Of a stretch of 64,000 nt of DNA, positions 1-64,000 are shown piece by piece. A program made the position numbers and the translations under genes. The stretch is from positions 497,501 to 561,500 of the forward strand of contig NZ_CP050440.1 in assembly GCF_011769525.1 (NCBI RefSeq), written 5' to 3'. The notes under the pieces were generated by a model. It saw nothing but the letters and a program-made list of their open reading frames with translations, was not told the origin of the DNA and searched no databases. This DNA comes from Tolypothrix sp. PCC 7910 (GTDB taxonomy: Bacteria > Cyanobacteriota > Cyanobacteriia > Cyanobacteriales > Nostocaceae). Position 1 is the first letter of the stretch, and every line of letters starts with the position of its first letter.

Positions 1-170
1 GCTGCATAAGCACGAATAATTGCACAGTTGGGATCGGCTGCAATCCCTAGGCAAATTACCGCTTCCGCCTCTTTGCCATAACTGAGGGCTTGATCGATGA
101 AGCTGTTAATAGCTGCGATCGCGGCTTTTGAGTCTGTTGTAACTTCAAGTCCTTGAGCGTCTTCTAGCAT
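1..170 (-). CDS. TPR-like repeat protein, N-terminal part only
   Basis: The reading frame begins with ATG (reverse strand, position 170) and runs off the left edge of the window. It encodes about 56 residues starting MLEDAQGLEVTTDSKAAIAA and continuing with helical, Ala-rich sequence (INSFIDQALSYGKEAEAVICLG split over the next residues). It resembles the start of cyanobacterial tetratricopeptide-repeat proteins, in which residues of the first helices gather cell or tissue pools of substrate, but the catalytic or repeat portion is outside the window. The identification rests on general resemblance only. Confidence 0.5.
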   Translation of the reverse strand, partial: MLEDAQGLEVTTDSKAAIAAINSFIDQALSYGKEAEAVICLGIAADPNCAIIRAYA

Positions 171-554
171 AGTTCTTTCCTGGGATGGCGATCGGCAGTC
201 GCGTTAAAACGCTGGTAACACCTCAATTGATTGGGCTACCATAAACCACATTAAATCGGTCGGAATAGTGTATTTATGTTCCTGAGTATGTCACAGTAAC
301 GATGAAAATGGCAAGACAAATTTCTCGACTGCATAACTTCAAACTGATGAGGTAATTGCTGAAAGTTCAGTCCATGCAAGGAATTTGCCTATATTTAGCT
401 TTGGTTACAAATCATTCCGCAGGTAGAGCGATGTACCTAGCTTGATGCTCAATTAGCCAGATGGAAGCGCTCTCAGAGATTTTTATCCTAAGTTTAGAGA
501 GCGTACTTATTTTTTCTCCAGATAAAGCAGTCTAGAGATTGCAACCAGAGCAGT

Positions 555-705
555 CAATATTACTCGGTTAGGTGTTTTGAATTCAAAATTGGTTTTGGGA
601 AAAGGTTCAAGGTTAAGGGCTTCGCCGTGAGCGTCAGCCGAACGGTTAAAGGTTTTTTCTTTCCCTTTTCCCATTCCCCTTTTTCCCCTTAACCGAAAAG
701 TATTG
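555..705. repeat. MITE-like element, family R3, copy A
   Basis: About 151 bp bounded by inverted ends: CAATATTACTCGGTTAG on the left, and CCTTAACCGAAAAGTATTG on the right. It shares its whole length with copy B at 16387-16512 in the opposite orientation. Between the ends lie runs of A/G and T/C (GGGAAAAGG, TTTCCCTTTTCCC). A 25-bp piece at about 621-645 (TTCGCCGTGAGCGTCAGCCG) is absent from copy B and looks like a small dispersed repeat inserted in this copy. Possible imperfect 9-bp flanking duplication CAGAGCAGT / CAGAACAGT. The rest of 171-821 holds no recognisable gene. Confidence 0.7.
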
Positions 706-821
706 GCAGAACAGTGAGATAACTTGCCAGGTTAAATGGTCAAGGGGAAAAGGGAAAAGGTTTTTAGCTACTTCCTTTTTTAATTGCGCCGACCTATCGG
801 AATGAACCAAGAGCTAGAAAT

Positions 822-2168
822 ATGCTAGAAGCAACGATAACTAACCTAGTCGATGCTGTGCGTAGATCTGCATACCAACTCCAGGGTGCAACCACAGATT
901 ACGATCCATTGATGAACCTCATCGGTAATGCCCGCTTTGTCCTGATTGGCGAAGCAACCCACGGTACCCATGAGTTCTACAAACAACGGGCTGAGATTAC
1001 TAAACGATTAATTCAAGAAAAAGGCTTTACAGCCGTTGCAGTTGAGGCAGACTGGCCCGATGCCTATCGAGTGAATCGCTACGTGCGTGGTGTTAGTGAA
1101 GACCCCACACCTGCGGAAGCACTCTCTGGCTTTCAAAGCTTCCCGGCTTGGATGTGGCGCAACACGGATGTATTAGATTTTATCGGCTGGCTAAGAGAAT
1201 ATAATGATGCTCTCCCCACAAATGCCATCAAAGTTGGTTTTTATGGGTTAGACCTTTATAGTATGTCTGCTTCGATGGCAGAGGTTCTCAACTATCTTGA
1301 TCGCGTCGATCCAGAAGCCGCCCAACGTGCCCGTTATCGCTACTCCTGCTTTGAGCATTTTGGCGAAGATAGCCAGCATTATGGCTATGCTGCTAGTTTT
1401 GGACTCACTGAATCTTGTGAACAAGAAGTAGTAAATCAGCTGCGCGAGCTGCAAGCTCGAACTGCGGAGGAAATTAAAAATCACAATCCTGTAGCCGCAG
1501 ACGAATTATTTTACGCCGAGCAGAACGCGCGATTGGTCAAGAATGCCGAAGTCTATTATCGTTCAATGTTTCAAGGGCCAGTTTCTTCTTGGAATATTCG
1601 CGATCGCCACATGGCAGAAACTCTAGATCAGCTAGCAACCCATCTCGATCAACAAGGAAAGCCAAGCAGCAAGGTGGTAGTTTGGGAACACAACTCACAT
1701 TTAGGCGATGCACGCGCCACAGCGATGGGGAGAGGTGGAGAGGTAAATGTTGGGCAATTAGTGCGCGAAAAGTATGGACATGACACAGTATTGATTGGTT
1801 TTAGCACTTATACAGGTACAGTTATCGCTGCTTCTGATTGGGGAGCTACCCCAGAACTGAAGCTAGTTCGTCCGGCTTTAGCTAAAAGTTACGAAGCTAT
1901 CTTCCACCAAACAGAAATACCACAGCTTTATTTACAGCTACGCGATCGCCCAGAAATTGCCGGACTAGAAAAGCGGCGATTAGAAAGAGCGATCGGCGTG
2001 ATTTACCGCCCAGAAACCGAGCGGATCAGTCATTACTTTTACGCTTCTCTTCCTGAGCAATTTGATGCCATTATTCATATAGATGATACAAAAGGTGTAC
2101 AACCCTTAGACCGCAATACCCCACCCCAGGAAGGCGAGCCGCCAGAAACTTTTCCGTTTGCTGTTTGA
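822..2168 (+). CDS. Erythromycin esterase family protein (EreA/B-like hydrolase)
   Basis: A 448-residue cytoplasmic protein of the erythromycin esterase family. The hallmark segment GEATHGTHEFY (residues 43-53) holds the glutamate and histidines of the active site. VEADWPDAYRVN follows about 30 residues later, and VWEHNSHLGDAR lies near residue 290. Family members hydrolyse macrolide lactones or unknown esters. Many chromosomal homologues in bacteria are not resistance genes, so the natural substrate is unknown. No operon partner: a repeat element lies upstream and an apparent small RNA downstream. Length is normal for the family. The start is the first ATG of the frame; the family N-terminus begins close to it. 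Confidence 0.85.
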   Translation: MLEATITNLVDAVRRSAYQLQGATTDYDPLMNLIGNARFVLIGEATHGTHEFYKQRAEITKRLIQEKGFTAVAVEADWPDAYRVNRYVRGVSEDPTPAEALSGFQSFPAWMWRNTDVLDFIGWLREYNDALPTNAIKVGFYGLDLYSMSASMAEVLNYLDRVDPEAAQRARYRYSCFEHFGEDSQHYGYAASFGLTESCEQEVVNQLRELQARTAEEIKNHNPVAADELFYAEQNARLVKNAEVYYRSMFQGPVSSWNIRDRHMAETLDQLATHLDQQGKPSSKVVVWEHNSHLGDARATAMGRGGEVNVGQLVREKYGHDTVLIGFSTYTGTVIAASDWGATPELKLVRPALAKSYEAIFHQTEIPQLYLQLRDRPEIAGLEKRRLERAIGVIYRPETERISHYFYASLPEQFDAIIHIDDTKGVQPLDRNTPPQEGEPPETFPFAV

Positions 2169-2319
2169 GGGTTGGGGATTGGGAAAAGGCAGAGGAGAGG
2201 GGCTGGGAGCAGGGGGAAATTACTAACACCAAACGCCCAACACCAATTCTGAAAACATAATTAAAATATTTTCTAATTGTGATTTAGAATACCAACTATT
2301 GTGCAGACAGGTGATATTC

Positions 2320-2396
2320 TTTATTTGTGTGTGAGGAGCAAGTTAAAACAAAAAGCGCTTAGGGTGGAAACACGGCAACACTCCTGGGCGTTTTTT
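2320..2396 (+). ncRNA. Candidate Yfr2/Cyano-1-type small RNA
   Basis: A 14-bp stem with G-U pairs is formed by positions 2350-2363 (AAAAAGCGCTTAGG) and 2383-2396 (CCTGGGCGTTTTTT), so the hairpin ends in a U run like an intrinsic terminator. The loop carries GGTGGAAACACGGCAACACT. The GGAAACA-type unpaired motif is the hallmark I associate with the cyanobacterial Yfr2 (Cyano-1) RNA family. A possible -10 box (GATATTCT, 2312-2319) precedes it. No gene is read through: the next coding region starts 400 bp further on. The 5' end is a guess and the family assignment is from memory of the motif. Confidence 0.5.
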
Positions 2397-2800
2397 GCTT
2401 TATTTTAAAGTCAAATGTTGTTGTAGATTCGGGGACATTGTTGTAGATGTCTCATTATTTCCCTTCAGCCTATCCCGTCTACACATAATATTTTATACAA
2501 CATATCCAACAGGTTCAGCAGGTGCGATCGCAAAGTCTTGTATTTTTGCAGCACCACAGCTTCAGTCAGCTCATCGGTATTGAGATTTCATGATGAGCGT
2601 AGACACTTGCCAATCTCACAAGATTGTGATTTTTAGCTAATATGTAAATTAAATAACCCACAACTCATAACCATTCAAATTTGAAAATCAATGGTAAAGT
2701 TTCTGAGATATATTTCCTATTTAGATAACTTTTAGCCAATTTACAATTAATCAATTCAGATATAACAAGGTTTTATTCAGTCATTATTAGGGGTAAAATA

Positions 2801-3595
2801 ATGGAAAACTTTAATGAGTATCATTTAAACCCAGCCGAATTTCCTTTCCTGCAAACTTTTCAAGATAACTGGCTAGTAATTAGAGATGAGTTTACACACT
2901 TTATTAATAATGTATCTTCTGAAGAAATAAAATTTACTTATGAGGTGCTAGGGCCAAAAAGTAAAACTATTAAAACGAAAGGCAATTCCAAATATAGTGC
3001 TTTTGGTATATTGTTCCAAGGTCTTTTTATAGAAGAATATATCAAACTGCATCACATAGAATATCCTGATTATGGTACAAATGATGCATCAGCTAAAGCG
3101 CTGGAGTTAAGAGAAAAATACTTTCCTAATTTGGCTAAGGTAATAGAAAAGGTTAACTTTAGCAATGATGATATTATCAGAAACGCCTATTTTGGTACAT
3201 TCCATCCAGGTTTAGATATTAAGCTGCACGTCAACTACAATCCACACATGAATCGGGGCTATTTAGGTTTGATAGTTCCCGAGGGAGATGTAGCGATGAA
3301 AATCTGCCATGAGCAGCTTTATTGGCATGAAGGTGAGTTTTTGATTTTAGATCATAGTTATCCACATTGTCCGCATAATTATACTAATTATGAAAGAACT
3401 GTTTTGGTTGTAGACTTTTTTAAACCAGATAAACCGAGAGCAGAAGTCGTTCAATTTGAACAAGAGCAAGTTGCTCAAAGAATGCAAGATAATCTTTACA
3501 GCTTAGGTGTGTTTGGTAAAAGCGATAAAGCAAAAGAGGAAGATTTTATCAAGTACGGTTTAGCTCATCAATTAGAGTGGGATAAAGCCTTGTAG
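2801..3595 (+). CDS. Aspartyl/asparaginyl beta-hydroxylase family protein
   Basis: A 264-residue Fe(II)/2-oxoglutarate-dependent oxygenase of the AspH/LpxO type. The C-terminal half carries the double-stranded beta-helix: LHVNYNPHMNRGYLGLIVP with likely iron ligand H143, then DHSYPHCPHNYTNYERTVLV with H189 as second ligand and R199 as likely 2-oxoglutarate anchor. The N-terminal 130 residues are less typical. An AGGGG ribosome site precedes the ATG. It lies 88 bp upstream of an MDR reductase and an NTF2-like protein on the same strand, so the three could modify one small molecule or peptide. That link is inference; the substrate is unknown. Confidence 0.8.
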   Translation: MENFNEYHLNPAEFPFLQTFQDNWLVIRDEFTHFINNVSSEEIKFTYEVLGPKSKTIKTKGNSKYSAFGILFQGLFIEEYIKLHHIEYPDYGTNDASAKALELREKYFPNLAKVIEKVNFSNDDIIRNAYFGTFHPGLDIKLHVNYNPHMNRGYLGLIVPEGDVAMKICHEQLYWHEGEFLILDHSYPHCPHNYTNYERTVLVVDFFKPDKPRAEVVQFEQEQVAQRMQDNLYSLGVFGKSDKAKEEDFIKYGLAHQLEWDKAL

Positions 3596-3640
3596 GAGAG
3601 ATGAGGCAAGGGGGCAGGGAGCAGGGGGAGAAAAAATTAT

Positions 3641-3665
3641 CAATGCCCAATGCCCAATGCCCAAT
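3641..3665. repeat. Short heptamer repeat (CCCAATG type)
   Basis: Three to four tandem copies of CCCAATG in the gap between the hydroxylase and the reductase gene. Heptameric short tandemly repeated repetitive (STRR) sequences are common between genes of heterocyst-forming cyanobacteria. Confidence 0.8.
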
Positions 3666-3683
3666 AACCAATACTAAGCATAA

Positions 3684-4691
3684 ATGAATATAAAAACCTA
3701 CAGAAAGTTAATTGCAAAACAACTGAATCAAGACTTTAAATCGGCTGTTGAAATTGTTGAAATACCGATTCCTATTCCGGCTGCAAATGAAATATTAATA
3801 CAGAACAAATTCGCTGGTGTTAACGGCGGTTTTGATACTTTACTTTGTCGGGGAGAGGTTCCCTATGTTCACTTAACTCCGCCCTTTGATTTGGGTGTAG
3901 AAGCAGTAGGAACAGTTGTGGCTGTAGGTGAAAATGTTCAAGATTTTCAACTTGGTGATGCTGTGATAAGTACAGCGAGAGGTGGTGGTTATCGAGGATA
4001 TCAGGTTATTGATGCGAACTTAGCGGTGAAAGCGCAGGAAGCAACACCAGAGGTTTTAACGCTCATACCTACAGGTGTATCAGCTTTGGTGGCGTTGGAA
4101 CAAGTAGGAGAGATGAAAAGTAATGAGGTGGTTTTGGTAACTGCGGCAGCTGGTGGTACAGGCCATATTGCGGTGCAATTAGCCAAGCTAGCAGGTAATC
4201 ATGTGATTGGTACTTGTAGTTCTGAGGCAAAAGCAAAGTTACTCCAAGAATTAGGATGCGATCGCATTATTAACTATCGTACAGAAAACCTCAGCCAAGT
4301 CCTCAAGCAAGAATATCCCAATGGCATTAATTTAATTTTTGACTGTGTGGGTAAACAAGTGTTTGATACTTGCGTTGACAACTTAGCAGTGCGGGGACGC
4401 TTAGTTGTAGTGGGTTTTATCTCGGAATACGCCAAGAATATAGAACAAATTACCCAACCCCGCATCTATCATCAGCTATTTTGGAAAGCTGCTTCTGTGC
4501 GGGGCTTTTTAATGCCTCATTACCGTGAGTATATGCCAGAGGCGTGCGATCGCCTTTTAAATCTCTTCTACACTAATAAAATCAGAGTTAACGTTGACCC
4601 TACCCAATTTAAAGGTATAGAGTCTATTCCTAATGCTGTTGAATATCTACTAAGTGGACAGAACTGTGGCAAAGTAGTTGTCAAGTTTTAA
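3684..4691 (+). CDS. MDR-family NADPH:quinone reductase-like oxidoreductase
   Basis: A 335-residue zinc-free medium-chain dehydrogenase/reductase. An N-terminal GroES-like domain (FDLGVEAVGTVVAVGENVQDF near residue 75) is followed by a Rossmann fold with the NADPH-binding turn AAAGGTGHIAVQLAKLAG around residue 155. The cysteine/histidine ligands of zinc alcohol dehydrogenases are absent, which matches quinone oxidoreductase and prostaglandin-reductase-like (PTGR3/ZADH2) members that reduce activated double bonds or quinones. The downstream NTF2-like gene starts 21 bp after the stop, so the two are probably co-transcribed. The substrate is not predictable. Confidence 0.8.
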   Translation: MNIKTYRKLIAKQLNQDFKSAVEIVEIPIPIPAANEILIQNKFAGVNGGFDTLLCRGEVPYVHLTPPFDLGVEAVGTVVAVGENVQDFQLGDAVISTARGGGYRGYQVIDANLAVKAQEATPEVLTLIPTGVSALVALEQVGEMKSNEVVLVTAAAGGTGHIAVQLAKLAGNHVIGTCSSEAKAKLLQELGCDRIINYRTENLSQVLKQEYPNGINLIFDCVGKQVFDTCVDNLAVRGRLVVVGFISEYAKNIEQITQPRIYHQLFWKAASVRGFLMPHYREYMPEACDRLLNLFYTNKIRVNVDPTQFKGIESIPNAVEYLLSGQNCGKVVVKF

Positions 4692-4712
4692 TGTTCTTCA
4701 GTTGCAAAAACA

Positions 4713-5111
4713 ATGACACAAAATGCAGAAAATACTTTAAAAATAGCTCAACAAGCATTTGAGAAATTTACCCACGCCTTAGCCACAGGTGAATGGCAAG
4801 GATTTCTAGATATGCTGACAGAAGATTTTTACTTTTGGTTTCCAGTAGGTAAATTCCACGGTTTGAATGAGGGAAAAGAACGCGCTAAAGAGTTTTTTGA
4901 ATATGTGAGTACGTCCTTTCATCCTGGTATCACCCTAACTGCGCTAGACCGAGTTACCAGTAATGAAACAACTGTGGTGTTTGAGTTTCGAGATGAAGGG
5001 CTATTATTTGGAGAACCTTATAAAAACCGGGTAGCAGTTTCCTTTGATGTGCGTGGCGACAAAATTTGCGCCTATCGAGAATATTTTGGTAGCGATGGTA
5101 AATCTTATTAG
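4713..5111 (+). CDS. NTF2-like / SnoaL-type protein
   Basis: A 132-residue single-domain protein of the NTF2-like cone fold: an N-terminal helix pair (IAQQAFEKFTHALATGEWQGFLDMLTEDFYFWFPVG), then strands ending in RVAVSFDVRGDKICAYREYFGSD. Such proteins act as small-molecule isomerases, cyclases or binding proteins. It follows the MDR reductase closely on the same strand, which suggests a shared pathway. The stop codon is the first base pairs of a repeat element, so the gene end abuts an insertion. Confidence 0.7.
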   Translation: MTQNAENTLKIAQQAFEKFTHALATGEWQGFLDMLTEDFYFWFPVGKFHGLNEGKERAKEFFEYVSTSFHPGITLTALDRVTSNETTVVFEFRDEGLLFGEPYKNRVAVSFDVRGDKICAYREYFGSDGKSY

Positions 5112-5239
5112 AACTTACGCAAGTGTCATATTTTTTTCGTGTAGGTTTGTCCAGGGTCAAATGTCAAGAGTCCAAAAAACCTCAATTTTTGACTCTTGAC
5201 TCTTAAGCCAGAGGAACACTGTGCCAGTTGCGTAAGTCC
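5111..5239. repeat. Small inverted-repeat element (ACTTACGCAA ends)
   Basis: About 129 bp with imperfect inverted ends: GAACTTACGCAAGTGTCAT on the left, and the reverse complement GGACTTACGCAACTGGCAC on the right. The interior forms a second hairpin at 5163-5200 (GTCAAGAGTC paired with GACTCTTGAC, plus A5/T5). The element starts on the stop codon of the preceding gene and could also end its transcript. Size and ends suggest a MITE; only one copy is in the window. Confidence 0.55.
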
Positions 5240-5253
5240 TACCTATTAAAGAA

Positions 5254-5554
5254 AATACAGTTCAGTTAAGAAAATTAATTGATCATAATACCAAAAAACT
5301 AGTTCTACCAAATAAAATAATGTTTGCAACACATCAATTATATTTTAGAGGGCATGGCGTGCCGTGCCCCTACAATCTGTCGCATTCTTTGTTCAAATTG
5401 GTATTACTCAACAAAAAACCAAACAATCATTTTGGAGGGGGTTTGGGGGACGCAACCGTCACCCAATCGGGGGTTTGGGGGAGAATCCCCCAATTCTTCT
5501 GGCTTCTTTAATAAGTGACAAATCAATCTCTAATGAGCTTAACTGAACTGTATT
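5254..5554 (-). repeat. MITE-like element, family R1, copy 1 (interrupted)
   Basis: Perfect 17-bp inverted ends AATACAGTTCAGTTAAG and CTTAACTGAACTGTATT. The body (GGAGGGGGTTTGGGGGACGC, CGGGGGTTTGGGGGAGAATC) matches, in reverse complement, the copies at 38266-38466 and 55838-56038, which are each 201 bp. This copy is longer because about 100 bp at 5306-5404 (element R2 copy a) has inserted into it. Confidence 0.8.
5306..5404 (+). repeat. MITE-like element, family R2, copy a
   Basis: Begins TACCAAATAAAATAATGTTTGC and ends near AAATTGGTA, with a GC-rich palindromic centre (GGGCATGGCGTGCCGTGCCCC). It resembles the copy at 5559-7130 and the reverse copy at 39649-39758. It lies inside element R1 copy 1, so it arrived after it. 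Confidence 0.65.
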
Positions 5555-5617
5555 CTTATACCAAATCAAATAATATTTGCGACACATCAATAATATTCTA
5601 GAGGGCAGGGCAATGCC

Positions 5618-7071
5618 CATTGGTGTCAACTTAAGCTTAAAGGAAGCATAAGATGTAATCTAAGAACATCAATATTGATGTTCTTAGTGATACATCATGA
5701 GTAGAAAACGCCCAGCGCGAACAGGAAACCCAGATCTGTGGCAGCAAAAGCATGTACCAGCACCGCCGATTGCGGAAATCGAGCAAGAAATATTTTCATT
5801 ACTATCTCCTAGGAACTTTAAACCACTAAAGTTGCATAAAACCGAAGACAAGAAAAAATTTCGAGACAGAATCTTGACTTGACCAGTGATGATGGCGAGC
5901 GTTGTGAGTTTAGTGTATCGTCAGATTCCTGGCTTAAGAGAAGTGCAAAGGGTATTGTCACAAGAAGGATTGTTATGGGTGGAGCGAATCGAAGTAAGTG
6001 CCCAAGCAGTTTCCAAAAGATTGCAAGCACTACCAATTGAATTATTTGCACAAATTTTTGAGCAAGTAATGCAAACAACCATTACCAAACCAAAACATCA
6101 AGCAATTCCAGAGAATTGGCAGTTAGTATGTGGTAGATTCACAGCCATTTGGATCGCTGACGGTTCGACCCTGGAAGCATTGAGAAGGAAGCTAAAAGCA
6201 CTACAAGAACAAGAAAAAACACTGGCTGGAAAAATCATGATGGTGGTAGAAGCGTTTACCCATCGCCCAGTCACAACCTGGTATACAACAAACAGCAAAG
6301 CCAATGATAAAACTTGGTGCGATCAATTACTTGAACGCCTACCAATTGGTGGATTGCTGATTTTTGATTTAGGATTTTTCAAGTTTCCTTGGTTTGATGC
6401 GTTCACAGAAGCTGATAAGTTTTTTTTGACAAGACTGCCAGAAAAAACTTCTTACAAAGTGATTCGTTGTTTGACCCATGCCCCATTCTATCGTGATGAA
6501 ATTATATCTATGGGGGAATATCGCTCTCATCCTGAAGAGCGCCAGGTAGGTTTAGTTTCTGTTTTATGGGGTTCAACTTGGTATTACTATCTGACAAACG
6601 TACTTGATCCTCAAATCTTATCTGCCCAACAGGTATTTGAATTATATCGTCGTTGGCGTGTTGAAGATGCTTTTCTGCTCACAAAACGGCTTTTGGGTCT
6701 GGCTTATATCTGGGTGGGTGATACAAACGGCGTACAAATCCAAATTTTTGCCACTTGGATTTTTTATGCTGTTCTCAATCAATTATGCATCGATGTAGCG
6801 TTCGCGTTGGCAAAGCCTCTGGCAGAGAAGCGTGTGCGAAGCACTCTCGCTCTTCAGCAGCCTTTAGACCGAATTTCTACAGAGATGGTTTTCCTTAGTT
6901 TATACCATTTCTCCCAAGCTGTTCTCCGTGGTGATGCCAATGAAGTTGTGGCCTATCTTGTCGAACATCAAAAGCTGTTTGGATTTGTCAAAACAAGGTG
7001 TAAGCGCCATCGTGAGATTGACGCTTACACCCAACAACTTTGGGCAAAATCTTCTTAAGTTGACACCAATG
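5618..7071 (+). mobile_element. IS4-family insertion sequence, 1454 bp
   Basis: Perfect 18-bp terminal inverted repeats CATTGGTGTCAACTTAAG at 5618-5635 and its reverse complement at 7054-7071, flanked by a perfect 9-bp duplication GGCAATGCC (5609-5617 and 7072-7080). A single transposase frame fills the element but carries a nonsense codon. Intact ends and duplication show that the insertion is recent. Nine-base duplications fit several IS4-type groups. Confidence 0.85.
5697..7058 (+). pseudogene. IS4-type DDE transposase interrupted by an in-frame stop
   Basis: One frame from ATG 5697 to the stop at 7058 (about 453 codons), broken by TGA at 5880-5882; both parts are in the same phase. The first part (61 residues) begins MSRKRPARTGNPDLWQQKHV. 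The second holds the catalytic segments IADGSTLEALRRKL (Asp), LIFDLGFF (Asp) and LYRRWRVEDAFLLTK (the Glu/Lys of the YREK-like signature). The TGA stands where ...ILT-x-PVMMA would read through, so a Leu TTA-to-TGA change is the simple explanation. GTG 5886 could restart translation without the N-terminal DNA-binding part. Around 6805-6850 an extra stretch (AKPLAEKRVRSTLAL) looks like an in-frame small dispersed repeat. Confidence 0.8.
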
Positions 7072-7085
7072 GGCAATGCCTTGCC

Positions 7086-7333
7086 CCTACAAAGAATTTA
7101 TCTGTCGCCAACATTATTTAAATTGGTATTCACTGCGATCGCATTTTGTCGAGAAGGAGATCGCATTTTCTGGAGTAGTTATACTATTTTGAAACAAGAA
7201 CGCCACAGGTGGGTAGGGGCACGGCATCCACAATCTTTTGGCATATCCAATATCTTACTGGTGCCGTGCCCCTACAAAGAATTTATCTGTCGCCAACATT
7301 ATTTAAATTGGTATTCACCGCGATCGCATTTTG
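7086..7333. repeat. 75-bp direct repeat around a GC-rich inverted repeat
   Basis: A block starting GCCCCTACAAAGAATTTATC and ending in ATTTTGTCGAGAAGG occurs at about 7084-7157 and again at about 7268-7342 with almost no change. It is the right half of element R2 plus a HIP1-containing tail. Between the copies, GGTAGGGGCACGGCATCC and GGTGCCGTGCCCCTAC form inverted arms. Short units of the type GGCGATCGCACTCCATACTT recur at 7341, 7795 and 7828. No gene except the toxin stub is visible from 7072 to 7460. Confidence 0.7.
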
Positions 7334-7352
7334 TCGAGAAGGCGATCGCACT

Positions 7353-7460
7353 CTATACTTTTGAGGCTGAGAAGGCGATCGCATTCCGAGCGTTAGTGGA
7401 TAATTGAGGGTCGTTTGTTACCCACCAAATGAATGCATGGGTATCCAGTAAAGCTCTCAT
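7353..7460 (-). pseudogene. Truncated VapC-type PIN-domain toxin
   Basis: An ATG at 7460, two bases after the antitoxin stop (TAG-TA-ATG), opens a 35-codon frame, MRALLDTHAFIWWVTNDPQL followed by STNARNAIAFSASKV and a stop. LLDTHAFIWW is the typical start of a PIN-domain ribonuclease, with the first acidic active-site residue D6. About 90-100 further residues with the other acidic residues are missing. The frame runs into HIP1-rich repeat DNA (GGCGATCGCACTCTATACTT) after Ala-Ile-Ala. The product cannot be an active toxin. Confidence 0.8.
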
Positions 7461-7462
7461 TA

Positions 7463-7711
7463 CTAAACTAAGCGAGAATTCTCAAAATCACTCAATATTT
7501 CTTCTGGTAAAGGCTCGTTGAAATCTGGTGCAATAAACACTTTACCTTGATCTAAGCCCGGAATGCGAGGAGAGGTAGTATTTGTGAGTGCTACTAGACG
7601 TGCTACCGGAATCCCTTGTTCAGCAATCACAACTTCTTCCCCCAGCAATACATGATTGAGAAGTTCCGTAAATTTGGCTGTTGCTTCGGCAACGTTGACA
7701 GTAATAGCCAT
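7463..7711 (-). CDS. Phd/YefM-family (VapB-like) antitoxin, now orphan
   Basis: 82 residues starting MAITVNVAEATAKFTELLNH. The start at 7711 is chosen because the family consensus begins here; a longer frame adds 31 unrelated residues encoded by repeat DNA. The N-terminal part is the beta-alpha DNA-binding Phd/YefM fold (GEEVVIAEQGIPVARLVAL). The C-terminal tail (RIPGLDQGKVFIAPDFNEPL, ...EEILSDFE) is the toxin-binding region of the subgroup that pairs with PIN toxins. The partner immediately downstream survives only as a 35-codon stub. Such antitoxins repress their own promoter. Confidence 0.85.
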   Translation of the reverse strand: MAITVNVAEATAKFTELLNHVLLGEEVVIAEQGIPVARLVALTNTTSPRIPGLDQGKVFIAPDFNEPLPEEILSDFENSRLV

Positions 7712-7872
7712 TTGCTTTGGTAATTGTGAATTCCCAATATTTCTTAAGATAACACTGCCTGGGTAGGCGATGCCTATGCTTAGTGTTTTGTAGTGCGATC
7801 GCACTCAATACTTGTGAGGCTGGGAAGGCGATCGCACTCCATACTTTTGAGATGTAAATTACGAATTACGAA

Positions 7873-10800
7873 TTATTTCCACCATCGTCCTACATCCATA
7901 ATTGCACGCCAAACCTCTACCGTTGCAGGTTCGCCACCTAATGCAAAGATAACCGGAAACAATACCTTGATATCCTGCAGCAAATTAGGGCGAGTGCGAA
8001 CAGATAACTGATGAAGGGTATCTTGCCAAAGTGGAAAAAGTATGGCGGATGGCATTTGTGACAGATCGAAAGCTAAGGCACTGAGGGAATTGGTGCGATA
8101 ATACTCATTATCAATTGCCCTAGCAGCAGCGAGTGCTTCTGGTAATACCTCTGGTAGTTTGTCTGCTAACTCACTGAGGGCATCGGCGCGATCAGAATCA
8201 TCCTCAATTGCCCTGGCTGTAGCAAGTGCTTCTGGTAAAATTTGTGGTAGTTTTTGAACTAAGGCACTGAGGGCATGGGCACGATAACGGTTATCCTGAA
8301 TCTCTCTAGCAGCAGTAAGGACTTCTGGTAATAATTCTGGTGGTAGTTTCTCAGCTAATTCACTATGCACACGAGAAGACTCATTCTGAATCGCTTCGGT
8401 AGCAGTAATAGCTGCTGGCACAACTTCTGGTAGTCTTTGGGCTAAGGCAATCAAAACCGCAGCACGAGAATAGTCATCCTGAGTTTCTCTAACTGCAGCA
8501 AGGGCTTCTGGCAAAACTTCTGGTAGTTTCTCTACTAAAGCTATCAAAGGATGGGCGCGCTCGTAATGATCCTGAATTTTCCGAGCGATCGCTAGGACTT
8601 CTGGTAATAATTCTGGCGGTAGTTTCTCGGCTAATTCACTTAAACGATGACCACGACAAGACTCATCCTCAATAGCCTCGGTAGTAGCAATAGCTTCGGG
8701 CAAAAGTTCTGGTAATCTTTGGGCTAAGGCAATCAAAACCGCAGCACGATAATAGTTATCCTGAGTTTCTCTAGCCGCAGTCAGGGCTTCTGGCAGTAGT
8801 TTTGGCGGTAGTTTCTCTACTAAAGGTATCAAAACTTCAGCACGAGTCATTCCATCCTCAATCTCTCTGGCAGCAGCAATAGCTTCGGGCAAAACCTCTG
8901 GTAGTTTCTGGGCTAAGGCCATCAACACCTGAGCACGATAATACTCATCCTCAATTGCCACAGCAGCAGCAAAAGCTTCTGGCAACAACTCTGGTGGCAG
9001 TTTGTCTGCTAAGGCACTCAAGGCTTTGGTAAGATAATACTCATCCTCAATTGTCACAGCAGCAGCAAAAGCTTCTGGCAACAACTTTGGTGGCAGGTTG
9101 TCTGCTAAGGCACTCAAGGCTATGGCACGATTCCGCTCCTTCCCAAGTGCTATAGCAGCAGCAAGAGATCCTGGCAACAACTCTGGTGGCAGGTTGTCTG
9201 CTAAGGCACTCAAGGCATCGGTACGATCATTCTCATCCCTAATTTCCCTGGCAGCAGCAAGTGCTTCTGGCAACAAGTCTGGTGGCAGTTTGTCTGCTAA
9301 GGCATTCAAGGCATCGGCACGATCATCCTCATCCCTAATTTCCCTGGCAGCAGCAAGAGCTTCTGGCAACAACTCTGGTGGCAGTTTGCCTGCTAAGGCA
9401 CTCAAGGCATCAGCACAATGACCCTCATTCCCAAGTGCCCTGGCAGCAGCAAGGGCTTCTGGCAATACTTCTGGCAGTTTGTCTGCTAAGGCACGCAAGG
9501 CTTTGGCACGATAATACTCATCCCCAATCGCCCTGGCAACAGCAACAGCTTCTGGTAATACTTCTGGTAGTTTATCTGCTAAGGCACTCAAGGCTTTGGC
9601 ACGATAATACTCATGCGGAATAGCCCTGGCAACAGCAAGGGCTTCTGGCAATACTTCTGGCAGTTTATCTGCTAAGGCACTCAAGGCTTTGGCACGAGAA
9701 TACTCATCCCGAATCGCCTTGGCAACAGCAACAGCTTCTGGCAACAACTCTGGTGGCAGTTTATCTGTTAAGGCACTCAAGGCTTTGGCACGATTCCACT
9801 CATCCCGAATCGCCCTGGCAACAGCAAGGGTTTCTGGCAATACTTCTGGCAGTTTATCTGCTAAGGCACTCAAGCCTTGGGCACGATAATACTCATCCCA
9901 AATTGCCCTGGCAACAGCAAGGGCTTCTGGTAATACTTCTGGCAGTTTGCCTGCTAAGGCACTCAAGGCATAGGTACGATAATACTCATTCCGAGCCACC
10001 TTAGCGGCGGTGAGGGCTTCTGTCAACAACTCTGGTGGCAGTTTATCTGCTAAGGCATTAAAGGCATCGGCACAATAATACTCATCCCGAATCACCCTAG
10101 CGGCGGTGAGGGCTTCTTTTAACAACTCTGGTGGCAGTTTATCTGCTAAGGCACTCAAGCCTTGGGCACGATAATACTTATCCCGAATTGCCCTGGTAAC
10201 AGCAAGAGCTGCTAGCAACAACTCTGGTGGTAGTTTATCTGCTGAGGCACTCAAGGCATCGGCACGATAATACTCATCCCAAATCGCCCTAGCGGCGGTG
10301 AGGGCTTCTTTTAACAACTCTGGTGGCAGTTTATCTGCTAAGGCACTCAAGACTTGGGCACGATCATACTCATTCCCAAGTGTCCTGGCAGCAGCAAGTG
10401 CTTCTTTTAACAACTCTGGTGGCAGTTTGTCTGCTAAGGCACTCAAGGCATCGGCACGATAATTCTCATCTCGAATCGTCCTGACAGCAGCAAGTGCTTC
10501 TTTTAACAACTCTGGTGGTAGTTTGTCTGCTAAGGCACTCAAGGCATCGGCACGATGATACTCATTCCCAAGTGCCCTGGCAGCAGCAAGTGCTTCTGGT
10601 AATACTTCTTTTAGTTTGTCTGCTAAGACACTCAAGGCTTGGGCACGATCATTCTCATCCTGAATCGCCCTGGCAGCAGCAAGTGCTTTTTGCAGTGCTA
10701 ATTGTTGAAGATTTAGTGGCAGATAATTGACTAGTTTTGCCAGTGCGTCTATTTTCTCTTCTAGCTTTGGTTTTTGCAGGGCGTAAGCTAGTCCTTGTTC

Positions 10801-12729
10801 GGGAGTCCACTTCTTGTTTTTGACCAAAGCAAGTAATAAATCTCTTGGTAAATTAGCTGCCAAACTATTCAGGGATGTAGTAATCAAAGCATAGCGACAC
10901 TGCAAACTTAATGTTGATACAGTCCAATTCCTTTGGGCTAATTCCCAAGCACGAGATATATCTGTGATGTAACCCCCTGTTTGTGCCAATTGTTCCCGCA
11001 CTTCAAACCAGCCATTATTCCCAGTTGCCGACTCCTCCCACAATAAAGAGTGAATCTCTGCAAAAAGTCCCGCCTTCTCCAAATGCCAAACTAAATGCTG
11101 ATGAATGTAACCATCATCAGGTAGTGTATGCCATAAATTATTCTGGGTTTTCTGCCGATATTTCTCCACAACAGCAGCGTGAGCATCAGTAAGATTTAAA
11201 CCTAACCCTGGCAAATCTCCTGTCCGCTTTGGCTGTGGCGCAGCAGTTAACAAATTACAGGCTAAATCATGGAATAAGTCATGTAACCGATAGGTAGGCG
11301 TACCATCAGCAAGGGGGACTCCTGTTAATAGCAATGCCTTATTCCGTAAATATTGCAACATCTTGGCAGCATCACGCTCATCCATTTCCCACAGCGTTGC
11401 CGCCATCATCTTATTAATGTTGACATCCTCCGGCAACACCCCCAACCAAGCAAAATGCTGTTGCTTTTCTTGAGGCATTCGCTTGACACTCAAGTTTAAT
11501 GATGCGGTTAAACTCAAGCGTTTTAAACTCGCCTCATCGGTAATTTCCTCTGCTTCCGGTCGGTCAAAACTGGTTAATCTGGCTACCTCTTGCCGAATAT
11601 CCGCCAATAGTTCATCCCAAGTCGTACCGCTAGCAACTTCGGCGGCTGCGAGTTCCAATGCTAGGGGGAGATAACCAACACCTTGGGCTAAATTTTTGGC
11701 TGACTGACGTTCTGCACCTGTAATTTCCCGTCTTAATTTCTTCGTCAGCAATTCCATCGCCTGCTCTGGTTTCATGATATCCAGGCTGTAGGTGCTGGCT
11801 GCTAAGGCATCAGCAATTGCCCCTTCACGAGTTGTTACTAAAACCTGACACCGCACCCCACCCACATTAAACGCTTGTGCATCTTGCGTATTCCATGCAT
11901 CATCTACCACCAGCAACACCGCTTTGTCATAAAGCAGCGTCCGTAAATGGTTGGTAGTTGCTTCTACACTGGTAGGTTTAAAGCTATAGTCTCCTAATGC
12001 TTGCACCCAGCCACTAACTAAAGACAGCACATCAGGCTGTTGACCTAATGTAGCCCACAAAATACCATCACAAAACCGAGTTTGGATTTCTGCATCTACT
12101 GCTAAAGCTGCTGCTAAAGTCGATTTACCCACAGAACCCAAACCGTGAATCGCCGTAATTACCAAAGTGCGATTATCTTCTGTGAGCAGGCGAGTCTTTA
12201 AATCATCGCTGTATTCTGGGCGTTCAACAAAGTGTGCAGGTAAAGGAGGGGCTTGAAATATCGCCAGCTTAGTTTGGGGTACAACAGCAATACCCTCATA
12301 TTCAGGGTAATTCGCTTCTAGTTGTGGAGATTTCTGAGATTTGTTGCTTTGCCATACCTTATCAAATCGTTTCAGGTTCTTTTCTTTATCCTTTGACCAT
12401 AGCTTTAATGTAAAGTGCCACTCATCAGAACCCTGAGTTTGAATCCGGTTATCTTCCAGAATTTTGACAAAATCCTTGAGTAAATTCAGCGCTTCGCGGA
12501 TTTGCGTTTTAGTTAACTTACCTGGATATTCGTCTTTTAGCGTCAACAACTCCAAAGCCACCAGAGTTGTTTTTATAGTCAGCTTGGGGTTAGCGCTATC
12601 TGCTTCTTTCCAGTCGTACTCAATATTAAAATTATCTTCCGCAACTTCCCCAACCGCAAAACCGAGCAACGCCGCCAACAGACGCTTAACTCGCTTTTGA
12701 ATCTGAGGGACGTAAGTAGTTTTTGGCAT
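7873..12729 (-). CDS. NB-ARC (STAND) NTPase with about 28 C-terminal 31-32-residue repeats
   Basis: A 1618-residue signal-transduction ATPase. Residues 1-130 form an unassigned N-terminal domain (...LKLWSKDKEKNLKRFDKVWQ) often found before cyanobacterial NB-ARC modules. NB-ARC follows: P-loop GLGSVGKST 196-204, Walker B VLLVVDDAW 271-279, sensor LVTTREG 297-303, then winged-helix sequence to about residue 490. A linker leads to about 28 tandem units with consensus LLPEALAAARAIRDEYYRAD / ALSALADKLPPE, each probably two helices. STAND proteins oligomerise on ligand recognition, and repeat domains are the usual sensor. A role in defence or cell death is inference. The gene has no co-oriented neighbour except the antitoxin remnant. 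Confidence 0.85.
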   Translation of the reverse strand: MPKTTYVPQIQKRVKRLLAALLGFAVGEVAEDNFNIEYDWKEADSANPKLTIKTTLVALELLTLKDEYPGKLTKTQIREALNLLKDFVKILEDNRIQTQGSDEWHFTLKLWSKDKEKNLKRFDKVWQSNKSQKSPQLEANYPEYEGIAVVPQTKLAIFQAPPLPAHFVERPEYSDDLKTRLLTEDNRTLVITAIHGLGSVGKSTLAAALAVDAEIQTRFCDGILWATLGQQPDVLSLVSGWVQALGDYSFKPTSVEATTNHLRTLLYDKAVLLVVDDAWNTQDAQAFNVGGVRCQVLVTTREGAIADALAASTYSLDIMKPEQAMELLTKKLRREITGAERQSAKNLAQGVGYLPLALELAAAEVASGTTWDELLADIRQEVARLTSFDRPEAEEITDEASLKRLSLTASLNLSVKRMPQEKQQHFAWLGVLPEDVNINKMMAATLWEMDERDAAKMLQYLRNKALLLTGVPLADGTPTYRLHDLFHDLACNLLTAAPQPKRTGDLPGLGLNLTDAHAAVVEKYRQKTQNNLWHTLPDDGYIHQHLVWHLEKAGLFAEIHSLLWEESATGNNGWFEVREQLAQTGGYITDISRAWELAQRNWTVSTLSLQCRYALITTSLNSLAANLPRDLLLALVKNKKWTPEQGLAYALQKPKLEEKIDALAKLVNYLPLNLQQLALQKALAAARAIQDENDRAQALSVLADKLKEVLPEALAAARALGNEYHRADALSALADKLPPELLKEALAAVRTIRDENYRADALSALADKLPPELLKEALAAARTLGNEYDRAQVLSALADKLPPELLKEALTAARAIWDEYYRADALSASADKLPPELLLAALAVTRAIRDKYYRAQGLSALADKLPPELLKEALTAARVIRDEYYCADAFNALADKLPPELLTEALTAAKVARNEYYRTYALSALAGKLPEVLPEALAVARAIWDEYYRAQGLSALADKLPEVLPETLAVARAIRDEWNRAKALSALTDKLPPELLPEAVAVAKAIRDEYSRAKALSALADKLPEVLPEALAVARAIPHEYYRAKALSALADKLPEVLPEAVAVARAIGDEYYRAKALRALADKLPEVLPEALAAARALGNEGHCADALSALAGKLPPELLPEALAAAREIRDEDDRADALNALADKLPPDLLPEALAAAREIRDENDRTDALSALADNLPPELLPGSLAAAIALGKERNRAIALSALADNLPPKLLPEAFAAAVTIEDEYYLTKALSALADKLPPELLPEAFAAAVAIEDEYYRAQVLMALAQKLPEVLPEAIAAAREIEDGMTRAEVLIPLVEKLPPKLLPEALTAARETQDNYYRAAVLIALAQRLPELLPEAIATTEAIEDESCRGHRLSELAEKLPPELLPEVLAIARKIQDHYERAHPLIALVEKLPEVLPEALAAVRETQDDYSRAAVLIALAQRLPEVVPAAITATEAIQNESSRVHSELAEKLPPELLPEVLTAAREIQDNRYRAHALSALVQKLPQILPEALATARAIEDDSDRADALSELADKLPEVLPEALAAARAIDNEYYRTNSLSALAFDLSQMPSAILFPLWQDTLHQLSVRTRPNLLQDIKVLFPVIFALGGEPATVEVWRAIMDVGRWWK
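8050..10705 (-). repeat. Tandem 93/96-bp coding repeats inside the NB-ARC gene
   Basis: Roughly 28 units alternate between 93 and 96 bp (31 or 32 codons). On the plus strand the recurring words are TCTGCTAAGGCACTCAAGG and AACAACTCTGGTGGCAGTTT. Central units (about 9000-10600) are nearly identical at DNA level, which suggests recent amplification or gene conversion; the units nearest the C-terminus (8050-8900) are more divergent. Confidence 0.9.
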
Positions 12730-12757
12730 TGCATTTCCACAATCGACCAGAAAGTTT

Positions 12758-12858
12758 GGGGCTACCCCAGTTTGAAACTACTACCCCAATGCTTATTGAA
12801 TCCTGATTTTAAAGCATTTCCCCCAACATTGGGGTATTTGCTTAGGGACACAACCCCA
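12758..12858. promoter_or_regulatory. Clustered TTGGGG/CCCCAA boxes upstream of the NB-ARC gene
   Basis: The short divergent region between the NB-ARC gene (minus) and a small ORF (plus) holds GGGGCTACCCC (12758-12768), CCCCAATG (12784-12791), its exact inverse CATTGGGG (12827-12834), and CCCCAA near 12855. Such clustered inverted boxes could be operator sites; no known regulator is recognised. Confidence 0.3.
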
Positions 12859-12896
12859 AAGAGATGCTTTAGCTACGAACTCTTTGAGGTACACAC

Positions 12897-13079
12897 ATGA
12901 AACGCCGTCAAGATATTCTCAACAAAACTATTGCTTTATTAATGGCTATGCAACTATTTCTACTTGGCTTACAAGCCAAAATCCGTATTGACCAAGGTAA
13001 CTCAACTCTTGAGACTTTAACATGGTTGATTCAACAGTATATTCCGGTGTTGGTTAAGGTGAAAAGATTGGATGGGTAA
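12897..13079 (+). CDS. Small hypothetical protein, divergent from the NB-ARC gene
   Basis: 60 residues, MKRRQDILNKTIALLMAMQL then FLLGLQAKIRIDQ..., with a hydrophobic stretch at about residues 12-27 and a basic end. A GAGG box lies about 10 bases before the ATG. I recognise no family. It may be real because of the ribosome site and the divergent promoter arrangement, but a chance frame cannot be excluded. Confidence 0.35.
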   Translation: MKRRQDILNKTIALLMAMQLFLLGLQAKIRIDQGNSTLETLTWLIQQYIPVLVKVKRLDG

Positions 13080-13484
13080 GGGGAAAGGGGGACAGGAGAA
13101 GGGGTAATTGGTAATTGCTTTTCTCCCCTCATCCTAATCTACGCTAAATCAGGTTTTTGAAGCTAACTGAACCCCATTGGCTTATATACCTTGACTAACA
13201 GAGCTTTTACATCCAAAATTGCTATATTCAGTCAACTATCTTCGATTTGTTTCTATTTTTGATTGCAACGTGGTATTAGTTGAAACTTTTATGGAATCTT
13301 GAATATTAATGTACAAAAAGTCAGCCTATGGGTTATGAGAAAAGCCACCAATAGCCAATTATCAATTCCCGCACGCCTACTTTTTTTAATTGGTAAGCTA
13401 TTCGGCTTTTTAGTTGCACAATCCATTATCAGGGCTGTTGACAGTCAACAGTCAACACTCAACATTCACCACTCAACATAATTT

Positions 13485-14945
13485 ATGGAAATTCGCGGCA
13501 TTTGGCTCACCACAACAGATAGTAAAGTCTTGGACTCCAAAGACAATATTGCCGAGGCGATAAAATTTCTCGCCGAAACTGGATTTAACGTTGTATTTCC
13601 TGTTGTCTGGAATCAAGGCTCAACTAATTATCCTAGCCAAGTGATGAAAGAAAAATTTGGTATAGAAATAAAAGAACGTTTTCGAGATAAAGTTACTAAA
13701 ATAATTAGAGATCCTTTACAAGAGCTAATTGAAGAAGCCAAAAAATTTGATATTGCAGTTATTCCTTGGTTTGAATATGGCTTTATGAGTTCTTATAAAG
13801 GGAATGGTGGAAAAATTATTAATGATAAAAAACAATGGGCGGCCTGTGGTGTTGATGGTCAACCCCTTGTTGTTAATGATTATTATTGGTTAAATGCGCT
13901 TGATACCGAAGTCCAAGAATTTATATTAAGTTTATTTTTAGAAGTTGTAAACAAGTATGGCAATGGAATTGCCGGCATTCAGGGAGATGATCACTTACCT
14001 GCTTTTCCTATGGAAGGAGGTTATGATGAAAAAACTATTAAACGCTATAAAGATGAGTTTAATCAACCGCCACCAAAACCGCCAAAAAGACGAAATGCTC
14101 TAAATCCACAAGAACCACCAGATCCACTTTGGCAAGATTCCGAATGGAGACAACAATGGCGACAATGGGCAATATGGCGGGCTGATATTCTTTCAAATTT
14201 TTTACACCGTCTCTATCGTGCAGTAATTAATGTCAACCCAGACTTAATTATTTCTATGTCGCCCAATAATTATCCTTGGTGTTATGATAACTACCTCCAA
14301 GATTCTCAAGCTTGGATTGATTGGGGATTAGTTGATTTAATTCATCCACAGGTATATGACAAAGAATTAAAACTTTATCAAACAAATATAGATAAGGTAG
14401 TATCTAAACAATTTACCCAACAGCAATTACCACAACTAATTCCTGCTATCCTTCTCAAGACAAGTACCTATAGAATTACTCCAGAATATTTAGATGCTGC
14501 CATCAAAACTAATCGTTGTCTTGGCCTTCAAGGAGAAGTTCTGTTTTTCTACGAAGGTTTACGAGACGATAAGGATGCTTTAGCTAACGTTCTCAAATCT
14601 GGTGTTTACTCTCAACCCGCCGGAAAATTCGACGCGAAAGAAATTAAAAAGAATACTTTTACTCATCGACGCACCAACAATTACACAGAAATAATTACAT
14701 CACCAGAGAATATTCTGAAGGTGGAATTTGATTCGGTTGAACCATTTTCTGAAGGTTTGGCAGCAGTCAAAATGGGTTACAAATACGGCTACATTGATAC
14801 CACAGGTAAACTTGTTGTTCGTATGGAGTATGACAAAGCTGAACCTTTTGCAGAAGGAGTAGCTCTCGTCAAAATTGACGAGAAAGATGTCTATAGTGGC
14901 TATATTGATAAAACTGGAAAATTTATGAAGCTGATGGCGAATTAA
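13485..14945 (+). CDS. GHL10-like glycoside hydrolase with C-terminal WG repeats
   Basis: A 486-residue protein. It starts MEIRGIWLTTTDSKVLDSKD, which is the opening strand of the family-10-like hydrolase barrel (GHL10/DUF187), continues through FNVVFPVVWNQG and IPWFEYGFMS, and has GIQGDDHLPAFP and PWCYDNYLQDSQAWIDWGLV at barrel positions expected to hold active-site acids. From about residue 415, two or three WG-type repeats follow (FSEGLAAVKMGYKYGYIDTT, FAEGVALVKIDEKDVYSGYI), which usually mediate binding. No signal peptide is seen, so it is probably cytoplasmic or exported by another route. The substrate is unknown; envelope glycans are a guess. Confidence 0.75.
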   Translation: MEIRGIWLTTTDSKVLDSKDNIAEAIKFLAETGFNVVFPVVWNQGSTNYPSQVMKEKFGIEIKERFRDKVTKIIRDPLQELIEEAKKFDIAVIPWFEYGFMSSYKGNGGKIINDKKQWAACGVDGQPLVVNDYYWLNALDTEVQEFILSLFLEVVNKYGNGIAGIQGDDHLPAFPMEGGYDEKTIKRYKDEFNQPPPKPPKRRNALNPQEPPDPLWQDSEWRQQWRQWAIWRADILSNFLHRLYRAVINVNPDLIISMSPNNYPWCYDNYLQDSQAWIDWGLVDLIHPQVYDKELKLYQTNIDKVVSKQFTQQQLPQLIPAILLKTSTYRITPEYLDAAIKTNRCLGLQGEVLFFYEGLRDDKDALANVLKSGVYSQPAGKFDAKEIKKNTFTHRRTNNYTEIITSPENILKVEFDSVEPFSEGLAAVKMGYKYGYIDTTGKLVVRMEYDKAEPFAEGVALVKIDEKDVYSGYIDKTGKFMKLMAN

Positions 14946-15006
14946 TAGGGATGTAGGCTGAGGAAGATAAGCAGAGGAAGCAAAGGAAGCAGGGGAGAAA
15001 TTTTTA

Positions 15007-15041
15007 TTAACCATTCCCCATTCCCCATTCCCCATTCCCCA
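15007..15041. repeat. Heptamer repeat (CCCCATT)
   Basis: About four tandem copies of CCCCATT between the converging hydrolase and aroF genes, ending at the aroF stop codon. Confidence 0.8.
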
Positions 15042-15914
15042 TTACGCCGCCGCACAAAAAATAGGGGCAGATTTTACACCCACCCCTAAATCTGAAATAT
15101 TGCGTCCAACTGCTGTGGCTACAGGCTTGAGGCTTGCAACCAAATTCACCATGTCTTCTAAAGACAAAGCTTGGCGTGCATCAGATACAGATTTTTCTGG
15201 TTCTGGGTGACACTCAATAATTAAGCCATCTGCGCCACAAGCTATAGCCGCCTTAGCCATAGGTGCTACTAATTCCCGTTTACCTACGGCATGGGATGGA
15301 TCTACAATCACGGGTAAGTGAGTAATCTGCTTGAGAGCTGCTACTGCACCTAAGTCCAGTACATTGCGGGTGTAATTATCGAAGCTGCGGATACCTCGCT
15401 CACACAGCACTACATCAGGATTACCGTGACTCAAAATATATTCAGCAGCCATAACGAATTCTTCAATTGTCGCTGCTAGTCCGCGCTTGAGTAATATTGG
15501 CTTCCCAGCTTGTCCTAAAGCTTTGAGTAAATCGAAGTTTTGCATATTGCGGCTACCAATTTGCAGCATATCAGCATGAGTCGCGACTACTTCAATTTGA
15601 GCAATTGACATCACTTCTGTGACGACTAGGATATTGTAACGCGATCGCACTTTTGCCAAAACTTCTAATCCGGCTTCTCCCATACCTTGGAAAGCGTAGG
15701 GAGATGTGCGGGGTTTGTAGACACCCCCACGCAAAGCCTGTACAGGTGCAGCCGCTAACTTTTGGGCGACTGTTTCCATTTGTTCTAAGCTTTCCACTGT
15801 GCAGGGGCCACCAATAATCACTAATTCCTCACCACCGAAACTAACTGTTTCTGAGAGTTTGACAATTGTTTGGTGGCTAGGATGGGATTGAGCGGCGAGT
15901 TGAGCATTAATCAT
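15042..15914 (-). CDS. aroF: DAHP synthase (3-deoxy-7-phosphoheptulonate synthase)
   Basis: 290 residues catalysing condensation of phosphoenolpyruvate and erythrose 4-phosphate, the first step of the shikimate pathway. It is of the AroI-beta/KDO8P-synthase-like type: GGPCTVES near residue 36, LRGGVYKPRTSPYAFQG, QIGSRNMQNFDLL, LLKRG, VIVDPSHAVGKR and IIECHPEPEKS are all present. The start at 15914 is preferred over the upstream ATG at 15959 because AAGGAAA lies just before it and the extra 15 codons read through the leader terminator region. No ACT or chorismate-mutase regulatory domain is fused, so control is likely to act mainly on transcription, which fits the tandem attenuators upstream. 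Confidence 0.95.
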   Translation of the reverse strand: MINAQLAAQSHPSHQTIVKLSETVSFGGEELVIIGGPCTVESLEQMETVAQKLAAAPVQALRGGVYKPRTSPYAFQGMGEAGLEVLAKVRSRYNILVVTEVMSIAQIEVVATHADMLQIGSRNMQNFDLLKALGQAGKPILLKRGLAATIEEFVMAAEYILSHGNPDVVLCERGIRSFDNYTRNVLDLGAVAALKQITHLPVIVDPSHAVGKRELVAPMAKAAIACGADGLIIECHPEPEKSVSDARQALSLEDMVNLVASLKPVATAVGRNISDLGVGVKSAPIFCAAA

Positions 15915-15957
15915 GGTGAAATTTTCCTTGTATTGGGATATGAGGTTGATGGATAAC

Positions 15958-15991
15958 AAAAAACCCGGAATCTCTCTTGTGAGTTCCGGGT
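15958..15991 (-). terminator. Attenuator terminator 2, directly before aroF
   Basis: On the minus strand ACCCGGAA (15991-15984) pairs with TTCCGGGT (15970-15963) across a 13-base loop and is followed by TTTTTT (15963-15958), 44 bases before the aroF start. The 5' arm lies within ACCCGGAACT (15991-15982), which can pair instead, over 10 perfect bases, with AGTTCCGGGT (16031-16022) at the end of leader peptide 2. Confidence 0.88.
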
Positions 15992-16019
15992 GCGTTGTGA
16001 TTAATCGACATGACGCTAT

Positions 16020-16082
16020 TTACCCGGAACTTGCTCTGGGCCAAAAGTAAAAGCTATAAAACCAGCTACCGCAATAGATCAT
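16020..16082 (-). CDS. Leader peptide 2 of aroF, MIYCGSWFYSFYFWPRASSG
   Basis: A 20-codon frame with 8 aromatic residues (3 Tyr, 3 Phe, 2 Trp), most of them in the run WFYSFYFW. AGGAG lies 12 bases before the ATG. Its last codons AGT TCC GGG T form the segment that can pair with the 5' arm of the following terminator. A ribosome that finishes the peptide would cover this segment and let the terminator form; a ribosome stalled on aromatic codons would leave it free and prevent termination. It begins only 18 bases after the U-run of terminator 1, so its transcript must have passed terminator 1. Confidence 0.85.
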   Translation of the reverse strand: MIYCGSWFYSFYFWPRASSG

Positions 16083-16100
16083 GACGACGAAATACTCCTG

Positions 16101-16133
16101 AAAAAACAAAAACCGCAGAGTTTGCTCTGCGGT
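16101..16133 (-). terminator. Attenuator terminator 1, between the two leader peptides
   Basis: On the minus strand ACCGCAGAG (16133-16125) pairs perfectly with CTCTGCGGT (16120-16112) across CAAA, followed by TTTTGTTTTTT: a strong intrinsic terminator. The 5' arm overlaps GGTGAACCGC (16138-16129), which can pair with GCGGTTCACC (16180-16171) in leader peptide 1, so the terminator and the upstream hairpin exclude each other. Confidence 0.88.
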
Positions 16134-16180
16134 TCACCTGGCGGTTTCCATTAGGAAACTATTCACCGCCGGTGAACCGC
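16129..16180 (-). promoter_or_regulatory. Antiterminator hairpin of attenuator 1
   Basis: GCGGTTCACC (16180-16171) and GGTGAACCGC (16138-16129) are exact inverse complements. Between them a nested stem pairs GTTTCC with GGAAAC and GGCG with CGCC (16140-16170). When formed, it removes the 5' arm of terminator 1. The upstream arm lies in codons 15-18 of leader peptide 1, near its stop codon. Confidence 0.8.
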
Positions 16181-16222
16181 CTTTTGCCAAAAATAAAAAT
16201 AGGATTTGTTGCTGAAAATCAT
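16163..16222 (-). CDS. Leader peptide 1 of aroF, MIFSNKSYFYFWQKAVHRR
   Basis: A 19-codon frame with 6 aromatic residues (3 Phe, 2 Tyr, 1 Trp) and the uninterrupted run YFYFW. Codons 15-18 (GCG GTT CAC CGG) contain the segment that can pair with the 5' arm region of terminator 1. The ribosome site is weak (TAAG about 7 bases before the ATG), which is the main doubt. The match in layout and in the aromatic run (SYFYFW against SFYFW) to leader peptide 2 makes chance unlikely and suggests that the two arose by duplication. Confidence 0.78.
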   Translation of the reverse strand: MIFSNKSYFYFWQKAVHRR

Positions 16223-16280
16223 TACAGTACTTAACTAGATAATTTTTGATGTAAACCGATGTAAACCTAATATAAGAGCC

Positions 16281-16309
16281 ACGATAACAGACACAGTTCC
16301 TTGCGTCAA
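16281..16309 (-). promoter_or_regulatory. Candidate promoter of the aroF leader
   Basis: On the minus strand TTGACG (16309-16304) and TATCGT (16286-16281) are 17 bases apart, placing a start near 16274. Just downstream a direct repeat GGTTTACATC (two copies, about 16247-16268) may be a regulator site. An alternative -10 box is TATATT at 16274-16269. Weak evidence. Confidence 0.35.
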
Positions 16310-16386
16310 GACCTGAATGATCTCGTGTGCGGTTAAAAGCTGCTGGTTAAGGCAACAGGGGGCAGGGAGACAAGGGGAATAACTTT

Positions 16387-16512
16387 CAATACTTGTCGGT
16401 TAAGGGCAAAAGGGGAAGGGGAAAAGGGGCAAGAAAAAACCTTTAACCCTTACCCTTTCACCTTTTCCCCAAACCAAATTCCGAGTTGAAAATCCTTAAC
16501 CGAGCAGTATTG
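16387..16512. repeat. MITE-like element, family R3, copy B
   Basis: 126 bp with ends CAATACTTGTCGGTTAAGG and CCTTAACCGAGCAGTATTG, flanked by a perfect 10-bp duplication GAATAACTTT (16377-16386 and 16513-16522). Its reverse complement matches copy A at 555-705 along the whole length. No open frame of useful length. Confidence 0.85.
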
Positions 16513-16534
16513 GAATAACTTTTAACTCTTGTAC

Positions 16535-16554
16535 AGACGCGATTAATCGCGTCT
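16535..16554. repeat. 20-bp perfect palindrome AGACGCGATTAATCGCGTCT
   Basis: A perfect inverted repeat without spacer. It looks like one of the dispersed palindromes of filamentous cyanobacteria; function unknown. The rest of 16523-16873 has no recognised feature. Confidence 0.7.
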
Positions 16555-16873
16555 CTCCCACTCATCCCTTGGTTATGGGTTTTCCTGTCACTGACTTGTA
16601 ACTATTAAGATTTAGATAAGCTAACAAATATTTTTAGGTGATGGGTATGGGAATTGCTGAAGTCTCAAAAATTTGACAATTCCGCGACTTACAAAACTGG
16701 CAAATATATTATTCTGCTATGGAGGTAATAGCCAAAGGTCATTCCTTGAGACTCTTCAGAGCAATCAAAGGGTGGTGCGCCACCCGCTACCAATGCAATC
16801 AACACTATTACCTAGCCCCTAGTCTCTAGCTTTTACAGCAACCCAATCACATTACTAGCGCTACTCTGTTTTT

Positions 16874-17359
16874 ATGATGCGTCGTTCCAAAATTTTAGCT
16901 ACATCTTTCGACTATCAAGGAGTTTACCCTTGCCCAGTTTGCCGTGTTGGTAAAATTACTCGTATGCCATTGATGGAAGCTATGGCTTGTGACTTCTGCC
17001 AAGAGATTTTTACTGTCAATCTAGAACAGCAGCAACTCAAAATGCCTTCTAGACAACCGCCATTAATTTGGCGTTGGAATGGTTTTAGTTGGACAGAAGC
17101 ACAATTAGAAGGTGTGGAACTTGGTTGGGGCTATGGACTAGCTGCGATCGCATTTATTTTCCTACCTACCACTTTAATTGGCATAGTCGCTTACAATTTT
17201 CCCCCGACTCCACATGAATTTATTACCTGGCTGCCATATATCTGGACTATATTAACTTTTTTGTTACATTTAGCAATTATTCTTTGGATTTGTATTGAGG
17301 TTTATCAAATTCCAATTGCAGCATATTTAAGAGCTATAAATCGTTGGCGAAATGGATAA
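16874..17359 (+). CDS. Conserved cyanobacterial membrane protein with N-terminal zinc ribbon
   Basis: 161 residues. CPVC (residues 20-23) and CDFC (38-41) form a likely zinc ribbon. A segment with conserved Trp (PLIWRWNGFSWTEAQLEG) follows, then two membrane helices at about 85-107 (GYGLAAIAFIFLPTTLIGIV) and 118-142 (WLPYIWTILTFLLHLAIILW). I recall similar proteins only as conserved hypothetical in cyanobacteria. Alone, with long non-coding flanks. The start is the first of two ATGs. Confidence 0.65.
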   Translation: MMRRSKILATSFDYQGVYPCPVCRVGKITRMPLMEAMACDFCQEIFTVNLEQQQLKMPSRQPPLIWRWNGFSWTEAQLEGVELGWGYGLAAIAFIFLPTTLIGIVAYNFPPTPHEFITWLPYIWTILTFLLHLAIILWICIEVYQIPIAAYLRAINRWRNG

Positions 17360-18286
17360 ATCATAAGATAGACAGATGGAGAAAAATGAATCATAACTAT
17401 CGACTCCTAACTATCTAATTTTGCCAACAATTAAGTAATCATTAATGAACTGCGGACAACAAAAAGAAAGAAAATTTATTGTCTATACTCAAAAGTCAAG
17501 GTTCAAATAGATTTCTTAATGAACAGACTTTGAATTGTTTATCTGCGTTATCTTCCTTGTACTTGCCAATTTTCAGTCCCTAATACCTATTTATCAGTCA
17601 GTTGATTGCGGTAAAATCCTACAACCAAGCCAGAAAATTTTGCTTTTCTAGTCCTTAGGCCATAGTTCCTACTTATTAAATCAGCCATTATGAAGTATTT
17701 ACACCCAAATAGATGAAGAATTATGATATTGCCTCTAGGTGTAGCCAGTTCATAGTGGCCGATTAATAGCCCTTAAGCTAAGAGAAAGGTTATTTATGGA
17801 CTGAGTTAGTCACTCTTGGCTTGTATAATAACGTATGTGAAACTTTTTTCTGTGGGACTTGGCTATACAAGTAGTTGCTACAGAAATCCCCAGTCTCTCA
17901 TCTCAAATTTGGAGAAAGGGTCAATTTGGCTTGCTATGAACTTAAGCCCAGAATCAGCAGCCAGTATTTTATATAGTGAGATTATCTACAATAATAGGAG
18001 TGTTACTAAGAATTGATTTTTAAGTCAAGCAACAAAAAATTTGTTACCATTTTTAGACAATGTCAAAAGAGCAAATCATTAAACACAAAAATAACTTGCA
18101 GGTAGCTTTTACAATTACTAAAGTACCTGATAAAATTCCCCTACTCTATTAGAGAGAGTATTTTAATACGCTATCTTAAATTAGATGAGATAGAAATCTT
18201 CCTAAAAAGCAGAAATTTAATAAAGAATTAAGCCAACAGACGGATGCATCACTAATAATTAACTTGATTGTCCACTAAAACACCTT
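17360..18286. other. Long intergenic region, nothing recognised
   Basis: About 930 AT-rich bases between two plus-strand genes. One 66-codon frame has no ribosome site and no recognisable sequence. No tRNA-like arm, tandem repeat or terminator was seen; a short hairpin TACTCT/AGAGTA lies near 18143-18161. Confidence 0.5.
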
Positions 18287-18982
18287 ATGAGCGAGTTGGA
18301 GCGGTATTATAGAGTCTTGGAATTAGAGCCTGGAGCAACACTTGAAGAAGTGAACCAGGCTTATAAAGATTTGGTTTTTGTATGGCATCCCGATCGCATT
18401 CCCCAAGACAATCTCCGTTTACAACAAAAGGCGCAAGATAAGCTAAAAGCGATTAACGAAGCGCGTGATAAATTGCGTTCTATCAAGGTTAAGCATCAAC
18501 CAACAACATACTCACACCCGCATCAACATCAACCGACAACATACTCACCGCCACATCAGCCACATCCGCCTCAACCGAAAAAGTCACCTCAAACTGGTTA
18601 TGAACCATCATCTAAAAATACAGATTTGAGTGGCAAAGATTTTAGCCGAGCCAACTTGAGCAACAAAGATTTATCGGGGAGAAACCTGAGTTTTGCTGAC
18701 TTGAGTGGTGCAAACCTCAGCGATACTTTTATGCACAAAGTGAATCTCAGAGGTGCAAATTTATCGGAAGCTAATTTATTTAGAGCTAACCTACTTCTAG
18801 CAGATATGAGAGAAGCGAATTTACGCTCAGCCAACTTAATTGGAGCAGATTTAAGTGGCGCTGATTTGCGAGGCGCTGATTTAACAGGAGCAAGGATTCG
18901 CTCAGGCGATCGCCTTCTGGTTAAATTGATAGGAGCTAACTTAGCCGGTGCTATTATGCCAGATGGTTCTGTTCACCAATAA
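18287..18982 (+). CDS. J-domain protein with pentapeptide repeats
   Basis: 231 residues. Residues 1-66 are a J domain (YYRVLELEPGATLEEVNQAY, with the HPD motif in VWHPDRIP) that would stimulate a DnaK ATPase. A His/Pro/Gln-rich linker (HQPTTYSHPHQHQPTTYSPP) follows. From about residue 110, around 20 pentapeptide repeats of the A(D/N)LSxA type form a right-handed beta helix. The fusion suggests that the beta helix chooses the client or location for the chaperone. Alone in its transcription unit; a heptamer-rich gap follows. Confidence 0.88.
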   Translation: MSELERYYRVLELEPGATLEEVNQAYKDLVFVWHPDRIPQDNLRLQQKAQDKLKAINEARDKLRSIKVKHQPTTYSHPHQHQPTTYSPPHQPHPPQPKKSPQTGYEPSSKNTDLSGKDFSRANLSNKDLSGRNLSFADLSGANLSDTFMHKVNLRGANLSEANLFRANLLLADMREANLRSANLIGADLSGADLRGADLTGARIRSGDRLLVKLIGANLAGAIMPDGSVHQ

Positions 18983-19138
18983 GTTGGGGCATAGGGCATG
19001 GGGCATGGGGCATTGGTAATTCCCCCTCATCTCCTTCATCCCCAGTCCCCAATCCCTAATCCCCAATCCCCTTTTCATCAAGAAACTTTGCCTGCAATGT
19101 GGGAAACTTGGCAATAGTTATCAAAAAATCAATTTAAG

Positions 19139-19624
19139 ATGAGTACCAACATTTCTGACATTGCAGTCAAAACCATCAACGGTGAGGATAAGCTACTGAG
19201 TGAGTATGCTGGCAAAGTACTCTTGATTGTGAATGTGGCTTCTTACTGTGGTTACACGCCTCAATATGAGGGATTAGAAAGGTTGAACCGAGAGTATAGA
19301 GACGCTGGCTTACGGATTCTGGCGTTTCCTAGTAATGACTTTGGCGCACAGGAACCGGGCAGCAACGAAGAAATTGTACAATTCTGTACGAGCAAGTACG
19401 GTGTTAGCTTTGAACTGTTCGATAAAGTTCATGCTAAGGATTCGCAACAGCACCCACTTTATACTCGTCTCACCAATGCAGTTGAGCCTACAGGGCCTGT
19501 TGCTTGGAATTTTGAAAAATTTTTAGTGAATAAGCAAGGTGAAGTAGTAGCTCGTTTTAAAAGCAGCGTCAAACCATATTCGCCAGAATTAATTGCCACC
19601 ATTGAAAGCGAATTAGCTAAATAA
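19139..19624 (+). CDS. Glutathione peroxidase family protein
   Basis: 161 residues reducing peroxides. The active tetrad is visible: C37 in NVASYCGYTP (Cys in place of Sec), Q71 in FGAQEPGS, and W123/N124 in WNFEKFLV. The usual FPCNQF motif reads FPSNDF, so the resolving Cys is C83 in QFCTSKYGVSF, as in thioredoxin-dependent plant and bacterial members; the enzyme probably uses thioredoxin or NADPH-linked reductants rather than glutathione. It lies 33 bp upstream of an SDR gene on the same strand. Confidence 0.92.
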   Translation: MSTNISDIAVKTINGEDKLLSEYAGKVLLIVNVASYCGYTPQYEGLERLNREYRDAGLRILAFPSNDFGAQEPGSNEEIVQFCTSKYGVSFELFDKVHAKDSQQHPLYTRLTNAVEPTGPVAWNFEKFLVNKQGEVVARFKSSVKPYSPELIATIESELAK

Positions 19625-19657
19625 ATAGTAATCTAGATGAATTTGTTGTGAGAAATC

Positions 19658-20485
19658 ATGAACATAGCAATCATTGGTTGTGGTTATGTAGGTTGTGCAG
19701 TTGCCCAATGTTGGCAGCAAAAAATGAATTTTGTAGTGACTGCAACTACAACTACACCAACACGTGTACCCGCATTAGAAGCAGTAGCCCAGAAAGTTAT
19801 AGTCGTTAAAGGTAATGATGCAAATGGGCTAAAAGCAGTATTAGCAAGTCAAGATGTAGTGCTGTTAAGTGTGGGTGCAAAAGGCGCTGATTTTTATGAA
19901 GAAGCTTATTTGCAAACTGCCAAAACTTTAGCCTCTATTTTGCCGGAATTTCCGAATGTGCAGCAACTAATCTACACAGGTAGTTATTCTGTTTATGGTG
20001 ACAAAAATGGTGAGTTTGTAGATGAAGAAACTACAGCTAACCCTAGCACTACCAATGGTAAAATCATGAAGGAAACTGAAGATGTTTTGCTATCAGCAAA
20101 CAGTAATAATCTTCACGTTTGTATTTTGCGATTAGGCGGTATTTATGGCCCAGGTAGGGAACTAATCAAAATATTTGGTCGCCTTGCTGGTACTAGCCGT
20201 CCTGGTAGTGGTGATGATGTCGCCAATTGGATTCATCTTGATGATATTGTGGGTGTAATTGAGTTTGCGCGCCAACACAATTGGCAAGGAATTTATAATG
20301 TAGTGGACGATGCCCATCTCATTAGTCGCGAATTCTTTGAAACTTTGCTAACAACGCACAATTTACCTCAAATTAAGTGGGATGCTTCGCTTCCAAGTAA
20401 TCGTCCCTATAATGCTTGGGTATCAAATCAAAAAATTAAGGATGCTGGATATCAATTGATTCATCCACAAATGATATTTAATTAA
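19658..20485 (+). CDS. SDR-family NAD(P)-dependent epimerase/reductase (YeeZ-like)
   Basis: 275 residues with an N-terminal Rossmann turn GCGYVGCAVAQ (residues 7-17) and YTGSYSVYGD holding the Tyr of atypical SDR enzymes. IYGPGRELIKIFGRL and NWIHLDDIVGVIEFA are standard for the extended SDR fold. It resembles YeeZ-type proteins of unknown substrate. Probably co-transcribed with the glutathione peroxidase gene; a strong hairpin follows the stop. Confidence 0.8.
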   Translation: MNIAIIGCGYVGCAVAQCWQQKMNFVVTATTTTPTRVPALEAVAQKVIVVKGNDANGLKAVLASQDVVLLSVGAKGADFYEEAYLQTAKTLASILPEFPNVQQLIYTGSYSVYGDKNGEFVDEETTANPSTTNGKIMKETEDVLLSANSNNLHVCILRLGGIYGPGRELIKIFGRLAGTSRPGSGDDVANWIHLDDIVGVIEFARQHNWQGIYNVVDDAHLISREFFETLLTTHNLPQIKWDASLPSNRPYNAWVSNQKIKDAGYQLIHPQMIFN

Positions 20486-20504
20486 ATATTTGAGATGAGA
20501 TATT

Positions 20505-20530
20505 GTAGGATGCGTTATAACGCATCCTAC
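20505..20530. terminator. Hairpin between converging genes
   Basis: GTAGGATGCGTT and ACGCATCCTAC form an 11-bp stem around a 3-base loop, and ACGCATCCTAC is repeated once more directly after. It could act on both converging transcripts. No T run follows on the plus strand. Confidence 0.55.
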
Positions 20531-20539
20531 AAACGCATC

Positions 20540-21907
20540 CTACTGATTTTTATCCTCATCACCCAGCATTTTTAATAATCTTCTGGCAGCTAAAACCCCT
20601 ACAACTCCAGCACCAACTAATTCGACTGCTTGTAAAACTTTTTTACCGACATCTTGATTGTCTAAGTGATGGTGAAAAATCTCATCATGCACCCATTCTT
20701 CAGTCGCTTTAAAGTCATGAATTGGAGTTGGTAATAGTGTTAAATAAGTGCTTTGACGAATTAAGTGTGCGGGTTCGCCTGCAACTTCAAAAGTATTAAA
20801 AAGGTTAGCAGCAGCATCATTTAACCCCAACTTTAAGAGAGTACCGCGGATATTAACTTTCACAGGTTTCAGTTCTTCTCCGAGAGCGATCGCTTTTAAA
20901 TTTTTGGCAATAGTAGCACCTTGTTGATAAGCAACTTGAGCTGTAGGTGGTAGGGAATTACCCTGAACTGCTACACAATCACCACCTGCAAAGACTTCGG
21001 GAAAGTCGAGCAGTTGCATGGTAGGCGTAACTAGGGGGTGATTATGGCGATCGCGCTGTTCTTTGGGAATGGGTAAGTCTTGAATTAATGGATGGTTGGA
21101 AGTTCCGGCTGTCCAGATTGTGGTGTAAGTTGGTAAAGTTTTAACTTCCTCGTTAGTTTTATATTCAATAGAGTTGGAGTTAACAGCAGTGGCTTCTGCT
21201 CCCCTGAGAATTTCAATTGGTACAGTGCGTTTTTGTAATTCTTGTTCGGCGTTGGGACGAAGTGGATCGTTAATATCGCCGTCGAGAATTTTTTCCCCAT
21301 GATTGAGCAGAACCACATGAATGTCCTGAGAATTTCCGCCTAAGGCGCTATACCAAAGGGGGAGAAAATCTCCCAAAGTAGCTGCCATTTCTACACCGGA
21401 AGCACCACCACCAACTATCACTACAGTTAGCAATTGTCGGCGTTGTTCTGCATCTTCAGTTTGCAAGGCTCTTTGTAAGCAGTCGCGCAAATGTTTATCG
21501 AGTGCGATCGCATCTGCTTGTGTCCAAAATGGGAAAGCATTTTCTTTCGCACCTTTAACCTGATGATAGCCAGTCACGCTACCCAACGCTAAGACTAAAT
21601 TACTGTAGCTGTAGGAATTTCCTGAAGCTAATTTTACTTCTCGTTGCTGCAGGTTTATAGAATCGACTGTATCTTGAACAAAAATTACACCACTACCTTG
21701 AAGTAATTCCGCAAAGCGGGGTACTACTTGAAAGCTATCCATTTCGCCATCGAAATATTCATAAAGTAATGGCTTAAAACAAAAGCGCTCATTTTTATCA
21801 ATTAATATCACAGAACGAGGGTAATGTTCGTGAGCTAAATGTAAGGCTGTAAATAGCCCTGTAAAGCCACCACCTAGAATCACGGTTTGATACACTGGGC
21901 TGCTCAT
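20540..21907 (-). CDS. Type II NADH dehydrogenase (NDH-2)
   Basis: 455 residues. A FAD-binding turn (VILGGGFTGLFTALHLAHEH, residues 9-28) and a second dinucleotide fold (VVIVGGGASGVEMAATLGDF) typify single-subunit, non-pumping NAD(P)H:quinone oxidoreductases. FAGGDCVAV near residue 320 is the usual FAD-contact motif, and a C-terminal hydrophobic segment (VELVGAGVVGVLAARRLLKM) may attach it to the membrane. It is the last gene of a minus-strand run beginning with DUF2231 proteins and oxidase subunits, which would make a short electron path from NADH to quinone to ARTO-type oxidase. The gap of 220 bp to the next gene leaves co-transcription open. Confidence 0.88.
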   Translation of the reverse strand: MSSPVYQTVILGGGFTGLFTALHLAHEHYPRSVILIDKNERFCFKPLLYEYFDGEMDSFQVVPRFAELLQGSGVIFVQDTVDSINLQQREVKLASGNSYSYSNLVLALGSVTGYHQVKGAKENAFPFWTQADAIALDKHLRDCLQRALQTEDAEQRRQLLTVVIVGGGASGVEMAATLGDFLPLWYSALGGNSQDIHVVLLNHGEKILDGDINDPLRPNAEQELQKRTVPIEILRGAEATAVNSNSIEYKTNEEVKTLPTYTTIWTAGTSNHPLIQDLPIPKEQRDRHNHPLVTPTMQLLDFPEVFAGGDCVAVQGNSLPPTAQVAYQQGATIAKNLKAIALGEELKPVKVNIRGTLLKLGLNDAAANLFNTFEVAGEPAHLIRQSTYLTLLPTPIHDFKATEEWVHDEIFHHHLDNQDVGKKVLQAVELVGAGVVGVLAARRLLKMLGDEDKNQ

Positions 21908-22127
21908 AAAATCTCTTTCCTTGCAAAAGTTTTAAAAATCTGAATTGCTATTTTTCACGCATAATCACATGGAGATGAAAACATAGCTTTTCCTAATCTG
22001 CTGAGATAAAAATTTATCAGCGTTTATCCTCTTCCATCTGCGGTTAATTTTAATTCCTGTACCTCACCAATATGAAAACCGCTATCAAGGGTCATTTGCA
22101 TTGACAAATGACTCTTGACATATTTGC

Positions 22128-22379
22128 TTAGATAAATAAGAAAAAGGCTATTAACCCCAAGCTGAGAATAACAGCTAGCAAAATTGCATATTCAACTCTG
22201 CGGCTAAAAAATCCCACAGCCGCAACTAGTGCGATCGCTAGCCCGATAATGCCGACATACTGCTCCTTTTGGAGATTCTTGGCAATGAGCGGGTCTTGTG
22301 CGGTACCTGGTGATGGAGTTTCTTGAAGAGTTTTAGGTGCAAGCTCTGAGCCTGGTAATTGTTGTAATAACAAGTTCAT
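22128..22379 (-). CDS. Small membrane protein of the oxidase cluster
   Basis: 83 residues. A Pro/Gln-rich N-terminus (LPGSELAPKTLQETPSPGTA) is followed by two hydrophobic segments (YVGIIGLAIALVAAVGFF and YAILLAVILSLGLIAFFLFI) separated by SRRVE. It follows subunit III after 37 bp, so it is probably an accessory or assembly subunit. No named family is recognised. Confidence 0.6.
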   Translation of the reverse strand: MNLLLQQLPGSELAPKTLQETPSPGTAQDPLIAKNLQKEQYVGIIGLAIALVAAVGFFSRRVEYAILLAVILSLGLIAFFLFI

Positions 22380-22416
22380 GGAATACTCCTGAAAAAACTA
22401 GAATTTTTGAACAATT

Positions 22417-23085
22417 TTATGCTCGCCAAATGTAGAGCAGGGAAAATAAAAACACCCACACTACATCAACAAAATGCCAAAATAAAGTTGCTGAACTCAC
22501 ACCGAAATGACCCTGGCTATAGTTACCCGGAATGAAAGAACGGACAAGCATAATTATTTGCAGAACTACACCTGCAAAAACGTGCAAACTATGAAACCCT
22601 GTAAGCACATAGAATGTAGACCCAACTAGTCCCGTAGTGATTTGGAAGTCGAGATTTTTCCACTCAATTATCTGAGCAATTAAAAAGTAGCTACCCATGA
22701 TAATTGTCAGCAACCACAGCCAGCGAAATTTATTTAATCTGTGATGCCTAAGAGCATTTTCTGCTGGTTGAATGACAAAGCTACTAGAAAGCAATACCAC
22801 TGTGTTAATAATCACAAAGGTAGATAATTCTGGCCCAGAAACACCTGGTGGTAACCAATTTGATGTGGTTAATCGCAGACCAACATAGGTAAAGATAAAA
22901 CTCAAAAAGATGATGCTTTCTGATAGTAGGAATATGGTAAATCCAAACATTCCCTTACCATGATGATCCTCATGACTTCCACCACCACTGGGCAGAAAGC
23001 GCTGCAACCAATTTGGTAAGCGTCGCCGCCACTTTTCAAAACGGATAGGACTTTCATCTATATGAATTGTGCGACGTTGCATCAT
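22417..23085 (-). CDS. ctaE: Heme-copper oxidase subunit III
   Basis: 222 residues with five predicted membrane helices. ESIIFLSFIFTYVGLRL, FHSLHVFAGVVLQIIML and the closing FWHFVDVVWVFLFSLLYIW carry the conserved His and Glu pattern of subunit III. The N-terminal 35 residues are basic and cytoplasmic (MMQRRTIHIDESPIRFEKWR). It is separated from subunit I by 215 bp of repeat-like DNA, and belongs to the ARTO-type set (see subunit II). Confidence 0.93.
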   Translation of the reverse strand: MMQRRTIHIDESPIRFEKWRRRLPNWLQRFLPSGGGSHEDHHGKGMFGFTIFLLSESIIFLSFIFTYVGLRLTTSNWLPPGVSGPELSTFVIINTVVLLSSSFVIQPAENALRHHRLNKFRWLWLLTIIMGSYFLIAQIIEWKNLDFQITTGLVGSTFYVLTGFHSLHVFAGVVLQIIMLVRSFIPGNYSQGHFGVSSATLFWHFVDVVWVFLFSLLYIWRA

Positions 23086-23300
23086 ACCAATTCTTTATAA
23101 TCAGGCTACAAATTCAAACATTAAAACTAGTACTGCACCACATTAATTCTGAGGGTTGTAAAAAACGAACCACATTCGACGGAGTCGTTCCCGCAGGGTA
23201 GGCGCAAAGAGCGCAAAGAAAGAGAAATGAAGAAGCAGTTTACCTAGCACAACTAATAGGACAAATCACTAGGATTCTGTGAGACTTTCGTAATTACGAA

Positions 23301-24953
23301 TTACGAATTATCAGAAGGTTCTATTACTGAATATTTAGGATCGCCGTAGTCATAAGGGGGCCTTCTCACAACTGGAATCTCTGCAAAGTTATCTCGCGGA
23401 GGTGGCGAAGATGTTGTCCATTCCAATCCTGTAGCGTGCCAAGGATTATCTACTGCCCTTGGCCCATATAGCCAAGAACCAACAATATTGGCAATAAAGG
23501 GTAGAGTCGATACCCCTAAAGCGAATGCCGCTAAACTAGCAATGACGTTCCATCCTTGATACTGCGGATCGTAGGAAGAAATTCGGCGTAGCATTCCCTG
23601 CAAACCCAAAGGATGCATAGAGAAGAAGGTAATATTAGCTGGAATAAATGTCAGCCAGAAATGTAGTTTGCCCCAACCTTCCGCGTACATCCTGCCAGTG
23701 ATTTTGGGAAACCAGAAGTAAATGGCTGCAAAGATAGCCATTGTAATGGTGTTGAAAACGATGTAGTGGAAGTGACCCACTACAAAATATGTATTGTTCA
23801 CGTGAATATCAAAGGGTGTAGCCGCCAGCATCACCCCAGTAACGCCACCGAAAATAAACATGGCTGCACCTCCCATCGCAAATAACATCGGTGTTTCTAA
23901 ATGCAGCTTGCTTTTCCAGATAGTGGCAGTCCAAGCAAATGCCTTCACCCCTGTAGGTATCGCAACTAACATGGAAGTGGCCATGAAAGTCATCCGCATC
24001 CAGCCAGGGGTAGCACTGGTGAACATATGATGTACCCAAACGAAGATGCTAACAACAGCGATACCTAAGGAAGCGATCGCTACTGACCGATAGCCAAATA
24101 GAGGATTGCGGGAAAAGGCTGGCAATACTTCCGCAATAATACCGAAGGCTGGTAGCGCCATGATATACACTGCTGGGTGAGAGTAAAACCAAAATAAATG
24201 CTGGTAGATGATGGGGTCGCCATTTTCTAAGGGCTTGAAGAAGTGCGTACCAACAGCAAGGTCAAGTAACAACAGTATCAATGCACCTGTGAGGGCTGGT
24301 AAATTAATCAGCTGCAACAACTGGGCGCTGAGTACTGACCAAACAAACACAGGCATCCGAAAAAATGTCATCCCAGGCGATCGCATCCAAAAGATGGTGG
24401 TCACAAAGTTGACCGCTCCCATAATTGAGGAGATACCGATTAATACCAGACTAACTATCCAAAAGAATTCACCGTTAATTGGTTGACCGGGCGGAAATTG
24501 CAAACTAACTGGCGGATAAGACCACCAACCCGCCTGTGCCGCACCACTAGGTAGCAAAAAGCTAGATATGAGCAAAAGGCCTGCGGGTGGCAAAATCCAA
24601 AAAGAGATGGCATTGAGTAGGGGAAAGGCCATATCCCGCGCGCCAATCATTAACGGCACTAGGTAGTTAGAAAGTCCTGCATTGAAGGGGATAATCCACA
24701 GAAAAATCATGATTGTGCCGTGCATGGTGAACAGGCCGTTGTAAAGCGGACGATCAACCACATTTGCTTCTGGGGTGAGCAGTTCGGCACGAATGATCAT
24801 CGCCAACAACCCACCAATTAGGAAGAAAATAAACGTCATCACCATGTACTGCACACCAATTACCTTATGGTCGGTGCTGAAGCTGAAATATTGCCGCCAG
24901 CCATCACTAGGCTTTGGCTGCGGGGCGATCGCTTCACTCATTTCATGTGTCAT
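23301..24953 (-). CDS. ctaD: Heme-copper oxidase subunit I
   Basis: 550 residues with 12 expected membrane helices. Heme and copper ligands are visible: MHGT near residue 78, FYSHPAVYIM (CuB His and the cross-linked Tyr), VWVHHMF, and VVGHFHYI (high- and low-spin heme His). The helix-VI motif is YSHPAV instead of GHPEV, placing it in the A2 class, which lacks the glutamate of the D channel. The start overlaps the end of subunit II by 11 bases with a shared AGGAAGG site, so translation is coupled. Confidence 0.95.
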   Translation of the reverse strand: MTHEMSEAIAPQPKPSDGWRQYFSFSTDHKVIGVQYMVMTFIFFLIGGLLAMIIRAELLTPEANVVDRPLYNGLFTMHGTIMIFLWIIPFNAGLSNYLVPLMIGARDMAFPLLNAISFWILPPAGLLLISSFLLPSGAAQAGWWSYPPVSLQFPPGQPINGEFFWIVSLVLIGISSIMGAVNFVTTIFWMRSPGMTFFRMPVFVWSVLSAQLLQLINLPALTGALILLLLDLAVGTHFFKPLENGDPIIYQHLFWFYSHPAVYIMALPAFGIIAEVLPAFSRNPLFGYRSVAIASLGIAVVSIFVWVHHMFTSATPGWMRMTFMATSMLVAIPTGVKAFAWTATIWKSKLHLETPMLFAMGGAAMFIFGGVTGVMLAATPFDIHVNNTYFVVGHFHYIVFNTITMAIFAAIYFWFPKITGRMYAEGWGKLHFWLTFIPANITFFSMHPLGLQGMLRRISSYDPQYQGWNVIASLAAFALGVSTLPFIANIVGSWLYGPRAVDNPWHATGLEWTTSSPPPRDNFAEIPVVRRPPYDYGDPKYSVIEPSDNS

Positions 24954-25863
24954 TCATTACCTTCCTTTCCTGGGCTACGGCGCTTTGGCTGGGTACTCTG
25001 GTGTACCAACCGCTGTTAAATAAGGTTTTTGGTGGTTCGATATGTTCGGCAACTGCCTGATTTTTGATAGTTTTGGGTTTTTTAGCCGCTTGGGTGAGCC
25101 ACTGGTTATAAGCTGTGGCAGATTCCACATAGACATCCGCTTCCATCAAGGCAAAGTAAGTCCCGCTAAATTGAGAATCTTTCAGCTTATATTTGCCTGT
25201 GCGAATTGGTGTGAGGACAATATCAATATCGCGGTTGGGAATTATATCCTGTTTTAAGCGGAACTCAGGGACGTAAAAACCATGAATCACATCCTGGGCG
25301 TTCAGGTTGAGGCGGGTGCTGCTATTCACTCTAAGGTGTAATTCATCACTCACAATATTATTGGGATAGCGGAAAGACCACTCCCACTGTTTAGCGAAAA
25401 CATCAATAGTTTCAGCTGCTGGTTTGGGAACGTCGGCGATTGCTGCGGCATAAGCTGGTTCCGATTCTATGGGTAGATGCAAATGCACAATTTGCCCCAA
25501 ACCCAGAATATTTAATTGCTGATAAATATTGAAGCTTTGAAAAGCAATCCACAATACCAGCAGCGTCGGGGTTGCTGTCCAGAGAATTTCTAACCTGGCA
25601 TCGCCTCGAGAAGGGTGTCCTTCGCTATAGTCGTGCTTCGATGCCCGAAAGAAAAGTACCGAATACACCATCATCCCCACCAGCCCAAGTAGTATAAAAG
25701 CTCCAATTGAAACTAAGAAGCTAAACAAATCATCTACTTTTTGTGCTTCGGCGGTGGCTTCCGCAGGCATCCACGAATAAGCTTGCTGTCCAATCCAATG
25801 GCTAATAACGAGTAGCACTGCGATATAAGCAGCTATTAGTAAATATTCCAAAAATTTAAACAT
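24943..25863 (-). CDS. ctaC: Heme-copper oxidase subunit II without CuA ligands (ARTO type)
   Basis: 306 residues: two N-terminal membrane helices (AYIAVLLVISHWIGQQ and LVSIGAFILLGLVGMMVYSV), then a periplasmic cupredoxin domain with FAKQWEWSFRYP and HGFYVPEFRLKQDIIPN. The stretch that normally reads CxxxCGxxHxxM is DSQFSGTYFALM, so both CuA cysteines and the histidine are gone. This is the mark of the cyanobacterial alternative respiratory terminal oxidase, thought to oxidise quinol rather than cytochrome c. In Anabaena an oxidase of this kind (cox3) is reported as heterocyst-specific; whether that holds here is inference. Confidence 0.92.
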   Translation of the reverse strand: MFKFLEYLLIAAYIAVLLVISHWIGQQAYSWMPAEATAEAQKVDDLFSFLVSIGAFILLGLVGMMVYSVLFFRASKHDYSEGHPSRGDARLEILWTATPTLLVLWIAFQSFNIYQQLNILGLGQIVHLHLPIESEPAYAAAIADVPKPAAETIDVFAKQWEWSFRYPNNIVSDELHLRVNSSTRLNLNAQDVIHGFYVPEFRLKQDIIPNRDIDIVLTPIRTGKYKLKDSQFSGTYFALMEADVYVESATAYNQWLTQAAKKPKTIKNQAVAEHIEPPKTLFNSGWYTRVPSQSAVAQERKVMNDT

Positions 25864-25887
25864 AGAATCAAAATGCTTCTCGTTTGA

Positions 25888-26493
25888 TTATTTGGGCAAT
25901 AAATCAATATTTGTGCCCTGTTGGAGTAATTGTGCAGCAGTCACGTGAATGCCAAACTCTTCTCCCAATTGTGCCCCCAATGTTCCGTGAACATATAAAA
26001 TGCCGAGGATGACAATCCCTAGTAACAAGTAACTCCACTGCACCTGCCTTGGTAAATCTTTGCGCCAACGGTATCGTTGTAAGCCTCGCCACACAGCCAT
26101 TCCTACCATAGTTGCCAATAACAACACGCCACCTAAACCATGCAACAGCATTGTCAAAGGCGCACTCAACCCCCAAGCACTCTTTTCGTTAACTGGTGGG
26201 TTTGCTAGCAGTAGCTCAAAAAATCCCGCCGCTACGGTGAAAAAAGTCACAGTCGCCGCCGCTATGAGATTGTACCAACCGACATCGAATAGACCCGCAC
26301 GGATCGCAGGAAGACCTAAAAATTTAAAAATCGGTTTTTCTAGGGGAAAAAGTGTGGCTGCTATATCAAAGAGGATGGCAATAATGAATAAACCCAATGT
26401 TATGTGCACTAGTTGGGGATGTATGGGAATTTTGTAGGGGAGTCCGTTAGCAGTTAGTTTTAATCCCAACTGATCGATAAGCTGCGAGTTCAT
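25888..26493 (-). CDS. DUF2231-type membrane protein of the ARTO operon
   Basis: 201 codons from ATG 26493 (MNSQLIDQLGLKLTANGLPY). This start is preferred over a longer frame from 26595 because it overlaps the stop of the upstream gene in the ATGA arrangement, a sign of coupled translation. It has a conserved IPIHPQLVHITLGLFIIAIL opening and further helices AATVTFFTVAAGFFELLLA, MLLHGLGGVLLLATMVGMAV and YLLLGIVILGILYVHGTLGA. His in membrane segments could bind heme. Genes like this precede the ARTO genes in related cyanobacteria. Confidence 0.8.
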   Translation of the reverse strand: MNSQLIDQLGLKLTANGLPYKIPIHPQLVHITLGLFIIAILFDIAATLFPLEKPIFKFLGLPAIRAGLFDVGWYNLIAAATVTFFTVAAGFFELLLANPPVNEKSAWGLSAPLTMLLHGLGGVLLLATMVGMAVWRGLQRYRWRKDLPRQVQWSYLLLGIVILGILYVHGTLGAQLGEEFGIHVTAAQLLQQGTNIDLLPK

Positions 26494-26987
26494 CCCGAAA
26501 CTCCCCGCTTCATTGCTTCCACAACCGGCTCTACATGAAAGCCATATACCCAGAAAAGTTTGCTTCCCAGATACACTTGCAAGAACATCAGACAAATCAA
26601 AAATGTTGCCGCACCGAGATAAGTGGGTGGAATTTTCTGGGGGTTACGGTTGCGAATCACCAACCGCCAAGCAGCGATCGCCACTACAATTGCCGCTAAC
26701 GACCAACCCATGATTGTATGAAAATTCAGCGTTGGCTGTGCAGCTGCGTAAATATTGGCTAAACCCGCTTCAAACTGACCAAAGATGACCGCGATAAAAA
26801 TAGCGATCGCAGCCACAAACATATTCCAGAAACTCACCTCCAACAAACGCACGTTGCGGGTGAAATAGCCCACAACATCGCAAAAGAAGGAGAAAAACAC
26901 CATCGCAATCACAAAGTGAACAATGATGGGGTGTAGAGGGTCGGGGTACGGTAGATTCTGACTATTGAGAGGTAAGGCAGACATCAC
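26490..26987 (-). CDS. DUF2231-type membrane protein, first gene of the ARTO operon
   Basis: 165 residues with four hydrophobic segments. PDPLHPIIVHFVIAMVFFSF is the DUF2231 signature, with paired His facing the membrane; FHTIMGWSLAAIVVAIAAWR and YLGAATFLICLMFLQVYLGS follow. Distantly related to the next gene, so the pair probably arose by duplication and may form a heme-carrying or assembly complex with the oxidase. Upstream is a long AT-rich gap expected to hold the operon promoter; no clear box was assigned. Confidence 0.8.
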   Translation of the reverse strand: MMSALPLNSQNLPYPDPLHPIIVHFVIAMVFFSFFCDVVGYFTRNVRLLEVSFWNMFVAAIAIFIAVIFGQFEAGLANIYAAAQPTLNFHTIMGWSLAAIVVAIAAWRLVIRNRNPQKIPPTYLGAATFLICLMFLQVYLGSKLFWVYGFHVEPVVEAMKRGVSG

Positions 26988-27973
26988 TTTTTCCTTAGCA
27001 TATCCAGCGCTGTGATTACTGAAAGTTAGTAAACAAGTGCTTGAGCAAAATTAAAGTTCCAGGTGAAGGCAAAGGAATAGAGGATGTGTAATTAATATTA
27101 TTTACTTAATTACTCAATTCAGTATTGCTATTTAAAATTTTTAAATTATGCAATACTGCCAAAAATATATTATTACTAAATAATAAATATCTAAAGGATA
27201 AAGACAAAACTACTATCTTAGGGATGAGTTACAGTGAAATCAGCGGCTTATTTTTAGTAAGTTTCATGAATTATTATTATAAATATCCATACATTTATGT
27301 ATATATGTATGTATTTTCCCAAAAGATACATTGAATAGTAAATCAGGTCAACTATTTCCGTATTTTGCAGGGCGTGACTCTGTATATTTTAATAATCAAA
27401 CATCAAATATAATTAGTTCCTTGTCAACTGCAAAAGCCTTGCATCAATCAGTTAACATTCAAGATTTTCAATTTTTAGATAATTTATTTCATACCTTAGA
27501 AAGATGCATGATTGCGTTTAAGTAGGTCGGCGAAATTAAAGATAACTGGCTGAGGCTGTCATTCTTACAAAGTTCTGATGCCTGCGGCAACCCCTTCGGT
27601 GTACGGAGGTTTCCTCCGATCAGACTTTGCGCTTTGTCCTTGGTCATTTGTCATTAGTGAGGATTTCAAGCCTATTTACTTTTCTTAGCATAGGTTGATT
27701 TATTTTCACCGACTTACTTATCTAATACAACACTCATATCATAAAATTTTCTAGCTCCTGAGATAGAGACATTGATTAAAGACTTCGAGAAATTAAATTG
27801 TCTAGTTTTTCTCTGCGTTCTCCGCGTCTGTGCGGTTTGAAAGCAATTTATTTAACTACAGAGGCAGAGAGAACACAGAGCAAAGAGTTCAGCGAGTAAT
27901 TCATCTTGAGAAAAACAGTAGCCGCCAAAATAGGTGAAAATTGTATTATCATTAGTGATTTTCACCAAAAATA
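26988..27973. other. AT-rich intergenic region with repeat-like segments
   Basis: About 985 bases between the divergent oxidase operon and a hydrolase gene. Frames at 27125-27334 and 27331-27525 are low-complexity and lack ribosome sites. 27560-27640 has dispersed-repeat character (GGAGGTTTCCTCCG palindrome). 27807-27890 holds inverted arms: CTCTGCGTTCTCCGCGTCTG against CAGAGGCAGAGAGAACACAG. Confidence 0.5.
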
Positions 27974-28876
27974 TTGGCAATGCTAGTTAATCAGACACAA
28001 TTTTACACTTGGCGTAATTATCGCTGCGCCTACGAAGTTCATCTACCGAATAACTCAAATTCTGAAGCTATCCCCATATTATTAATTCATCCTATAGGTG
28101 TGGGATTATCAAGGCAGTTTTGGCAAAAATTCTGTCATGAATGGTATCAATCAGGGCATCGTCATCGCATTTATAACCCTGATTTGTTGGGATGTGGTGA
28201 AAGTGATATGCCTCACGTCGCCTATACTCCTAGCGATTGGGCGGAACAATTGCATTACTTCTTAAAAACCATAGTTCAAAAACCTGTAATTGTTATAGTG
28301 CAAGGTGCTTTATTGGGTATTGCAATTAAATTAGTGCAGATAGAACCAAACTTGATTGACTCCCTAGTATTTGCTAGTCCTCCAGCTTGGCCGATTATGA
28401 CGAAAGCATCCCCAGCTTGGCAGCAAAAACTGGCATGGAATCTTTTTGATTCACCGCTGGGTAATGCTTTTTATCGCTATGCCCGCACTCCCAAGTTTTT
28501 GCGTTCTTTTTCCACTCGCCAACTATTTGCTAGTAGTGAGACTGCCGATCAAGAATGGTTAAATGCTTTAGTTAAAGGTGCAGAAAATACCGCCAATCGC
28601 TATGCAGTATTTTCCTTTTTAGCTGGGTTTTGGCGACAGGATTATAGTCACGATATTGCTGCTATTCAACAACCAGCATTAGTAGTTGTGGGAGACAAAG
28701 CATCAAATATTAGCAAAGAAGGACAAGCCGAAACACCAGACGAACGTTTAGCTAACTACCTCGCTTATTTACCCCAAGGACAAGGAGTTAAATTAACTGG
28801 GCGCAATGTCCTACCATACGAATCTACAGCAGAATTTGTGGCTGCGATCGCACCCTTTATCAGTTTAGGAAGATGA
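27974..28876 (+). CDS. Alpha/beta-hydrolase-fold protein lacking the usual nucleophile
   Basis: 300 residues. The fold is clear from ILLIHPIGVGLSRQFWQKF (oxyanion-strand region), YNPDLLGCGESDMPHVAYTP and LVVVGDKAS (the strand with the acid). At the nucleophile elbow the sequence is VIVIVQGALLGIAIK (residues 105-119), with Ala where GxSxG would have Ser, and the C-terminal TGRNVLPYES lacks the usual His. It is probably a non-catalytic or re-purposed family member. Single gene; repeat-rich DNA upstream, a peroxiredoxin gene downstream. Confidence 0.8.
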   Translation: MAMLVNQTQFYTWRNYRCAYEVHLPNNSNSEAIPILLIHPIGVGLSRQFWQKFCHEWYQSGHRHRIYNPDLLGCGESDMPHVAYTPSDWAEQLHYFLKTIVQKPVIVIVQGALLGIAIKLVQIEPNLIDSLVFASPPAWPIMTKASPAWQQKLAWNLFDSPLGNAFYRYARTPKFLRSFSTRQLFASSETADQEWLNALVKGAENTANRYAVFSFLAGFWRQDYSHDIAAIQQPALVVVGDKASNISKEGQAETPDERLANYLAYLPQGQGVKLTGRNVLPYESTAEFVAAIAPFISLGR

Positions 28877-29085
28877 GGGGGAAAGAATCAATAATAAATT
28901 CCCATAACCAATTATCCATACCCAATTCCCTACCTTTTATTACTCAGGAAAGGTGCTTTCAAGTTGACACTTATACTAGTATATCCCGTCAGAAATAAAA
29001 CTTAAGCCACAACGATACAACAGCTTAGAATATAAGCCTTTTGACTGTTGACACTCTCAAGACATGGATTATTAAAGGAGGCCTT

Positions 29086-29820
29086 ATGCTATCAAATCGC
29101 CGAGGGCAACGAGTTCCTCATGTTACATTTCGCACCCGCAAAAACAACCAGTGGGTTAACATCACCACTGATGACCTGTTTGCTGATAAGACAGTAATTG
29201 TCTTCTCTTTACCAGGTGCTTTTACACCCACTTGTTCTTCCACCCACCTACCTGGCTATAACCAGTTGGCTAATGTATTTAAAGAAAATGGCGTGGATGA
29301 TATTGTTTGTATTTCTGTCAATGATGCCTTTGTCATGAATGAATGGGCTAAAGACCAAGAAGCAACTAATATTACTCTGATACCTGATGGCAACGGTGAA
29401 TTTACTGAAGGTATGGGAATGCTGGTAGATAAAACAGATCTAGGCTTTGGTAAACGCTCATGGCGCTATTCTATGCTTGTCAAAGATGGTGTAATTGACA
29501 ACATGTTCATTGAACCAGAAGAGCCAGGCGATCCCTTTAAAGTATCCGATGCGGAGACAATGCTGCGATATATTAACCCTGAAGCAGTCAAACCAAAGCT
29601 AGTTTCTCTGTTTACTAAAATAGGTTGTCCTTACTGCGCCCGTGCAAAAGAATTGCTTCACGAACATGGTTTGAATTATGAGGAAATTGTCTTGGGTAAA
29701 GATATTACTACTCACACTTTAAAAGCGGTTACAGGTGCAACAACAGTTCCCCAAGTATTTATCGATGCACAACTCATTGGTGGTTCTGAGGCTCTAGCAT
29801 CTTACTTTGGCGGAAAATAG
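29086..29820 (+). CDS. Hybrid peroxiredoxin-5/glutaredoxin
   Basis: 244 residues from ATG 29086, chosen because AAGGAGG lies 5 bases upstream; a TTG start at 29041 would place the ribosome site inside the gene. Residues 1-160 are a Prx5-type peroxidase ([18 protein letters not shown] with the peroxidatic Cys). Residues about 170-244 are a glutaredoxin ([17 protein letters not shown] active site, then TTVPQVFID and GGSEAL). The fused glutaredoxin recycles the peroxidase using glutathione. A possible promoter with TTGACA lies near 28963, followed by TATACT. Confidence 0.93.
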
Positions 29821-29856
29821 ATTTTTTTTGATTATCTAAGTCAACCTTAGTCAAGC

Positions 29857-29917
29857 TTAGGGTGGGTAATAGTTCTCATCGGGTTTTAAGCCAAGTATTT
29901 GGCAGTACCCACTCTAA
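29857..29917. repeat. Imperfect inverted repeat after the Prx/Grx gene
   Basis: TTAGGGTGGGTA and TACCCACTCTAA can pair across about 37 bases. It may end the transcript, but no U run follows. Confidence 0.4.
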
Positions 29918-30034
29918 ATAACTTTGTTTTTAAGCGCGCTGTATTGCGGTGTATATATATTTTTCTGTTATGGTTTAAAGAAATGTAAAATTTAATTGCA
30001 GCCTTGCAAAATAGGCTTGCTATTACACTAATCT

Positions 30035-32281
30035 ATGAGCCAGTCAGAAGAGACCAATGCCCAAAAAGCTTCTTTGACTAACCACGATCGCAGAGCGATT
30101 CATCTACCTGGCTCAATCCAACCTCATGGCGTTTTACTAGCACTGAGTTCCCAGTTAGAGATTCTGCAAGTTAGTAACAATACACAGCAATACTTTGGCA
30201 AAGCTACCCAAGATTTGCTTGGTCAATCTTTAGACAGCTTATTTGATGCTCGACAAACTGCAACTATCAAGCAGTGCTGGGAAAAAAATATTGGTAGTGT
30301 TAGTAGTTATAAAGTAGCAATCATCACTAATCATCAAGAACAATTTTTTGATTGCATTGTCCATCGCACAGCAGATGTTTTGATTGTGGAGTTGGAGGCG
30401 ATAGCATCTAGTTCAGAAATCAGTTTCTTGAGTTTTCATGCTTTGGTGAGTGATGCGATCGCCCAAATGCAACGCATTTCTAATCTCCCAGAATTCTTGA
30501 ATTTGGTGGCTACAGAAGTCCGCAAAATCACAGGGTTTGACCGAGTAATGGTCTATCAATTTGATCTGCAAGGCGCTGGTGCTGTAGTTGCGGAAGCCAA
30601 ACGAGAGGATTTATCACCATATTTGGGACTGCATTATCCCGCTACAGATATTCCTGCCCAAAGTAGAGATTTATATACCCGGTGTCAACTCCGATTTATT
30701 CCAGATATCAATACTCAAGCAGTTAACTTAGTACCAATAGATCACCCCATCAGCCATCAACCTCTGGATTTAAGCTTATCTGTACTCAGGAGTGTGGATG
30801 CTTGCTGTATAGAATTTCATCAAAATATGGGTGTGGGGGCGCTATTGGTAATCTCACTGATGCAGGAAGGGAAGCTTTGGGGCTTAATATCTTGTCATCA
30901 TCACACACCCAAGTATCTTCCTTATGAAGTACGAAAAATCTGCGAATTTCTCGGACAAATTGTCTCCTCAGAGTTAGCCCACAAGGTGAGTCATTCGGAA
31001 TGGGACTATGAAGTAAAGCTAAAAGCCCTCCAATCTGACTTTTTAGCCTCCATTTCCCAAGCTGACAATTTTATCGATGCTTTGATTAAACCAGAAATCC
31101 GCTTGCTGGATATTGCCAGTGCTTCTGGTGCAGCAGTTTGTTTGGATAATGAAATTACCTTGGTGGGTGCAACACCCAATCTTGAGCAAGTTTGTGCCTT
31201 AATTGAATGGGCAGAGACTCAAGTAGGGGAAAATTTATTTTATACCGATTCTTTAGCCAAGCTTTACCCCGATGGGGTTGTCTTTAAAGATACTGCTAGC
31301 GGCTTGTTATTGCTGCGGATTTCGCAAGTGCGGCGCTATTACATTCTCTGGTTTCGCCCAGAAGTGATACAAACGGTAAATTGGGCAGGAAACCCCAATG
31401 CATCTATTCGCCTTGATGCTGATGGTACTGTTACCTTGGGGCCGCGAAAATCCTTTGCCAAATGGCAGGAGACGGTGCAATTAACTTCCCTACCCTGGAA
31501 ACAATCGGAACTTGATAGTGCGATCGCACTCAGAAATGCGATCGTGGGTATTGTACTTTCTAAAGCCGATGAGTTAGCCAAAATTAACCTAGAGTTAGAA
31601 CGCAGTAACCGCGAACTTAGTTCTTTTGCCTACGCTGCATCTCACGATTTGAAGGAACCTTTGCGGGGTATCTATAATTACTCAACTGTGCTGATAGAAG
31701 ACTACGCCCATGTACTTGATGCTGAAGCAATTGAGTATCTAGAAACAGTAGTCACCTTATCAGTGCGGATGGAGGCTTTAATTAATGCTTTGTTACGACT
31801 GGCGCAGTTAGGAAAAGCACAACTACGTGCCAAAGCCATTGATATTAACGAATTAATCACCCAAGTAATTGATATATTTCATGCCAGCCGCCAATACTCT
31901 CAGGTTTTGGATATTCGCATTCCTCAACCTTTACCAACAATTTCATGTGACGCTGTTTTGGTAAACGAAGTTTTTAGTAACTTGATTGGCAATGCGTTGA
32001 AATACAACGATAAACCAGAACAATGGGTGGAGATTGGCTATGGCAAAGGCGAAAATTCTGCACTTATATTTTACGTGCGAGATAACGGAGTTGGCATTCC
32101 CGAACATCATCGAGAAACTATCTTCCGCTTATTTAAGCGACTCCACTCTCAAGAAAAATTTGGCGGCGGAGTTGGTGCCGGATTAGCAATTGTTAAGAAA
32201 ATTGTCGAGATGCACAACGGCCAAATTTGGGTTGAGTCTACTGTTGGCGTTGGCTCAACGTTTTATTTTACGCTGGAATAG
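30035..32281 (+). CDS. Phytochrome histidine kinase (Cph1-like, PAS-GAF-PHY-HK)
   Basis: 748 residues. PAS (about 20-120, IHLPGSIQPHG), GAF (about 140-310), PHY (about 325-500, with the tongue motif RKSFAKWQE) and a histidine kinase (SHDLKEPLRG H-box near 536, then N, G1 and G2 boxes: NALKYN, DNGVGIP, GAGLAIVKK). The bilin-binding Cys aligns with C257 in LRSVDACCIEF, and PATDIPAQSR (202-211) is intact. The N-terminus has NHDRRAIH, without the bacteriophytochrome Cys. The His normally next to the bilin Cys (H260 of Cph1) is Cys258 here. The partner regulator is the next gene. Confidence 0.93.
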   Translation: MSQSEETNAQKASLTNHDRRAIHLPGSIQPHGVLLALSSQLEILQVSNNTQQYFGKATQDLLGQSLDSLFDARQTATIKQCWEKNIGSVSSYKVAIITNHQEQFFDCIVHRTADVLIVELEAIASSSEISFLSFHALVSDAIAQMQRISNLPEFLNLVATEVRKITGFDRVMVYQFDLQGAGAVVAEAKREDLSPYLGLHYPATDIPAQSRDLYTRCQLRFIPDINTQAVNLVPIDHPISHQPLDLSLSVLRSVDACCIEFHQNMGVGALLVISLMQEGKLWGLISCHHHTPKYLPYEVRKICEFLGQIVSSELAHKVSHSEWDYEVKLKALQSDFLASISQADNFIDALIKPEIRLLDIASASGAAVCLDNEITLVGATPNLEQVCALIEWAETQVGENLFYTDSLAKLYPDGVVFKDTASGLLLLRISQVRRYYILWFRPEVIQTVNWAGNPNASIRLDADGTVTLGPRKSFAKWQETVQLTSLPWKQSELDSAIALRNAIVGIVLSKADELAKINLELERSNRELSSFAYAASHDLKEPLRGIYNYSTVLIEDYAHVLDAEAIEYLETVVTLSVRMEALINALLRLAQLGKAQLRAKAIDINELITQVIDIFHASRQYSQVLDIRIPQPLPTISCDAVLVNEVFSNLIGNALKYNDKPEQWVEIGYGKGENSALIFYVRDNGVGIPEHHRETIFRLFKRLHSQEKFGGGVGAGLAIVKKIVEMHNGQIWVESTVGVGSTFYFTLE

Positions 32282-32334
32282 TTTAAGATAAGTAACAAAA
32301 ATCTTTTAATGATTACATTTTGTTAAGACAACTG

Positions 32335-32778
32335 ATGACAACGAAACTTCATGAACCTCTACTCGTGGTTGAGGACAGCAATGAAGATTTTAGGATGCTG
32401 CAACGCTTAATGCGACGCATGGCTGTTCAGAACCCTATCTATCGCTGTACCAATGGAGACGAGGTCTTAGACTTACTTTATCAAGAGGGCAACCATGAAA
32501 AATCTTCTGTTGGTATTAAACCTTCTGTGATCCTGCTTGACCTCAATTTACCTGGAATTGATGGTCGTGACATCTTAGAACGGCTTAAGCAAGACACCTG
32601 TTTCAAAGAAATCCCGATAGTGGTTTTTACCACATCATCAAATCCTAAAGATATTGAATTGTGTTACCAAAAGGGGGCAAATGGCTATTTAGTCAAGCCG
32701 ATGGATGCACAAGAACTTCAAAAGACGATTCAAGCGTTTGTCGCTTATTGGCTGGAGGCTAATACTCCACCAGTATGA
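32335..32778 (+). CDS. rcpA: Rcp1-type phytochrome response regulator
   Basis: 147 residues from ATG 32335 (a TTG 15 bases upstream is possible). A single receiver domain: LLVVEDSNEDFRML acidic pocket, phospho-acceptor Asp in VILLDLNLPGIDG, Thr/Ser in VVFTTSS and Lys in YLVKPMD. No output domain. The Rcp1 extended C-terminus (LQKTIQAFVAYWLEANTPPV) is present. It starts 54 bp after the phytochrome gene and is almost certainly its phosphorelay target. Confidence 0.92.
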   Translation: MTTKLHEPLLVVEDSNEDFRMLQRLMRRMAVQNPIYRCTNGDEVLDLLYQEGNHEKSSVGIKPSVILLDLNLPGIDGRDILERLKQDTCFKEIPIVVFTTSSNPKDIELCYQKGANGYLVKPMDAQELQKTIQAFVAYWLEANTPPV

Positions 32779-33176
32779 GAGTAACTTTGGGTATTTTTGA
32801 TTGCTGAAAAACTAGGTAGAAAGTCAGGATGTGAAACGGGATACAGCATGACATTGTATCCATCGGTTAGTGCTGGCGTTGGATATTCACACTGAATTGC
32901 AGTTCTCAGTGTGTCCCAGTTTCTATGTCTGCGCGATCGCATTGTTCTTCGCGTCACGTCGTTCCCCCCTCTCAGTAGCTATTTCTTGGATTTACCCACT
33001 ACTTGCTGATAACTAAATACTGGAGTGATTTTTAGGCAAGTTAGCCGATCACTTTAAGTTTTTTCAACAAATTTTAGCTTTTATTTATATTTATTTTAGA
33101 TTATTTTTAGAATTATGCAATAGCTCACGTCCTGATTCCCAAAAACTCTATTAATCTCCCAGATCCTCATACTTTT

Positions 33177-34847
33177 ATGTTGGACACATCGACGCTACTG
33201 ATCATTGATGATTGTGCAGCGGATCGGAAAATCTATCGTCGATATCTTTTACAAGATCCCTATCAGTCCTACCAAATTTTAGAGGCAGACTGTGCAGAAA
33301 ACGGCTTGGCATTGTGTCAAGAATTTGGCTGTGATGTGATTCTGCTAGATTTTTGCCTGCCTGATATGAGTGGCTTGGATTTTTTTGATAAGTTGAATCA
33401 AAAAATATTTGATACTCCTATTCCCGTAATTATGCTGACGGGGCGGGGTGATGAAGAGGTTGCTGTCCAAGCAATGAAACGGGGTGCCCAAGATTATATA
33501 GTCAAGCAATACCTCAAACCAGAGGTGCTGCAACTAGCTGTTCGCAATGCCATCAAGCAATCCTATTTGCAAGCCCAACTCTACAAACATCGAGAACGAC
33601 AGCGTTTAATTGCCACAACAGCGCTGCGAATCCGTCAGTCTCTTGATTTAGAGCAGATTTTAAACACAGCGGTAGCAGAAGTACAGCAGCTGCTCAAGTG
33701 CGATCGCGTCATGGTTTATCAGTTCACCTCCGAGATTGATGGTAAAACTGTAGCTTGTTCAATTGAGTGTTGCGGATCTGCCCAAGCATACAATAACATC
33801 CAAAATGTCTGTAATCAGGTGGGGGGTGAAAACCAACATTGGGGATGTAAATTACCCATGTCAGATATCTACAACGCTGGCTGGAGTAATTTTTATTTAC
33901 AGTTGTTAGAACAATTTAAAACCGAGGAAAATTTAGTAGCTCCCATTCATTTGAGTAACAATGATCAGCAGGAAGATCAGCTTTGGGGCTTGTTAATTGC
34001 TCACCACAGTTCCGGAGAGCGAGGTTGGCAACCTGATGAAGAGGAAATGCTTAATGAATTGTCGGTACAATTAGCGATCGCAATTCAACAAGCAGAATTA
34101 CTAGCCCAAACGCAAGCCGCCTTAACCAAAGAAAAGCAACTTAATGCATTTAAATCTCAAATCGTCGCCACAGTTTCCCACGAGTATCGCACACCATTAA
34201 CTTCGATTTTGGCAGCAGCATCAACTGTCATTAAACATGGCCAGCATTTAGACGATCCTAAAAAACAAAAGTTATTAGGAATCATAGAACACAAAGCTAG
34301 GTCTATGGCCAAACTCGTGGATAATATGCTGATGGTCAACCAAATCGAACTGGACAAAACCAGATTTCAGCCCATCCCCCTAAATCTGCTGCAATTTTTC
34401 AGCGATTTGATGGAACAAGAGCAAGAACTAATTAGCGATCGCCATGAGTTAATATTTCATAGCAGTGGAAATTACCAAGATTTTTGGGGCGATCGCGGAC
34501 TGTTGCAACAGATATTTATCAATTTAATGTCCAATGCAGTTAAGTATTCTCCCCAGGGGGGTACTGTAGAAGTTCACTTGATGGGAAAAGAATCAGAAGT
34601 GATGTTTTCCATCAAAGACCAAGGCATTGGCATACCAATAGCAGATCAAGAACACCTATTTCAATCCTTTGGCCGGGGAAGTAACGTCGGGACAATTCCG
34701 GGTACAGGTTTAGGATTAGCGATCGCTAAATCTTGTGTAGAGTTACATGGCGGAAAGATTACATTGTCAAGCCAAGTTGATCAAGGAACTACTGTGACAG
34801 TCACTCTACCCAAGCAACCTAGTCTTGATTATGCCAAACACTTTTAG
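33177..34847 (+). CDS. Receiver-GAF-histidine kinase hybrid
   Basis: 556 residues. Receiver domain (LLIIDDCAADRKIYRR, phospho-acceptor in VILLDFCLPDMSG, IVKQY), then a GAF domain of the cyanobacteriochrome/phytochrome lineage (LKCDRVMVYQFTSEIDGK, LWGLLIAHHSSGERGWQ), then HisKA (ATVSHEYRTPLTSIL) and HATPase (NAVKYSPQGG, DQGIGIP, GTGLGLAIAK). Where bilin-binding relatives have Cys-His before the LLEQF segment, this protein has FY (SNFYLQLLEQF), so it probably binds no bilin. It lies 400 bp after the Rcp gene on the same strand and may receive phosphate from another kinase. Confidence 0.88.
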   Translation: MLDTSTLLIIDDCAADRKIYRRYLLQDPYQSYQILEADCAENGLALCQEFGCDVILLDFCLPDMSGLDFFDKLNQKIFDTPIPVIMLTGRGDEEVAVQAMKRGAQDYIVKQYLKPEVLQLAVRNAIKQSYLQAQLYKHRERQRLIATTALRIRQSLDLEQILNTAVAEVQQLLKCDRVMVYQFTSEIDGKTVACSIECCGSAQAYNNIQNVCNQVGGENQHWGCKLPMSDIYNAGWSNFYLQLLEQFKTEENLVAPIHLSNNDQQEDQLWGLLIAHHSSGERGWQPDEEEMLNELSVQLAIAIQQAELLAQTQAALTKEKQLNAFKSQIVATVSHEYRTPLTSILAAASTVIKHGQHLDDPKKQKLLGIIEHKARSMAKLVDNMLMVNQIELDKTRFQPIPLNLLQFFSDLMEQEQELISDRHELIFHSSGNYQDFWGDRGLLQQIFINLMSNAVKYSPQGGTVEVHLMGKESEVMFSIKDQGIGIPIADQEHLFQSFGRGSNVGTIPGTGLGLAIAKSCVELHGGKITLSSQVDQGTTVTVTLPKQPSLDYAKHF

Positions 34848-35155
34848 CGAGAATTTAAATCCTTGAAACTAGCGCGAACTTCACTATAAATCCTTTTACC
34901 AATTTAAGTCTTGTTGGCGAAATATCAATGGTCTCTAGGGTCACAAGATTTTCTACCCTACCTCGTCACCAAAAGAGGCTACAAAAAATAAATGAATATA
35001 TAATTGATCGGTTCAATGAAATCCTAGCTTTATGGAACCATAACCAAAAAAGCAGAACCTATAATGCCGTTATGTATGCCAGTGTAAGAGCATTAACATA
35101 ACTAATTTATATGGTCAGATTTCATGGACTTTAAACATCAACATTATGCAAAAGT
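34848..35155. other. Intergenic region, nothing recognised
   Basis: 308 bases between the hybrid kinase and a small hypothetical gene. No hairpin with a U run, no repeat family member and no frame were recognised. Confidence 0.5.
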
Positions 35156-35437
35156 ATGACTACAATGACTAAACTTTACTACAATGCTGAACATGAATCT
35201 GTTCCCGATGGATTAGCAGAAGACTTCGCATTAAAACTACAAGGTGGAGATATTGTCACCTCTAATTATTTAGTTGTCCTCGCAGCAAAAGTTTTGGCAA
35301 AAGAGAAAAGAATTAATCCCTTTACCCTAGTCTGGTTGGATGGCAATGAATATCCCTGCTCTGATAATGGAATGATTGAGAATGAGCCTTATTTTGATAA
35401 ATATACAGAATTATTGCAAAGGTTAAGTGCAAGCTAA
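35156..35437 (+). CDS. Small hypothetical protein
   Basis: 93 residues (MTTMTKLYYNAEHESVPDGL...). ATG 35165 is an alternative start. A mixed helix/strand composition with acidic end, no membrane segment, and a clear terminator 45 bases after the stop support a real gene. I recognise no family. Confidence 0.6.
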   Translation: MTTMTKLYYNAEHESVPDGLAEDFALKLQGGDIVTSNYLVVLAAKVLAKEKRINPFTLVWLDGNEYPCSDNGMIENEPYFDKYTELLQRLSAS

Positions 35438-35482
35438 AAAATTAATTAAAACAGTTACAAGAAAGGCTAGTTGACAACCTTT

Positions 35483-35524
35483 AAAGATGTGATTCGTAGA
35501 GTAGTGCAGAGTCACATCTTTTAG
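35483..35524 (+). terminator. Intrinsic terminator
   Basis: AAAGATGTGA (35483-35492) pairs with TCACATCTTT (35512-35521) across 19 bases, with T at the 3' side. It ends the small hypothetical gene. Confidence 0.7.
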
Positions 35525-35620
35525 GTAGGGGAGTGTCAACAGAGCCGCGATTAAGCATCATCGCCAGATGCGATCGCAATTATCGGATAACAAAGCCTGA
35601 GTCTTGCCATAAAAAATAAA

Positions 35621-36424
35621 TTATGCGGCTTGTTGAGCCACAACTCCCACAGTGGCGTGATAAATAGCCCAAGTACTTGGATCGTCTGCAAATTGGCAAT
35701 ACAGTTTAATGTCCTCATCATTGGCTTGACCAGTTGCAATATAAGCCTCTGCAAGTTGCATAGCAGACATCTTCATCACTGTTGCTATACCAAAACCACC
35801 ATTAGCTAGGGGTGTATCGTTGTCTACAGATAACAACTGTAATCCTTGTCTTTGGCAAATAGCAGGTAACTTCACACCCAAAGCATAATCAAGCCCTTTA
35901 TTCGCCAACATCCGCAAGATAGCTTGATTAACTCGATTCACCGACTGCAGTGCTTGTGAATTTCCCACAATCGCCCTACCAGCAGCAAAATCAGGCTCCT
36001 CCAATACAATCCATCCACCTGGCTTTAACATACTGAGCATTTGGGATAATGCAACTCGAAAGTCAGGGATATGGACGAGAACAAAACGTGCATGAATCAA
36101 ATCAAAAGAATGCTTCTCCAGTTCTAAATAACGAATATCTTCTTGTAAGATTTCTACATTCGATGGCTGAGAGTCTTGTAAAAACCGAGTATCCATGTCT
36201 ACAGCCACAACATTGCCGCTTTCGCCAACGATATCTGCCATCCATCGCATAACAGAGCCAGCTCCTGCGCCTACCTCCAGACATCGCCAACCCGTTGTTA
36301 GGCCTGTTGCTAGTATTCGTTTGCAAGTTGCTGGATCGAATACTTTTTCAAGTGTCTGCAGTCTTTCTAGCTCTGGAGAATTTTGGGACTTAGCAAATAT
36401 GTAGCTAGAGTCTGTCACTATCAT
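35621..36424 (-). CDS. Class I SAM-dependent methyltransferase
   Basis: 267 residues. Motif I is LEVGAGAGSVMRWMADIVG near residue 50, followed by VVAVDMDTRFL (acidic residue binding the SAM ribose), LQEDIRYLEL, FDLIHARFVLVHIPD and MLKPGGWIVLEEPDF. This is the arrangement of UbiE/MenG-type small-molecule methyltransferases, but the C-terminal half (GFGIATVMKMSAMQLAEAYI) does not identify a substrate. Single gene on the minus strand between a plus-strand gene and a GNAT gene. Confidence 0.85.
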   Translation of the reverse strand: MIVTDSSYIFAKSQNSPELERLQTLEKVFDPATCKRILATGLTTGWRCLEVGAGAGSVMRWMADIVGESGNVVAVDMDTRFLQDSQPSNVEILQEDIRYLELEKHSFDLIHARFVLVHIPDFRVALSQMLSMLKPGGWIVLEEPDFAAGRAIVGNSQALQSVNRVNQAILRMLANKGLDYALGVKLPAICQRQGLQLLSVDNDTPLANGGFGIATVMKMSAMQLAEAYIATGQANDEDIKLYCQFADDPSTWAIYHATVGVVAQQAA

Positions 36425-36581
36425 GTTACCCTACACTTTCTAATTAAACATACCCTGACAGTCTCAAGACTTAGTTGACCGACGAAGAATAACTTTAAGA
36501 GTACGTCAGCAATAATCTAATAATTTGTACGGTGCGGTAATCTTTTAGACTGACTCTACTTTTTTAACACATAGTAATCTG

Positions 36582-37100
36582 TTAGGTAAAACTCCAAGCT
36601 TCTCGGCTAATACCATAAATTAAAGCCTCTTTACCAAACACTGTAGTCTTCCCTTCGAGTTGCTCTCCTAGCCGCTGAGCAACTTGCATAGATCTAAAAT
36701 TCTCAGGATGGATAAGACTAATGACATGATCATTATCTAACTCACTAAAACCATAATTAAGTGCAGCTTTTGCACCTTCTGTGGCGTAACCATGTCCCCA
36801 ATAGCTAGGCTTCAACGTCCAGCCAATTTCAAATCCCGGCCAGCCTTCAGGGTTCCAAAACCCAATCCGACCAATTAAAATTCCACTTTGGCGCTCCTCA
36901 ACTGCCCACATCCCATAGCCTCGTAGCTGCCAATGTCCTACAATTACAGCCATGCTGCGCCAAGCAGCAACACGTGACAACGGTTCGCCATCACCAAGAT
37001 AGCGAGTGACTTCAGGGTCGCTAAATATGGCAGCATACTCATCAAAATCTTCCTGGTGGAACATTCGCAGCAGTAGACGTTCTGTTTCTAGAATTACCAT
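36582..37100 (-). CDS. GNAT acetyltransferase (RimJ/RimL type)
   Basis: 172 residues from ATG 37100 (MVILETERLLLRMFHQEDFD), the standard start of this group; a start at 37154 would add 18 non-conserved residues. GRIGFWNPEGWPGFEIGWTL, YWGHGYATEGAKAALNYGF (acetyl-CoA pyrophosphate loop) and VISLIHPENFRSMQVAQRLG are typical. It would acetylate an amine on a protein N-terminus or small molecule. Divergent from the TetR gene, which may regulate it. Confidence 0.85.
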   Translation of the reverse strand: MVILETERLLLRMFHQEDFDEYAAIFSDPEVTRYLGDGEPLSRVAAWRSMAVIVGHWQLRGYGMWAVEERQSGILIGRIGFWNPEGWPGFEIGWTLKPSYWGHGYATEGAKAALNYGFSELDNDHVISLIHPENFRSMQVAQRLGEQLEGKTTVFGKEALIYGISREAWSFT

Positions 37101-37179
37101 TGGTATCTCAACTTTGTTGATGAATTTATTTGGATCATGACCCTTGATTCTCAAGTATTGACCATGATAAATTACTTAA

Positions 37180-37191
37180 GACCAAGCGGTC
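37180..37191. promoter_or_regulatory. Candidate TetR operator GACCAAGCGGTC
   Basis: GACC-N4-GGTC lies 12 bases before the TetR start in the 103-bp divergent gap between the acetyltransferase and TetR genes, the usual place for an autoregulatory operator. The arms are short, so confidence is low. Confidence 0.4.
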
Positions 37192-37203
37192 GGAAATAAT
37201 TAG

Positions 37204-37797
37204 ATGTCCAAAGGCGAAGAAACAAAAGCAAAAATTATCCGACAAGCAGCAGAATTGTTTAACCAACAGGGTTATGCTGGCTCGTCAATTTCGGACATCA
37301 TGCGGGTTACAGGATTGCAAAAAGGAGGAATTTACAATCATTTTCAAAGTAAGGATGACTTAGCACTACAGGCTTTTGATTTTGCGATCGCCTCTGTAAG
37401 TCAGCATACTAGAACTGCATTGCGTAGTAAACGCCATGCCATTGAGCGTCTATTAGCTATTATTGGGGTATTTAGCAGTTTTGTAGACAACCCACCCATC
37501 AAAGGAGGTTGTCCAATATTAAATACTGCGATTGAAAGCGATGATGCTCATCCCGCCTTACGAGAACGCACTCAACAAGCAATGAACTCTTGGCGAGAAC
37601 TAATTCACTTAATTATAGAAAAAGGAATTTCTAGAGGTGAAATTCGCGCTGGGTTAGATGCTGATGAAGCTGCCACTATTATCATTGCCACCCTAGAAGG
37701 AGCCATGATGATGAGTAAGTTATATGATGATGCAATTCATATGCAAAGGGCGATTAATCACCTAAATCAATACATCAACAGTCAGAGAAATTCGTAA
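37204..37797 (+). CDS. TetR/AcrR-family transcriptional regulator
   Basis: 197 residues. The helix-turn-helix is ETKAKIIRQAAELFNQQGYA ... SISDIMRVTGLQKGGIYNHF (residues 5-47). The C-terminal part (PPIKGGCPILNTAIESDD, then WRELIHLIIEKGISRGEIR and ATIIIATLEGAMMMSKL) matches the TetR_C subgroup that responds to electrophiles or small lipophilic ligands. It lies 21 bp upstream of a tautomerase gene, probably co-transcribed, and is divergent from an acetyltransferase gene. Confidence 0.9.
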   Translation: MSKGEETKAKIIRQAAELFNQQGYAGSSISDIMRVTGLQKGGIYNHFQSKDDLALQAFDFAIASVSQHTRTALRSKRHAIERLLAIIGVFSSFVDNPPIKGGCPILNTAIESDDAHPALRERTQQAMNSWRELIHLIIEKGISRGEIRAGLDADEAATIIIATLEGAMMMSKLYDDAIHMQRAINHLNQYINSQRNS

Positions 37798-37818
37798 TCT
37801 TAGCTGATATAAAAAATT

Positions 37819-38208
37819 ATGGTACAAATCAAAGTATATGGTTTCGCGGATAAATTAAACCCGATTAAGACAGATTTATCTAATACGATTCATAGTGCTT
37901 TAATTGATGTATTACAAATTAGTCTTGAAAAACGATTTCATCGCTTCTTCCTGCTAGCGGCAAATGATTTTTACTATCCCTCTGATAGGTCAGAGCAATA
38001 TCTAATTATCGAGATTAGTATGTTTGAAGGACGCTCTGTAGAAACTAAAAAACAGTTGATTCGCCAACTATTTAACAAGATTAATGGACAGTTTAATATT
38101 GCTGTAGCTGATATTGAAATTACTATTTTTGAAACCCCTAAATACAACTGGGGTATTAGAGGCTTACCAGGAGATGAATTAATCTTGAATTATCAAGTCG
38201 AAGTTTAA
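37819..38208 (+). CDS. Tautomerase-fold protein without Pro1
   Basis: 129 residues, MVQIKVYGFADKLNPIKTDL. The sequence RFFLLAANDFYYPSDRSEQY, LIIEISMFEGRSVETKKQLI and ADIEITIFETPKYNWGIRG fits the 4-oxalocrotonate-tautomerase/MIF fold of the longer Tautomerase_2 type (two beta-alpha-beta units in one chain). Catalytic members have Pro directly after the initiator Met; here the residue is Val, so ordinary proton transfer by Pro1 is not possible. It follows the TetR gene and may be part of the same detoxification response. Confidence 0.75.
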   Translation: MVQIKVYGFADKLNPIKTDLSNTIHSALIDVLQISLEKRFHRFFLLAANDFYYPSDRSEQYLIIEISMFEGRSVETKKQLIRQLFNKINGQFNIAVADIEITIFETPKYNWGIRGLPGDELILNYQVEV

Positions 38209-38265
38209 TCACTAGAGATTTTGTAGCTCATTCTATCTGTGGATTGTACGACATAGCTATAGCTC

Positions 38266-38466
38266 AATATGCTTGGGTTAAGCTCATTAGCGATTGATTT
38301 GTTACTTATTAAAGAAGCCAGAATAATTGGGGGATTCTCCCCCAAACCCCCGATTGGGGTACGGTTGCGTCCCCCAAACCCCCTCCAAAATTATTGTTCT
38401 GTTTTTTTGTTTAGTAGCTAGTTTTTTGGTTTTGTGATCAATTAATTTTCTTAACCGAACTGTATT
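38266..38466 (+). repeat. MITE-like element, family R1, copy 2
   Basis: 201 bp with degenerate left end AATATGCTTGGGTTAAG and right end CTTAACCGAACTGTATT. The central part holds TGGGGGATTCTCCCCCAAAC and CGTCCCCCAAACCCCCTCC. It is flanked by an 11-bp direct repeat TAGCTATAGCT (38254-38264 and 38467-38477), a likely target duplication. Confidence 0.85.
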
Positions 38467-38545
38467 TAGCTATAGCTACATTGATTATGCTTTTTTTTGC
38501 AAACAAAAAGACCGATTGGTTTTAAATTTTCAGACAGGAGTAATT

Positions 38546-38998
38546 ATGTTATTGACTGACAACTTGCAAAGACCATTAGAAGTAGAACTTGCCATACCTG
38601 TGAGAACTTATGACATTGATTTTGCTGGCATTGTAAGCAACATAGTTTATATCAGATGGCTAGAAGATTTACGTTTAAAGTTTTTAAATGAACATTTGCC
38701 GCTTGATGAACAAATTGAGCAAGGATATATACCTATTCTTGCTGGGACTGAAATTGAATATAAACGTCCAGTAAAACTAATTGACAAAGTTATAGGTCGT
38801 TTATGGGTAGGTAGTTTAGGGCGCTTGAAGTGGACTGTACAAGCGGAAATATTAGCTAACAATGTGATAGCAGCAGTGGCTATACAGAAAGGTGCATTTC
38901 TCAGTTCTCAAAATAATCGCCCTGTACCAGTTCCCGAAAAATTACAACAGAAATATTTAGATTATCAAAACGCAAATTTAATAACATTTAATTCTTAA
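38546..38998 (+). CDS. Hot-dog fold acyl thioesterase (4HBT type)
   Basis: 150 residues from ATG 38546, with AGGAG 5 bases upstream; a TTG start at 38516 would lack a site. TYDIDFAGIVSNIVYIRWLE is the 4HBT active-site segment with the catalytic Asp, and AGTEIEYKRPVKLIDKVIGR follows. It would hydrolyse acyl-CoA or acyl-ACP esters. It lies 15 bp upstream of a ketosynthase gene, so the two belonged to one acyl-chain pathway before the latter was damaged. Confidence 0.85.
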   Translation: MLLTDNLQRPLEVELAIPVRTYDIDFAGIVSNIVYIRWLEDLRLKFLNEHLPLDEQIEQGYIPILAGTEIEYKRPVKLIDKVIGRLWVGSLGRLKWTVQAEILANNVIAAVAIQKGAFLSSQNNRPVPVPEKLQQKYLDYQNANLITFNS

Positions 38999-39013
38999 TT
39001 AAGAGGGTTTAAT

Positions 39014-39652
39014 ATGACTACCTTAGAATTAAAGCGAGTAGTTGTTATAGGCTTAGGCGCGATTACACCTGTAGGCAACAATGTGTCAGAATATTGGCAA
39101 AATTTAATTTTAGGGCGCAGTGGTATTAGCACCATTACGCACTTTGATGCGGCAAATCATGGATGTCAAATTGCGGGAGAGGTGAAAGAGTTTAATCAAT
39201 TTGATTATTTAGAACGCAAGGATGTTAAACGCACAGATAGGTTTGTGCAATTTGCGATTGCGCGGAGCGCAGCGCCAAGGGCGATCGCCGCTAGTCAACA
39301 GGCGCTTGCTGATGCGAATTTCACAATCAACGAGCTGAACGCTGAACAAATCGGCGTGATTATTGGTTCTGGAATTGGTGGAATTAAGGTTTTAGAAGAG
39401 CAACAAGCAATATATTTGAGCAAAGGGCCGGATCGTTCCAGTCCATTTATGATCCCGATGATGATTGCAAATATGGCTGCGGGATTCACAGCGATTTACA
39501 TTGGTGCAAAAGGGCCTAACTCATGTACTGTAACTTCTTGTACAGCTGGCGCTCATGCTATAGGTGATGCATTCCGCTTAATTCAACGCGGGTATGCTCA
39601 AGCAATGATTTGTGGCGGTACACAAGCAGCAATTACACCACATCATAGCTAA
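39014..39652 (+). pseudogene. fabF: Beta-ketoacyl-ACP synthase II, 3' half lost
   Basis: 212 codons of a normally about 415-residue condensing enzyme. MTTLELKRVVVIGLGAITPV, DRFVQFAIA, IGVIIGSGIGG, and the active-site Cys region NSCTVTSCTAGAHAIGDAF are present. After GGTQAAITP the frame meets repeat R2 copy d and stops. Both catalytic histidines and the Lys of the second half are missing, and no matching 3' part is found further downstream. Residues about 84-92 (RSAAPRAIA) are a 27-bp in-frame insertion next to a HIP1 site. A second intact fabF elsewhere is expected. Confidence 0.85.
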
Positions 39653-39758
39653 TACCCACCTACAAATTAATTTCTGCGCCACATAGGTTATTTGTAGGGG
39701 CAGTGCCGTGACCTCTAGAATATATGGATGTGTCGCGAATATTATTTGATTTGGTATT
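39649..39758 (-). repeat. MITE-like element, family R2, copy d
   Basis: About 110 bp ending AATATTATTTGATTTGGTATT, the reverse complement of the left end of copy b at 5559. The centre GTAGGGGCAGTGCCGTGACC and the CTCTAGAATAT part also match. Its left end lies where the fabF frame breaks. Confidence 0.75.
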
Positions 39759-39826
39759 ATTTGTACCTCAATAATTTTCAATCTGCTGTCTTTTTCCCCA
39801 ATCCCCATTACCCCTTATCCCCAGAG

Positions 39827-41000
39827 CAGGGTGGTTTCATACAAACAGAGAAAAATAATAATGATTCATAGGGGGAAATAAAACATTTACAACAGGCGAA
39901 GTATGAATCTGCTCGAGCAGTTGCAACAAGTTCCAGACTATCGGCATATCCGAGGACGAAGACACGAGCTATGGTTAGTTTTGTTGTTAATATTACTAGG
40001 AGCAATGACGGGGTACTGGGGTTATCGACCACTGGAGGACTTTACTAAGGTACATCGGCAAAGCTTGATTCAAATGTTAGAACTGACAGATGATATTAAG
40101 TTTCCTTCATACTCGACATTCCGACGGGTACTAAAAACCATCGATTTTCAGCCATTAACAGACTTATTTAATACTTGGGCATTGGCGATCGCCTCACCAA
40201 AACCAGAGGAAAGATTAGCAGTTGATGCTAAGAGCATTCGTTGCACACTGACAGATTATAGTCAGTCATATCAGAACTTTATCTCGGTTGTGTCAGTATT
40301 TAGTCACCAACGTGGTGTTGTTGTCCAGATGCAAGCATTTGCTAATAAACAAGTCAGCGAAGTCGCAGTTGTGCAACAGTTAATATCTGAGTTTACAGAT
40401 TCTAGCGTCATGTTTACCCTGGATGCTCTGCACTGTCAAAAAAAACAGTATCGTTGATTATCAATACAGATAATGATTATTTGATTGGATTGAAGGAAAA
40501 CCAGCCTAAACTCTACAAAATGGCTCAAACTCAATTCCTTCAATCACCTCCACTCAGTTGTGCCACAGCTATTGATTCGGGGCATTCCAGAATTGTCAAA
40601 CGCACTTGCCAAGTATTTGCAGTTCCCGAATCACTTCAAAATCAATGGGCTGGACTCAAAACATTTGTTGTTGTCGAGCGTCAGGGTGAACGCGATCGCC
40701 AACCATTTCACGAATATCAGTTTTACATTTGTAGTCAACATCTCGAAGCTCAACAATTGCTTGCTGATACTCAAGGACACTGGGGAATTGAAAATCGACT
40801 ACACTGGGTCAAAGATGTGACATTTTCCGAAGATTTTCCACTGCGTCGTGGTGGCAATGCTCCTGTCAATTGGGCAATTTTGCACACCTTTTTCATTACG
40901 ATCGCCAGATTTTTTGGTTTCCGAACTATCCCTCAAGCACAACGTGCCTTATCCAACCAACTCCAAAAGGTTTTTTCTCTGTTTGTATGAAACCACCCTG
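39827..41000 (+). mobile_element. ISAs1-family insertion sequence, 1174 bp
   Basis: Inverted ends beginning CAGGGTGGTTTCATACAAAC agree over 29 bp (39827-39855 against 40972-41000). They are flanked by an imperfect 13-bp direct repeat CTTATCCCCAGAG / CTTCTCCCCAGAG (39814-39826 and 41001-41013). The transposase fills the interior in two overlapping frames. Confidence 0.85.
39903..40990 (+). pseudogene. ISAs1-family transposase in two frames
   Basis: Frame 1 (39903-40457, 184 aa) covers MNLLEQLQQVPDYRHIRGRR through AVDAKSIRCTLTD and FTLDALHCQKK; frame 2 (from about 40454 to 40990, 178 aa) continues IINTDNDYLIGLKENQPKLY, GHWGIENRLHWVKDVTF and RRGGNAP. They meet at a run of eight A (40438-40445). 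A -1 slip (or one more A) joins them as HCQKKTVSLIINTDND, giving a normal-length protein of about 362 residues. This is either a 1-bp deletion or slippage-dependent expression. Confidence 0.8.
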
Positions 41001-41047
41001 CTTCTCCCCAGAGGGGGCCCCGAGTTCCCCACTCCCTAATCCCTTAC

Positions 41048-41866
41048 CTATCTTCTATTTCGGGTGAATATATTGTTATTTATGGGTTGATTATTTTCAA
41101 TTAAACTTTGAGCTATCACACCAATAGTTTTTGTCCAAGGATGCTCTGGATAACGCATAGAGAAAATATCACTACTAGCTAAATGAAACATTTCCTCACA
41201 AACAGGTAAAATACCAGCAACAGGAACTTTATAAATATCTTGAACTTGTTGTTTTAAAGATGGAGTATTTAAGCTAGGTAATACTTTATTCATTACTAAT
41301 AGCATTTTCGGAACTTCTAATTTACGCGCTACATCTATGGTTACTGCAGTTCCTTGATAGTCTTGTTTATCGGGGCGTAAAATTACCAGTAATATATCTG
41401 AAATAATTACCGAAAGTAGAGTTTCTTCGTTAATGCCGGGGTGAGTATCAATAAATAGATAATCTAACTGTAAACGCTGCATGAGTTGGCGAAATCCATC
41501 ATTGAGTAACCGCGCATCATATCCTTCGCGGAGAATTCGAGATATTTCTCCAGTTTTGATGCTGGATGGAATTAGATAGATTTTGCCGCGATTATTTGTA
41601 AACCAACCTTTGCGTGTTGCAAATACAGAACTGACATCATAGGTAGCGGCTTCAATTGCACAACGTCCCCATAAATAATCATTGAGTGTGTATTTGACTT
41701 TAGTCTCATCTAAACCAAAGGGGACGTGAATCCCAGGTGATTGAATATCTGTGTCTACAATTCCTACTCGTGCACCCCCACGCGCTAATACAGTTGCGAG
41801 ATTTGCAGTCACGTTAGATTTACCTGTACCACCACGAAATGAGTGAATAGAAATAATTTTTGTCAT
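41048..41866 (-). CDS. MinD/ParA-like P-loop ATPase
   Basis: 272 residues. Deviant Walker A SFRGGTGKSNV (residues 9-19, K16) with Arg in place of the usual first Lys; GIVDTDIQSPG is the Walker A' part and YLFIDTHPGINEE Walker B. VILRPDKQDYQGTAVTIDVA and LVMNKVLPSL complete the SIMIBI fold. The C-terminus (SSDIFSMRYPEHPWTKTIGV) lacks an obvious membrane-targeting helix. It lies 79 bp downstream of a heme-binding HAMP sensor on the same strand; the ATPase may position or relay signals from the sensor (inference). Confidence 0.85.
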   Translation of the reverse strand: MTKIISIHSFRGGTGKSNVTANLATVLARGGARVGIVDTDIQSPGIHVPFGLDETKVKYTLNDYLWGRCAIEAATYDVSSVFATRKGWFTNNRGKIYLIPSSIKTGEISRILREGYDARLLNDGFRQLMQRLQLDYLFIDTHPGINEETLLSVIISDILLVILRPDKQDYQGTAVTIDVARKLEVPKMLLVMNKVLPSLNTPSLKQQVQDIYKVPVAGILPVCEEMFHLASSDIFSMRYPEHPWTKTIGVIAQSLIENNQPINNNIFTRNRR

Positions 41867-41945
41867 TTTTTTTGGCTCCGATATTTAGTAATACGAGTTA
41901 TTTTTGATGCTATATATTACGGCTCTCACCTGTATGGGTTAGGGC

Positions 41946-43028
41946 TTATTCTTCGGGATTTCCATATTGATTGCGAATTTCTTTGGCTGTTTGTTGCAAT
42001 TTTTGGAAATAATCGCTCTCAGCAATTTCCTCAACTTGATGTATCCTTTTGCTGTTATCGATTTCTACTCGTAATTGCTGTAACTGTGCGGATAATTGTT
42101 GTTCGCGATCGCAAACTTCGCGTACCATCTTCTGAAATACCCTTCCCAGTTGTCCTAGTTCGTCGGTGCGTTGGGCAATTTGGGTGAGTCCTTGGCGTTC
42201 TAAATCTCGGACTTCGTTAGCGCTAACGGTTTCGCGGCTAATTGTTTGGGCAAGTTGAGCCATTGGTTTTAAAGGTTGAATCACTCTCCACTTAAGTAAG
42301 TAGTTAATGGACACTATAACTAATGCAAAAATGCCAATGAATATGCTGATAAACCAGAAAAGTGCTTTGCGGGCGTTACCGAAGACTTCGCTAGCTGGAA
42401 TATAAATAATCTGAGTCCCAATAATTTGATTGAGCTTCCAGCCGTAACCGTTTTGAGTACCATAGCGTTCGACGTGGCTTTTAGGTGCTTGCTCTGGACT
42501 ACCATGACACTTGAGACAGCTAGAACTGTTAACTACTAATGGTTGAGCCGTGTAAAATAACTGTTCTCCAGCTTGGGAGCGTAAATCTGAGAGACTTTTT
42601 AAAGTGCGATCGCTCTCAAATCGCTCAATTAATTTTGCCTCAAAGCGGTCAGCTTGGTCATTAAGATTAGTAGGATTCAGCGTCGCCTGTTTGTAAATCA
42701 AATCTTTATACTGCCAATTGGCTTTGAGATTATCAAAGACTCGTTTAGCGGCGATGCTGGGTACAGTTTCGGGGATAAATTCATTTTGCGGATCGGCAAT
42801 TTGAGTAATTAGCGGCGCAATATCATTACTGGTATAGCTTCTGACAGAGTTGACAATCTGTATTGCCATCTGTCCGCGTGCATTCATCTCCCCTAACGCT
42901 TTTTGTTCCAACGCTTTAGATAATGCAAATCCCCCTAATCCAATTCCAGCAATAAAAATGAGTGTTAGCAGTAGCGTAAATTGAGATGCAAGCTTAAAAC
43001 GTCCCAGCATTTTCGCAAATTCCATCAA
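41946..43028 (-). CDS. Membrane heme sensor with Tll0287-like (DUF3365) and HAMP domains
   Basis: 360 residues. A membrane helix at about 15-38 (FTLLLTLIFIAGIGLGGFAL), a periplasmic Tll0287-like domain with one c-type heme motif CLKCH (171-175), a second helix at about 224-245 (LFWFISIFIGIFALVIVSIN), a HAMP domain (KWRVIQPLKPMAQLAQTISR), then a coiled coil to the C-terminus (REQQLSAQLQQLRVEIDNSK). No kinase, cyclase or phosphatase output domain is attached, so the signal must go to a partner, most simply the adjacent ATPase. The substrate could be redox state or a gas ligand. Confidence 0.82.
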   Translation of the reverse strand: MMEFAKMLGRFKLASQFTLLLTLIFIAGIGLGGFALSKALEQKALGEMNARGQMAIQIVNSVRSYTSNDIAPLITQIADPQNEFIPETVPSIAAKRVFDNLKANWQYKDLIYKQATLNPTNLNDQADRFEAKLIERFESDRTLKSLSDLRSQAGEQLFYTAQPLVVNSSSCLKCHGSPEQAPKSHVERYGTQNGYGWKLNQIIGTQIIYIPASEVFGNARKALFWFISIFIGIFALVIVSINYLLKWRVIQPLKPMAQLAQTISRETVSANEVRDLERQGLTQIAQRTDELGQLGRVFQKMVREVCDREQQLSAQLQQLRVEIDNSKRIHQVEEIAESDYFQKLQQTAKEIRNQYGNPEE

Positions 43029-43457
43029 CGGTCTCTCTTATTCATATATCTGAGACCTGTTAACTCGATCAGATTTTCCAGGATTCTGTAATCAATCTTT
43101 CCTTTAGGAAGGTGGGGAAAACGTGTTTAGACGCTTTCCGCCTAGACTGCGGCTGTTTTCTTGTATTGGGGATGCAAGCACCAGAGCGATGTCTGACAAC
43201 AAGCCACTGCGTGTCTACGCTTCACTAATTCCCTCATCTTTCGATATCCAACTTTAGTTGGAGACAGTTTGATTGAGATCCATCTTTTGGTAATCCAAAC
43301 TATTTGCCGATGGCTTTCCTTTGGCAGATTTCCTACTATGAACACATGAAGCGAAACGAAAAGCGCAGCGAAAACAACCAAGATAAAACAAATTATAACC
43401 TGGTTAATCCAAGCTGCTAAATCTTAAAACATTACACAATTAACAAGGAAGAAAATT
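43029..43457. other. Upstream region of the peptide array
   Basis: About 430 bases between the divergent heme sensor and the first peptide gene. A 79-codon minus frame (43142-43381) lacks recognisable sequence and includes dispersed-repeat DNA near 43170-43230. Close to the first peptide gene, TTATAACCTGGTTAATCC shares the AACCTGGT word found after each peptide gene. Confidence 0.45.
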
Positions 43458-43712
43458 ATGTCTAACGAAATCAAAAACATCGCTGCTGTTGAACTTTCTG
43501 AAGATGAATTAGATAACGTTGCTGGTGGTTTTGGAATCATTCTTGGTGATGGACAAAGCTTAGGACTGAACACTGGTAGTACCTTCCAACAAAAAAGTCT
43601 AACAGTTGGTCAACAAACGTTTGCAGGCCCTCATGGTGCTGGTACAACCACATTGGTTAATGTTGAAGAAATTATCAGCCACGCTGGTCAAGAACTGATT
43701 ATTGGTAACTAA
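43458..43712 (+). CDS. Double-glycine peptide precursor 1
   Basis: 84 residues. Leader MSNEIKNIAAVELSEDELDN-VAGG (GG at residues 23-24) has the acidic helix and double-glycine end cleaved by peptidase-containing ABC exporters; the ELSEDELDNVAGG form is frequent in cyanobacterial bacteriocin-like precursors. The 60-residue core is rich in Gly, Thr, Gln and Ser, has no Cys, and contains VGQQTFAGPHGAGTTTLV. AAGGAAG lies 12 bases before the start. The core differs from copies 2-4 at about one third of positions. The exported form and its role are unknown. Confidence 0.82.
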   Translation: MSNEIKNIAAVELSEDELDNVAGGFGIILGDGQSLGLNTGSTFQQKSLTVGQQTFAGPHGAGTTTLVNVEEIISHAGQELIIGN

Positions 43713-43830
43713 TTCTCATAAGGAAAAACCTGGTTTGCTGACAATTCAATGTTTCATCAACACCAGGTTCTCTCTTCTACTTCACATTCTTAAACACACA
43801 TTAACTCATTAAATTGCAAGGAATAAAGCC

Positions 43831-44088
43831 ATGTCTAACGAAATCAAAAATATCACTGCTGTTGAACTTTCTGAAGATGAACTAGATAACGTTGCTGGTG
43901 GTTTTGGTGGAATTGTTCTTGGTGGTGGTCAAACTCTCTCATTAGGTACTGACAGCACTTTCCAACAAAAAAATCTGGCAGTTGGTCAGCAAACAATTGC
44001 AGGGCCTGGCGGTGCTGGTACAACCACATTAGTTAACGCTCAAGAAATTTTCAGCAACGCTGGTCAAGGGCTGTTTGTTGGTAACTAA
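43831..44088 (+). CDS. Double-glycine peptide precursor 2
   Basis: 85 residues, the same leader with one change (NITAVEL). Core FGGIVLGGGQTLSLGTDSTF, followed by QQKNLAVGQQTIAGPGGAGT and TTLVNAQEIFSNAGQGLFVG N; no Cys. It differs from copies 3 and 4 only at isolated residues (TIAGP against TFAGP). It is preceded by AAGGA and followed by the shared ACCTGGT/ACCAGGT hairpin. Confidence 0.82.
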   Translation: MSNEIKNITAVELSEDELDNVAGGFGGIVLGGGQTLSLGTDSTFQQKNLAVGQQTIAGPGGAGTTTLVNAQEIFSNAGQGLFVGN

Positions 44089-44206
44089 TTTCTAGAATTA
44101 ACAACCTGGTTTGCTGACAATTCAATGTTTCATCAACACCAGGTTCTCTCTTCTACTTCACATTCTTAAACACACATTAACTCATTAAATTGCAAGGAAT
44201 AAAGTC

Positions 44207-44464
44207 ATGTCTAACGAAATCAAAAACATCGCTGCTGTTGAACTTTCTGAAGATGAACTAGATAACGTTGCTGGTGGTTTTGGTGGAATTGTTCTTGGTG
44301 GTGGTCAAACTCTCTCATTAGGTACTGACAGCACTTTTCAACAAAAAAATCTGGCAGTTGGTCAACAAACATTTGCAGGCCCTGGTGGTGCTGGTACCAC
44401 AACCTTAGTTAACGCTCAAGAAATCTTCAGCAACGCTGGTCAAGGGCTGTTTGTTGGTAACTAA
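44207..44464 (+). CDS. Double-glycine peptide precursor 3
   Basis: 85 residues. Protein identical to copy 4; the DNA differs by a few synonymous changes. The start lies exactly 376 bp after that of copy 2, and the intergenic DNA is also almost the same, so whole 376-bp units have been duplicated. Confidence 0.82.
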   Translation: MSNEIKNIAAVELSEDELDNVAGGFGGIVLGGGQTLSLGTDSTFQQKNLAVGQQTFAGPGGAGTTTLVNAQEIFSNAGQGLFVGN

Positions 44465-44582
44465 TTCCTAGAATTAACAACCTGGTTTGCTCACAATTTA
44501 ACATTTTATGAAAACCAGGTTATCTCTTCTACTTCACATTCTTAAACACACATTAACTCATTAAATTGCAAGGAATAAAGTC

Positions 44583-44840
44583 ATGTCTAACGAAATCAAA
44601 AATATCGCTGCTGTTGAACTTTCTGAAGATGAACTAGATAACGTTGCTGGTGGTTTTGGTGGAATTGTTCTTGGTGGCGGTCAAACTCTCTCATTAGGTA
44701 CTGACAGCACTTTCCAACAAAAAAATCTGGCAGTTGGTCAACAAACATTTGCAGGCCCTGGTGGTGCTGGTACCACAACCTTAGTTAACGCCCAAGAAAT
44801 TTTCAGCAACGCTGGTCAAGGGCTGTTTGTTGGTAACTAA
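44583..44840 (+). CDS. Double-glycine peptide precursor 4
   Basis: 85 residues, the same protein as copy 3, at the same 376-bp spacing. The following hairpin (44855-44896) is the only one in the array with a good U run (ACCAGGTTTTTTC), so transcripts may end here before the two divergent copies. Confidence 0.82.
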   Translation: MSNEIKNIAAVELSEDELDNVAGGFGGIVLGGGQTLSLGTDSTFQQKNLAVGQQTFAGPGGAGTTTLVNAQEIFSNAGQGLFVGN

Positions 44841-44958
44841 TTTCTAGAATTAACAACCTGGTGTAATCACACGTCAATATTTCATTAACACCAGGTTTTT
44901 TCTTCCACATTATATTTTAATTCACACACAAAATCATTACATCATCAGGAGTGCAATT

Positions 44959-45198
44959 ATGTCACCAGAAATCGCAAACATCGCTGCTATTGAACTTTCT
45001 GAAGCTGAATTAGATAACGTTGCTGGTGGATTAAAAGCAATTAATCAGCCAGAACCAACTTACCATATTCAGCCATATCCTTACTTTGGTTCACATCCAA
45101 CAATTCCTCAACAAATATTTCCTTGTTTTGGCAGCAATCATATTATTGATAGTGGTTTCCATGAGATTCCGACTCAGAAACTATTAGTTGATGGCTAA
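44959..45198 (+). CDS. Double-glycine peptide precursor 5, divergent core
   Basis: 79 residues. The leader is conserved (MSPEIANIAAIELSEAELDN then VAGG), but the core is unrelated to copies 1-4: LKAINQPEPTYHIQPYPYFG, then SHPTIPQQIFPCFGSNHIID. It is rich in Pro, aromatic residues and His, with a single Cys. AGGAG lies before the start. The leader is held while the core is replaced, the usual pattern of ribosomally made peptide families. Confidence 0.78.
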   Translation: MSPEIANIAAIELSEAELDNVAGGLKAINQPEPTYHIQPYPYFGSHPTIPQQIFPCFGSNHIIDSGFHEIPTQKLLVDG

Positions 45199-45311
45199 TT
45201 CTGAAAATTAGCACCCTGGTCGGTCACAACTAGATATCTCATCAACACCAGGTTCTTGCTTCTACTTTAGATTTTAAATTACAGATTAACTCATTAAATT
45301 ATCAGGAGAAA

Positions 45312-45560
45312 ATGATGTCCGAACAAATCAAGAATATTGTTACCATTGAACTGTCTGAAACTGAATTAGATAACGTTGCTGGTGGAATAGCAACAGCTAG
45401 TACTGAAGAAAAAATTTATGATAGCAATCCCGATCCTGGCTTTATAGCAAATCCAACAAATCCTCAACCAACATTTCCTAGTTTTCCTAGCTTCCCTAGT
45501 TTTCCTTCAATTACTCTAGAGATACCATCAATATCTTTCCCGGGAAATGTTAATTATTGA
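45312..45560 (+). CDS. Double-glycine peptide precursor 6, Phe-Pro-Ser repeat core
   Basis: 82 residues (81 if the second ATG is used). Leader MSEQIKNIVTIELSETELDN then VAGG; core IATASTEEKIYDSNPDPGFI, later PTFPSFPSFPSFPSITLEIP with four FPS units. No Cys. CAGGAG lies before the start. The last member of the array, followed by a strong terminator at 45684. Confidence 0.78.
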   Translation: MMSEQIKNIVTIELSETELDNVAGGIATASTEEKIYDSNPDPGFIANPTNPQPTFPSFPSFPSFPSITLEIPSISFPGNVNY

Positions 45561-45683
45561 TGCTACCAATATATATCAACTTCTATGTAAAAGAAGTTCA
45601 TCTTAAATCAGGTTAAACGCTGAACATAGGTAACTCAATTACTCTCTAATCACTGATTGATTCTGTATCCTCTCCACACAAAC

Positions 45684-45724
45684 CTACCTCTTGTTGTGAT
45701 TAACAAAACAGAGGTAGTTTTTTT
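45684..45724 (+). terminator. Intrinsic terminator ending the peptide array
   Basis: CTACCTCT (45684-45691) pairs with AGAGGTAG (45710-45717), extended by TGTT/AACA inside, and is followed by TTTTTTTA. The remaining bases to 45977 contain a HIP1 site and a small dispersed repeat (GCGTAGGCATAGCCCGTCG, about 45740) but no gene. Confidence 0.85.
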
Positions 45725-45977
45725 ATGTGATAAAACTAATGCGTAGGCATAGCCCGTCGTAGACATCGCACTTGTCGGTTTTGCGTTCATGTATACTCAG
45801 CAGGCGATCGCATTGATTTATTGAATTCTCGTTACAATTCTGGGAAAAAGGCTAAATATTTAGTAAATGCACCCTTGACACTCCTTTGCACTGGTTAAAT
45901 CTACCTTGACTTTTGTCAACAAATAGTATCCAGACATACAATTTGGTCTAAAAAGTCAAGTTTTTTCTTTTACAACA

Positions 45978-47018
45978 TCAAAATGCTACAAGTTGCGATT
46001 CGATCTCCGCAGCTTGCAAATTACGACCGATAAAAACTAAGCGGGTTTGCTTAGCCTCTTCTGGTAGCCAAGGGCGATCGTAAAATTTATCAAATCGGTT
46101 CCCTACTCCTTGCATAACTAAGCGCATGGGTTTGTTCGGCACAACCACAAAACCTTTAATGCGATAAATTTCTTGCTGGTTTGCTAGTTGTTCTAGCTGT
46201 TTTTGCAGTTTTTCGGGGTCAAAGGCCTGGTCTAAAATCACGTGAGTTGAGGTAATATCATCATCGTGATCGTGGTCTTCTTCGGTGTCGTGATGGCTGG
46301 GACGGCTATCTAGGTTATCTTCAACAGCAGCTTGGTATCCCAGTAAAATAGATGGGTCGAGTTGAGAGCGATCGCTTTCGACAATCTTCACTACTCTGGG
46401 TAACTCTTGTCTGACTAACTCCTCAACCCTAGCTTTTGTCTCAGCATCCACTAAGTCAGTTTTAGTCAAAACTACCAAGTCTGCACAAGCTAGCTGGTCT
46501 TCAAACAGTTCTTGCAAGGGAGTCTCATGTTCTAGACTATCATCTGCCTGGCGTTGAGCTGCGATCGCCTCTGGATCGCTGGCAAATGTCCCCGCTGCTA
46601 CCGCCGCACAATCCACGACGGTAATCACTGCATCCACCGTTGCACCAGTACGAATTTCCTGCCAGCGAAAAGCCTTAATTAGCGGTTTTGGTAAAGCTAA
46701 ACCAGAAGTTTCTATGACGATACAATCAATGCTATCCCGGCGCTTTAATAACTCCTGCATTGTGGGATAAAACTCTTCCTGCACGGTGCAGCATAAGCAA
46801 CCGTTCGTCAATTCAAAGATATTACTCCCGCCATCTTCATCTTCGGGACAAACTTGGCAAGATTTCAACAATTCGCCATCAATACCCAGTTCGCCAAATT
46901 CGTTGACTAACACCGCAATTCTGCGTCCTTGGTTGTTTTGTAGCAGGTGGCGAATCAGGCTGGTTTTGCCACTACCTAAGAAGCCTGTGATTACTGTGAC
47001 AGGAATTTTTGTAGCCAT
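45978..47018 (-). CDS. cobW: CobW-type GTPase (COG0523)
   Basis: 346 residues. Walker A GFLGSGKTSLIRHLL (residues 12-26), the metal-binding CxCC motif in TNGCLCCTV, GTPase motifs IETSGLALP and LTKTD, a His/Asp-rich loop (HHDTEEDHDHDDD), and a CobW C-terminal domain with RLVMQGVGNRFDKFYDRPWL. The CPEDEDGG...ELTNG region and the RPW motif favour true CobW (cobalt delivery in cobalamin synthesis) over zinc-related paralogues. No B12 riboswitch was recognised upstream, where only heptamer repeats are found. Confidence 0.85.
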   Translation of the reverse strand: MATKIPVTVITGFLGSGKTSLIRHLLQNNQGRRIAVLVNEFGELGIDGELLKSCQVCPEDEDGGSNIFELTNGCLCCTVQEEFYPTMQELLKRRDSIDCIVIETSGLALPKPLIKAFRWQEIRTGATVDAVITVVDCAAVAAGTFASDPEAIAAQRQADDSLEHETPLQELFEDQLACADLVVLTKTDLVDAETKARVEELVRQELPRVVKIVESDRSQLDPSILLGYQAAVEDNLDSRPSHHDTEEDHDHDDDITSTHVILDQAFDPEKLQKQLEQLANQQEIYRIKGFVVVPNKPMRLVMQGVGNRFDKFYDRPWLPEEAKQTRLVFIGRNLQAAEIESQLVAF

Positions 47019-47084
47019 TGTTTAATTAGAATGTTGCCCATTTGCATTTTCCCTGATTGTGGGGGAATGGGGAATGGGTATTGG

Positions 47085-47165
47085 GGACTGGGGACTAGGG
47101 ATTGGGGACTGGGGACTAGGGATTGGGGATTGGGGACTGGGGACTAGGGATTGGGGATTGGGGAA
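47085..47165. repeat. G-rich tandem repeat (GGGGACT/GGGGATT)
   Basis: About a dozen units of the types GGGGACT and GGGGATT/GGGATT alternate over 80 bp. They translate to repetitive WGLGIGD-like frames that are not genes. Confidence 0.85.
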
Positions 47166-47182
47166 AAATTTCTATTACCAAT

Positions 47183-47287
47183 TACCAATTACCCATTACC
47201 CATTACCCATTACCCATTACCCATTACCCATTACCCATTACCCATTACCCATTACCCATTACCCATTACCCATTACCCATTACCCAA
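47183..47287. repeat. Heptamer array (CCCATTA), about 14 copies
   Basis: An almost perfect tandem run of CCCATTA, the STRR type described for heterocyst-forming cyanobacteria. It lies between cobW (upstream side) and heme oxygenase (downstream side). Confidence 0.95.
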
Positions 47288-47452
47288 TAACAAATGACAA
47301 GAGGGGCAACTTCTCTGCGATCGCCTAATTTTAATCAGGTGACCCCAGGGAAATTGCCCCTAAAGGTTAGGAAGATTTAATTTTTATACCAATTCTCCAA
47401 AATTCAGCAACGGATTCAAACTCAGAAACTTTGAGAAAATTTAGTTTTCTTT

Positions 47453-47490
47453 ATTTTGAATTTTGAATTTTGAATTTTGAATTTTGAATT
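47453..47490. repeat. Heptamer array (TTTTGAA)
   Basis: Five tandem copies of TTTTGAA just after the heme oxygenase stop codon. Confidence 0.9.
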
Positions 47491-47494
47491 GGTA

Positions 47495-48211
47495 TTACTC
47501 GGCAGTAGCAAGTTCAGTGCTGCCACGTGCACGCTTGCGAGTGAGGGTGTTGTACAACATGATGCCGATGGCTTTGATTAAATTGCCTTCTAGTTCATTG
47601 AACATTTTCATATTCATGCCAAAAGCAGCGTTAGCTTCATCCACAATGCGATCGGCTGTAGCTTCATCAATAGGCATCTCATCCAAAGCTTGGCGATATT
47701 TAGCTTTGAATCCCTTTTCATCGGTAATATCTGCAAATTCGTAGAAGGCGGTACCTTGGCCATCATTCAGATTCATGGCTGTTTGGGCAATACCTTTGAG
47801 AATTTGACCGCCAGATAAGTCGCCCAAGTAACGGGTATAAGAATGGGCAATTAACAACTCTGGTGCGGTTGCAGATACTTCGCGGATGCGCTGTACATAC
47901 GCTTCTCCTGCTGAAGATAGTTGTACTTGCTCGCGCCAATTACTACCGTAGTAAAAACTTAAGTCTTGTTCTAAGGTATGCTTGCGGTTGAGTTCGGTAA
48001 AATAAATTTTGCTAACAATCGGGTGGTCGCGATGTTTTTCCATCTCTTCTTCCATCGCTGAGTAGACGAAGTAGAAATTACCAACTAGCTTGCGATACGA
48101 GCTTTTTTCTACCACCCCTTTTAAAAAGCACTTGACAAAACCTACGTTTTCTGCCATCGTATGGGCTTTTTTAGTGCCTACACGCAATTTGCTTGCTAAA
48201 TTGCTACTCAT
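47495..48211 (-). CDS. ho1: Heme oxygenase
   Basis: 238 residues converting heme to biliverdin IX-alpha, the precursor of phycobilins and of the phytochrome chromophore. The proximal heme ligand is His17 in KKAHTMAENVGF; the distal helix YLGDLSGGQILKG has the flexible Gly pair. The length and the C-terminal EGNLIKAIGIMLYNTLTRKR are usual for cyanobacterial HO1. The ferredoxin-binding basic surface is plausible but not assessable here. Single gene. Confidence 0.96.
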   Translation of the reverse strand: MSSNLASKLRVGTKKAHTMAENVGFVKCFLKGVVEKSSYRKLVGNFYFVYSAMEEEMEKHRDHPIVSKIYFTELNRKHTLEQDLSFYYGSNWREQVQLSSAGEAYVQRIREVSATAPELLIAHSYTRYLGDLSGGQILKGIAQTAMNLNDGQGTAFYEFADITDEKGFKAKYRQALDEMPIDEATADRIVDEANAAFGMNMKMFNELEGNLIKAIGIMLYNTLTRKRARGSTELATAE

Positions 48212-48898
48212 GCTAAATTTCTCTACTTTAAAAGGTCAACTACCGGAGGGTCGATTTATGACTGGCTAAAAAAGGCCATTAAAACGTTACATTAGAACCA
48301 TTTGATGAGAATTTATATTAAAAATTCTTAAGCAACCAGAAGTTTTACTTTTTGCCTAGTTAACAGACTCAGCCTTAGTGAACTTTTGTTCTCACTTTTT
48401 AATGTAGAGCTTGCATTAGCTAATTTAGACTTTAATCAACTTTTTTCGGGTAAAAATAGTCTTATTACAGGATAAGCACTAACTAATAGCATTCTTTACC
48501 ATATCTTTACAGTATACATTAGTTTAACGTGTTAATACTTAGCGATAATAAGGAAGTTGATAGTCAAGCTGATTATCAATACTAGTGATGCTTGCAGACA
48601 CTAATTATCAATTTCAGGCAATGAATCGCTTAGGAAATCTTTATAATTAGCTATGAATATTCATAAGTATTTTTACTGAATAACAGTCTGTTTAAAATAA
48701 ATTGTCTCTCAAAGAAAGAATTATATAGTGGGGGCTATGGGTTGGGGACTGGGGATCAGGGAGAAAAGGGAGATTACCAATTACCAATTACCAATTACCC
48801 ATGCCCAATGCCCAATGCCCCATGCCCCATTCCCCAAAATTGTTTAACAAAGTGTAAAGTGTTATTCTCCTGTGTGAGTGTGTGGAGTATTTAAAATT
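48212..48898. other. Divergent intergenic region with heptamer repeats
   Basis: About 690 bases between heme oxygenase (minus) and glmM (plus). Mostly AT-rich with no recognised gene. 48770-48835 is an STRR tract (AATTACC, then CCCAATG and CCCCATG units). Confidence 0.6.
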
Positions 48899-50356
48899 AT
48901 GGTTTCATCTATAACTCGTTCTCAAAGCGGCATTCAAAAAGGTTTGACTGCAGCAGATAATATTGAAAGCAATTCAGAGCGGAATTTAATAGTACTGCCC
49001 AAAAATCCTTTATTTGGTACAGATGGGATTCGTGGCAAAGTTGGAGACTTACTGAATGCGCCTTTAGCATTACAGGTAGGCTTTTGGGCGGGGACTGTGT
49101 TGCGTAGCCATGCTGCTAATCCAGGGCCAGTTATTCTGGGACAGGATTCTCGAAACTCCAGCGATATGTTGGCAATGGCTTTGAGTGCTGGGTTAACCGC
49201 AGCGGGTATAGAAGTTTGGCATTTGGGATTATGCCCTACTCCCTGCGTTGCTTATCTTACCAGCGTTAGTGATGCCATTGGTGGTGTAATGATTTCTGCC
49301 AGCCATAATCCCCCAGAAGATAATGGAATTAAAGTTTTTGGTGGGAATGGTGCAAAGTTACCCCTAGCATTGCAAGCCGAAATTGAGGCGGGACTGCGGG
49401 GTAATATGTCAGCGGTGGCGAATGTGAGTCATTGTGGACGGCATTATTCACGCCAAGAGTTAATTGGAGATTATAGCGAGGCTTTGAAACAACCCTTACA
49501 GAGTGAAGTAAATCTGCAAGGGATGAAGATAGTTTTAGATTTAGCATGGGGTGCAGCAGTTGGGTTAGCCCCAGCGGTATTTACAGAAATGGGGGCAGAG
49601 GTAATTTGCCTACATAATCAAGCAGATGGCGATCGCATTAACGTTAATTGTGGTTCTACACACCTAGAATTTTTGCAAGCTGCTGTTCAAGAACATAATG
49701 CTGATGTGGGCTTTGCTTTCGATGGTGATGCCGATCGCGTTTTGGCTGTAGATAGTAAAGGTAGACAAGTCAATGGCGATTACATTCTTTACCTTTGGGG
49801 TCGCCATCTACAGCAAAAGCAACAATTGCCAGAGAATTTGATTGTTTCTACTGTCATGGCCAATTTAGGCTTTGAGAAGGCTTGGCAACAAATTGGTGGT
49901 AAGTTAATTCGCACAGCAGTAGGCGATCAGTATGTACAAGCAGAAATGCTGCGTCATGGAGGAATGCTAGGCGGCGAACAATCTGGTCATATTTTGTGCC
50001 GTCATTATGGCATTACTGGTGATGGCTTATTAACAGCCTTGCATATAGCAGCCTTAATTAAAGAAGCTGGTGTTTCTCTGCACGAAATGGTAGACCAAAG
50101 CTTCCAAACCTACCCCCAACTGTTGCGGAATGTGCGAGTTCTAGATCGCGATCGCCGTTTAGCATGGAAAGATTGCGAACCTTTACAACAAGCGATCGCC
50201 CAAGCAGAAACAGCAATGGGTGATGCTGGTAGAATTTTAGTCCGTGTTTCTGGCACAGAACCAGTTATCAGGGTTATGGTGGAAGCGGCCAATGCGGAAC
50301 TAGCTAACCATTGGACAAATGAATTGGTATCACAAGTCCAGCAACATCTAGGATAA
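48899..50356 (+). CDS. glmM: Phosphoglucosamine mutase
   Basis: 485 residues from ATG 48899 (a GTG 21 bases upstream is less likely); GGAG lies about 12 bases before. It interconverts glucosamine 6- and 1-phosphate for UDP-GlcNAc synthesis. [12 protein letters not shown] (start of domain 1), [19 protein letters not shown] (phosphoserine loop), [14 protein letters not shown] (Mg site), [11 protein letters not shown] and [17 protein letters not shown] (phosphate-binding loop) are all present. The N-terminal 35 residues before LFGTDGIRG are longer than in E. coli. It lies 58 bp upstream of hpsL, which may be a functional link because hps genes make a polysaccharide from sugar nucleotides. Confidence 0.95.
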
Positions 50357-50414
50357 CCAGTGCTGAAGTGCTGAGTTACATAGACTCACAACTCAGCACT
50401 CAGAACTGAAACTC

Positions 50415-52052
50415 ATGGCGAAACCCAAGAAAAAATCCTCCAAATCAAAAAAGCAATCGCAATCAGAAACATCTCAGCTGAGTCTGAAAGAACAGTTAGC
50501 CCAAAAGCGCCAAGCTAACATAGCAAAAAAAGAATTCACTAGTTTACTAACCGCCGCCTCTTTTGGCGGTGTCTTCTTTGGCATACTGCTATTTTTTGTA
50601 GGTGGAATTAAGGTAGCAGTTCCTGGTGTTTTAGCAATTATTATTCTGGCTTTATCTTATAAATACCCTCGTCAAGCCCTGTTTGCCTTCATGATTTACG
50701 TCCCCTTTGGGGGTACTATCACTTACTACCTGGGCAACAGTCCTGTACTGCAATTGGCTAAAGACGCTTTCTATGTTCCAGCTTTAATTGGACTTTGGCA
50801 AAGTTGTCGTAAGCAAGGTTTACCCTTCATTATTCCCCAAGCGATCAAAACGCCCATGTTGATTTTATTGGGCTTTTGTTTATTAACTTTGGTTTTTGTG
50901 AATGGTGGACAACAGTTCAACCCGCCCTCTGTTGGGCCACTGCAAAAAGCACCAGAAGAATTTCCTATAGGGCTGGGAATTTTAGGATTAAAAGTATTTT
51001 TAGGTTATTTACCTCTAATTGCTTGTGCTTACTATTTAATTCGTAATAAAAAAGATTTTCTATTATTATCACGGTTACAAGTTGTCCTCACACTGATTTG
51101 TTGTGTATTAGGAGTTATTCAATATTTATTATTACTAACTGGTGTGTGTCAAGGTACTAGAGGTTTTGAAGGTGATTCTTTATTTAGAGCAACGTTAGAG
51201 GCTCGATGTTACTTTGGCGGTTCATTATTATATAGTCCAGAAGAAGGAGTTATTCGTTTACCTGGAACCTTTGTTGCCCCTTGGCAATGGGCATGGTTTT
51301 TAATTTCTAGTACCTTTTTTACCTTTGCTACTGGCTTTACAGATCCTTCTATATTTTGGCGATTAATTGGGTTAGGTTCCTTAGCATCAGTCTTTATTAA
51401 TGCGGTGATTTCTGGACAAAGAATTGCCTTAGCTTTAGTACCAACTTGTTTTGTGGCTTTGCTATTTTTAACTGGTCAGATTGCCAACCTAAAACGTTTT
51501 ATCCCCATTGGTATAGGACTGGCTATAATTTTGGGGATTGCAATGGTGACTAATCCTACTGTAGTTCAAGAAAGAACCGAGAGTTTTACTAGTCGTTGGG
51601 AAGCTTCACCACCCCAAGATTTTATTATTCAGCAATTTGGAGACAACTTGAAAAATGTTGGGCCTTTAGGAAATGGCTTAGGAAGGGCTACTAATTCGGC
51701 TCGTTCAATGGGTTCTACCAAACTTATAGAAACTTACTACCCTAAAGTAATGTATGAAGTAGGAATTGTTGGAGTATTAGGATTTTTAGGTTTAGTTACC
51801 GCCCTGACAACATCAGCCTTCAAAACATATCGTTCTATCAAAAATCGGAATTTACGCAGTCATGCTGCTGCTTTGTGGGTATTTGTCTTATTTATTAGCT
51901 ACAACACTTACTATTATCCTTTAGATGTCGATCCGGTTGCTGTTTATTACTGGTTTTATGCCGGAGTTCTATTTAAATTACCACTAATAGATAAACAAGA
52001 AAAAGAAAGTAGTGAGGCGCAACAGACAGTAAAGAAAAAACGTCCTCTATAA
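50415..52052 (+). CDS. hpsL: Hormogonium polysaccharide protein HpsL (O-antigen-ligase/Wzy-like)
   Basis: 545 residues. A Lys/Ser-rich cytoplasmic start (MAKPKKKSSKSKKQSQSETS) is followed by about 11 membrane helices and a large loop (about 265-300) with YFGGSLLYSPEEGVIRLPGT. GPLGNGLGRATNSARSMGST, then ETYYPKVMYEVGIVGVLGFL, resembles the conserved region of O-antigen polymerases/ligases. It would join polysaccharide units at the membrane. The gene order with four following glycosyltransferases matches the hpsL-P group I recall from Nostoc punctiforme; naming is from memory of that order. Confidence 0.8.
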   Translation: MAKPKKKSSKSKKQSQSETSQLSLKEQLAQKRQANIAKKEFTSLLTAASFGGVFFGILLFFVGGIKVAVPGVLAIIILALSYKYPRQALFAFMIYVPFGGTITYYLGNSPVLQLAKDAFYVPALIGLWQSCRKQGLPFIIPQAIKTPMLILLGFCLLTLVFVNGGQQFNPPSVGPLQKAPEEFPIGLGILGLKVFLGYLPLIACAYYLIRNKKDFLLLSRLQVVLTLICCVLGVIQYLLLLTGVCQGTRGFEGDSLFRATLEARCYFGGSLLYSPEEGVIRLPGTFVAPWQWAWFLISSTFFTFATGFTDPSIFWRLIGLGSLASVFINAVISGQRIALALVPTCFVALLFLTGQIANLKRFIPIGIGLAIILGIAMVTNPTVVQERTESFTSRWEASPPQDFIIQQFGDNLKNVGPLGNGLGRATNSARSMGSTKLIETYYPKVMYEVGIVGVLGFLGLVTALTTSAFKTYRSIKNRNLRSHAAALWVFVLFISYNTYYYPLDVDPVAVYYWFYAGVLFKLPLIDKQEKESSEAQQTVKKKRPL

Positions 52053-52149
52053 TTGCTAAATTAATGTCAAGGTAGAATTTACTGAGTGGTCTATCCTATT
52101 AATTTTGTTCGGTGAGTTAACTTTCCTATTTCTCTTCTTTTCCTTCTTT

Positions 52150-52240
52150 GTGTACTACCCTTCTCCTGACGGAGACGCTACGCGCTAAGCGAAGCTATGC
52201 CGTAGGCTTTACGGGAAAGGCTTCGCCGAACGTGTACTTT
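52150..52240. repeat. Cluster of small dispersed repeats
   Basis: Words such as GGAGACGCTACGCGCTAAGC, GAAGCTATGCCGTAGGC and GGCTTCGCCGAACG follow each other. They are of the GC-rich 20-27-bp type known as small dispersed repeats in Nostoc. They fill the 340-bp gap between hpsL and the next gene. Confidence 0.65.
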
Positions 52241-52395
52241 GCGGTTCGTTCCTAAACATCCTCAGAATCAACGCGACGAACCACTGGAATACTCCCGTAA
52301 ACTCCCTGATGGCAGATACCTAGCTGTAGACTAGGCTAGATTCAGTTTGACTAATAATTCGTAATTACTAATACGTAATTTTTAATATATAAAAA

Positions 52396-53556
52396 ATGGC
52401 AAATGTCATTATAGCAGGAGAAAGACATCTTAGTACTCCTAACCTCCCGCGCCAATCTCAACATATATTAATTCGCCCTAAACAATTTCCTTCAGGGAGG
52501 TATCCCTTAGAAAAAATTTGGTATCCCTTAAAGAGCTTTAGTTATTGGCAGCCTTTTTGGAAAAATTATCAAGTTGTTCACGCTTTTAATAGAATTGAAT
52601 ATACAAATAAACCTTGGTTTGTTACTTTTGAAGACCATAGTTTTTTATATAGAAACCCCAAAAATAAAGTAGAAGAAATAGCCTATAAAATTTTAAATAA
52701 CCGTTTGGCGCTGAAAAATTGCCAAAAAATTATTGCCATATCTGATTATGCCAAAATGCGCTTTGTTAATCGCATATCAGAATGGAATATTAGCGAAGAA
52801 TTAAAAAATAAATTAACTGTTATCCATCCCAATTTTGCAATTAAATCTAATCAGCCTAAAACTTATAAAATTAGTGAAAATATAGAACTGGTATTTGTCG
52901 GGAATCATTTAGCGAGAAAAGGTGGAATTGTCGCTTTAAGATTAGCCAAAAAAGCTGAGGCTTTGGGGTTACCTATTAAAGTACATATCATTTCAAATTT
53001 AAGATGTGGTTCCGGAGTACCTACAGATTTTCCCGACCAGTCGAAATATGCAGCAGATTTAAAACTATTGGATTTGGATAATGTGGTTTTTCACAAAAGT
53101 CTTCCCAATGAAAAAGTTTTAGATTTACTAGTCCAGAGTCATTTTCAAATTTTAGCTACCTTACATGATACCTACGGCTATAGCGTCATCGAAGGCTTCT
53201 CGGTTGCGACTCCGGCGATTACTACCAATATATGCGCCCTACCAGAGTTTGTTCATGATGGGGAAAATGGTTATCACTTAAAATTACCACTTAATGAAAT
53301 TCGCCATTGGAATGATTGGTTACATGGGGAAAAAACTAAGACTGATGAATATTGGGAAATTGTAAATAGCACTTATGACTATTTAGCAGAGCAAGCATTG
53401 CATAAAATATTACACTTCCTTGAGCGAATAGATAAACAAGAACATTATGAATATCTCAGTGCAGGTGCGCTTACACAAATGAAAAATAACCATAATGCTG
53501 AAAAGCAAAATGAGTTATTTGATAGTTTATATGCAGCAGCCGCAGGTTTAAAGTAA
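52396..53556 (+). CDS. Glycosyltransferase of the hps locus (HpsM position)
   Basis: 386 residues of GT-B fold. The N-terminal half has NRIEYTNKPWFVTFEDHSFL and an acceptor-side helix. The donor-side half has LVFVGNHLARKGGIVALRLA, VVFHKSLPNEKVLDLL, and the sugar-nucleotide motif TYGYSVIEGFSVATPAITTN with the E-x7-E-like pattern, then LPEFVHDGENGYHL. A ribosome site before the ATG is weak. Followed 22 bp later by a GT2 gene. The donor and acceptor are unknown. Confidence 0.8.
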   Translation: MANVIIAGERHLSTPNLPRQSQHILIRPKQFPSGRYPLEKIWYPLKSFSYWQPFWKNYQVVHAFNRIEYTNKPWFVTFEDHSFLYRNPKNKVEEIAYKILNNRLALKNCQKIIAISDYAKMRFVNRISEWNISEELKNKLTVIHPNFAIKSNQPKTYKISENIELVFVGNHLARKGGIVALRLAKKAEALGLPIKVHIISNLRCGSGVPTDFPDQSKYAADLKLLDLDNVVFHKSLPNEKVLDLLVQSHFQILATLHDTYGYSVIEGFSVATPAITTNICALPEFVHDGENGYHLKLPLNEIRHWNDWLHGEKTKTDEYWEIVNSTYDYLAEQALHKILHFLERIDKQEHYEYLSAGALTQMKNNHNAEKQNELFDSLYAAAAGLK

Positions 53557-53578
53557 ATGTTTATTCTATAAAAAAACT

Positions 53579-54559
53579 ATGAGCAATTTACCTTTAATTT
53601 CTGTTGTTATTCCTACTTATTACCGTGAAGAAGCTTTACGAGATAGTATTGCAGATATTGTGAAACAAGATTATGCCAATTTTGAGGTTATAGTTGTAGA
53701 CCAAACCCCAAAACATGAACCAGAAATTCAAGCTTATCTCGAAGAAATGGCAACAGCAGGTAAGATTAAATGGTTCCGCTTAGATTGGGCAAGTTTACCA
53801 GGCGCACGTAATTATGGGGTGCGACGGTCAGAGGGTGAAATAATTTTATTTATTGATGATGATGTCCAATTAAAACCCGGCTTTTTATCAGCCCATGTGA
53901 AAAACTATCTGCAAAATCCAGAGGTGGGGGCTGTAGCTGGCAGAGTATTTGACAGAATGAAATTAGGTGATTCTGGGGGAGATTTGCAAATTGAATATTT
54001 ACCTCCCCAAGCAATGGATCCTGGAATTGCTTGGTATCACATAGATTTAGTCCACACCATCAAACCCCAGCAGGTATTAACTGCGAGGGGTTGTAATATG
54101 TCCTTCCGGCGGGAAATTTTTACTAAATATGGGCTGAAATTTGACGAAAGGTTTCGCGGTAGTGCGGTACGGGAAGAATCAGATTTTTGTTTGCGACTGC
54201 GACAGACAGGATATAAGATTTGGTACGACCCAGAAGCCGATTTAGTGCATTTGGGTGAAGAAACTGGAGGTTGTCATGATATTAGTATGCGATCGCTCCA
54301 GTATCAACTCACTTTCTACCACAATCATTTTTTGCTGGGGTTGAAAAACCTCACTGTTAGCCAAGCTTTACGACTATACGCCCGTTTATTTGATTGTCAC
54401 GTACTAGGGCGACCTCCTTGTCATAAAAGCGGTTCTCCCATCAAAATCGCTACTCGTGGCTTTTTCTATATTTTGGGTTTTTTCAAGGCGTTGAGTACTG
54501 TGATTCAATCATTATGGAATGATGGGCAAACTTATAGTCGGCTTGATCCGAAGTTTTAG
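53579..54559 (+). CDS. hpsN: GT2-family glycosyltransferase HpsN
   Basis: 326 residues of GT-A fold. SVVIPTYYREEALRDSIADI, VIVVDQTP, GARNYGVRRSEGEIILFIDD (with the metal-binding DDD: IDDDVQLKPGFLSAH), GCNMSFRREIF, and EESDFCLRLRQTGYKIWYDP (catalytic ED region). It transfers sugars from a nucleotide donor to the hormogonium polysaccharide; HpsN is the GT2 member of the group in N. punctiforme as I recall it. Confidence 0.8.
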   Translation: MSNLPLISVVIPTYYREEALRDSIADIVKQDYANFEVIVVDQTPKHEPEIQAYLEEMATAGKIKWFRLDWASLPGARNYGVRRSEGEIILFIDDDVQLKPGFLSAHVKNYLQNPEVGAVAGRVFDRMKLGDSGGDLQIEYLPPQAMDPGIAWYHIDLVHTIKPQQVLTARGCNMSFRREIFTKYGLKFDERFRGSAVREESDFCLRLRQTGYKIWYDPEADLVHLGEETGGCHDISMRSLQYQLTFYHNHFLLGLKNLTVSQALRLYARLFDCHVLGRPPCHKSGSPIKIATRGFFYILGFFKALSTVIQSLWNDGQTYSRLDPKF

Positions 54560-54605
54560 TTATTTTTGACCGCAGATATAGAGAATTTCTATTTAAAAAG
54601 TTAAT

Positions 54606-54632
54606 GGTGCGTTACGCTGTCGCTAACGCACC
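54606..54632. terminator. Hairpin between hpsN and hpsO
   Basis: GGTGCGTTA (54606-54614) and TAACGCACC (54624-54632) form a 9-bp stem with 9-base loop, similar in type to the dispersed hairpin at 20505. No U run. Confidence 0.45.
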
Positions 54633-54656
54633 CTACGTTTATTAATTAAATAAAAT

Positions 54657-55832
54657 ATGAAAATTTTAGTTGCTAGTCATACTTATATTGTAGATTTAAA
54701 CTGCGAAAAGTTACGCGCTTTATCGCAATTAGAACCTGGTATTGAAGTAACGGTTGTTGTTCCTAAACGTTGGCGACCTGGTGGGGTACAAAATAAAGTT
54801 ATTGAAACTGAATATAAGGATGAAGGTGCATTTAAAATAGTCCCGGTTTCTAATTTTAGCCAAAATCATCAAGGCTTGCTCACATTTGGGGCTGATTTGA
54901 TATCTTTGTTAAAGCAGTTTCGTCCTCAAGTTATTCAAGTAGAGCAAGCTTCTAGGGGACTGGCTTATACTCAAATGATTATTTTAAATAAAATTTTGGG
55001 TTTGCAGGCAAAAAATATATTTTTTACTTGGTGGAATTTGCCGTATGAACTCAAATTTCCAGTTGGTTTATTAGAAAAATTTAATTTAGATAATAGCCAC
55101 GGTATTATTTCTGGTAATCAGGATGGGGCGGAAGTTTTACGACAGCGAGGCTACCAGGGGCCGATTAAGGTGATGCCTCAGTTGGGTGTAGATGAACGGA
55201 TTTTTAATCCCCACAGTCAACCAGAGTTAGCAACTAAACTGGGTATTTTTCCCGATGAATTTGTAGTTGGTTTTGTTGGCAGATTCGTACCAGAAAAGGG
55301 GTTGTTAACTCTGTTGCAAGCATTAATATCTATCAAAAATAAACCTTGGAAATTACTGTTGCTGGGACGAGGGGATTTACAGGCAGAAATACTGAAAATA
55401 GCTGTAGAGAATCAGATTCAAAATAGAGTCATAATCATTGAAAGTGTTCCCCATGATGTAGTACCGCAATATATCAATTTAATGGATACTTTGGTACTGC
55501 CATCTGAAACAACTTACAAATTTAAAACCTTAACTGCGGTTGGCTGGAAAGAACAATTTGGTCATGTGATTATTGAGGCTATGGCTTGTAAAGTACCTGT
55601 GATTGGTTCTAATTCTGGCGAAATTCCTCATGTGATTGGTGATGCTGGTTTGATTTTCCCGGAAGGTGATGCCCAAGCTTTAGCTAATTGCTTAACTCAA
55701 TTAATTGATAATCCGGAGTTAAGGCAGAAAGTTGGGGTTATGGGTTATCAAAAGGCGATGGATAAATATACTAATAAAGCTGTAGCACAGCAGCAATTAG
55801 AGTTTTATCGGGAACTTGTCAAGAGTTATTAG
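54657..55832 (+). CDS. hpsO: GT4-family glycosyltransferase HpsO
   Basis: 391 residues. MKILVASHTYIVDLNCEKLR opens a GT-B fold. The donor half has VGFVGRFVPEKGLLTLLQAL (Arg/Lys for phosphate binding) and GHVIIEAMACKVPVIGSNSG with the E-x7-E pair, followed by EIPHVIGDAGLIFPEGD. A start at 54657 follows a repeat hairpin. The enzyme retains the donor anomeric configuration, as is usual for GT4. Confidence 0.8.
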   Translation: MKILVASHTYIVDLNCEKLRALSQLEPGIEVTVVVPKRWRPGGVQNKVIETEYKDEGAFKIVPVSNFSQNHQGLLTFGADLISLLKQFRPQVIQVEQASRGLAYTQMIILNKILGLQAKNIFFTWWNLPYELKFPVGLLEKFNLDNSHGIISGNQDGAEVLRQRGYQGPIKVMPQLGVDERIFNPHSQPELATKLGIFPDEFVVGFVGRFVPEKGLLTLLQALISIKNKPWKLLLLGRGDLQAEILKIAVENQIQNRVIIIESVPHDVVPQYINLMDTLVLPSETTYKFKTLTAVGWKEQFGHVIIEAMACKVPVIGSNSGEIPHVIGDAGLIFPEGDAQALANCLTQLIDNPELRQKVGVMGYQKAMDKYTNKAVAQQQLEFYRELVKSY

Positions 55833-55837
55833 AGATT

Positions 55838-56038
55838 AATACGCTTGGGTTAAGTCATTAGCAATTGATTTGTCACTTATTAAAGAAGTCAGATAAATTG
55901 GGGGATTCTCCCCCAAACCTCCGATTGGGTGACGGTTGCGTCCCCCAAACCCCCTCCAAAATTATTGTTCTGTTTTTTTGTGGAATAACTAGTTTTTTGT
56001 CTTTGTTAATCAATTAATTTTCTTAACTGAACTGTATT
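55838..56038 (+). repeat. MITE-like element, family R1, copy 3, within the hps locus
   Basis: 201 bp, ends AATACGCTTGGGTTAAG and CTTAACTGAACTGTATT, very similar to copy 2. A shared TTAGAGATT-type word flanks both sides (GTTATTAGAGATT and AGTTAGAGATTG), a possible target duplication. It begins 6 bp after the hpsO stop codon. Confidence 0.85.
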
Positions 56039-56121
56039 TTAGTTAGAGATTGTTGAATTTTATTGTTTAACGCAAAGGGGTACGAGGTTTTATCAGAGCT
56101 ATTGATGTTAAGGATAAAATT

Positions 56122-57282
56122 ATGAAAGTATTACATATTGTTCCTTCTATTTCTCTTATTTATGGCGGCCCTAGTCAAATGGTATTAGGGTTAGCTCCTG
56201 CTTTGGTAAAGGAGGGGGTGGAAGTTACGGTAATTACAACTAATAGTAATGGCGATACTGGACAACAACCTCTGGAGGTTCCTTTAAATGCAGCGATAAA
56301 ACAAGATGGTTATGAAATTATCTATTTCCGTTGTGCGCCATTTCGTCGTTATAAGTTTTCGCTAGATTTACTTAAGTGGTTAAAACGCAACGCTTGTGAG
56401 TATGATATAGCCCATATTCATGCTTTATTTTCTCCTGTTAGTAGTGCAGCAGCAACTATTTGCCGTCAGCAAAAGTTACCTTATATTTTGCGTCCTTTAG
56501 GAACTCTCGATCCAGCTGATTTACGCAAGAAAAAGTTATTAAAACAGATTTATGCTGCAATTATTGAACGTCAAAATATAGCTGGTGCGGCGGCTATTCA
56601 TTTTACTAGTTCTCAGGAAGCAAAAATATCAGCGAGATTTGGGGTAGCGACGCAAGATTTGGTGATTCCTTTGGGTGTGATTCCGCCAAAATTAGCAACT
56701 CATCAGCAAAAATTGGAGATTCCTAAGGATGTACCTGTAATATTATTCATGTCGCGGATTGACCCTAAAAAAGGGTTGAATTTGTTAATTCCGGCACTAG
56801 AAAAGGTGTTAACTGCTGGTTGTAATTTTCACTTTGTCTTAGCTGGGACAAATCCCCAAGATCCAGATTATGAACAAAGTATCATTTCTCAAATCCAAAA
56901 TTCGCTACTGCGATCGCACACTACAATTACAGGTTTCGTTACAGGTGAGTTAAAAGCTAGTTTACTGCAAGCTGCCGATGTCTTCGTTTTGCCTTCCTAC
57001 TATGAAAACTTTGGCATTGCGGTAGCTGAGGCGATGGTAGCGGGGGTACCTGTGGTAATTTCCGATCAGGTGCATATTTGTCACCAGGTAAGTGAAAGCG
57101 AATCGGGATGGGTTGGGGAGTTAGATGTACAGGTATTAGTCAATTTACTACATATAGCCTTGCAAAACCCCGCAGAACGCCAGCGTCGCGGACTTAACGC
57201 CCAGCAATATGCATTACAACATTACAGCTGGAATGCGATCGCTCACCAAATGATTTCAGCATACCAGCAAATTCTACCTTAA
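56122..57282 (+). CDS. hpsP: GT4-family glycosyltransferase HpsP
   Basis: 386 residues. MKVLHIVPSISLIYGGPSQM (start of GT4), IAHIHALFSPVSSAAATICR, VPVILFMSRIDPKKGLNLLI and ENFGIAVAEAMVAGVPVVIS (E-x7-E) are standard. Close to hpsO in fold but not a recent copy. It is separated from hpsO by MITE R1 copy 3, which leaves 290 bp between the genes and may uncouple it from the operon. No metal is expected for activity. Confidence 0.82.
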   Translation: MKVLHIVPSISLIYGGPSQMVLGLAPALVKEGVEVTVITTNSNGDTGQQPLEVPLNAAIKQDGYEIIYFRCAPFRRYKFSLDLLKWLKRNACEYDIAHIHALFSPVSSAAATICRQQKLPYILRPLGTLDPADLRKKKLLKQIYAAIIERQNIAGAAAIHFTSSQEAKISARFGVATQDLVIPLGVIPPKLATHQQKLEIPKDVPVILFMSRIDPKKGLNLLIPALEKVLTAGCNFHFVLAGTNPQDPDYEQSIISQIQNSLLRSHTTITGFVTGELKASLLQAADVFVLPSYYENFGIAVAEAMVAGVPVVISDQVHICHQVSESESGWVGELDVQVLVNLLHIALQNPAERQRRGLNAQQYALQHYSWNAIAHQMISAYQQILP

Positions 57283-57472
57283 CAACATTGTTCCATCTCT
57301 CCCATGCCCAATGCCCCATGCCCCATGCCCTATTTTTATTGCGCTTCTTTACACGAAATTACGTAAAATCACATTTCTTTACCAGGCACTTAACCCGATT
57401 GATGAACCGGGGTTTTATGTGACGATCACATAGTAGAATACTTAATGCCTTTCTAATTACAGGGAAGTTCTC

Positions 57473-58111
57473 ATGACTCTCCGTCTAGGTGATACAGTAC
57501 CCAACTTTACGCAAGCCTCTACACACGGCGACATAAATTTTTACGAATGGGCAGGTGACAGCTGGGTTGTGCTGTTTTCACACCCTGCTGACTATACACC
57601 TGTTTGCACCACTGAACTAGGTACAGTTGCCAAGCTGAAACCAGAATTTGACAAGCGCAATGTCAAAGCGATCGCTCTCAGCGTCGATGATGTAGAATCC
57701 CATAACGGATGGGTGGGTGATATTGAAGAAACCCAAAACACTACTCTCAACTACCCAATTTTGGCAGATGCAGATCGTAAGGTTTCTGACCTGTACGATA
57801 TGATTCATCCTAATGCCAACGCAGCAGTGACAGTGCGATCTGTTTTTGTTATTGATCCCAATAAAAAGCTACGCCTGAGTTTCACATACCCTCCTAGCAC
57901 AGGACGCAACTTTGATGAACTGTTGCGGGTAATTGATTCTCTGCAATTGACAGATAATTACAGTGTGGCGACACCAGCTGACTGGAAAGACGGGGATAAG
58001 GTTGTAATTGTTCCCTCACTTAAAGATCCAGAAGTGCTGAAGGAGAAATTCCCCAAAGGTTACGAGGTAGTTAAACCCTATCTGCGCTTGACTCCTCAGC
58101 CTAACAAGTAA
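57473..58111 (+). CDS. 1-Cys peroxiredoxin (Prx6 type)
   Basis: 212 residues. LFSHPADYTPVCTTELGTVA has the peroxidatic Cys45 in the PxxxTxxC motif. Only this Cys is used: no second conserved Cys is present. The Prx6-type C-terminal domain (PADWKDGDKVVIVPSLKDPE) is complete. CAGGGAAG lies before the start. Such enzymes reduce hydrogen and lipid peroxides with an external thiol. In a photosynthetic cell it is expected to be light- or stress-regulated, but no operator is visible. Confidence 0.95.
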   Translation: MTLRLGDTVPNFTQASTHGDINFYEWAGDSWVVLFSHPADYTPVCTTELGTVAKLKPEFDKRNVKAIALSVDDVESHNGWVGDIEETQNTTLNYPILADADRKVSDLYDMIHPNANAAVTVRSVFVIDPNKKLRLSFTYPPSTGRNFDELLRVIDSLQLTDNYSVATPADWKDGDKVVIVPSLKDPEVLKEKFPKGYEVVKPYLRLTPQPNK

Positions 58112-58139
58112 GTCTTATTACTTCAATCTTTTTGCTGTC

Positions 58140-58167
58140 AAGGCGCAAAGTTTTAGCTTCGCGCCTT
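58140..58167 (+). terminator. Hairpin after the 1-Cys peroxiredoxin gene
   Basis: AAGGCGC (58140-58146) pairs with GCGCCTT (58161-58167) across 14 bases and is followed by TGCTTGTTT. Weak U run. Confidence 0.55.
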
Positions 58168-58214
58168 TGCTTGTTTAGGTCAGAATAAAGATAAAAGTTA
58201 GTCTGGTAAGCAGT

Positions 58215-58799
58215 ATGTTCTCATCTCCCTTGGTGTTGCAAATTCCGCCATCAATGCAAATGACAGACGAACAATTCTTTGAGTTTTGTCAGGTGAATCG
58301 CGATTTACGCATTGAGCGTAATAAATTGGGAGAAATATCAATTATGCCACCTACGGGTTCAGAATCAGGGAATCGTAACTTCAATATTGCCTTACAGCTA
58401 GGAGTTTGGGCAGAACATGATGGTACAGGTATTTGTTTTGACTCCAGTACAGGCTTTAAGCTATCAACAGGTGCAGATAGATCCCCGGATGCTTCTTGGA
58501 TGAAATTGGAACGCTGGAATAGTCTTTCAGCCGCACAACAAGAAAAGTTTGCGCCTATTTGTCCAGATTTTGTGATTGAATTGCGATCGCCTAGCGATAA
58601 TCTCCAACCTCTCAAGGACAAGATGGAAGAATATATGCGGGAACCTGGGGTACAGTTAGGCTGGTTAATTGATCGCAAACATTGTCAAGTTTATATTTAT
58701 CGTCCTGGTAACCCGGCAGAATGCTTAGATAATCCTGTTACTCTTAGCGGCGATCCGGTGTTGCCTGGTTTTGTTTTGAATATGAGTAAGGTTTGGTAG
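58215..58799 (+). CDS. Uma2-family (DUF820) putative endonuclease
   Basis: 194 residues. The PD-(D/E)XK-like core is visible: RSPDASWMKLERWNSL (acidic metal ligand) and CPDFVIELRSPSDNLQPLKD (the E-x-(K/R) position, here ELRS). LRIERNKLGEISIMPPTGSE and GVQLGWLIDRKHCQVYIYRP are standard. This family is greatly expanded in cyanobacteria; its biological target is unknown. No toxin or partner gene is attached. Confidence 0.88.
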   Translation: MFSSPLVLQIPPSMQMTDEQFFEFCQVNRDLRIERNKLGEISIMPPTGSESGNRNFNIALQLGVWAEHDGTGICFDSSTGFKLSTGADRSPDASWMKLERWNSLSAAQQEKFAPICPDFVIELRSPSDNLQPLKDKMEEYMREPGVQLGWLIDRKHCQVYIYRPGNPAECLDNPVTLSGDPVLPGFVLNMSKVW

Positions 58800-58828
58800 T
58801 ATAATCTTTTATCTAAAATATTAGAATT

Positions 58829-61039
58829 TTATTGAGATTTTTCTGACAAAATTGTATAAGCTTCGTTAACTAGCCGCATTTTTTCTTGAGCTTGTTTTTG
58901 TAATTGTGGCTGATTAACAAATAAATCTGGATGCCATTTTTTCACTAAAGTTTTGTAAGCTTGTTTTATCTCAGTCAATGAAACACCAGCTTGCAATCCT
59001 AAAACTGAATAGGCGCGAGTAATTTTGTCTTTTTCCGCTTGGGTTTTAGGTTGCTGAGATGTATTGTTATTTTTATTTGTATTGCTTTGTTTATTAGCTT
59101 GATAACCTGGAGAACGCATTTCTGCTTTCATCCGCGCTATTTCTTCATCGAGTTCCCAATTGTGAAATTTTGCTTCCACTTCGGCTGGATTGGGAGATGG
59201 TGAAGCCTTTTGTTGTGGGGGAGTATTAACGCGGTGAGTAGATGTGCGATATGTAGAGGATGCAGAATCATTCACCTTTTCTTCTACTTTTGCGTAAGTC
59301 TTTTGTTCTGGTTCTGCAGGTGGGGTATATGGCTTGTATTTTGGTGTTTCTCGATAAGGTTGATAATTAGCAGGTATCTTAGCTTTATTTAACTCTTGCA
59401 ATAATTGATTAAAATTATTTTGTAACTGTTGTAAATTTTGTCGCTTATGAGCAATTTCCAGTGGTTCTTGACTACCTACAAATCGAATTATTGTTTTAGC
59501 TTTTGGCTCATATTCAGCTAAAATTGCTAATCCTTGATGACTTAATTGAGTGAAATAATCTTCAGTTGCATTTATACAAATTTGAGCAACTTGCTGATGA
59601 TAGGATTCCTTAGCTGATTTATCGTCAGCATCTTGAATATTTTTATTTAATAAATAAGAAATACTTCCTAAGACAGCTGCACCAACAGGCCCACCTAATA
59701 ACCAGCCAATACCACTACCAACTGCTACCGTACCAGTTTCACTTAAATCATTGCTATTGTTCGGCTTAGGAGGTAGATTAATTTGTGGTTCGCTGGATAA
59801 GGGAATCAATAAATCTTCTGGTCTTTCTTCTTGAAAAAATTCGTAAGCTTGATATAGCCATTTCATTATCGAGCGTTGTAACTCTGTTAAGTCTTTTTTT
59901 AATATATCTGTTTGCCAAGTTTTAAAGTTATTTTCAGCAATTGCTACTGTGGCATCAGTTTGATATTTTTTGAGTAGAGAGTCTAGATTTAGCCAATTTC
60001 GTAAATCATCAATACTCTTATTGAAACCTTGTTGAATAAGATTGGCAGCTTTTTGTTTAATCTCAATTTTCGCAGTTTGTTTGTCATCAAAAGAGCTAAC
60101 TTCGCTGAGAAGAGGGTCAATTTTAGCTTTTAAACTTAATTGAATTTGAGATGCGATCGCCTGTACTCGCGGTAAGCGTACACTACCGCGATTTTGTTGT
60201 AAAATACCCACAATATTTTGCAAAGCTGCTTCAAAGGTAGTTAAGCCACTACTAGTAGCTAGAGCTACATCTCCTTTTAATCTAGCTCTTAAGGCTGGTA
60301 AAGCATCCACACGATATAAATTACTAAACCCTGGCGGTAGTTCGGCGCGAAAACTTTCTGCAACAAACAGCAGACGATTTTGCACTTGCTGCTGCTCATC
60401 TGGTTCGAGTAAGTTAATAAAATTAGCAACAAAAATAACGGTTTTAATACCCCGATCCAATAGCCAATCTCGCAGGTTTTCGCGTTCACCTAAAGTCATT
60501 AACTTGCGCGCATCAAGTAATTGTATAACTAAATCTGTAGTCAGCAGGCGATCGCGAACTAAATTATCTTGGGCTTCTCTGTCATTTGTACCGGGTAAAT
60601 CTAGTAATTCTATACCTCTTGCTAAAAAAGGATGAGGGCAAAAAACTTCTACAGATGCTACATCTTGGCGCATCTGTCTGTTACCATCTAAAATGGCAAA
60701 CTGCTGCAAAATTTCTGTACCATCACGCTCGATTTCAGTACCATCTGTTAAGATGATGCGAGTTTGTAAATCAGTCCCATATTTAATGCTAATTGCTGCG
60801 CCAGTAGTGGGAATTAAATCTATCGGTAAAGTGCGATTTCCTAATATGGCATTAAGGAGGGTAGATTTACCATGATTAAAAGGGCCAAATACTGCAATCT
60901 GAAAATTTGGATTAGCTAGATAATTAGAAATCGCAGTTATATCTTGATGTAGTTGTGATTTACTATCTAAACCTAGTAATGTAGATGCAGATTTTAGGGA
61001 ATTGATTAGCTCTTGATAATCTTGGTATTGTGGTTCCAT
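58829..61039 (-). CDS. Dynamin-like GTPase fused to a C-terminal J domain
   Basis: 736 residues. GTPase: P-loop GPFNHGKST (52-60), switch Thr in PTTGAAISIKYG, G3 DLPGTND, and FVANFINLLEPDE near G4. A helical trunk follows, with a hydrophobic hairpin at about 435-465 (GSGIGWLLGGPVGAAVLGSI) as likely membrane paddle. From about 560 a Pro/Gln/Asn-rich linker leads to a J domain (671-736: AYSVLGLQAGVSLTEIKQAY and the HPD in VKKWHPDLF). It is transcribed after BDLP; the J domain could bring DnaK to the membrane scaffold for disassembly (inference). Confidence 0.88.
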   Translation of the reverse strand: MEPQYQDYQELINSLKSASTLLGLDSKSQLHQDITAISNYLANPNFQIAVFGPFNHGKSTLLNAILGNRTLPIDLIPTTGAAISIKYGTDLQTRIILTDGTEIERDGTEILQQFAILDGNRQMRQDVASVEVFCPHPFLARGIELLDLPGTNDREAQDNLVRDRLLTTDLVIQLLDARKLMTLGERENLRDWLLDRGIKTVIFVANFINLLEPDEQQQVQNRLLFVAESFRAELPPGFSNLYRVDALPALRARLKGDVALATSSGLTTFEAALQNIVGILQQNRGSVRLPRVQAIASQIQLSLKAKIDPLLSEVSSFDDKQTAKIEIKQKAANLIQQGFNKSIDDLRNWLNLDSLLKKYQTDATVAIAENNFKTWQTDILKKDLTELQRSIMKWLYQAYEFFQEERPEDLLIPLSSEPQINLPPKPNNSNDLSETGTVAVGSGIGWLLGGPVGAAVLGSISYLLNKNIQDADDKSAKESYHQQVAQICINATEDYFTQLSHQGLAILAEYEPKAKTIIRFVGSQEPLEIAHKRQNLQQLQNNFNQLLQELNKAKIPANYQPYRETPKYKPYTPPAEPEQKTYAKVEEKVNDSASSTYRTSTHRVNTPPQQKASPSPNPAEVEAKFHNWELDEEIARMKAEMRSPGYQANKQSNTNKNNNTSQQPKTQAEKDKITRAYSVLGLQAGVSLTEIKQAYKTLVKKWHPDLFVNQPQLQKQAQEKMRLVNEAYTILSEKSQ

Positions 61040-61065
61040 ATTTGCTCTCTCGTCTCCTTGGATGT

Positions 61066-61098
61066 AGATACCCGACTTCTTAAAGAAGCCGGGTATCT
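61066..61098. repeat. Hairpin between the two dynamin-like genes
   Basis: AGATACCCGACTTCT and AGAAGCCGGGTATCT pair over 15 positions with one mismatch around a 3-base loop. It looks like a dispersed cyanobacterial hairpin repeat; it lacks a U run and might modulate expression of the downstream dynamin gene. Confidence 0.6.
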
Positions 61099-61129
61099 GG
61101 GCAATAAATTCACAGCAGAAAAAATTATC

Positions 61130-63211
61130 TCAGCTATAGTAAGCTAATAAATTGCTGTAAGCAGCTTCAATCTTTCGTAGTTCTTCTATCACCGCTTCTT
61201 GCAAATTCTTTAACCTCTTCAATTCACTTTCGCGATTGATTTCCTGTGAGGCTTTTTGCTTCAGCAAATTATCTAATTCTGCTTTGCGAGATGTGATATC
61301 ATCATTAATTCGCTTAGTAACTTCTCTTTCGTAAGAGTCAAAACATTCTTTTACTGCATCATATACAGTTTTAGATTGTTCGTTGGCTACTTGTGGTAAA
61401 TGTTTCACTAATTCTTTTTTAGCAGTTTTGACTAATTCTTTACGTGCTTGATCTGCTTGTAAAACACCTATTCCTAAGCCTAGCAATGCAAATCCAATGG
61501 GGCCGAGAAAAATCCCTGTTACTGCCGAAATTATGCCGCCAATGCCAATTACAGTGAAGTAATTCAATAAAATATTTTTCCAATCAAACCCTGCACTAGC
61601 TAGCGCTACACCCGCAAAATTTCCTTGCGATAAGGATAATAATCCTATTGCCCATTTTGCCCAACCAGGAGATTTATCATCTTCTGGATTAGCTGTAGAA
61701 TGAACTTTTACTTGTTGTCCAGTTAATTTCTCGGTGATTTTGTCTGTGACTTGGCTATAGGATGCGCCATACTGTGCAGCACTACGAGAAAGTTCTTTAA
61801 AAGCTGTATTAATATCTTTTTCAGCCGTTAAAGTCCAAGCCGAAAATTTATCAGTAATATATTGTTCAAAAGCTTTTTGCAGTGCTGCATTAAATGCTTC
61901 TCGTTTACCGCTACTGAGTAAGTCAAGCAAATTTAATTCTGGTTGATAGCGCAAGAAATCGGTTTCAAAGGTATTACCTAGATTTAAAACATAGCTGCGA
62001 AAAGATTCTGAAATTGTTCTTGCTTGTGTATCCCTAGTATTGATAATTTCTTTTTGGAATTGATCGCCAATATTGGTTAGCTTCTTAAACTCTGGTTCTA
62101 CAGACTCAATTCTTTCTTTCAATTCATCAACATCTTTATCCAGTAATGGTAAGCGTCTTTCTATAGCTTCGCGGGTATGATTACAAGTTTGTCTCGCCAA
62201 AGTTCTGACTTGTCGTAATTCTGCGATCGCACGTTCTCTAGTCAGGAAAGTATTTAATGCTCCCATAAACTCTGGAAAGCCAGTTCCTTGTAAATCCGCT
62301 TGCGGATTCTTCAATCTTTTTCTCAGTGCTTGAATTGAGGAAAGCTCAAAAACTCGCTCGCTATAAATATTCTGTCCATCTACATTACAATATTCTGCCA
62401 AATTCGCTTGAAATACTTGCCGTAATCTGTTCTCTGCTGCATTTAACTCTTCTGTATCATCTGGATCTATCAAAGATTCCCGCACCTGATCCCATGCATT
62501 GACTAAGAAGAATACCGTTAAGCCTCGACCTTTAATGTAATTTTCTAAGTACCGACGTTCACCTAAAGTACATGGTTGTGATGCCCTCATTACAAACAAG
62601 ATAGCATGACAGTTATTTACATAACCCAAAGACAATTCGTTACGCGCTTCCGTATCATTTAACCCTGGACTATCAACAATTTCAATCCCCTTTTCTAATA
62701 GCATTAAGGGATACTCAACTACTGCATAATCAACATCAGGAAATGCTTGTTTCTTCTCTTGTTCTAGTTTCTTGGCTTCAGCAGGGTCAATAGTATATTT
62801 ATATTTAAAGCTTTGAAAATCTAATTCTTGAGGACTTTTCCCATCATTAAAATAAATTGTGACTTTTTTCTCTGGCCCGTAGCGCAAGATAGTTAAGACT
62901 GCTGTACAGGGATTAACATCACTAGGTAATAAATTCTCCCCAATTAAAGCATTGAGAAACGTACTTTTACCCCGTTTCATATCGCCTAAAACTAATAGAC
63001 GAAATACACCTTGCTTGAGATTTTTACTGGCTGCTGCAATATCTTCAATATCTCGTTCTAGGCTAAGTTTTCCTGAAGAAAATTCGCCAACCAATTCAGC
63101 TTGATTAATTGTATCTGCAAGTTTGCCTAAACAATCAGCCATCCGCGATCGCACTTGTGCAACCCGTTCTAAATCATTGATAAATTGATCAGTTGCAACT
63201 TGATTACTCAT
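61130..63211 (-). CDS. Bacterial dynamin-like protein (BDLP/NosDLP orthologue)
   Basis: 693 residues from ATG 63211, aligned to the known Nostoc punctiforme protein start and placing the P-loop Lys at residue 82 as in that protein (GDMKRGKST). G3 is DSPGLND, and the switch segment NPCTAVLTILRYG is intact. The membrane-binding paddle is FTVIGIGGIISAVTGIFLGP and neighbours (about 570-610). BDLP self-assembles into GTP-dependent helical coats that tubulate lipid. Sequence agreement with my memory of NosDLP is high throughout. It lies 16 bp after a small coiled-coil gene and upstream of a second dynamin gene. Confidence 0.95.
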   Translation of the reverse strand: MSNQVATDQFINDLERVAQVRSRMADCLGKLADTINQAELVGEFSSGKLSLERDIEDIAAASKNLKQGVFRLLVLGDMKRGKSTFLNALIGENLLPSDVNPCTAVLTILRYGPEKKVTIYFNDGKSPQELDFQSFKYKYTIDPAEAKKLEQEKKQAFPDVDYAVVEYPLMLLEKGIEIVDSPGLNDTEARNELSLGYVNNCHAILFVMRASQPCTLGERRYLENYIKGRGLTVFFLVNAWDQVRESLIDPDDTEELNAAENRLRQVFQANLAEYCNVDGQNIYSERVFELSSIQALRKRLKNPQADLQGTGFPEFMGALNTFLTRERAIAELRQVRTLARQTCNHTREAIERRLPLLDKDVDELKERIESVEPEFKKLTNIGDQFQKEIINTRDTQARTISESFRSYVLNLGNTFETDFLRYQPELNLLDLLSSGKREAFNAALQKAFEQYITDKFSAWTLTAEKDINTAFKELSRSAAQYGASYSQVTDKITEKLTGQQVKVHSTANPEDDKSPGWAKWAIGLLSLSQGNFAGVALASAGFDWKNILLNYFTVIGIGGIISAVTGIFLGPIGFALLGLGIGVLQADQARKELVKTAKKELVKHLPQVANEQSKTVYDAVKECFDSYEREVTKRINDDITSRKAELDNLLKQKASQEINRESELKRLKNLQEAVIEELRKIEAAYSNLLAYYS

Positions 63212-63227
63212 CAGATTCATACCCTAA

Positions 63228-63587
63228 TTAAGGTTGATTTTTAGAAGATTCCAGAAACAGCTTGTAAGCTAGCCACACCAGCGCCGCAAACATAATCATC
63301 CCCGCCAAAGCTGCGGCGATTCTCACCGCCACCAGCACCGCCACAGCAACAGCAAACAACTTTGCACCCAGCATGATATTTTTCATCAACGGCTGAGATA
63401 GCTTTTCCGGCTGATGCTTAACAGTTTTATAAACAGGTGGATTAATTTCTGCTTCCATTTCCCGGAGTCTTAATTCTACTTCTCGTTGTCGAAGTTCACG
63501 TTCGCGCTGTTCCAGTTCTTGATTGCGTTCTGCGCTTCTCTGCGAGACGCTCCGCGAACGCAGCAGCGCTTCGTTATCGCTTTCCAT
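63228..63587 (-). CDS. Small coiled-coil membrane protein, first gene of the dynamin cluster
   Basis: 119 residues. A charged coiled coil (RNQELEQRERELRQREVELR, about 20-47) is followed by a membrane segment at about 80-112 (LFAVAVAVLVAVRIAAALAG). Residues 9-18 (LRSRSVSQRSAE) are encoded by a GC-rich 26-bp small dispersed repeat (63538-63565 region), an in-frame insertion. Spacing to BDLP suggests one operon; it could anchor or regulate the dynamins. Confidence 0.7.
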   Translation of the reverse strand: MESDNEALLRSRSVSQRSAERNQELEQRERELRQREVELRLREMEAEINPPVYKTVKHQPEKLSQPLMKNIMLGAKLFAVAVAVLVAVRIAAALAGMIMFAALVWLAYKLFLESSKNQP

Positions 63588-63844
63588 TACTGTCCACTCC
63601 GTCTAGGACAATGACATGATTTAAGTAATCATGGCACATAAATGTATTTTATTTTACTAAAATTTATAAAGCCTCAGTATAATCGCTATTTTGCTGGGGA
63701 TTGGGGACTAAAGATTGGGGACTGGGAAAAGTTTCAAATAGGATTGCAAGCTAAAATTAGATATGGAAGGCTTAAAAAAACTATAAATACTGCCGCCAGT
63801 ATACGCCAAAATTTTTATAGAAAATAATTTAGGTACGGTCAAAT

Positions 63845-64000
63845 ATGGATATCAAACATGGCTTCGTAGGCACAGTGGGTAACACACCTCTGATTCGCCT
63901 CAACAGCTTTAGTGAAGAAACGGGGTGCGAAATTTTAGCTAAAGCCGAATTTCTTAATCCTGGTGGTTCCGTTAAAGACCGGGCTGCACTGTATATTATT
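63845..64000 (+). CDS. cysK: Cysteine synthase (PLP-dependent), N-terminal part
   Basis: 52 codons to the right edge of the window: [20 protein letters not shown], then [20 protein letters not shown] and [19 protein letters not shown] and [11 protein letters not shown], with the PLP-binding Lys, identify an O-acetylserine sulfhydrylase (or the closely related cystathionine beta-synthase core). The remaining three quarters are outside. Confidence 0.9.

Follow-up and report, generated by a model that had tools for sequence, protein, structure and literature searches.

Two predicted attenuators for aromatic amino acids in series in the leader of a DAHP synthase gene of Tolypothrix sp. PCC 7910 and other Cyanobacteriia

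The 5' leader of a DAHP synthase gene in Tolypothrix sp. PCC 7910 very probably contains two ribosome-mediated transcription attenuators in series that sense aromatic amino acids. The gene lies at 15914-15042 on the minus strand of the window (the whole 64,000-nucleotide stretch of DNA that was analysed), and two attenuator-like units precede it in the sequence. An earlier note, made from the letters of this DNA, had described a leader peptide with its own terminator at 16101-16222. Comparative sequence analysis confirmed the observation and showed its extent to be larger than first described: the unit is present by sequence and is kept in relatives. Comparison strongly supports the pair of attenuators itself. 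The mechanism would be of a known kind, here in a new arrangement and, within the open-access literature searched, in a new group.

Two leader units upstream of the gene

Unit 1 starts with leader peptide 1, MIFSNKSYFYFWQKAVHRR (16163-16222, minus strand), a 19-codon ORF running from ATG to TGA that is backed by relatives and by an RNA model, R1. Its candidate sensor codons are TAT TTT TAT TTT TGG (16187-16201, minus strand), whose aromatic class is conserved with exchange among F, Y and W. The putative antiterminator 5' strand GCGGTTCACC (16171-16180, minus strand) occupies codons 15-18 within the ORF. It is the exact complement of GGTGAACCGC (16129-16138, minus strand), with which it covaries (16138-16129) and which overlaps the 5' arm of intrinsic terminator T1. 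T1 and its T-run (16101-16135, minus strand) were identified by sequence, terminator scan and covariation; the stem is ACCGCAGAG-CAAA-CTCTGCGGT at 16133-16112, and from there a T-rich run extends to 16101. The final five bases of GGTGAACCGC, ACCGC, open the T1 stem, and both the complementarity and this entry into the stem, as claimed earlier, are exact in the sequence. In the window, pairing of the leader 1 ORF tail with downstream sequence gave z = -8.95 against 60 shuffles of the tail. A short TTCAC/GTGAA hairpin, a candidate protector, is also possible in unit 1; its bases scarcely vary.

Unit 2 has the same layout. Leader peptide 2, MIYCGSWFYSFYFWPRASSG (16020-16082, minus strand; found by sequence and RNA model R2), contains the putative antiterminator strand AGTTCCGGG (16023-16031, minus strand) inside its ORF, and the complement CCCGGAACT (15982-15990, minus strand) forms most of the 5' arm of T2; both strands are supported by covariation. 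Intrinsic terminator T2 with its T-run (15958-15991, minus strand) is supported by sequence and covariation and is absent from the list given by a simple terminator scan of the window. The earlier statement that unit 1 repeats the logic of unit 2 is borne out by comparison, as ORF, terminator and upstream complement are found in both. The further suggestion of an old duplication of the leaders did not gain support. The leader 1 model has no match at leader 2 in its own genome at E values up to 10 (a first look at this search scored 150 of 2267 candidates), and the leaders are already distinct from each other in nearly all loci seen; a common origin is therefore unproven.

A promoter-like pair for the leader transcript is found at 16281-16309 on the minus strand (TTGACG - 17 nt - TATCGT, with TG ahead of the -10). 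On the scan alone it is weak, since one pair was found and 1.1 are expected in shuffled sequence; in an alignment of 29 relatives and the window, TTGAC and TGtTAt..T are kept. Judged from spacing only, transcription would start near 16274. Given its position directly upstream of leader 1 and its conserved core bases, both units and their terminators seem to lie within the gene's own leader transcript.

The leader (16225-15940) folds better than expected (z = -4.98; none of 200 shuffles was equally good). It has no Rfam match at the gathering threshold, neither to a T-box nor to another cis-regulatory RNA, and relaxing the limit to E up to 5 gave only three sub-threshold matches, every one on the opposite strand. 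The sole match in the window at the gathering threshold is a Cyano-1 RNA (RF01701) at 2325-2399 on the plus strand.

The last codons of each ORF are complementary to the 5' arm of the terminator that follows, so that antitermination would be possible with a ribosome stalled on the Phe, Tyr or Trp codons and prevented with a ribosome at the stop codon. From this layout we infer the following course. RNA polymerase would transcribe leader 1 while a ribosome translates it. With too little charged tRNA-Phe, -Tyr or -Trp available, the ribosome would stall on TAT TTT TAT TTT TGG; GCGGTTCACC would stay free, pair with the emerging GGTGAACCGC and take the base of the T1 5' arm, and the polymerase would read on. 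When aromatic amino acids are plentiful, the ribosome would reach the stop codon and cover GCGGTTCACC, and T1 would form. At leader 2 the same test would be repeated with AGTTCCGGG and CCCGGAACT, ahead of T2. The gene would be transcribed only if both T1 and T2 are passed, and the two controls should therefore multiply.

Covariation, coding features and modelled ribosome positions

Compensatory change was examined in alignments of 39 chosen leader 1 sequences and 41 chosen leader 2 sequences. In the unit 1 antiterminator (13 pairs), 92.3% of cells are paired (slid controls, 26.6-47.4%), and 21 cells show a double change against a mean of 3.8 in shuffles that ignore relatedness; columns 50/84 of the alignment display six pair types. 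The unit 2 antiterminator (11 pairs) has 90.4% of cells paired (slid controls, 5-55%) and 13 double-change cells against 2.9 in shuffles of the same kind. The T1 helix is 96.0% paired, with double changes in two of nine pairs and seven pairs invariant. The T2 helix is 95.9% paired and has 18 double-change cells (5.9 in shuffles). The number of pairs with a double change is a weak measure: its value was matched by 61 of 500 shuffles for antiterminator 1, 148 of 500 for T1, 63 of 500 for antiterminator 2 and 12 of 500 for T2. The pair types of the unit 2 antiterminator, also a weak measure, were matched by 127 of 500. By compensatory change, then, as judged against shuffles that ignore relatedness, a competing antiterminator is conserved in both units. 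Conservation of a simple terminator without the upstream complement, which the earlier note had named as the case that would speak against it, is not what is seen, as the complement covaries in both units.

An intrinsic terminator stands between each ORF and the gene. One follows leader 1 in 70/72 sampled-genome loci and 76/76 named loci, and leader 2 in 61/68 and 72/73, respectively; the shuffled controls (one mononucleotide shuffle each) had none. Not counted here, nor for spacing, coding and folding, were the leader 1 of G363, G377 and G395 (MARPAARFYGWFIKVHLE or a one-residue variant), which falls short of the filter on aromatic content, and the truncated leader 1 of G229.

The ORFs are short and rich in codons for products of the pathway whose biosynthetic gene follows, and both putative peptides carry clusters of F, Y and W. 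An in-frame ATG lies 13 to 26 codons before the stop in 147/149 leader 1 loci and 128/143 leader 2 loci. The mean number of aromatic residues in frame is 6.12 for leader 1 and 7.04 for leader 2, against 1.53-2.86 in the other frames, a contrast that is partly built in, as the ORFs were picked by aromatic content. The earlier note had called the ribosome site of leader 1 weak, and the weakness is real and conserved: SD-like 4-mers occur in 3/149 leader 1 loci versus 75/139 leader 2 loci.

These results bear on a simpler explanation, in which T1 and T2 serve simply as terminators or as spacers that shield the gene from transcription arriving from upstream, and T-rich sequence yields the ORFs as by-products. 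Both terminators are indeed strong, and Phe is readily encoded by T-rich DNA. Such by-products would hardly account for aromatic codons confined to one frame (with the reservation on ORF choice given above), for the in-frame ATG kept in nearly all leader 1 loci, for an upstream complement that covaries with the terminator arm or for a conserved promoter-like pair directly upstream of leader 1, and we consider this explanation very unlikely.

In the 72 sampled-genome loci, positions -12 to -7 before the stop of leader 1 are F, Y or W in 0.86-1.00 of sequences, and the identity among the three varies. The proposal that selection kept the peptide composition agrees with this interchange. In the leader 1 cluster the residue class seems to be under selection and not the particular residue, as would suit a sensor that reads all three charged tRNAs. 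A codon-position comparison, from which an excess at third positions was expected, yielded no classical signature of purifying selection and instead an excess at second positions in leader 1 (850, 2480 and 1679 differences at positions 1, 2 and 3, respectively; leader 2: 1488, 1638 and 1942). We read the second-position excess as exchange of TTY and TAY codons.

Leader peptides may also act as nascent chains that arrest the ribosome, or respond to a free metabolite, an example being TnaC with tryptophan. Peptides of this class are established knowledge, and the peptides described here are conserved. However, F, Y and W swap within the kept class and the residues ahead of the cluster vary. RNA pairing accounts for the conserved C-terminal residues: G459 keeps the sequence that pairs, CGGTTCAC, and reads it in another frame, so that the peptide ends in RFT instead of VHRE, which explains the VHRE and SSG motifs as consequences of pairing. 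Nascent-chain or metabolite sensing in place of tRNA charging is thus a little less probable still than plain termination. Action of the leader peptides or of short terminated RNAs in trans, for which one published case exists in the leader peptide peTrpL of Sinorhizobium (PMC7298713, as far as the available part of that paper goes), would leave the competing helices and the spacing unexplained and is the least probable of the three, although it could exist in addition.

Ribosome-mediated attenuation accommodates the spacing. Counted from the first base of the last Trp codon, a TTCRC motif begins 13 nt further on in 126/143 scored leader 1 loci, and a TCCGG-type motif 15 nt further on in 112/132 scored leader 2 loci (loci in which the simple motif is absent, 6/149 and 11/143, were not scored). 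This mostly fixed distance is consistent with a ribosome that waits at Trp and just leaves the pairing segment free.

Ribosome positions were modelled with partition functions on RNA lacking the terminator 3' arm, and the values given are mean probabilities that region 4 pairs with the ORF tail. Among sampled genomes, 69/72 leader 1 loci and 64/69 leader 2 loci were scored. With a footprint of +8 and the ribosome at the last Trp, pairing was 0.64 in unit 1 (69 loci) and 0.72 in unit 2 (64 loci); with the ribosome at the stop codon it fell to 0.03 in both units, and without a ribosome it was 0.66 and 0.57. The named loci behaved alike at +8 (units 1/2: last Trp, 0.74/0.72; stop, 0.06/0.00; no ribosome, 0.77/0.60). 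With a footprint of +11, stalled pairing in unit 1 was 0.47 in sampled loci (19/69 above 0.5) and 0.42 in named loci (0/75 above 0.5), and in unit 2 it was 0.73 and 0.72. In the window itself, unit 1 gave 0.78 stalled versus 0.00 at the stop (0.44 stalled at +11), and unit 2 gave 1.00 versus 0.00. Pairing of the ORF tail beat shuffles at z<-2 in 65/72 leader 1 loci and in only 38/68 leader 2 loci.

Full-length equilibrium folds of the window did not switch. T2 formed whichever of the three ribosome states was imposed, and under stalling the unit 1 antiterminator coexisted with a formed T1. Antitermination would therefore have to be kinetic, with the antiterminator forming first. Kinetic switching is usual for attenuators. 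As the antiterminator also tends to form without a ribosome (0.57-0.77), untranslated leaders should read through, unlike the textbook trp case. Together, the weak ribosome site of leader 1 and the fold without a ribosome predict a leaky, default-open control at T1.

Occurrence in Cyanobacteriia and the regulated enzyme

Among the named loci, the closest, with 97% protein identity, belongs to Nostoc carneum NIES-2107. There are 80 named loci in total, and L036, L043 and L081, with too little upstream DNA, were left out. Both leaders are present in 77/77 named relatives having enough upstream DNA. By pattern, leader 1 was found in 76/77 and leader 2 in 73/77; the leader 2 of L049, L091 and L099 was missed by the pattern and is visible in the upstream sequence. 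An apparent loss of leaders in Tolypothrix campylonemoides (L102) was rejected, as an assembly gap of Ns had shifted both leaders past the 700-base limit.

Covariance models R1 (leader 1) and R2 (leader 2) were run on the same sample of 194 genomes of the class, a collection that overlaps in species with that of the named relatives. R1 matched 71/194 genomes from 13 families and R2 matched 65/194, with one match per genome and model; 63 genomes were matched by both. Inspection added leader 2 in G449 and G488 and leader 1 in G396 and G474. Both leaders are thus found in 67/73 genomes of this sample that match R1 or R2. The remaining 6/73 have leader 1 only: G370, G387, G398, G417 and G427, all from family f46, and G028.

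In the f46 genomes, leader 1 is followed directly by the DAHP synthase gene. Their loci (L155, L159, L203, L206 and L209) have a single attenuator and represent a natural single-lock variant. The G028 leader (L152, G028:C48) was considered as an orphan serving another gene, and this was rejected: by eye, a deletion runs from T1 into a decaying DAHP synthase gene. Here leader 1 is followed by the interior of the decaying gene, a natural loss of the system. In G396 (L217), unit 1 is very diverged; by eye, its terminator arm is GACCCAA with TTGGGTC in place of the usual ACCGCAG, and the ORF still ends near a segment complementary to its upstream flank. Among 17 further loci that were selected by way of their protein, leader 1 stands alone in G244 and leader 2 alone in G269; the leader 1 of G229 is cut short by a premature stop, and the leader 2 of G020 has no stop after the pairing segment. 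The lineages with only leader 1 (f46 and G244) or only leader 2 (G269) make the gain from two attenuators of the same signal in series directly testable.

The gene (15042-15914, minus strand) encodes a 290-aa protein that scores above the cut-off of NCBIfam TIGR01361 and NF006421 and matches Pfam PF00793. DAHP synthase makes the precursor of exactly the three residues (Phe, Tyr and Trp) that are enriched in both peptides. A short ATTCCCC tandem array is located at the downstream end of the gene (15010-15045). The gene was present in 58/60 stretches around R1 matches, the exceptions being G028 (broken) and G454 (contig end). Close relatives of the enzyme (E 5e-128 or better, at least 72% identity) were found in 26 of 244 phylum genomes, and any homolog at E 1e-60 or better in 212 of 244. 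Among the genomes listed in both searches, a comparison that leaves out 103 genomes without an R1 match, the close enzyme and an R1 match occur together in 13, and all 15 without an R1 match are also without the close enzyme; G028 has an R1 match and no intact gene.

Upstream regions of 21 homologs 51-56% identical to the enzyme contained neither two aromatic leaders nor a comparable leader-terminator unit. In G266, outside the class, a 39-residue ORF that ends a little ahead of a weak 6-pair hairpin, some 900 bases upstream, was taken as chance. In the same genome as the window, a simple, non-exhaustive peptide scan found no convincing aromatic leader at prephenate dehydratase, prephenate dehydrogenase or two anthranilate synthase-type genes.

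A Pfam search of the window enzyme found no match to the N-terminal ferredoxin-like domain PF18152, which a paralog in the same genome (L212) has at residues 2-67. In a sequence match to solved structures, the window enzyme aligned to residues 75-336 of chain 1rzm_A (338 residues). The ferredoxin-like domain missing here carries feedback inhibition in other DAHP synthases. A wider reading, which we offer tentatively and hold to be somewhat doubtful, is that a double lock in series was kept across the class Cyanobacteriia. Its two independent readers of the same three charged tRNAs would multiply their effects and be open by default when untranslated, and they would replace, by transcription, the feedback control that is missing without the ferredoxin-like domain, while the domain-bearing paralog has no leader. 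This would suggest a division of labour between a DAHP synthase controlled by transcription and one that is, by prediction, controlled allosterically. Such a division may have practical use for making aromatic compounds in cyanobacteria.

Comparison with known leaders

Ribosome-mediated attenuation is textbook knowledge in enterobacteria and has been described in actinobacteria. The putative units share with the trp and pheA attenuators of Escherichia coli a leader ORF with regulatory codons, an intrinsic terminator, a competing antiterminator and, by prediction, a decisive ribosome position (trpL and pheL leaders are covered in the available part of PMC11802643). Unlike those, they have predicted sensor codons for all three aromatic amino acids and are arranged in tandem. 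Their putative antiterminator strand falls within the last codons of the ORF, and a stable protector hairpin could not be established. Due to these two features, the predicted outcome of an untranslated leader is read-through, unlike in trp and pheA.

One precedent is the aroR leader of aroF in Corynebacterium glutamicum, where a Phe-Tyr-Phe peptide belongs to an attenuator that precedes a DAHP synthase gene (PMC4046766, PMC11802643). The likeness is in the aromatic peptide attenuator before the same kind of gene. In the available parts of these sources, one leader is described and Trp is not among the residues named; the organism also belongs to a different phylum. A second case, the uORFC-13-1 motif of Acholeplasma, is a predicted Phe uORF with a terminator upstream of aroF (PMC8632094). 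As far as the accessible text of that source tells, it has one uORF with at least one Phe codon and is known from 24 sequences, only in Acholeplasma and environmental DNA, whereas two leaders are found here.

Two short ORFs in series control transcription of one operon in the Salmonella mgtCBR leader (PMC3641672). According to the available part of that paper, they sense different signals (ATP and proline) in an additive manner and their stem-loops are unlike intrinsic terminators; here both peptides would read the same amino acids and each unit has an intrinsic terminator. An actinobacterial survey, in the part available, reports that phenylalanine and tyrosine operons of that group are not preceded by conserved RNA structures (PMC1262725). 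In the open-access literature on cyanobacteria no such attenuator was found by title or start of abstract, partly from the best 12 of 89 hits. The arrangement described here is kept in genomes from the 13 families with R1 matches, in most cases as two successive units, and both readers appear to be tuned to the same signal.

Elsewhere in the window, the list of open reading frames includes a 1618-residue ORF at 7873-12729 on the minus strand, in which an NTPase-like stretch (GLGSVGKSTLA) is followed by a long array of repeats of about 30 residues (LPPELLPEALAAAR...).
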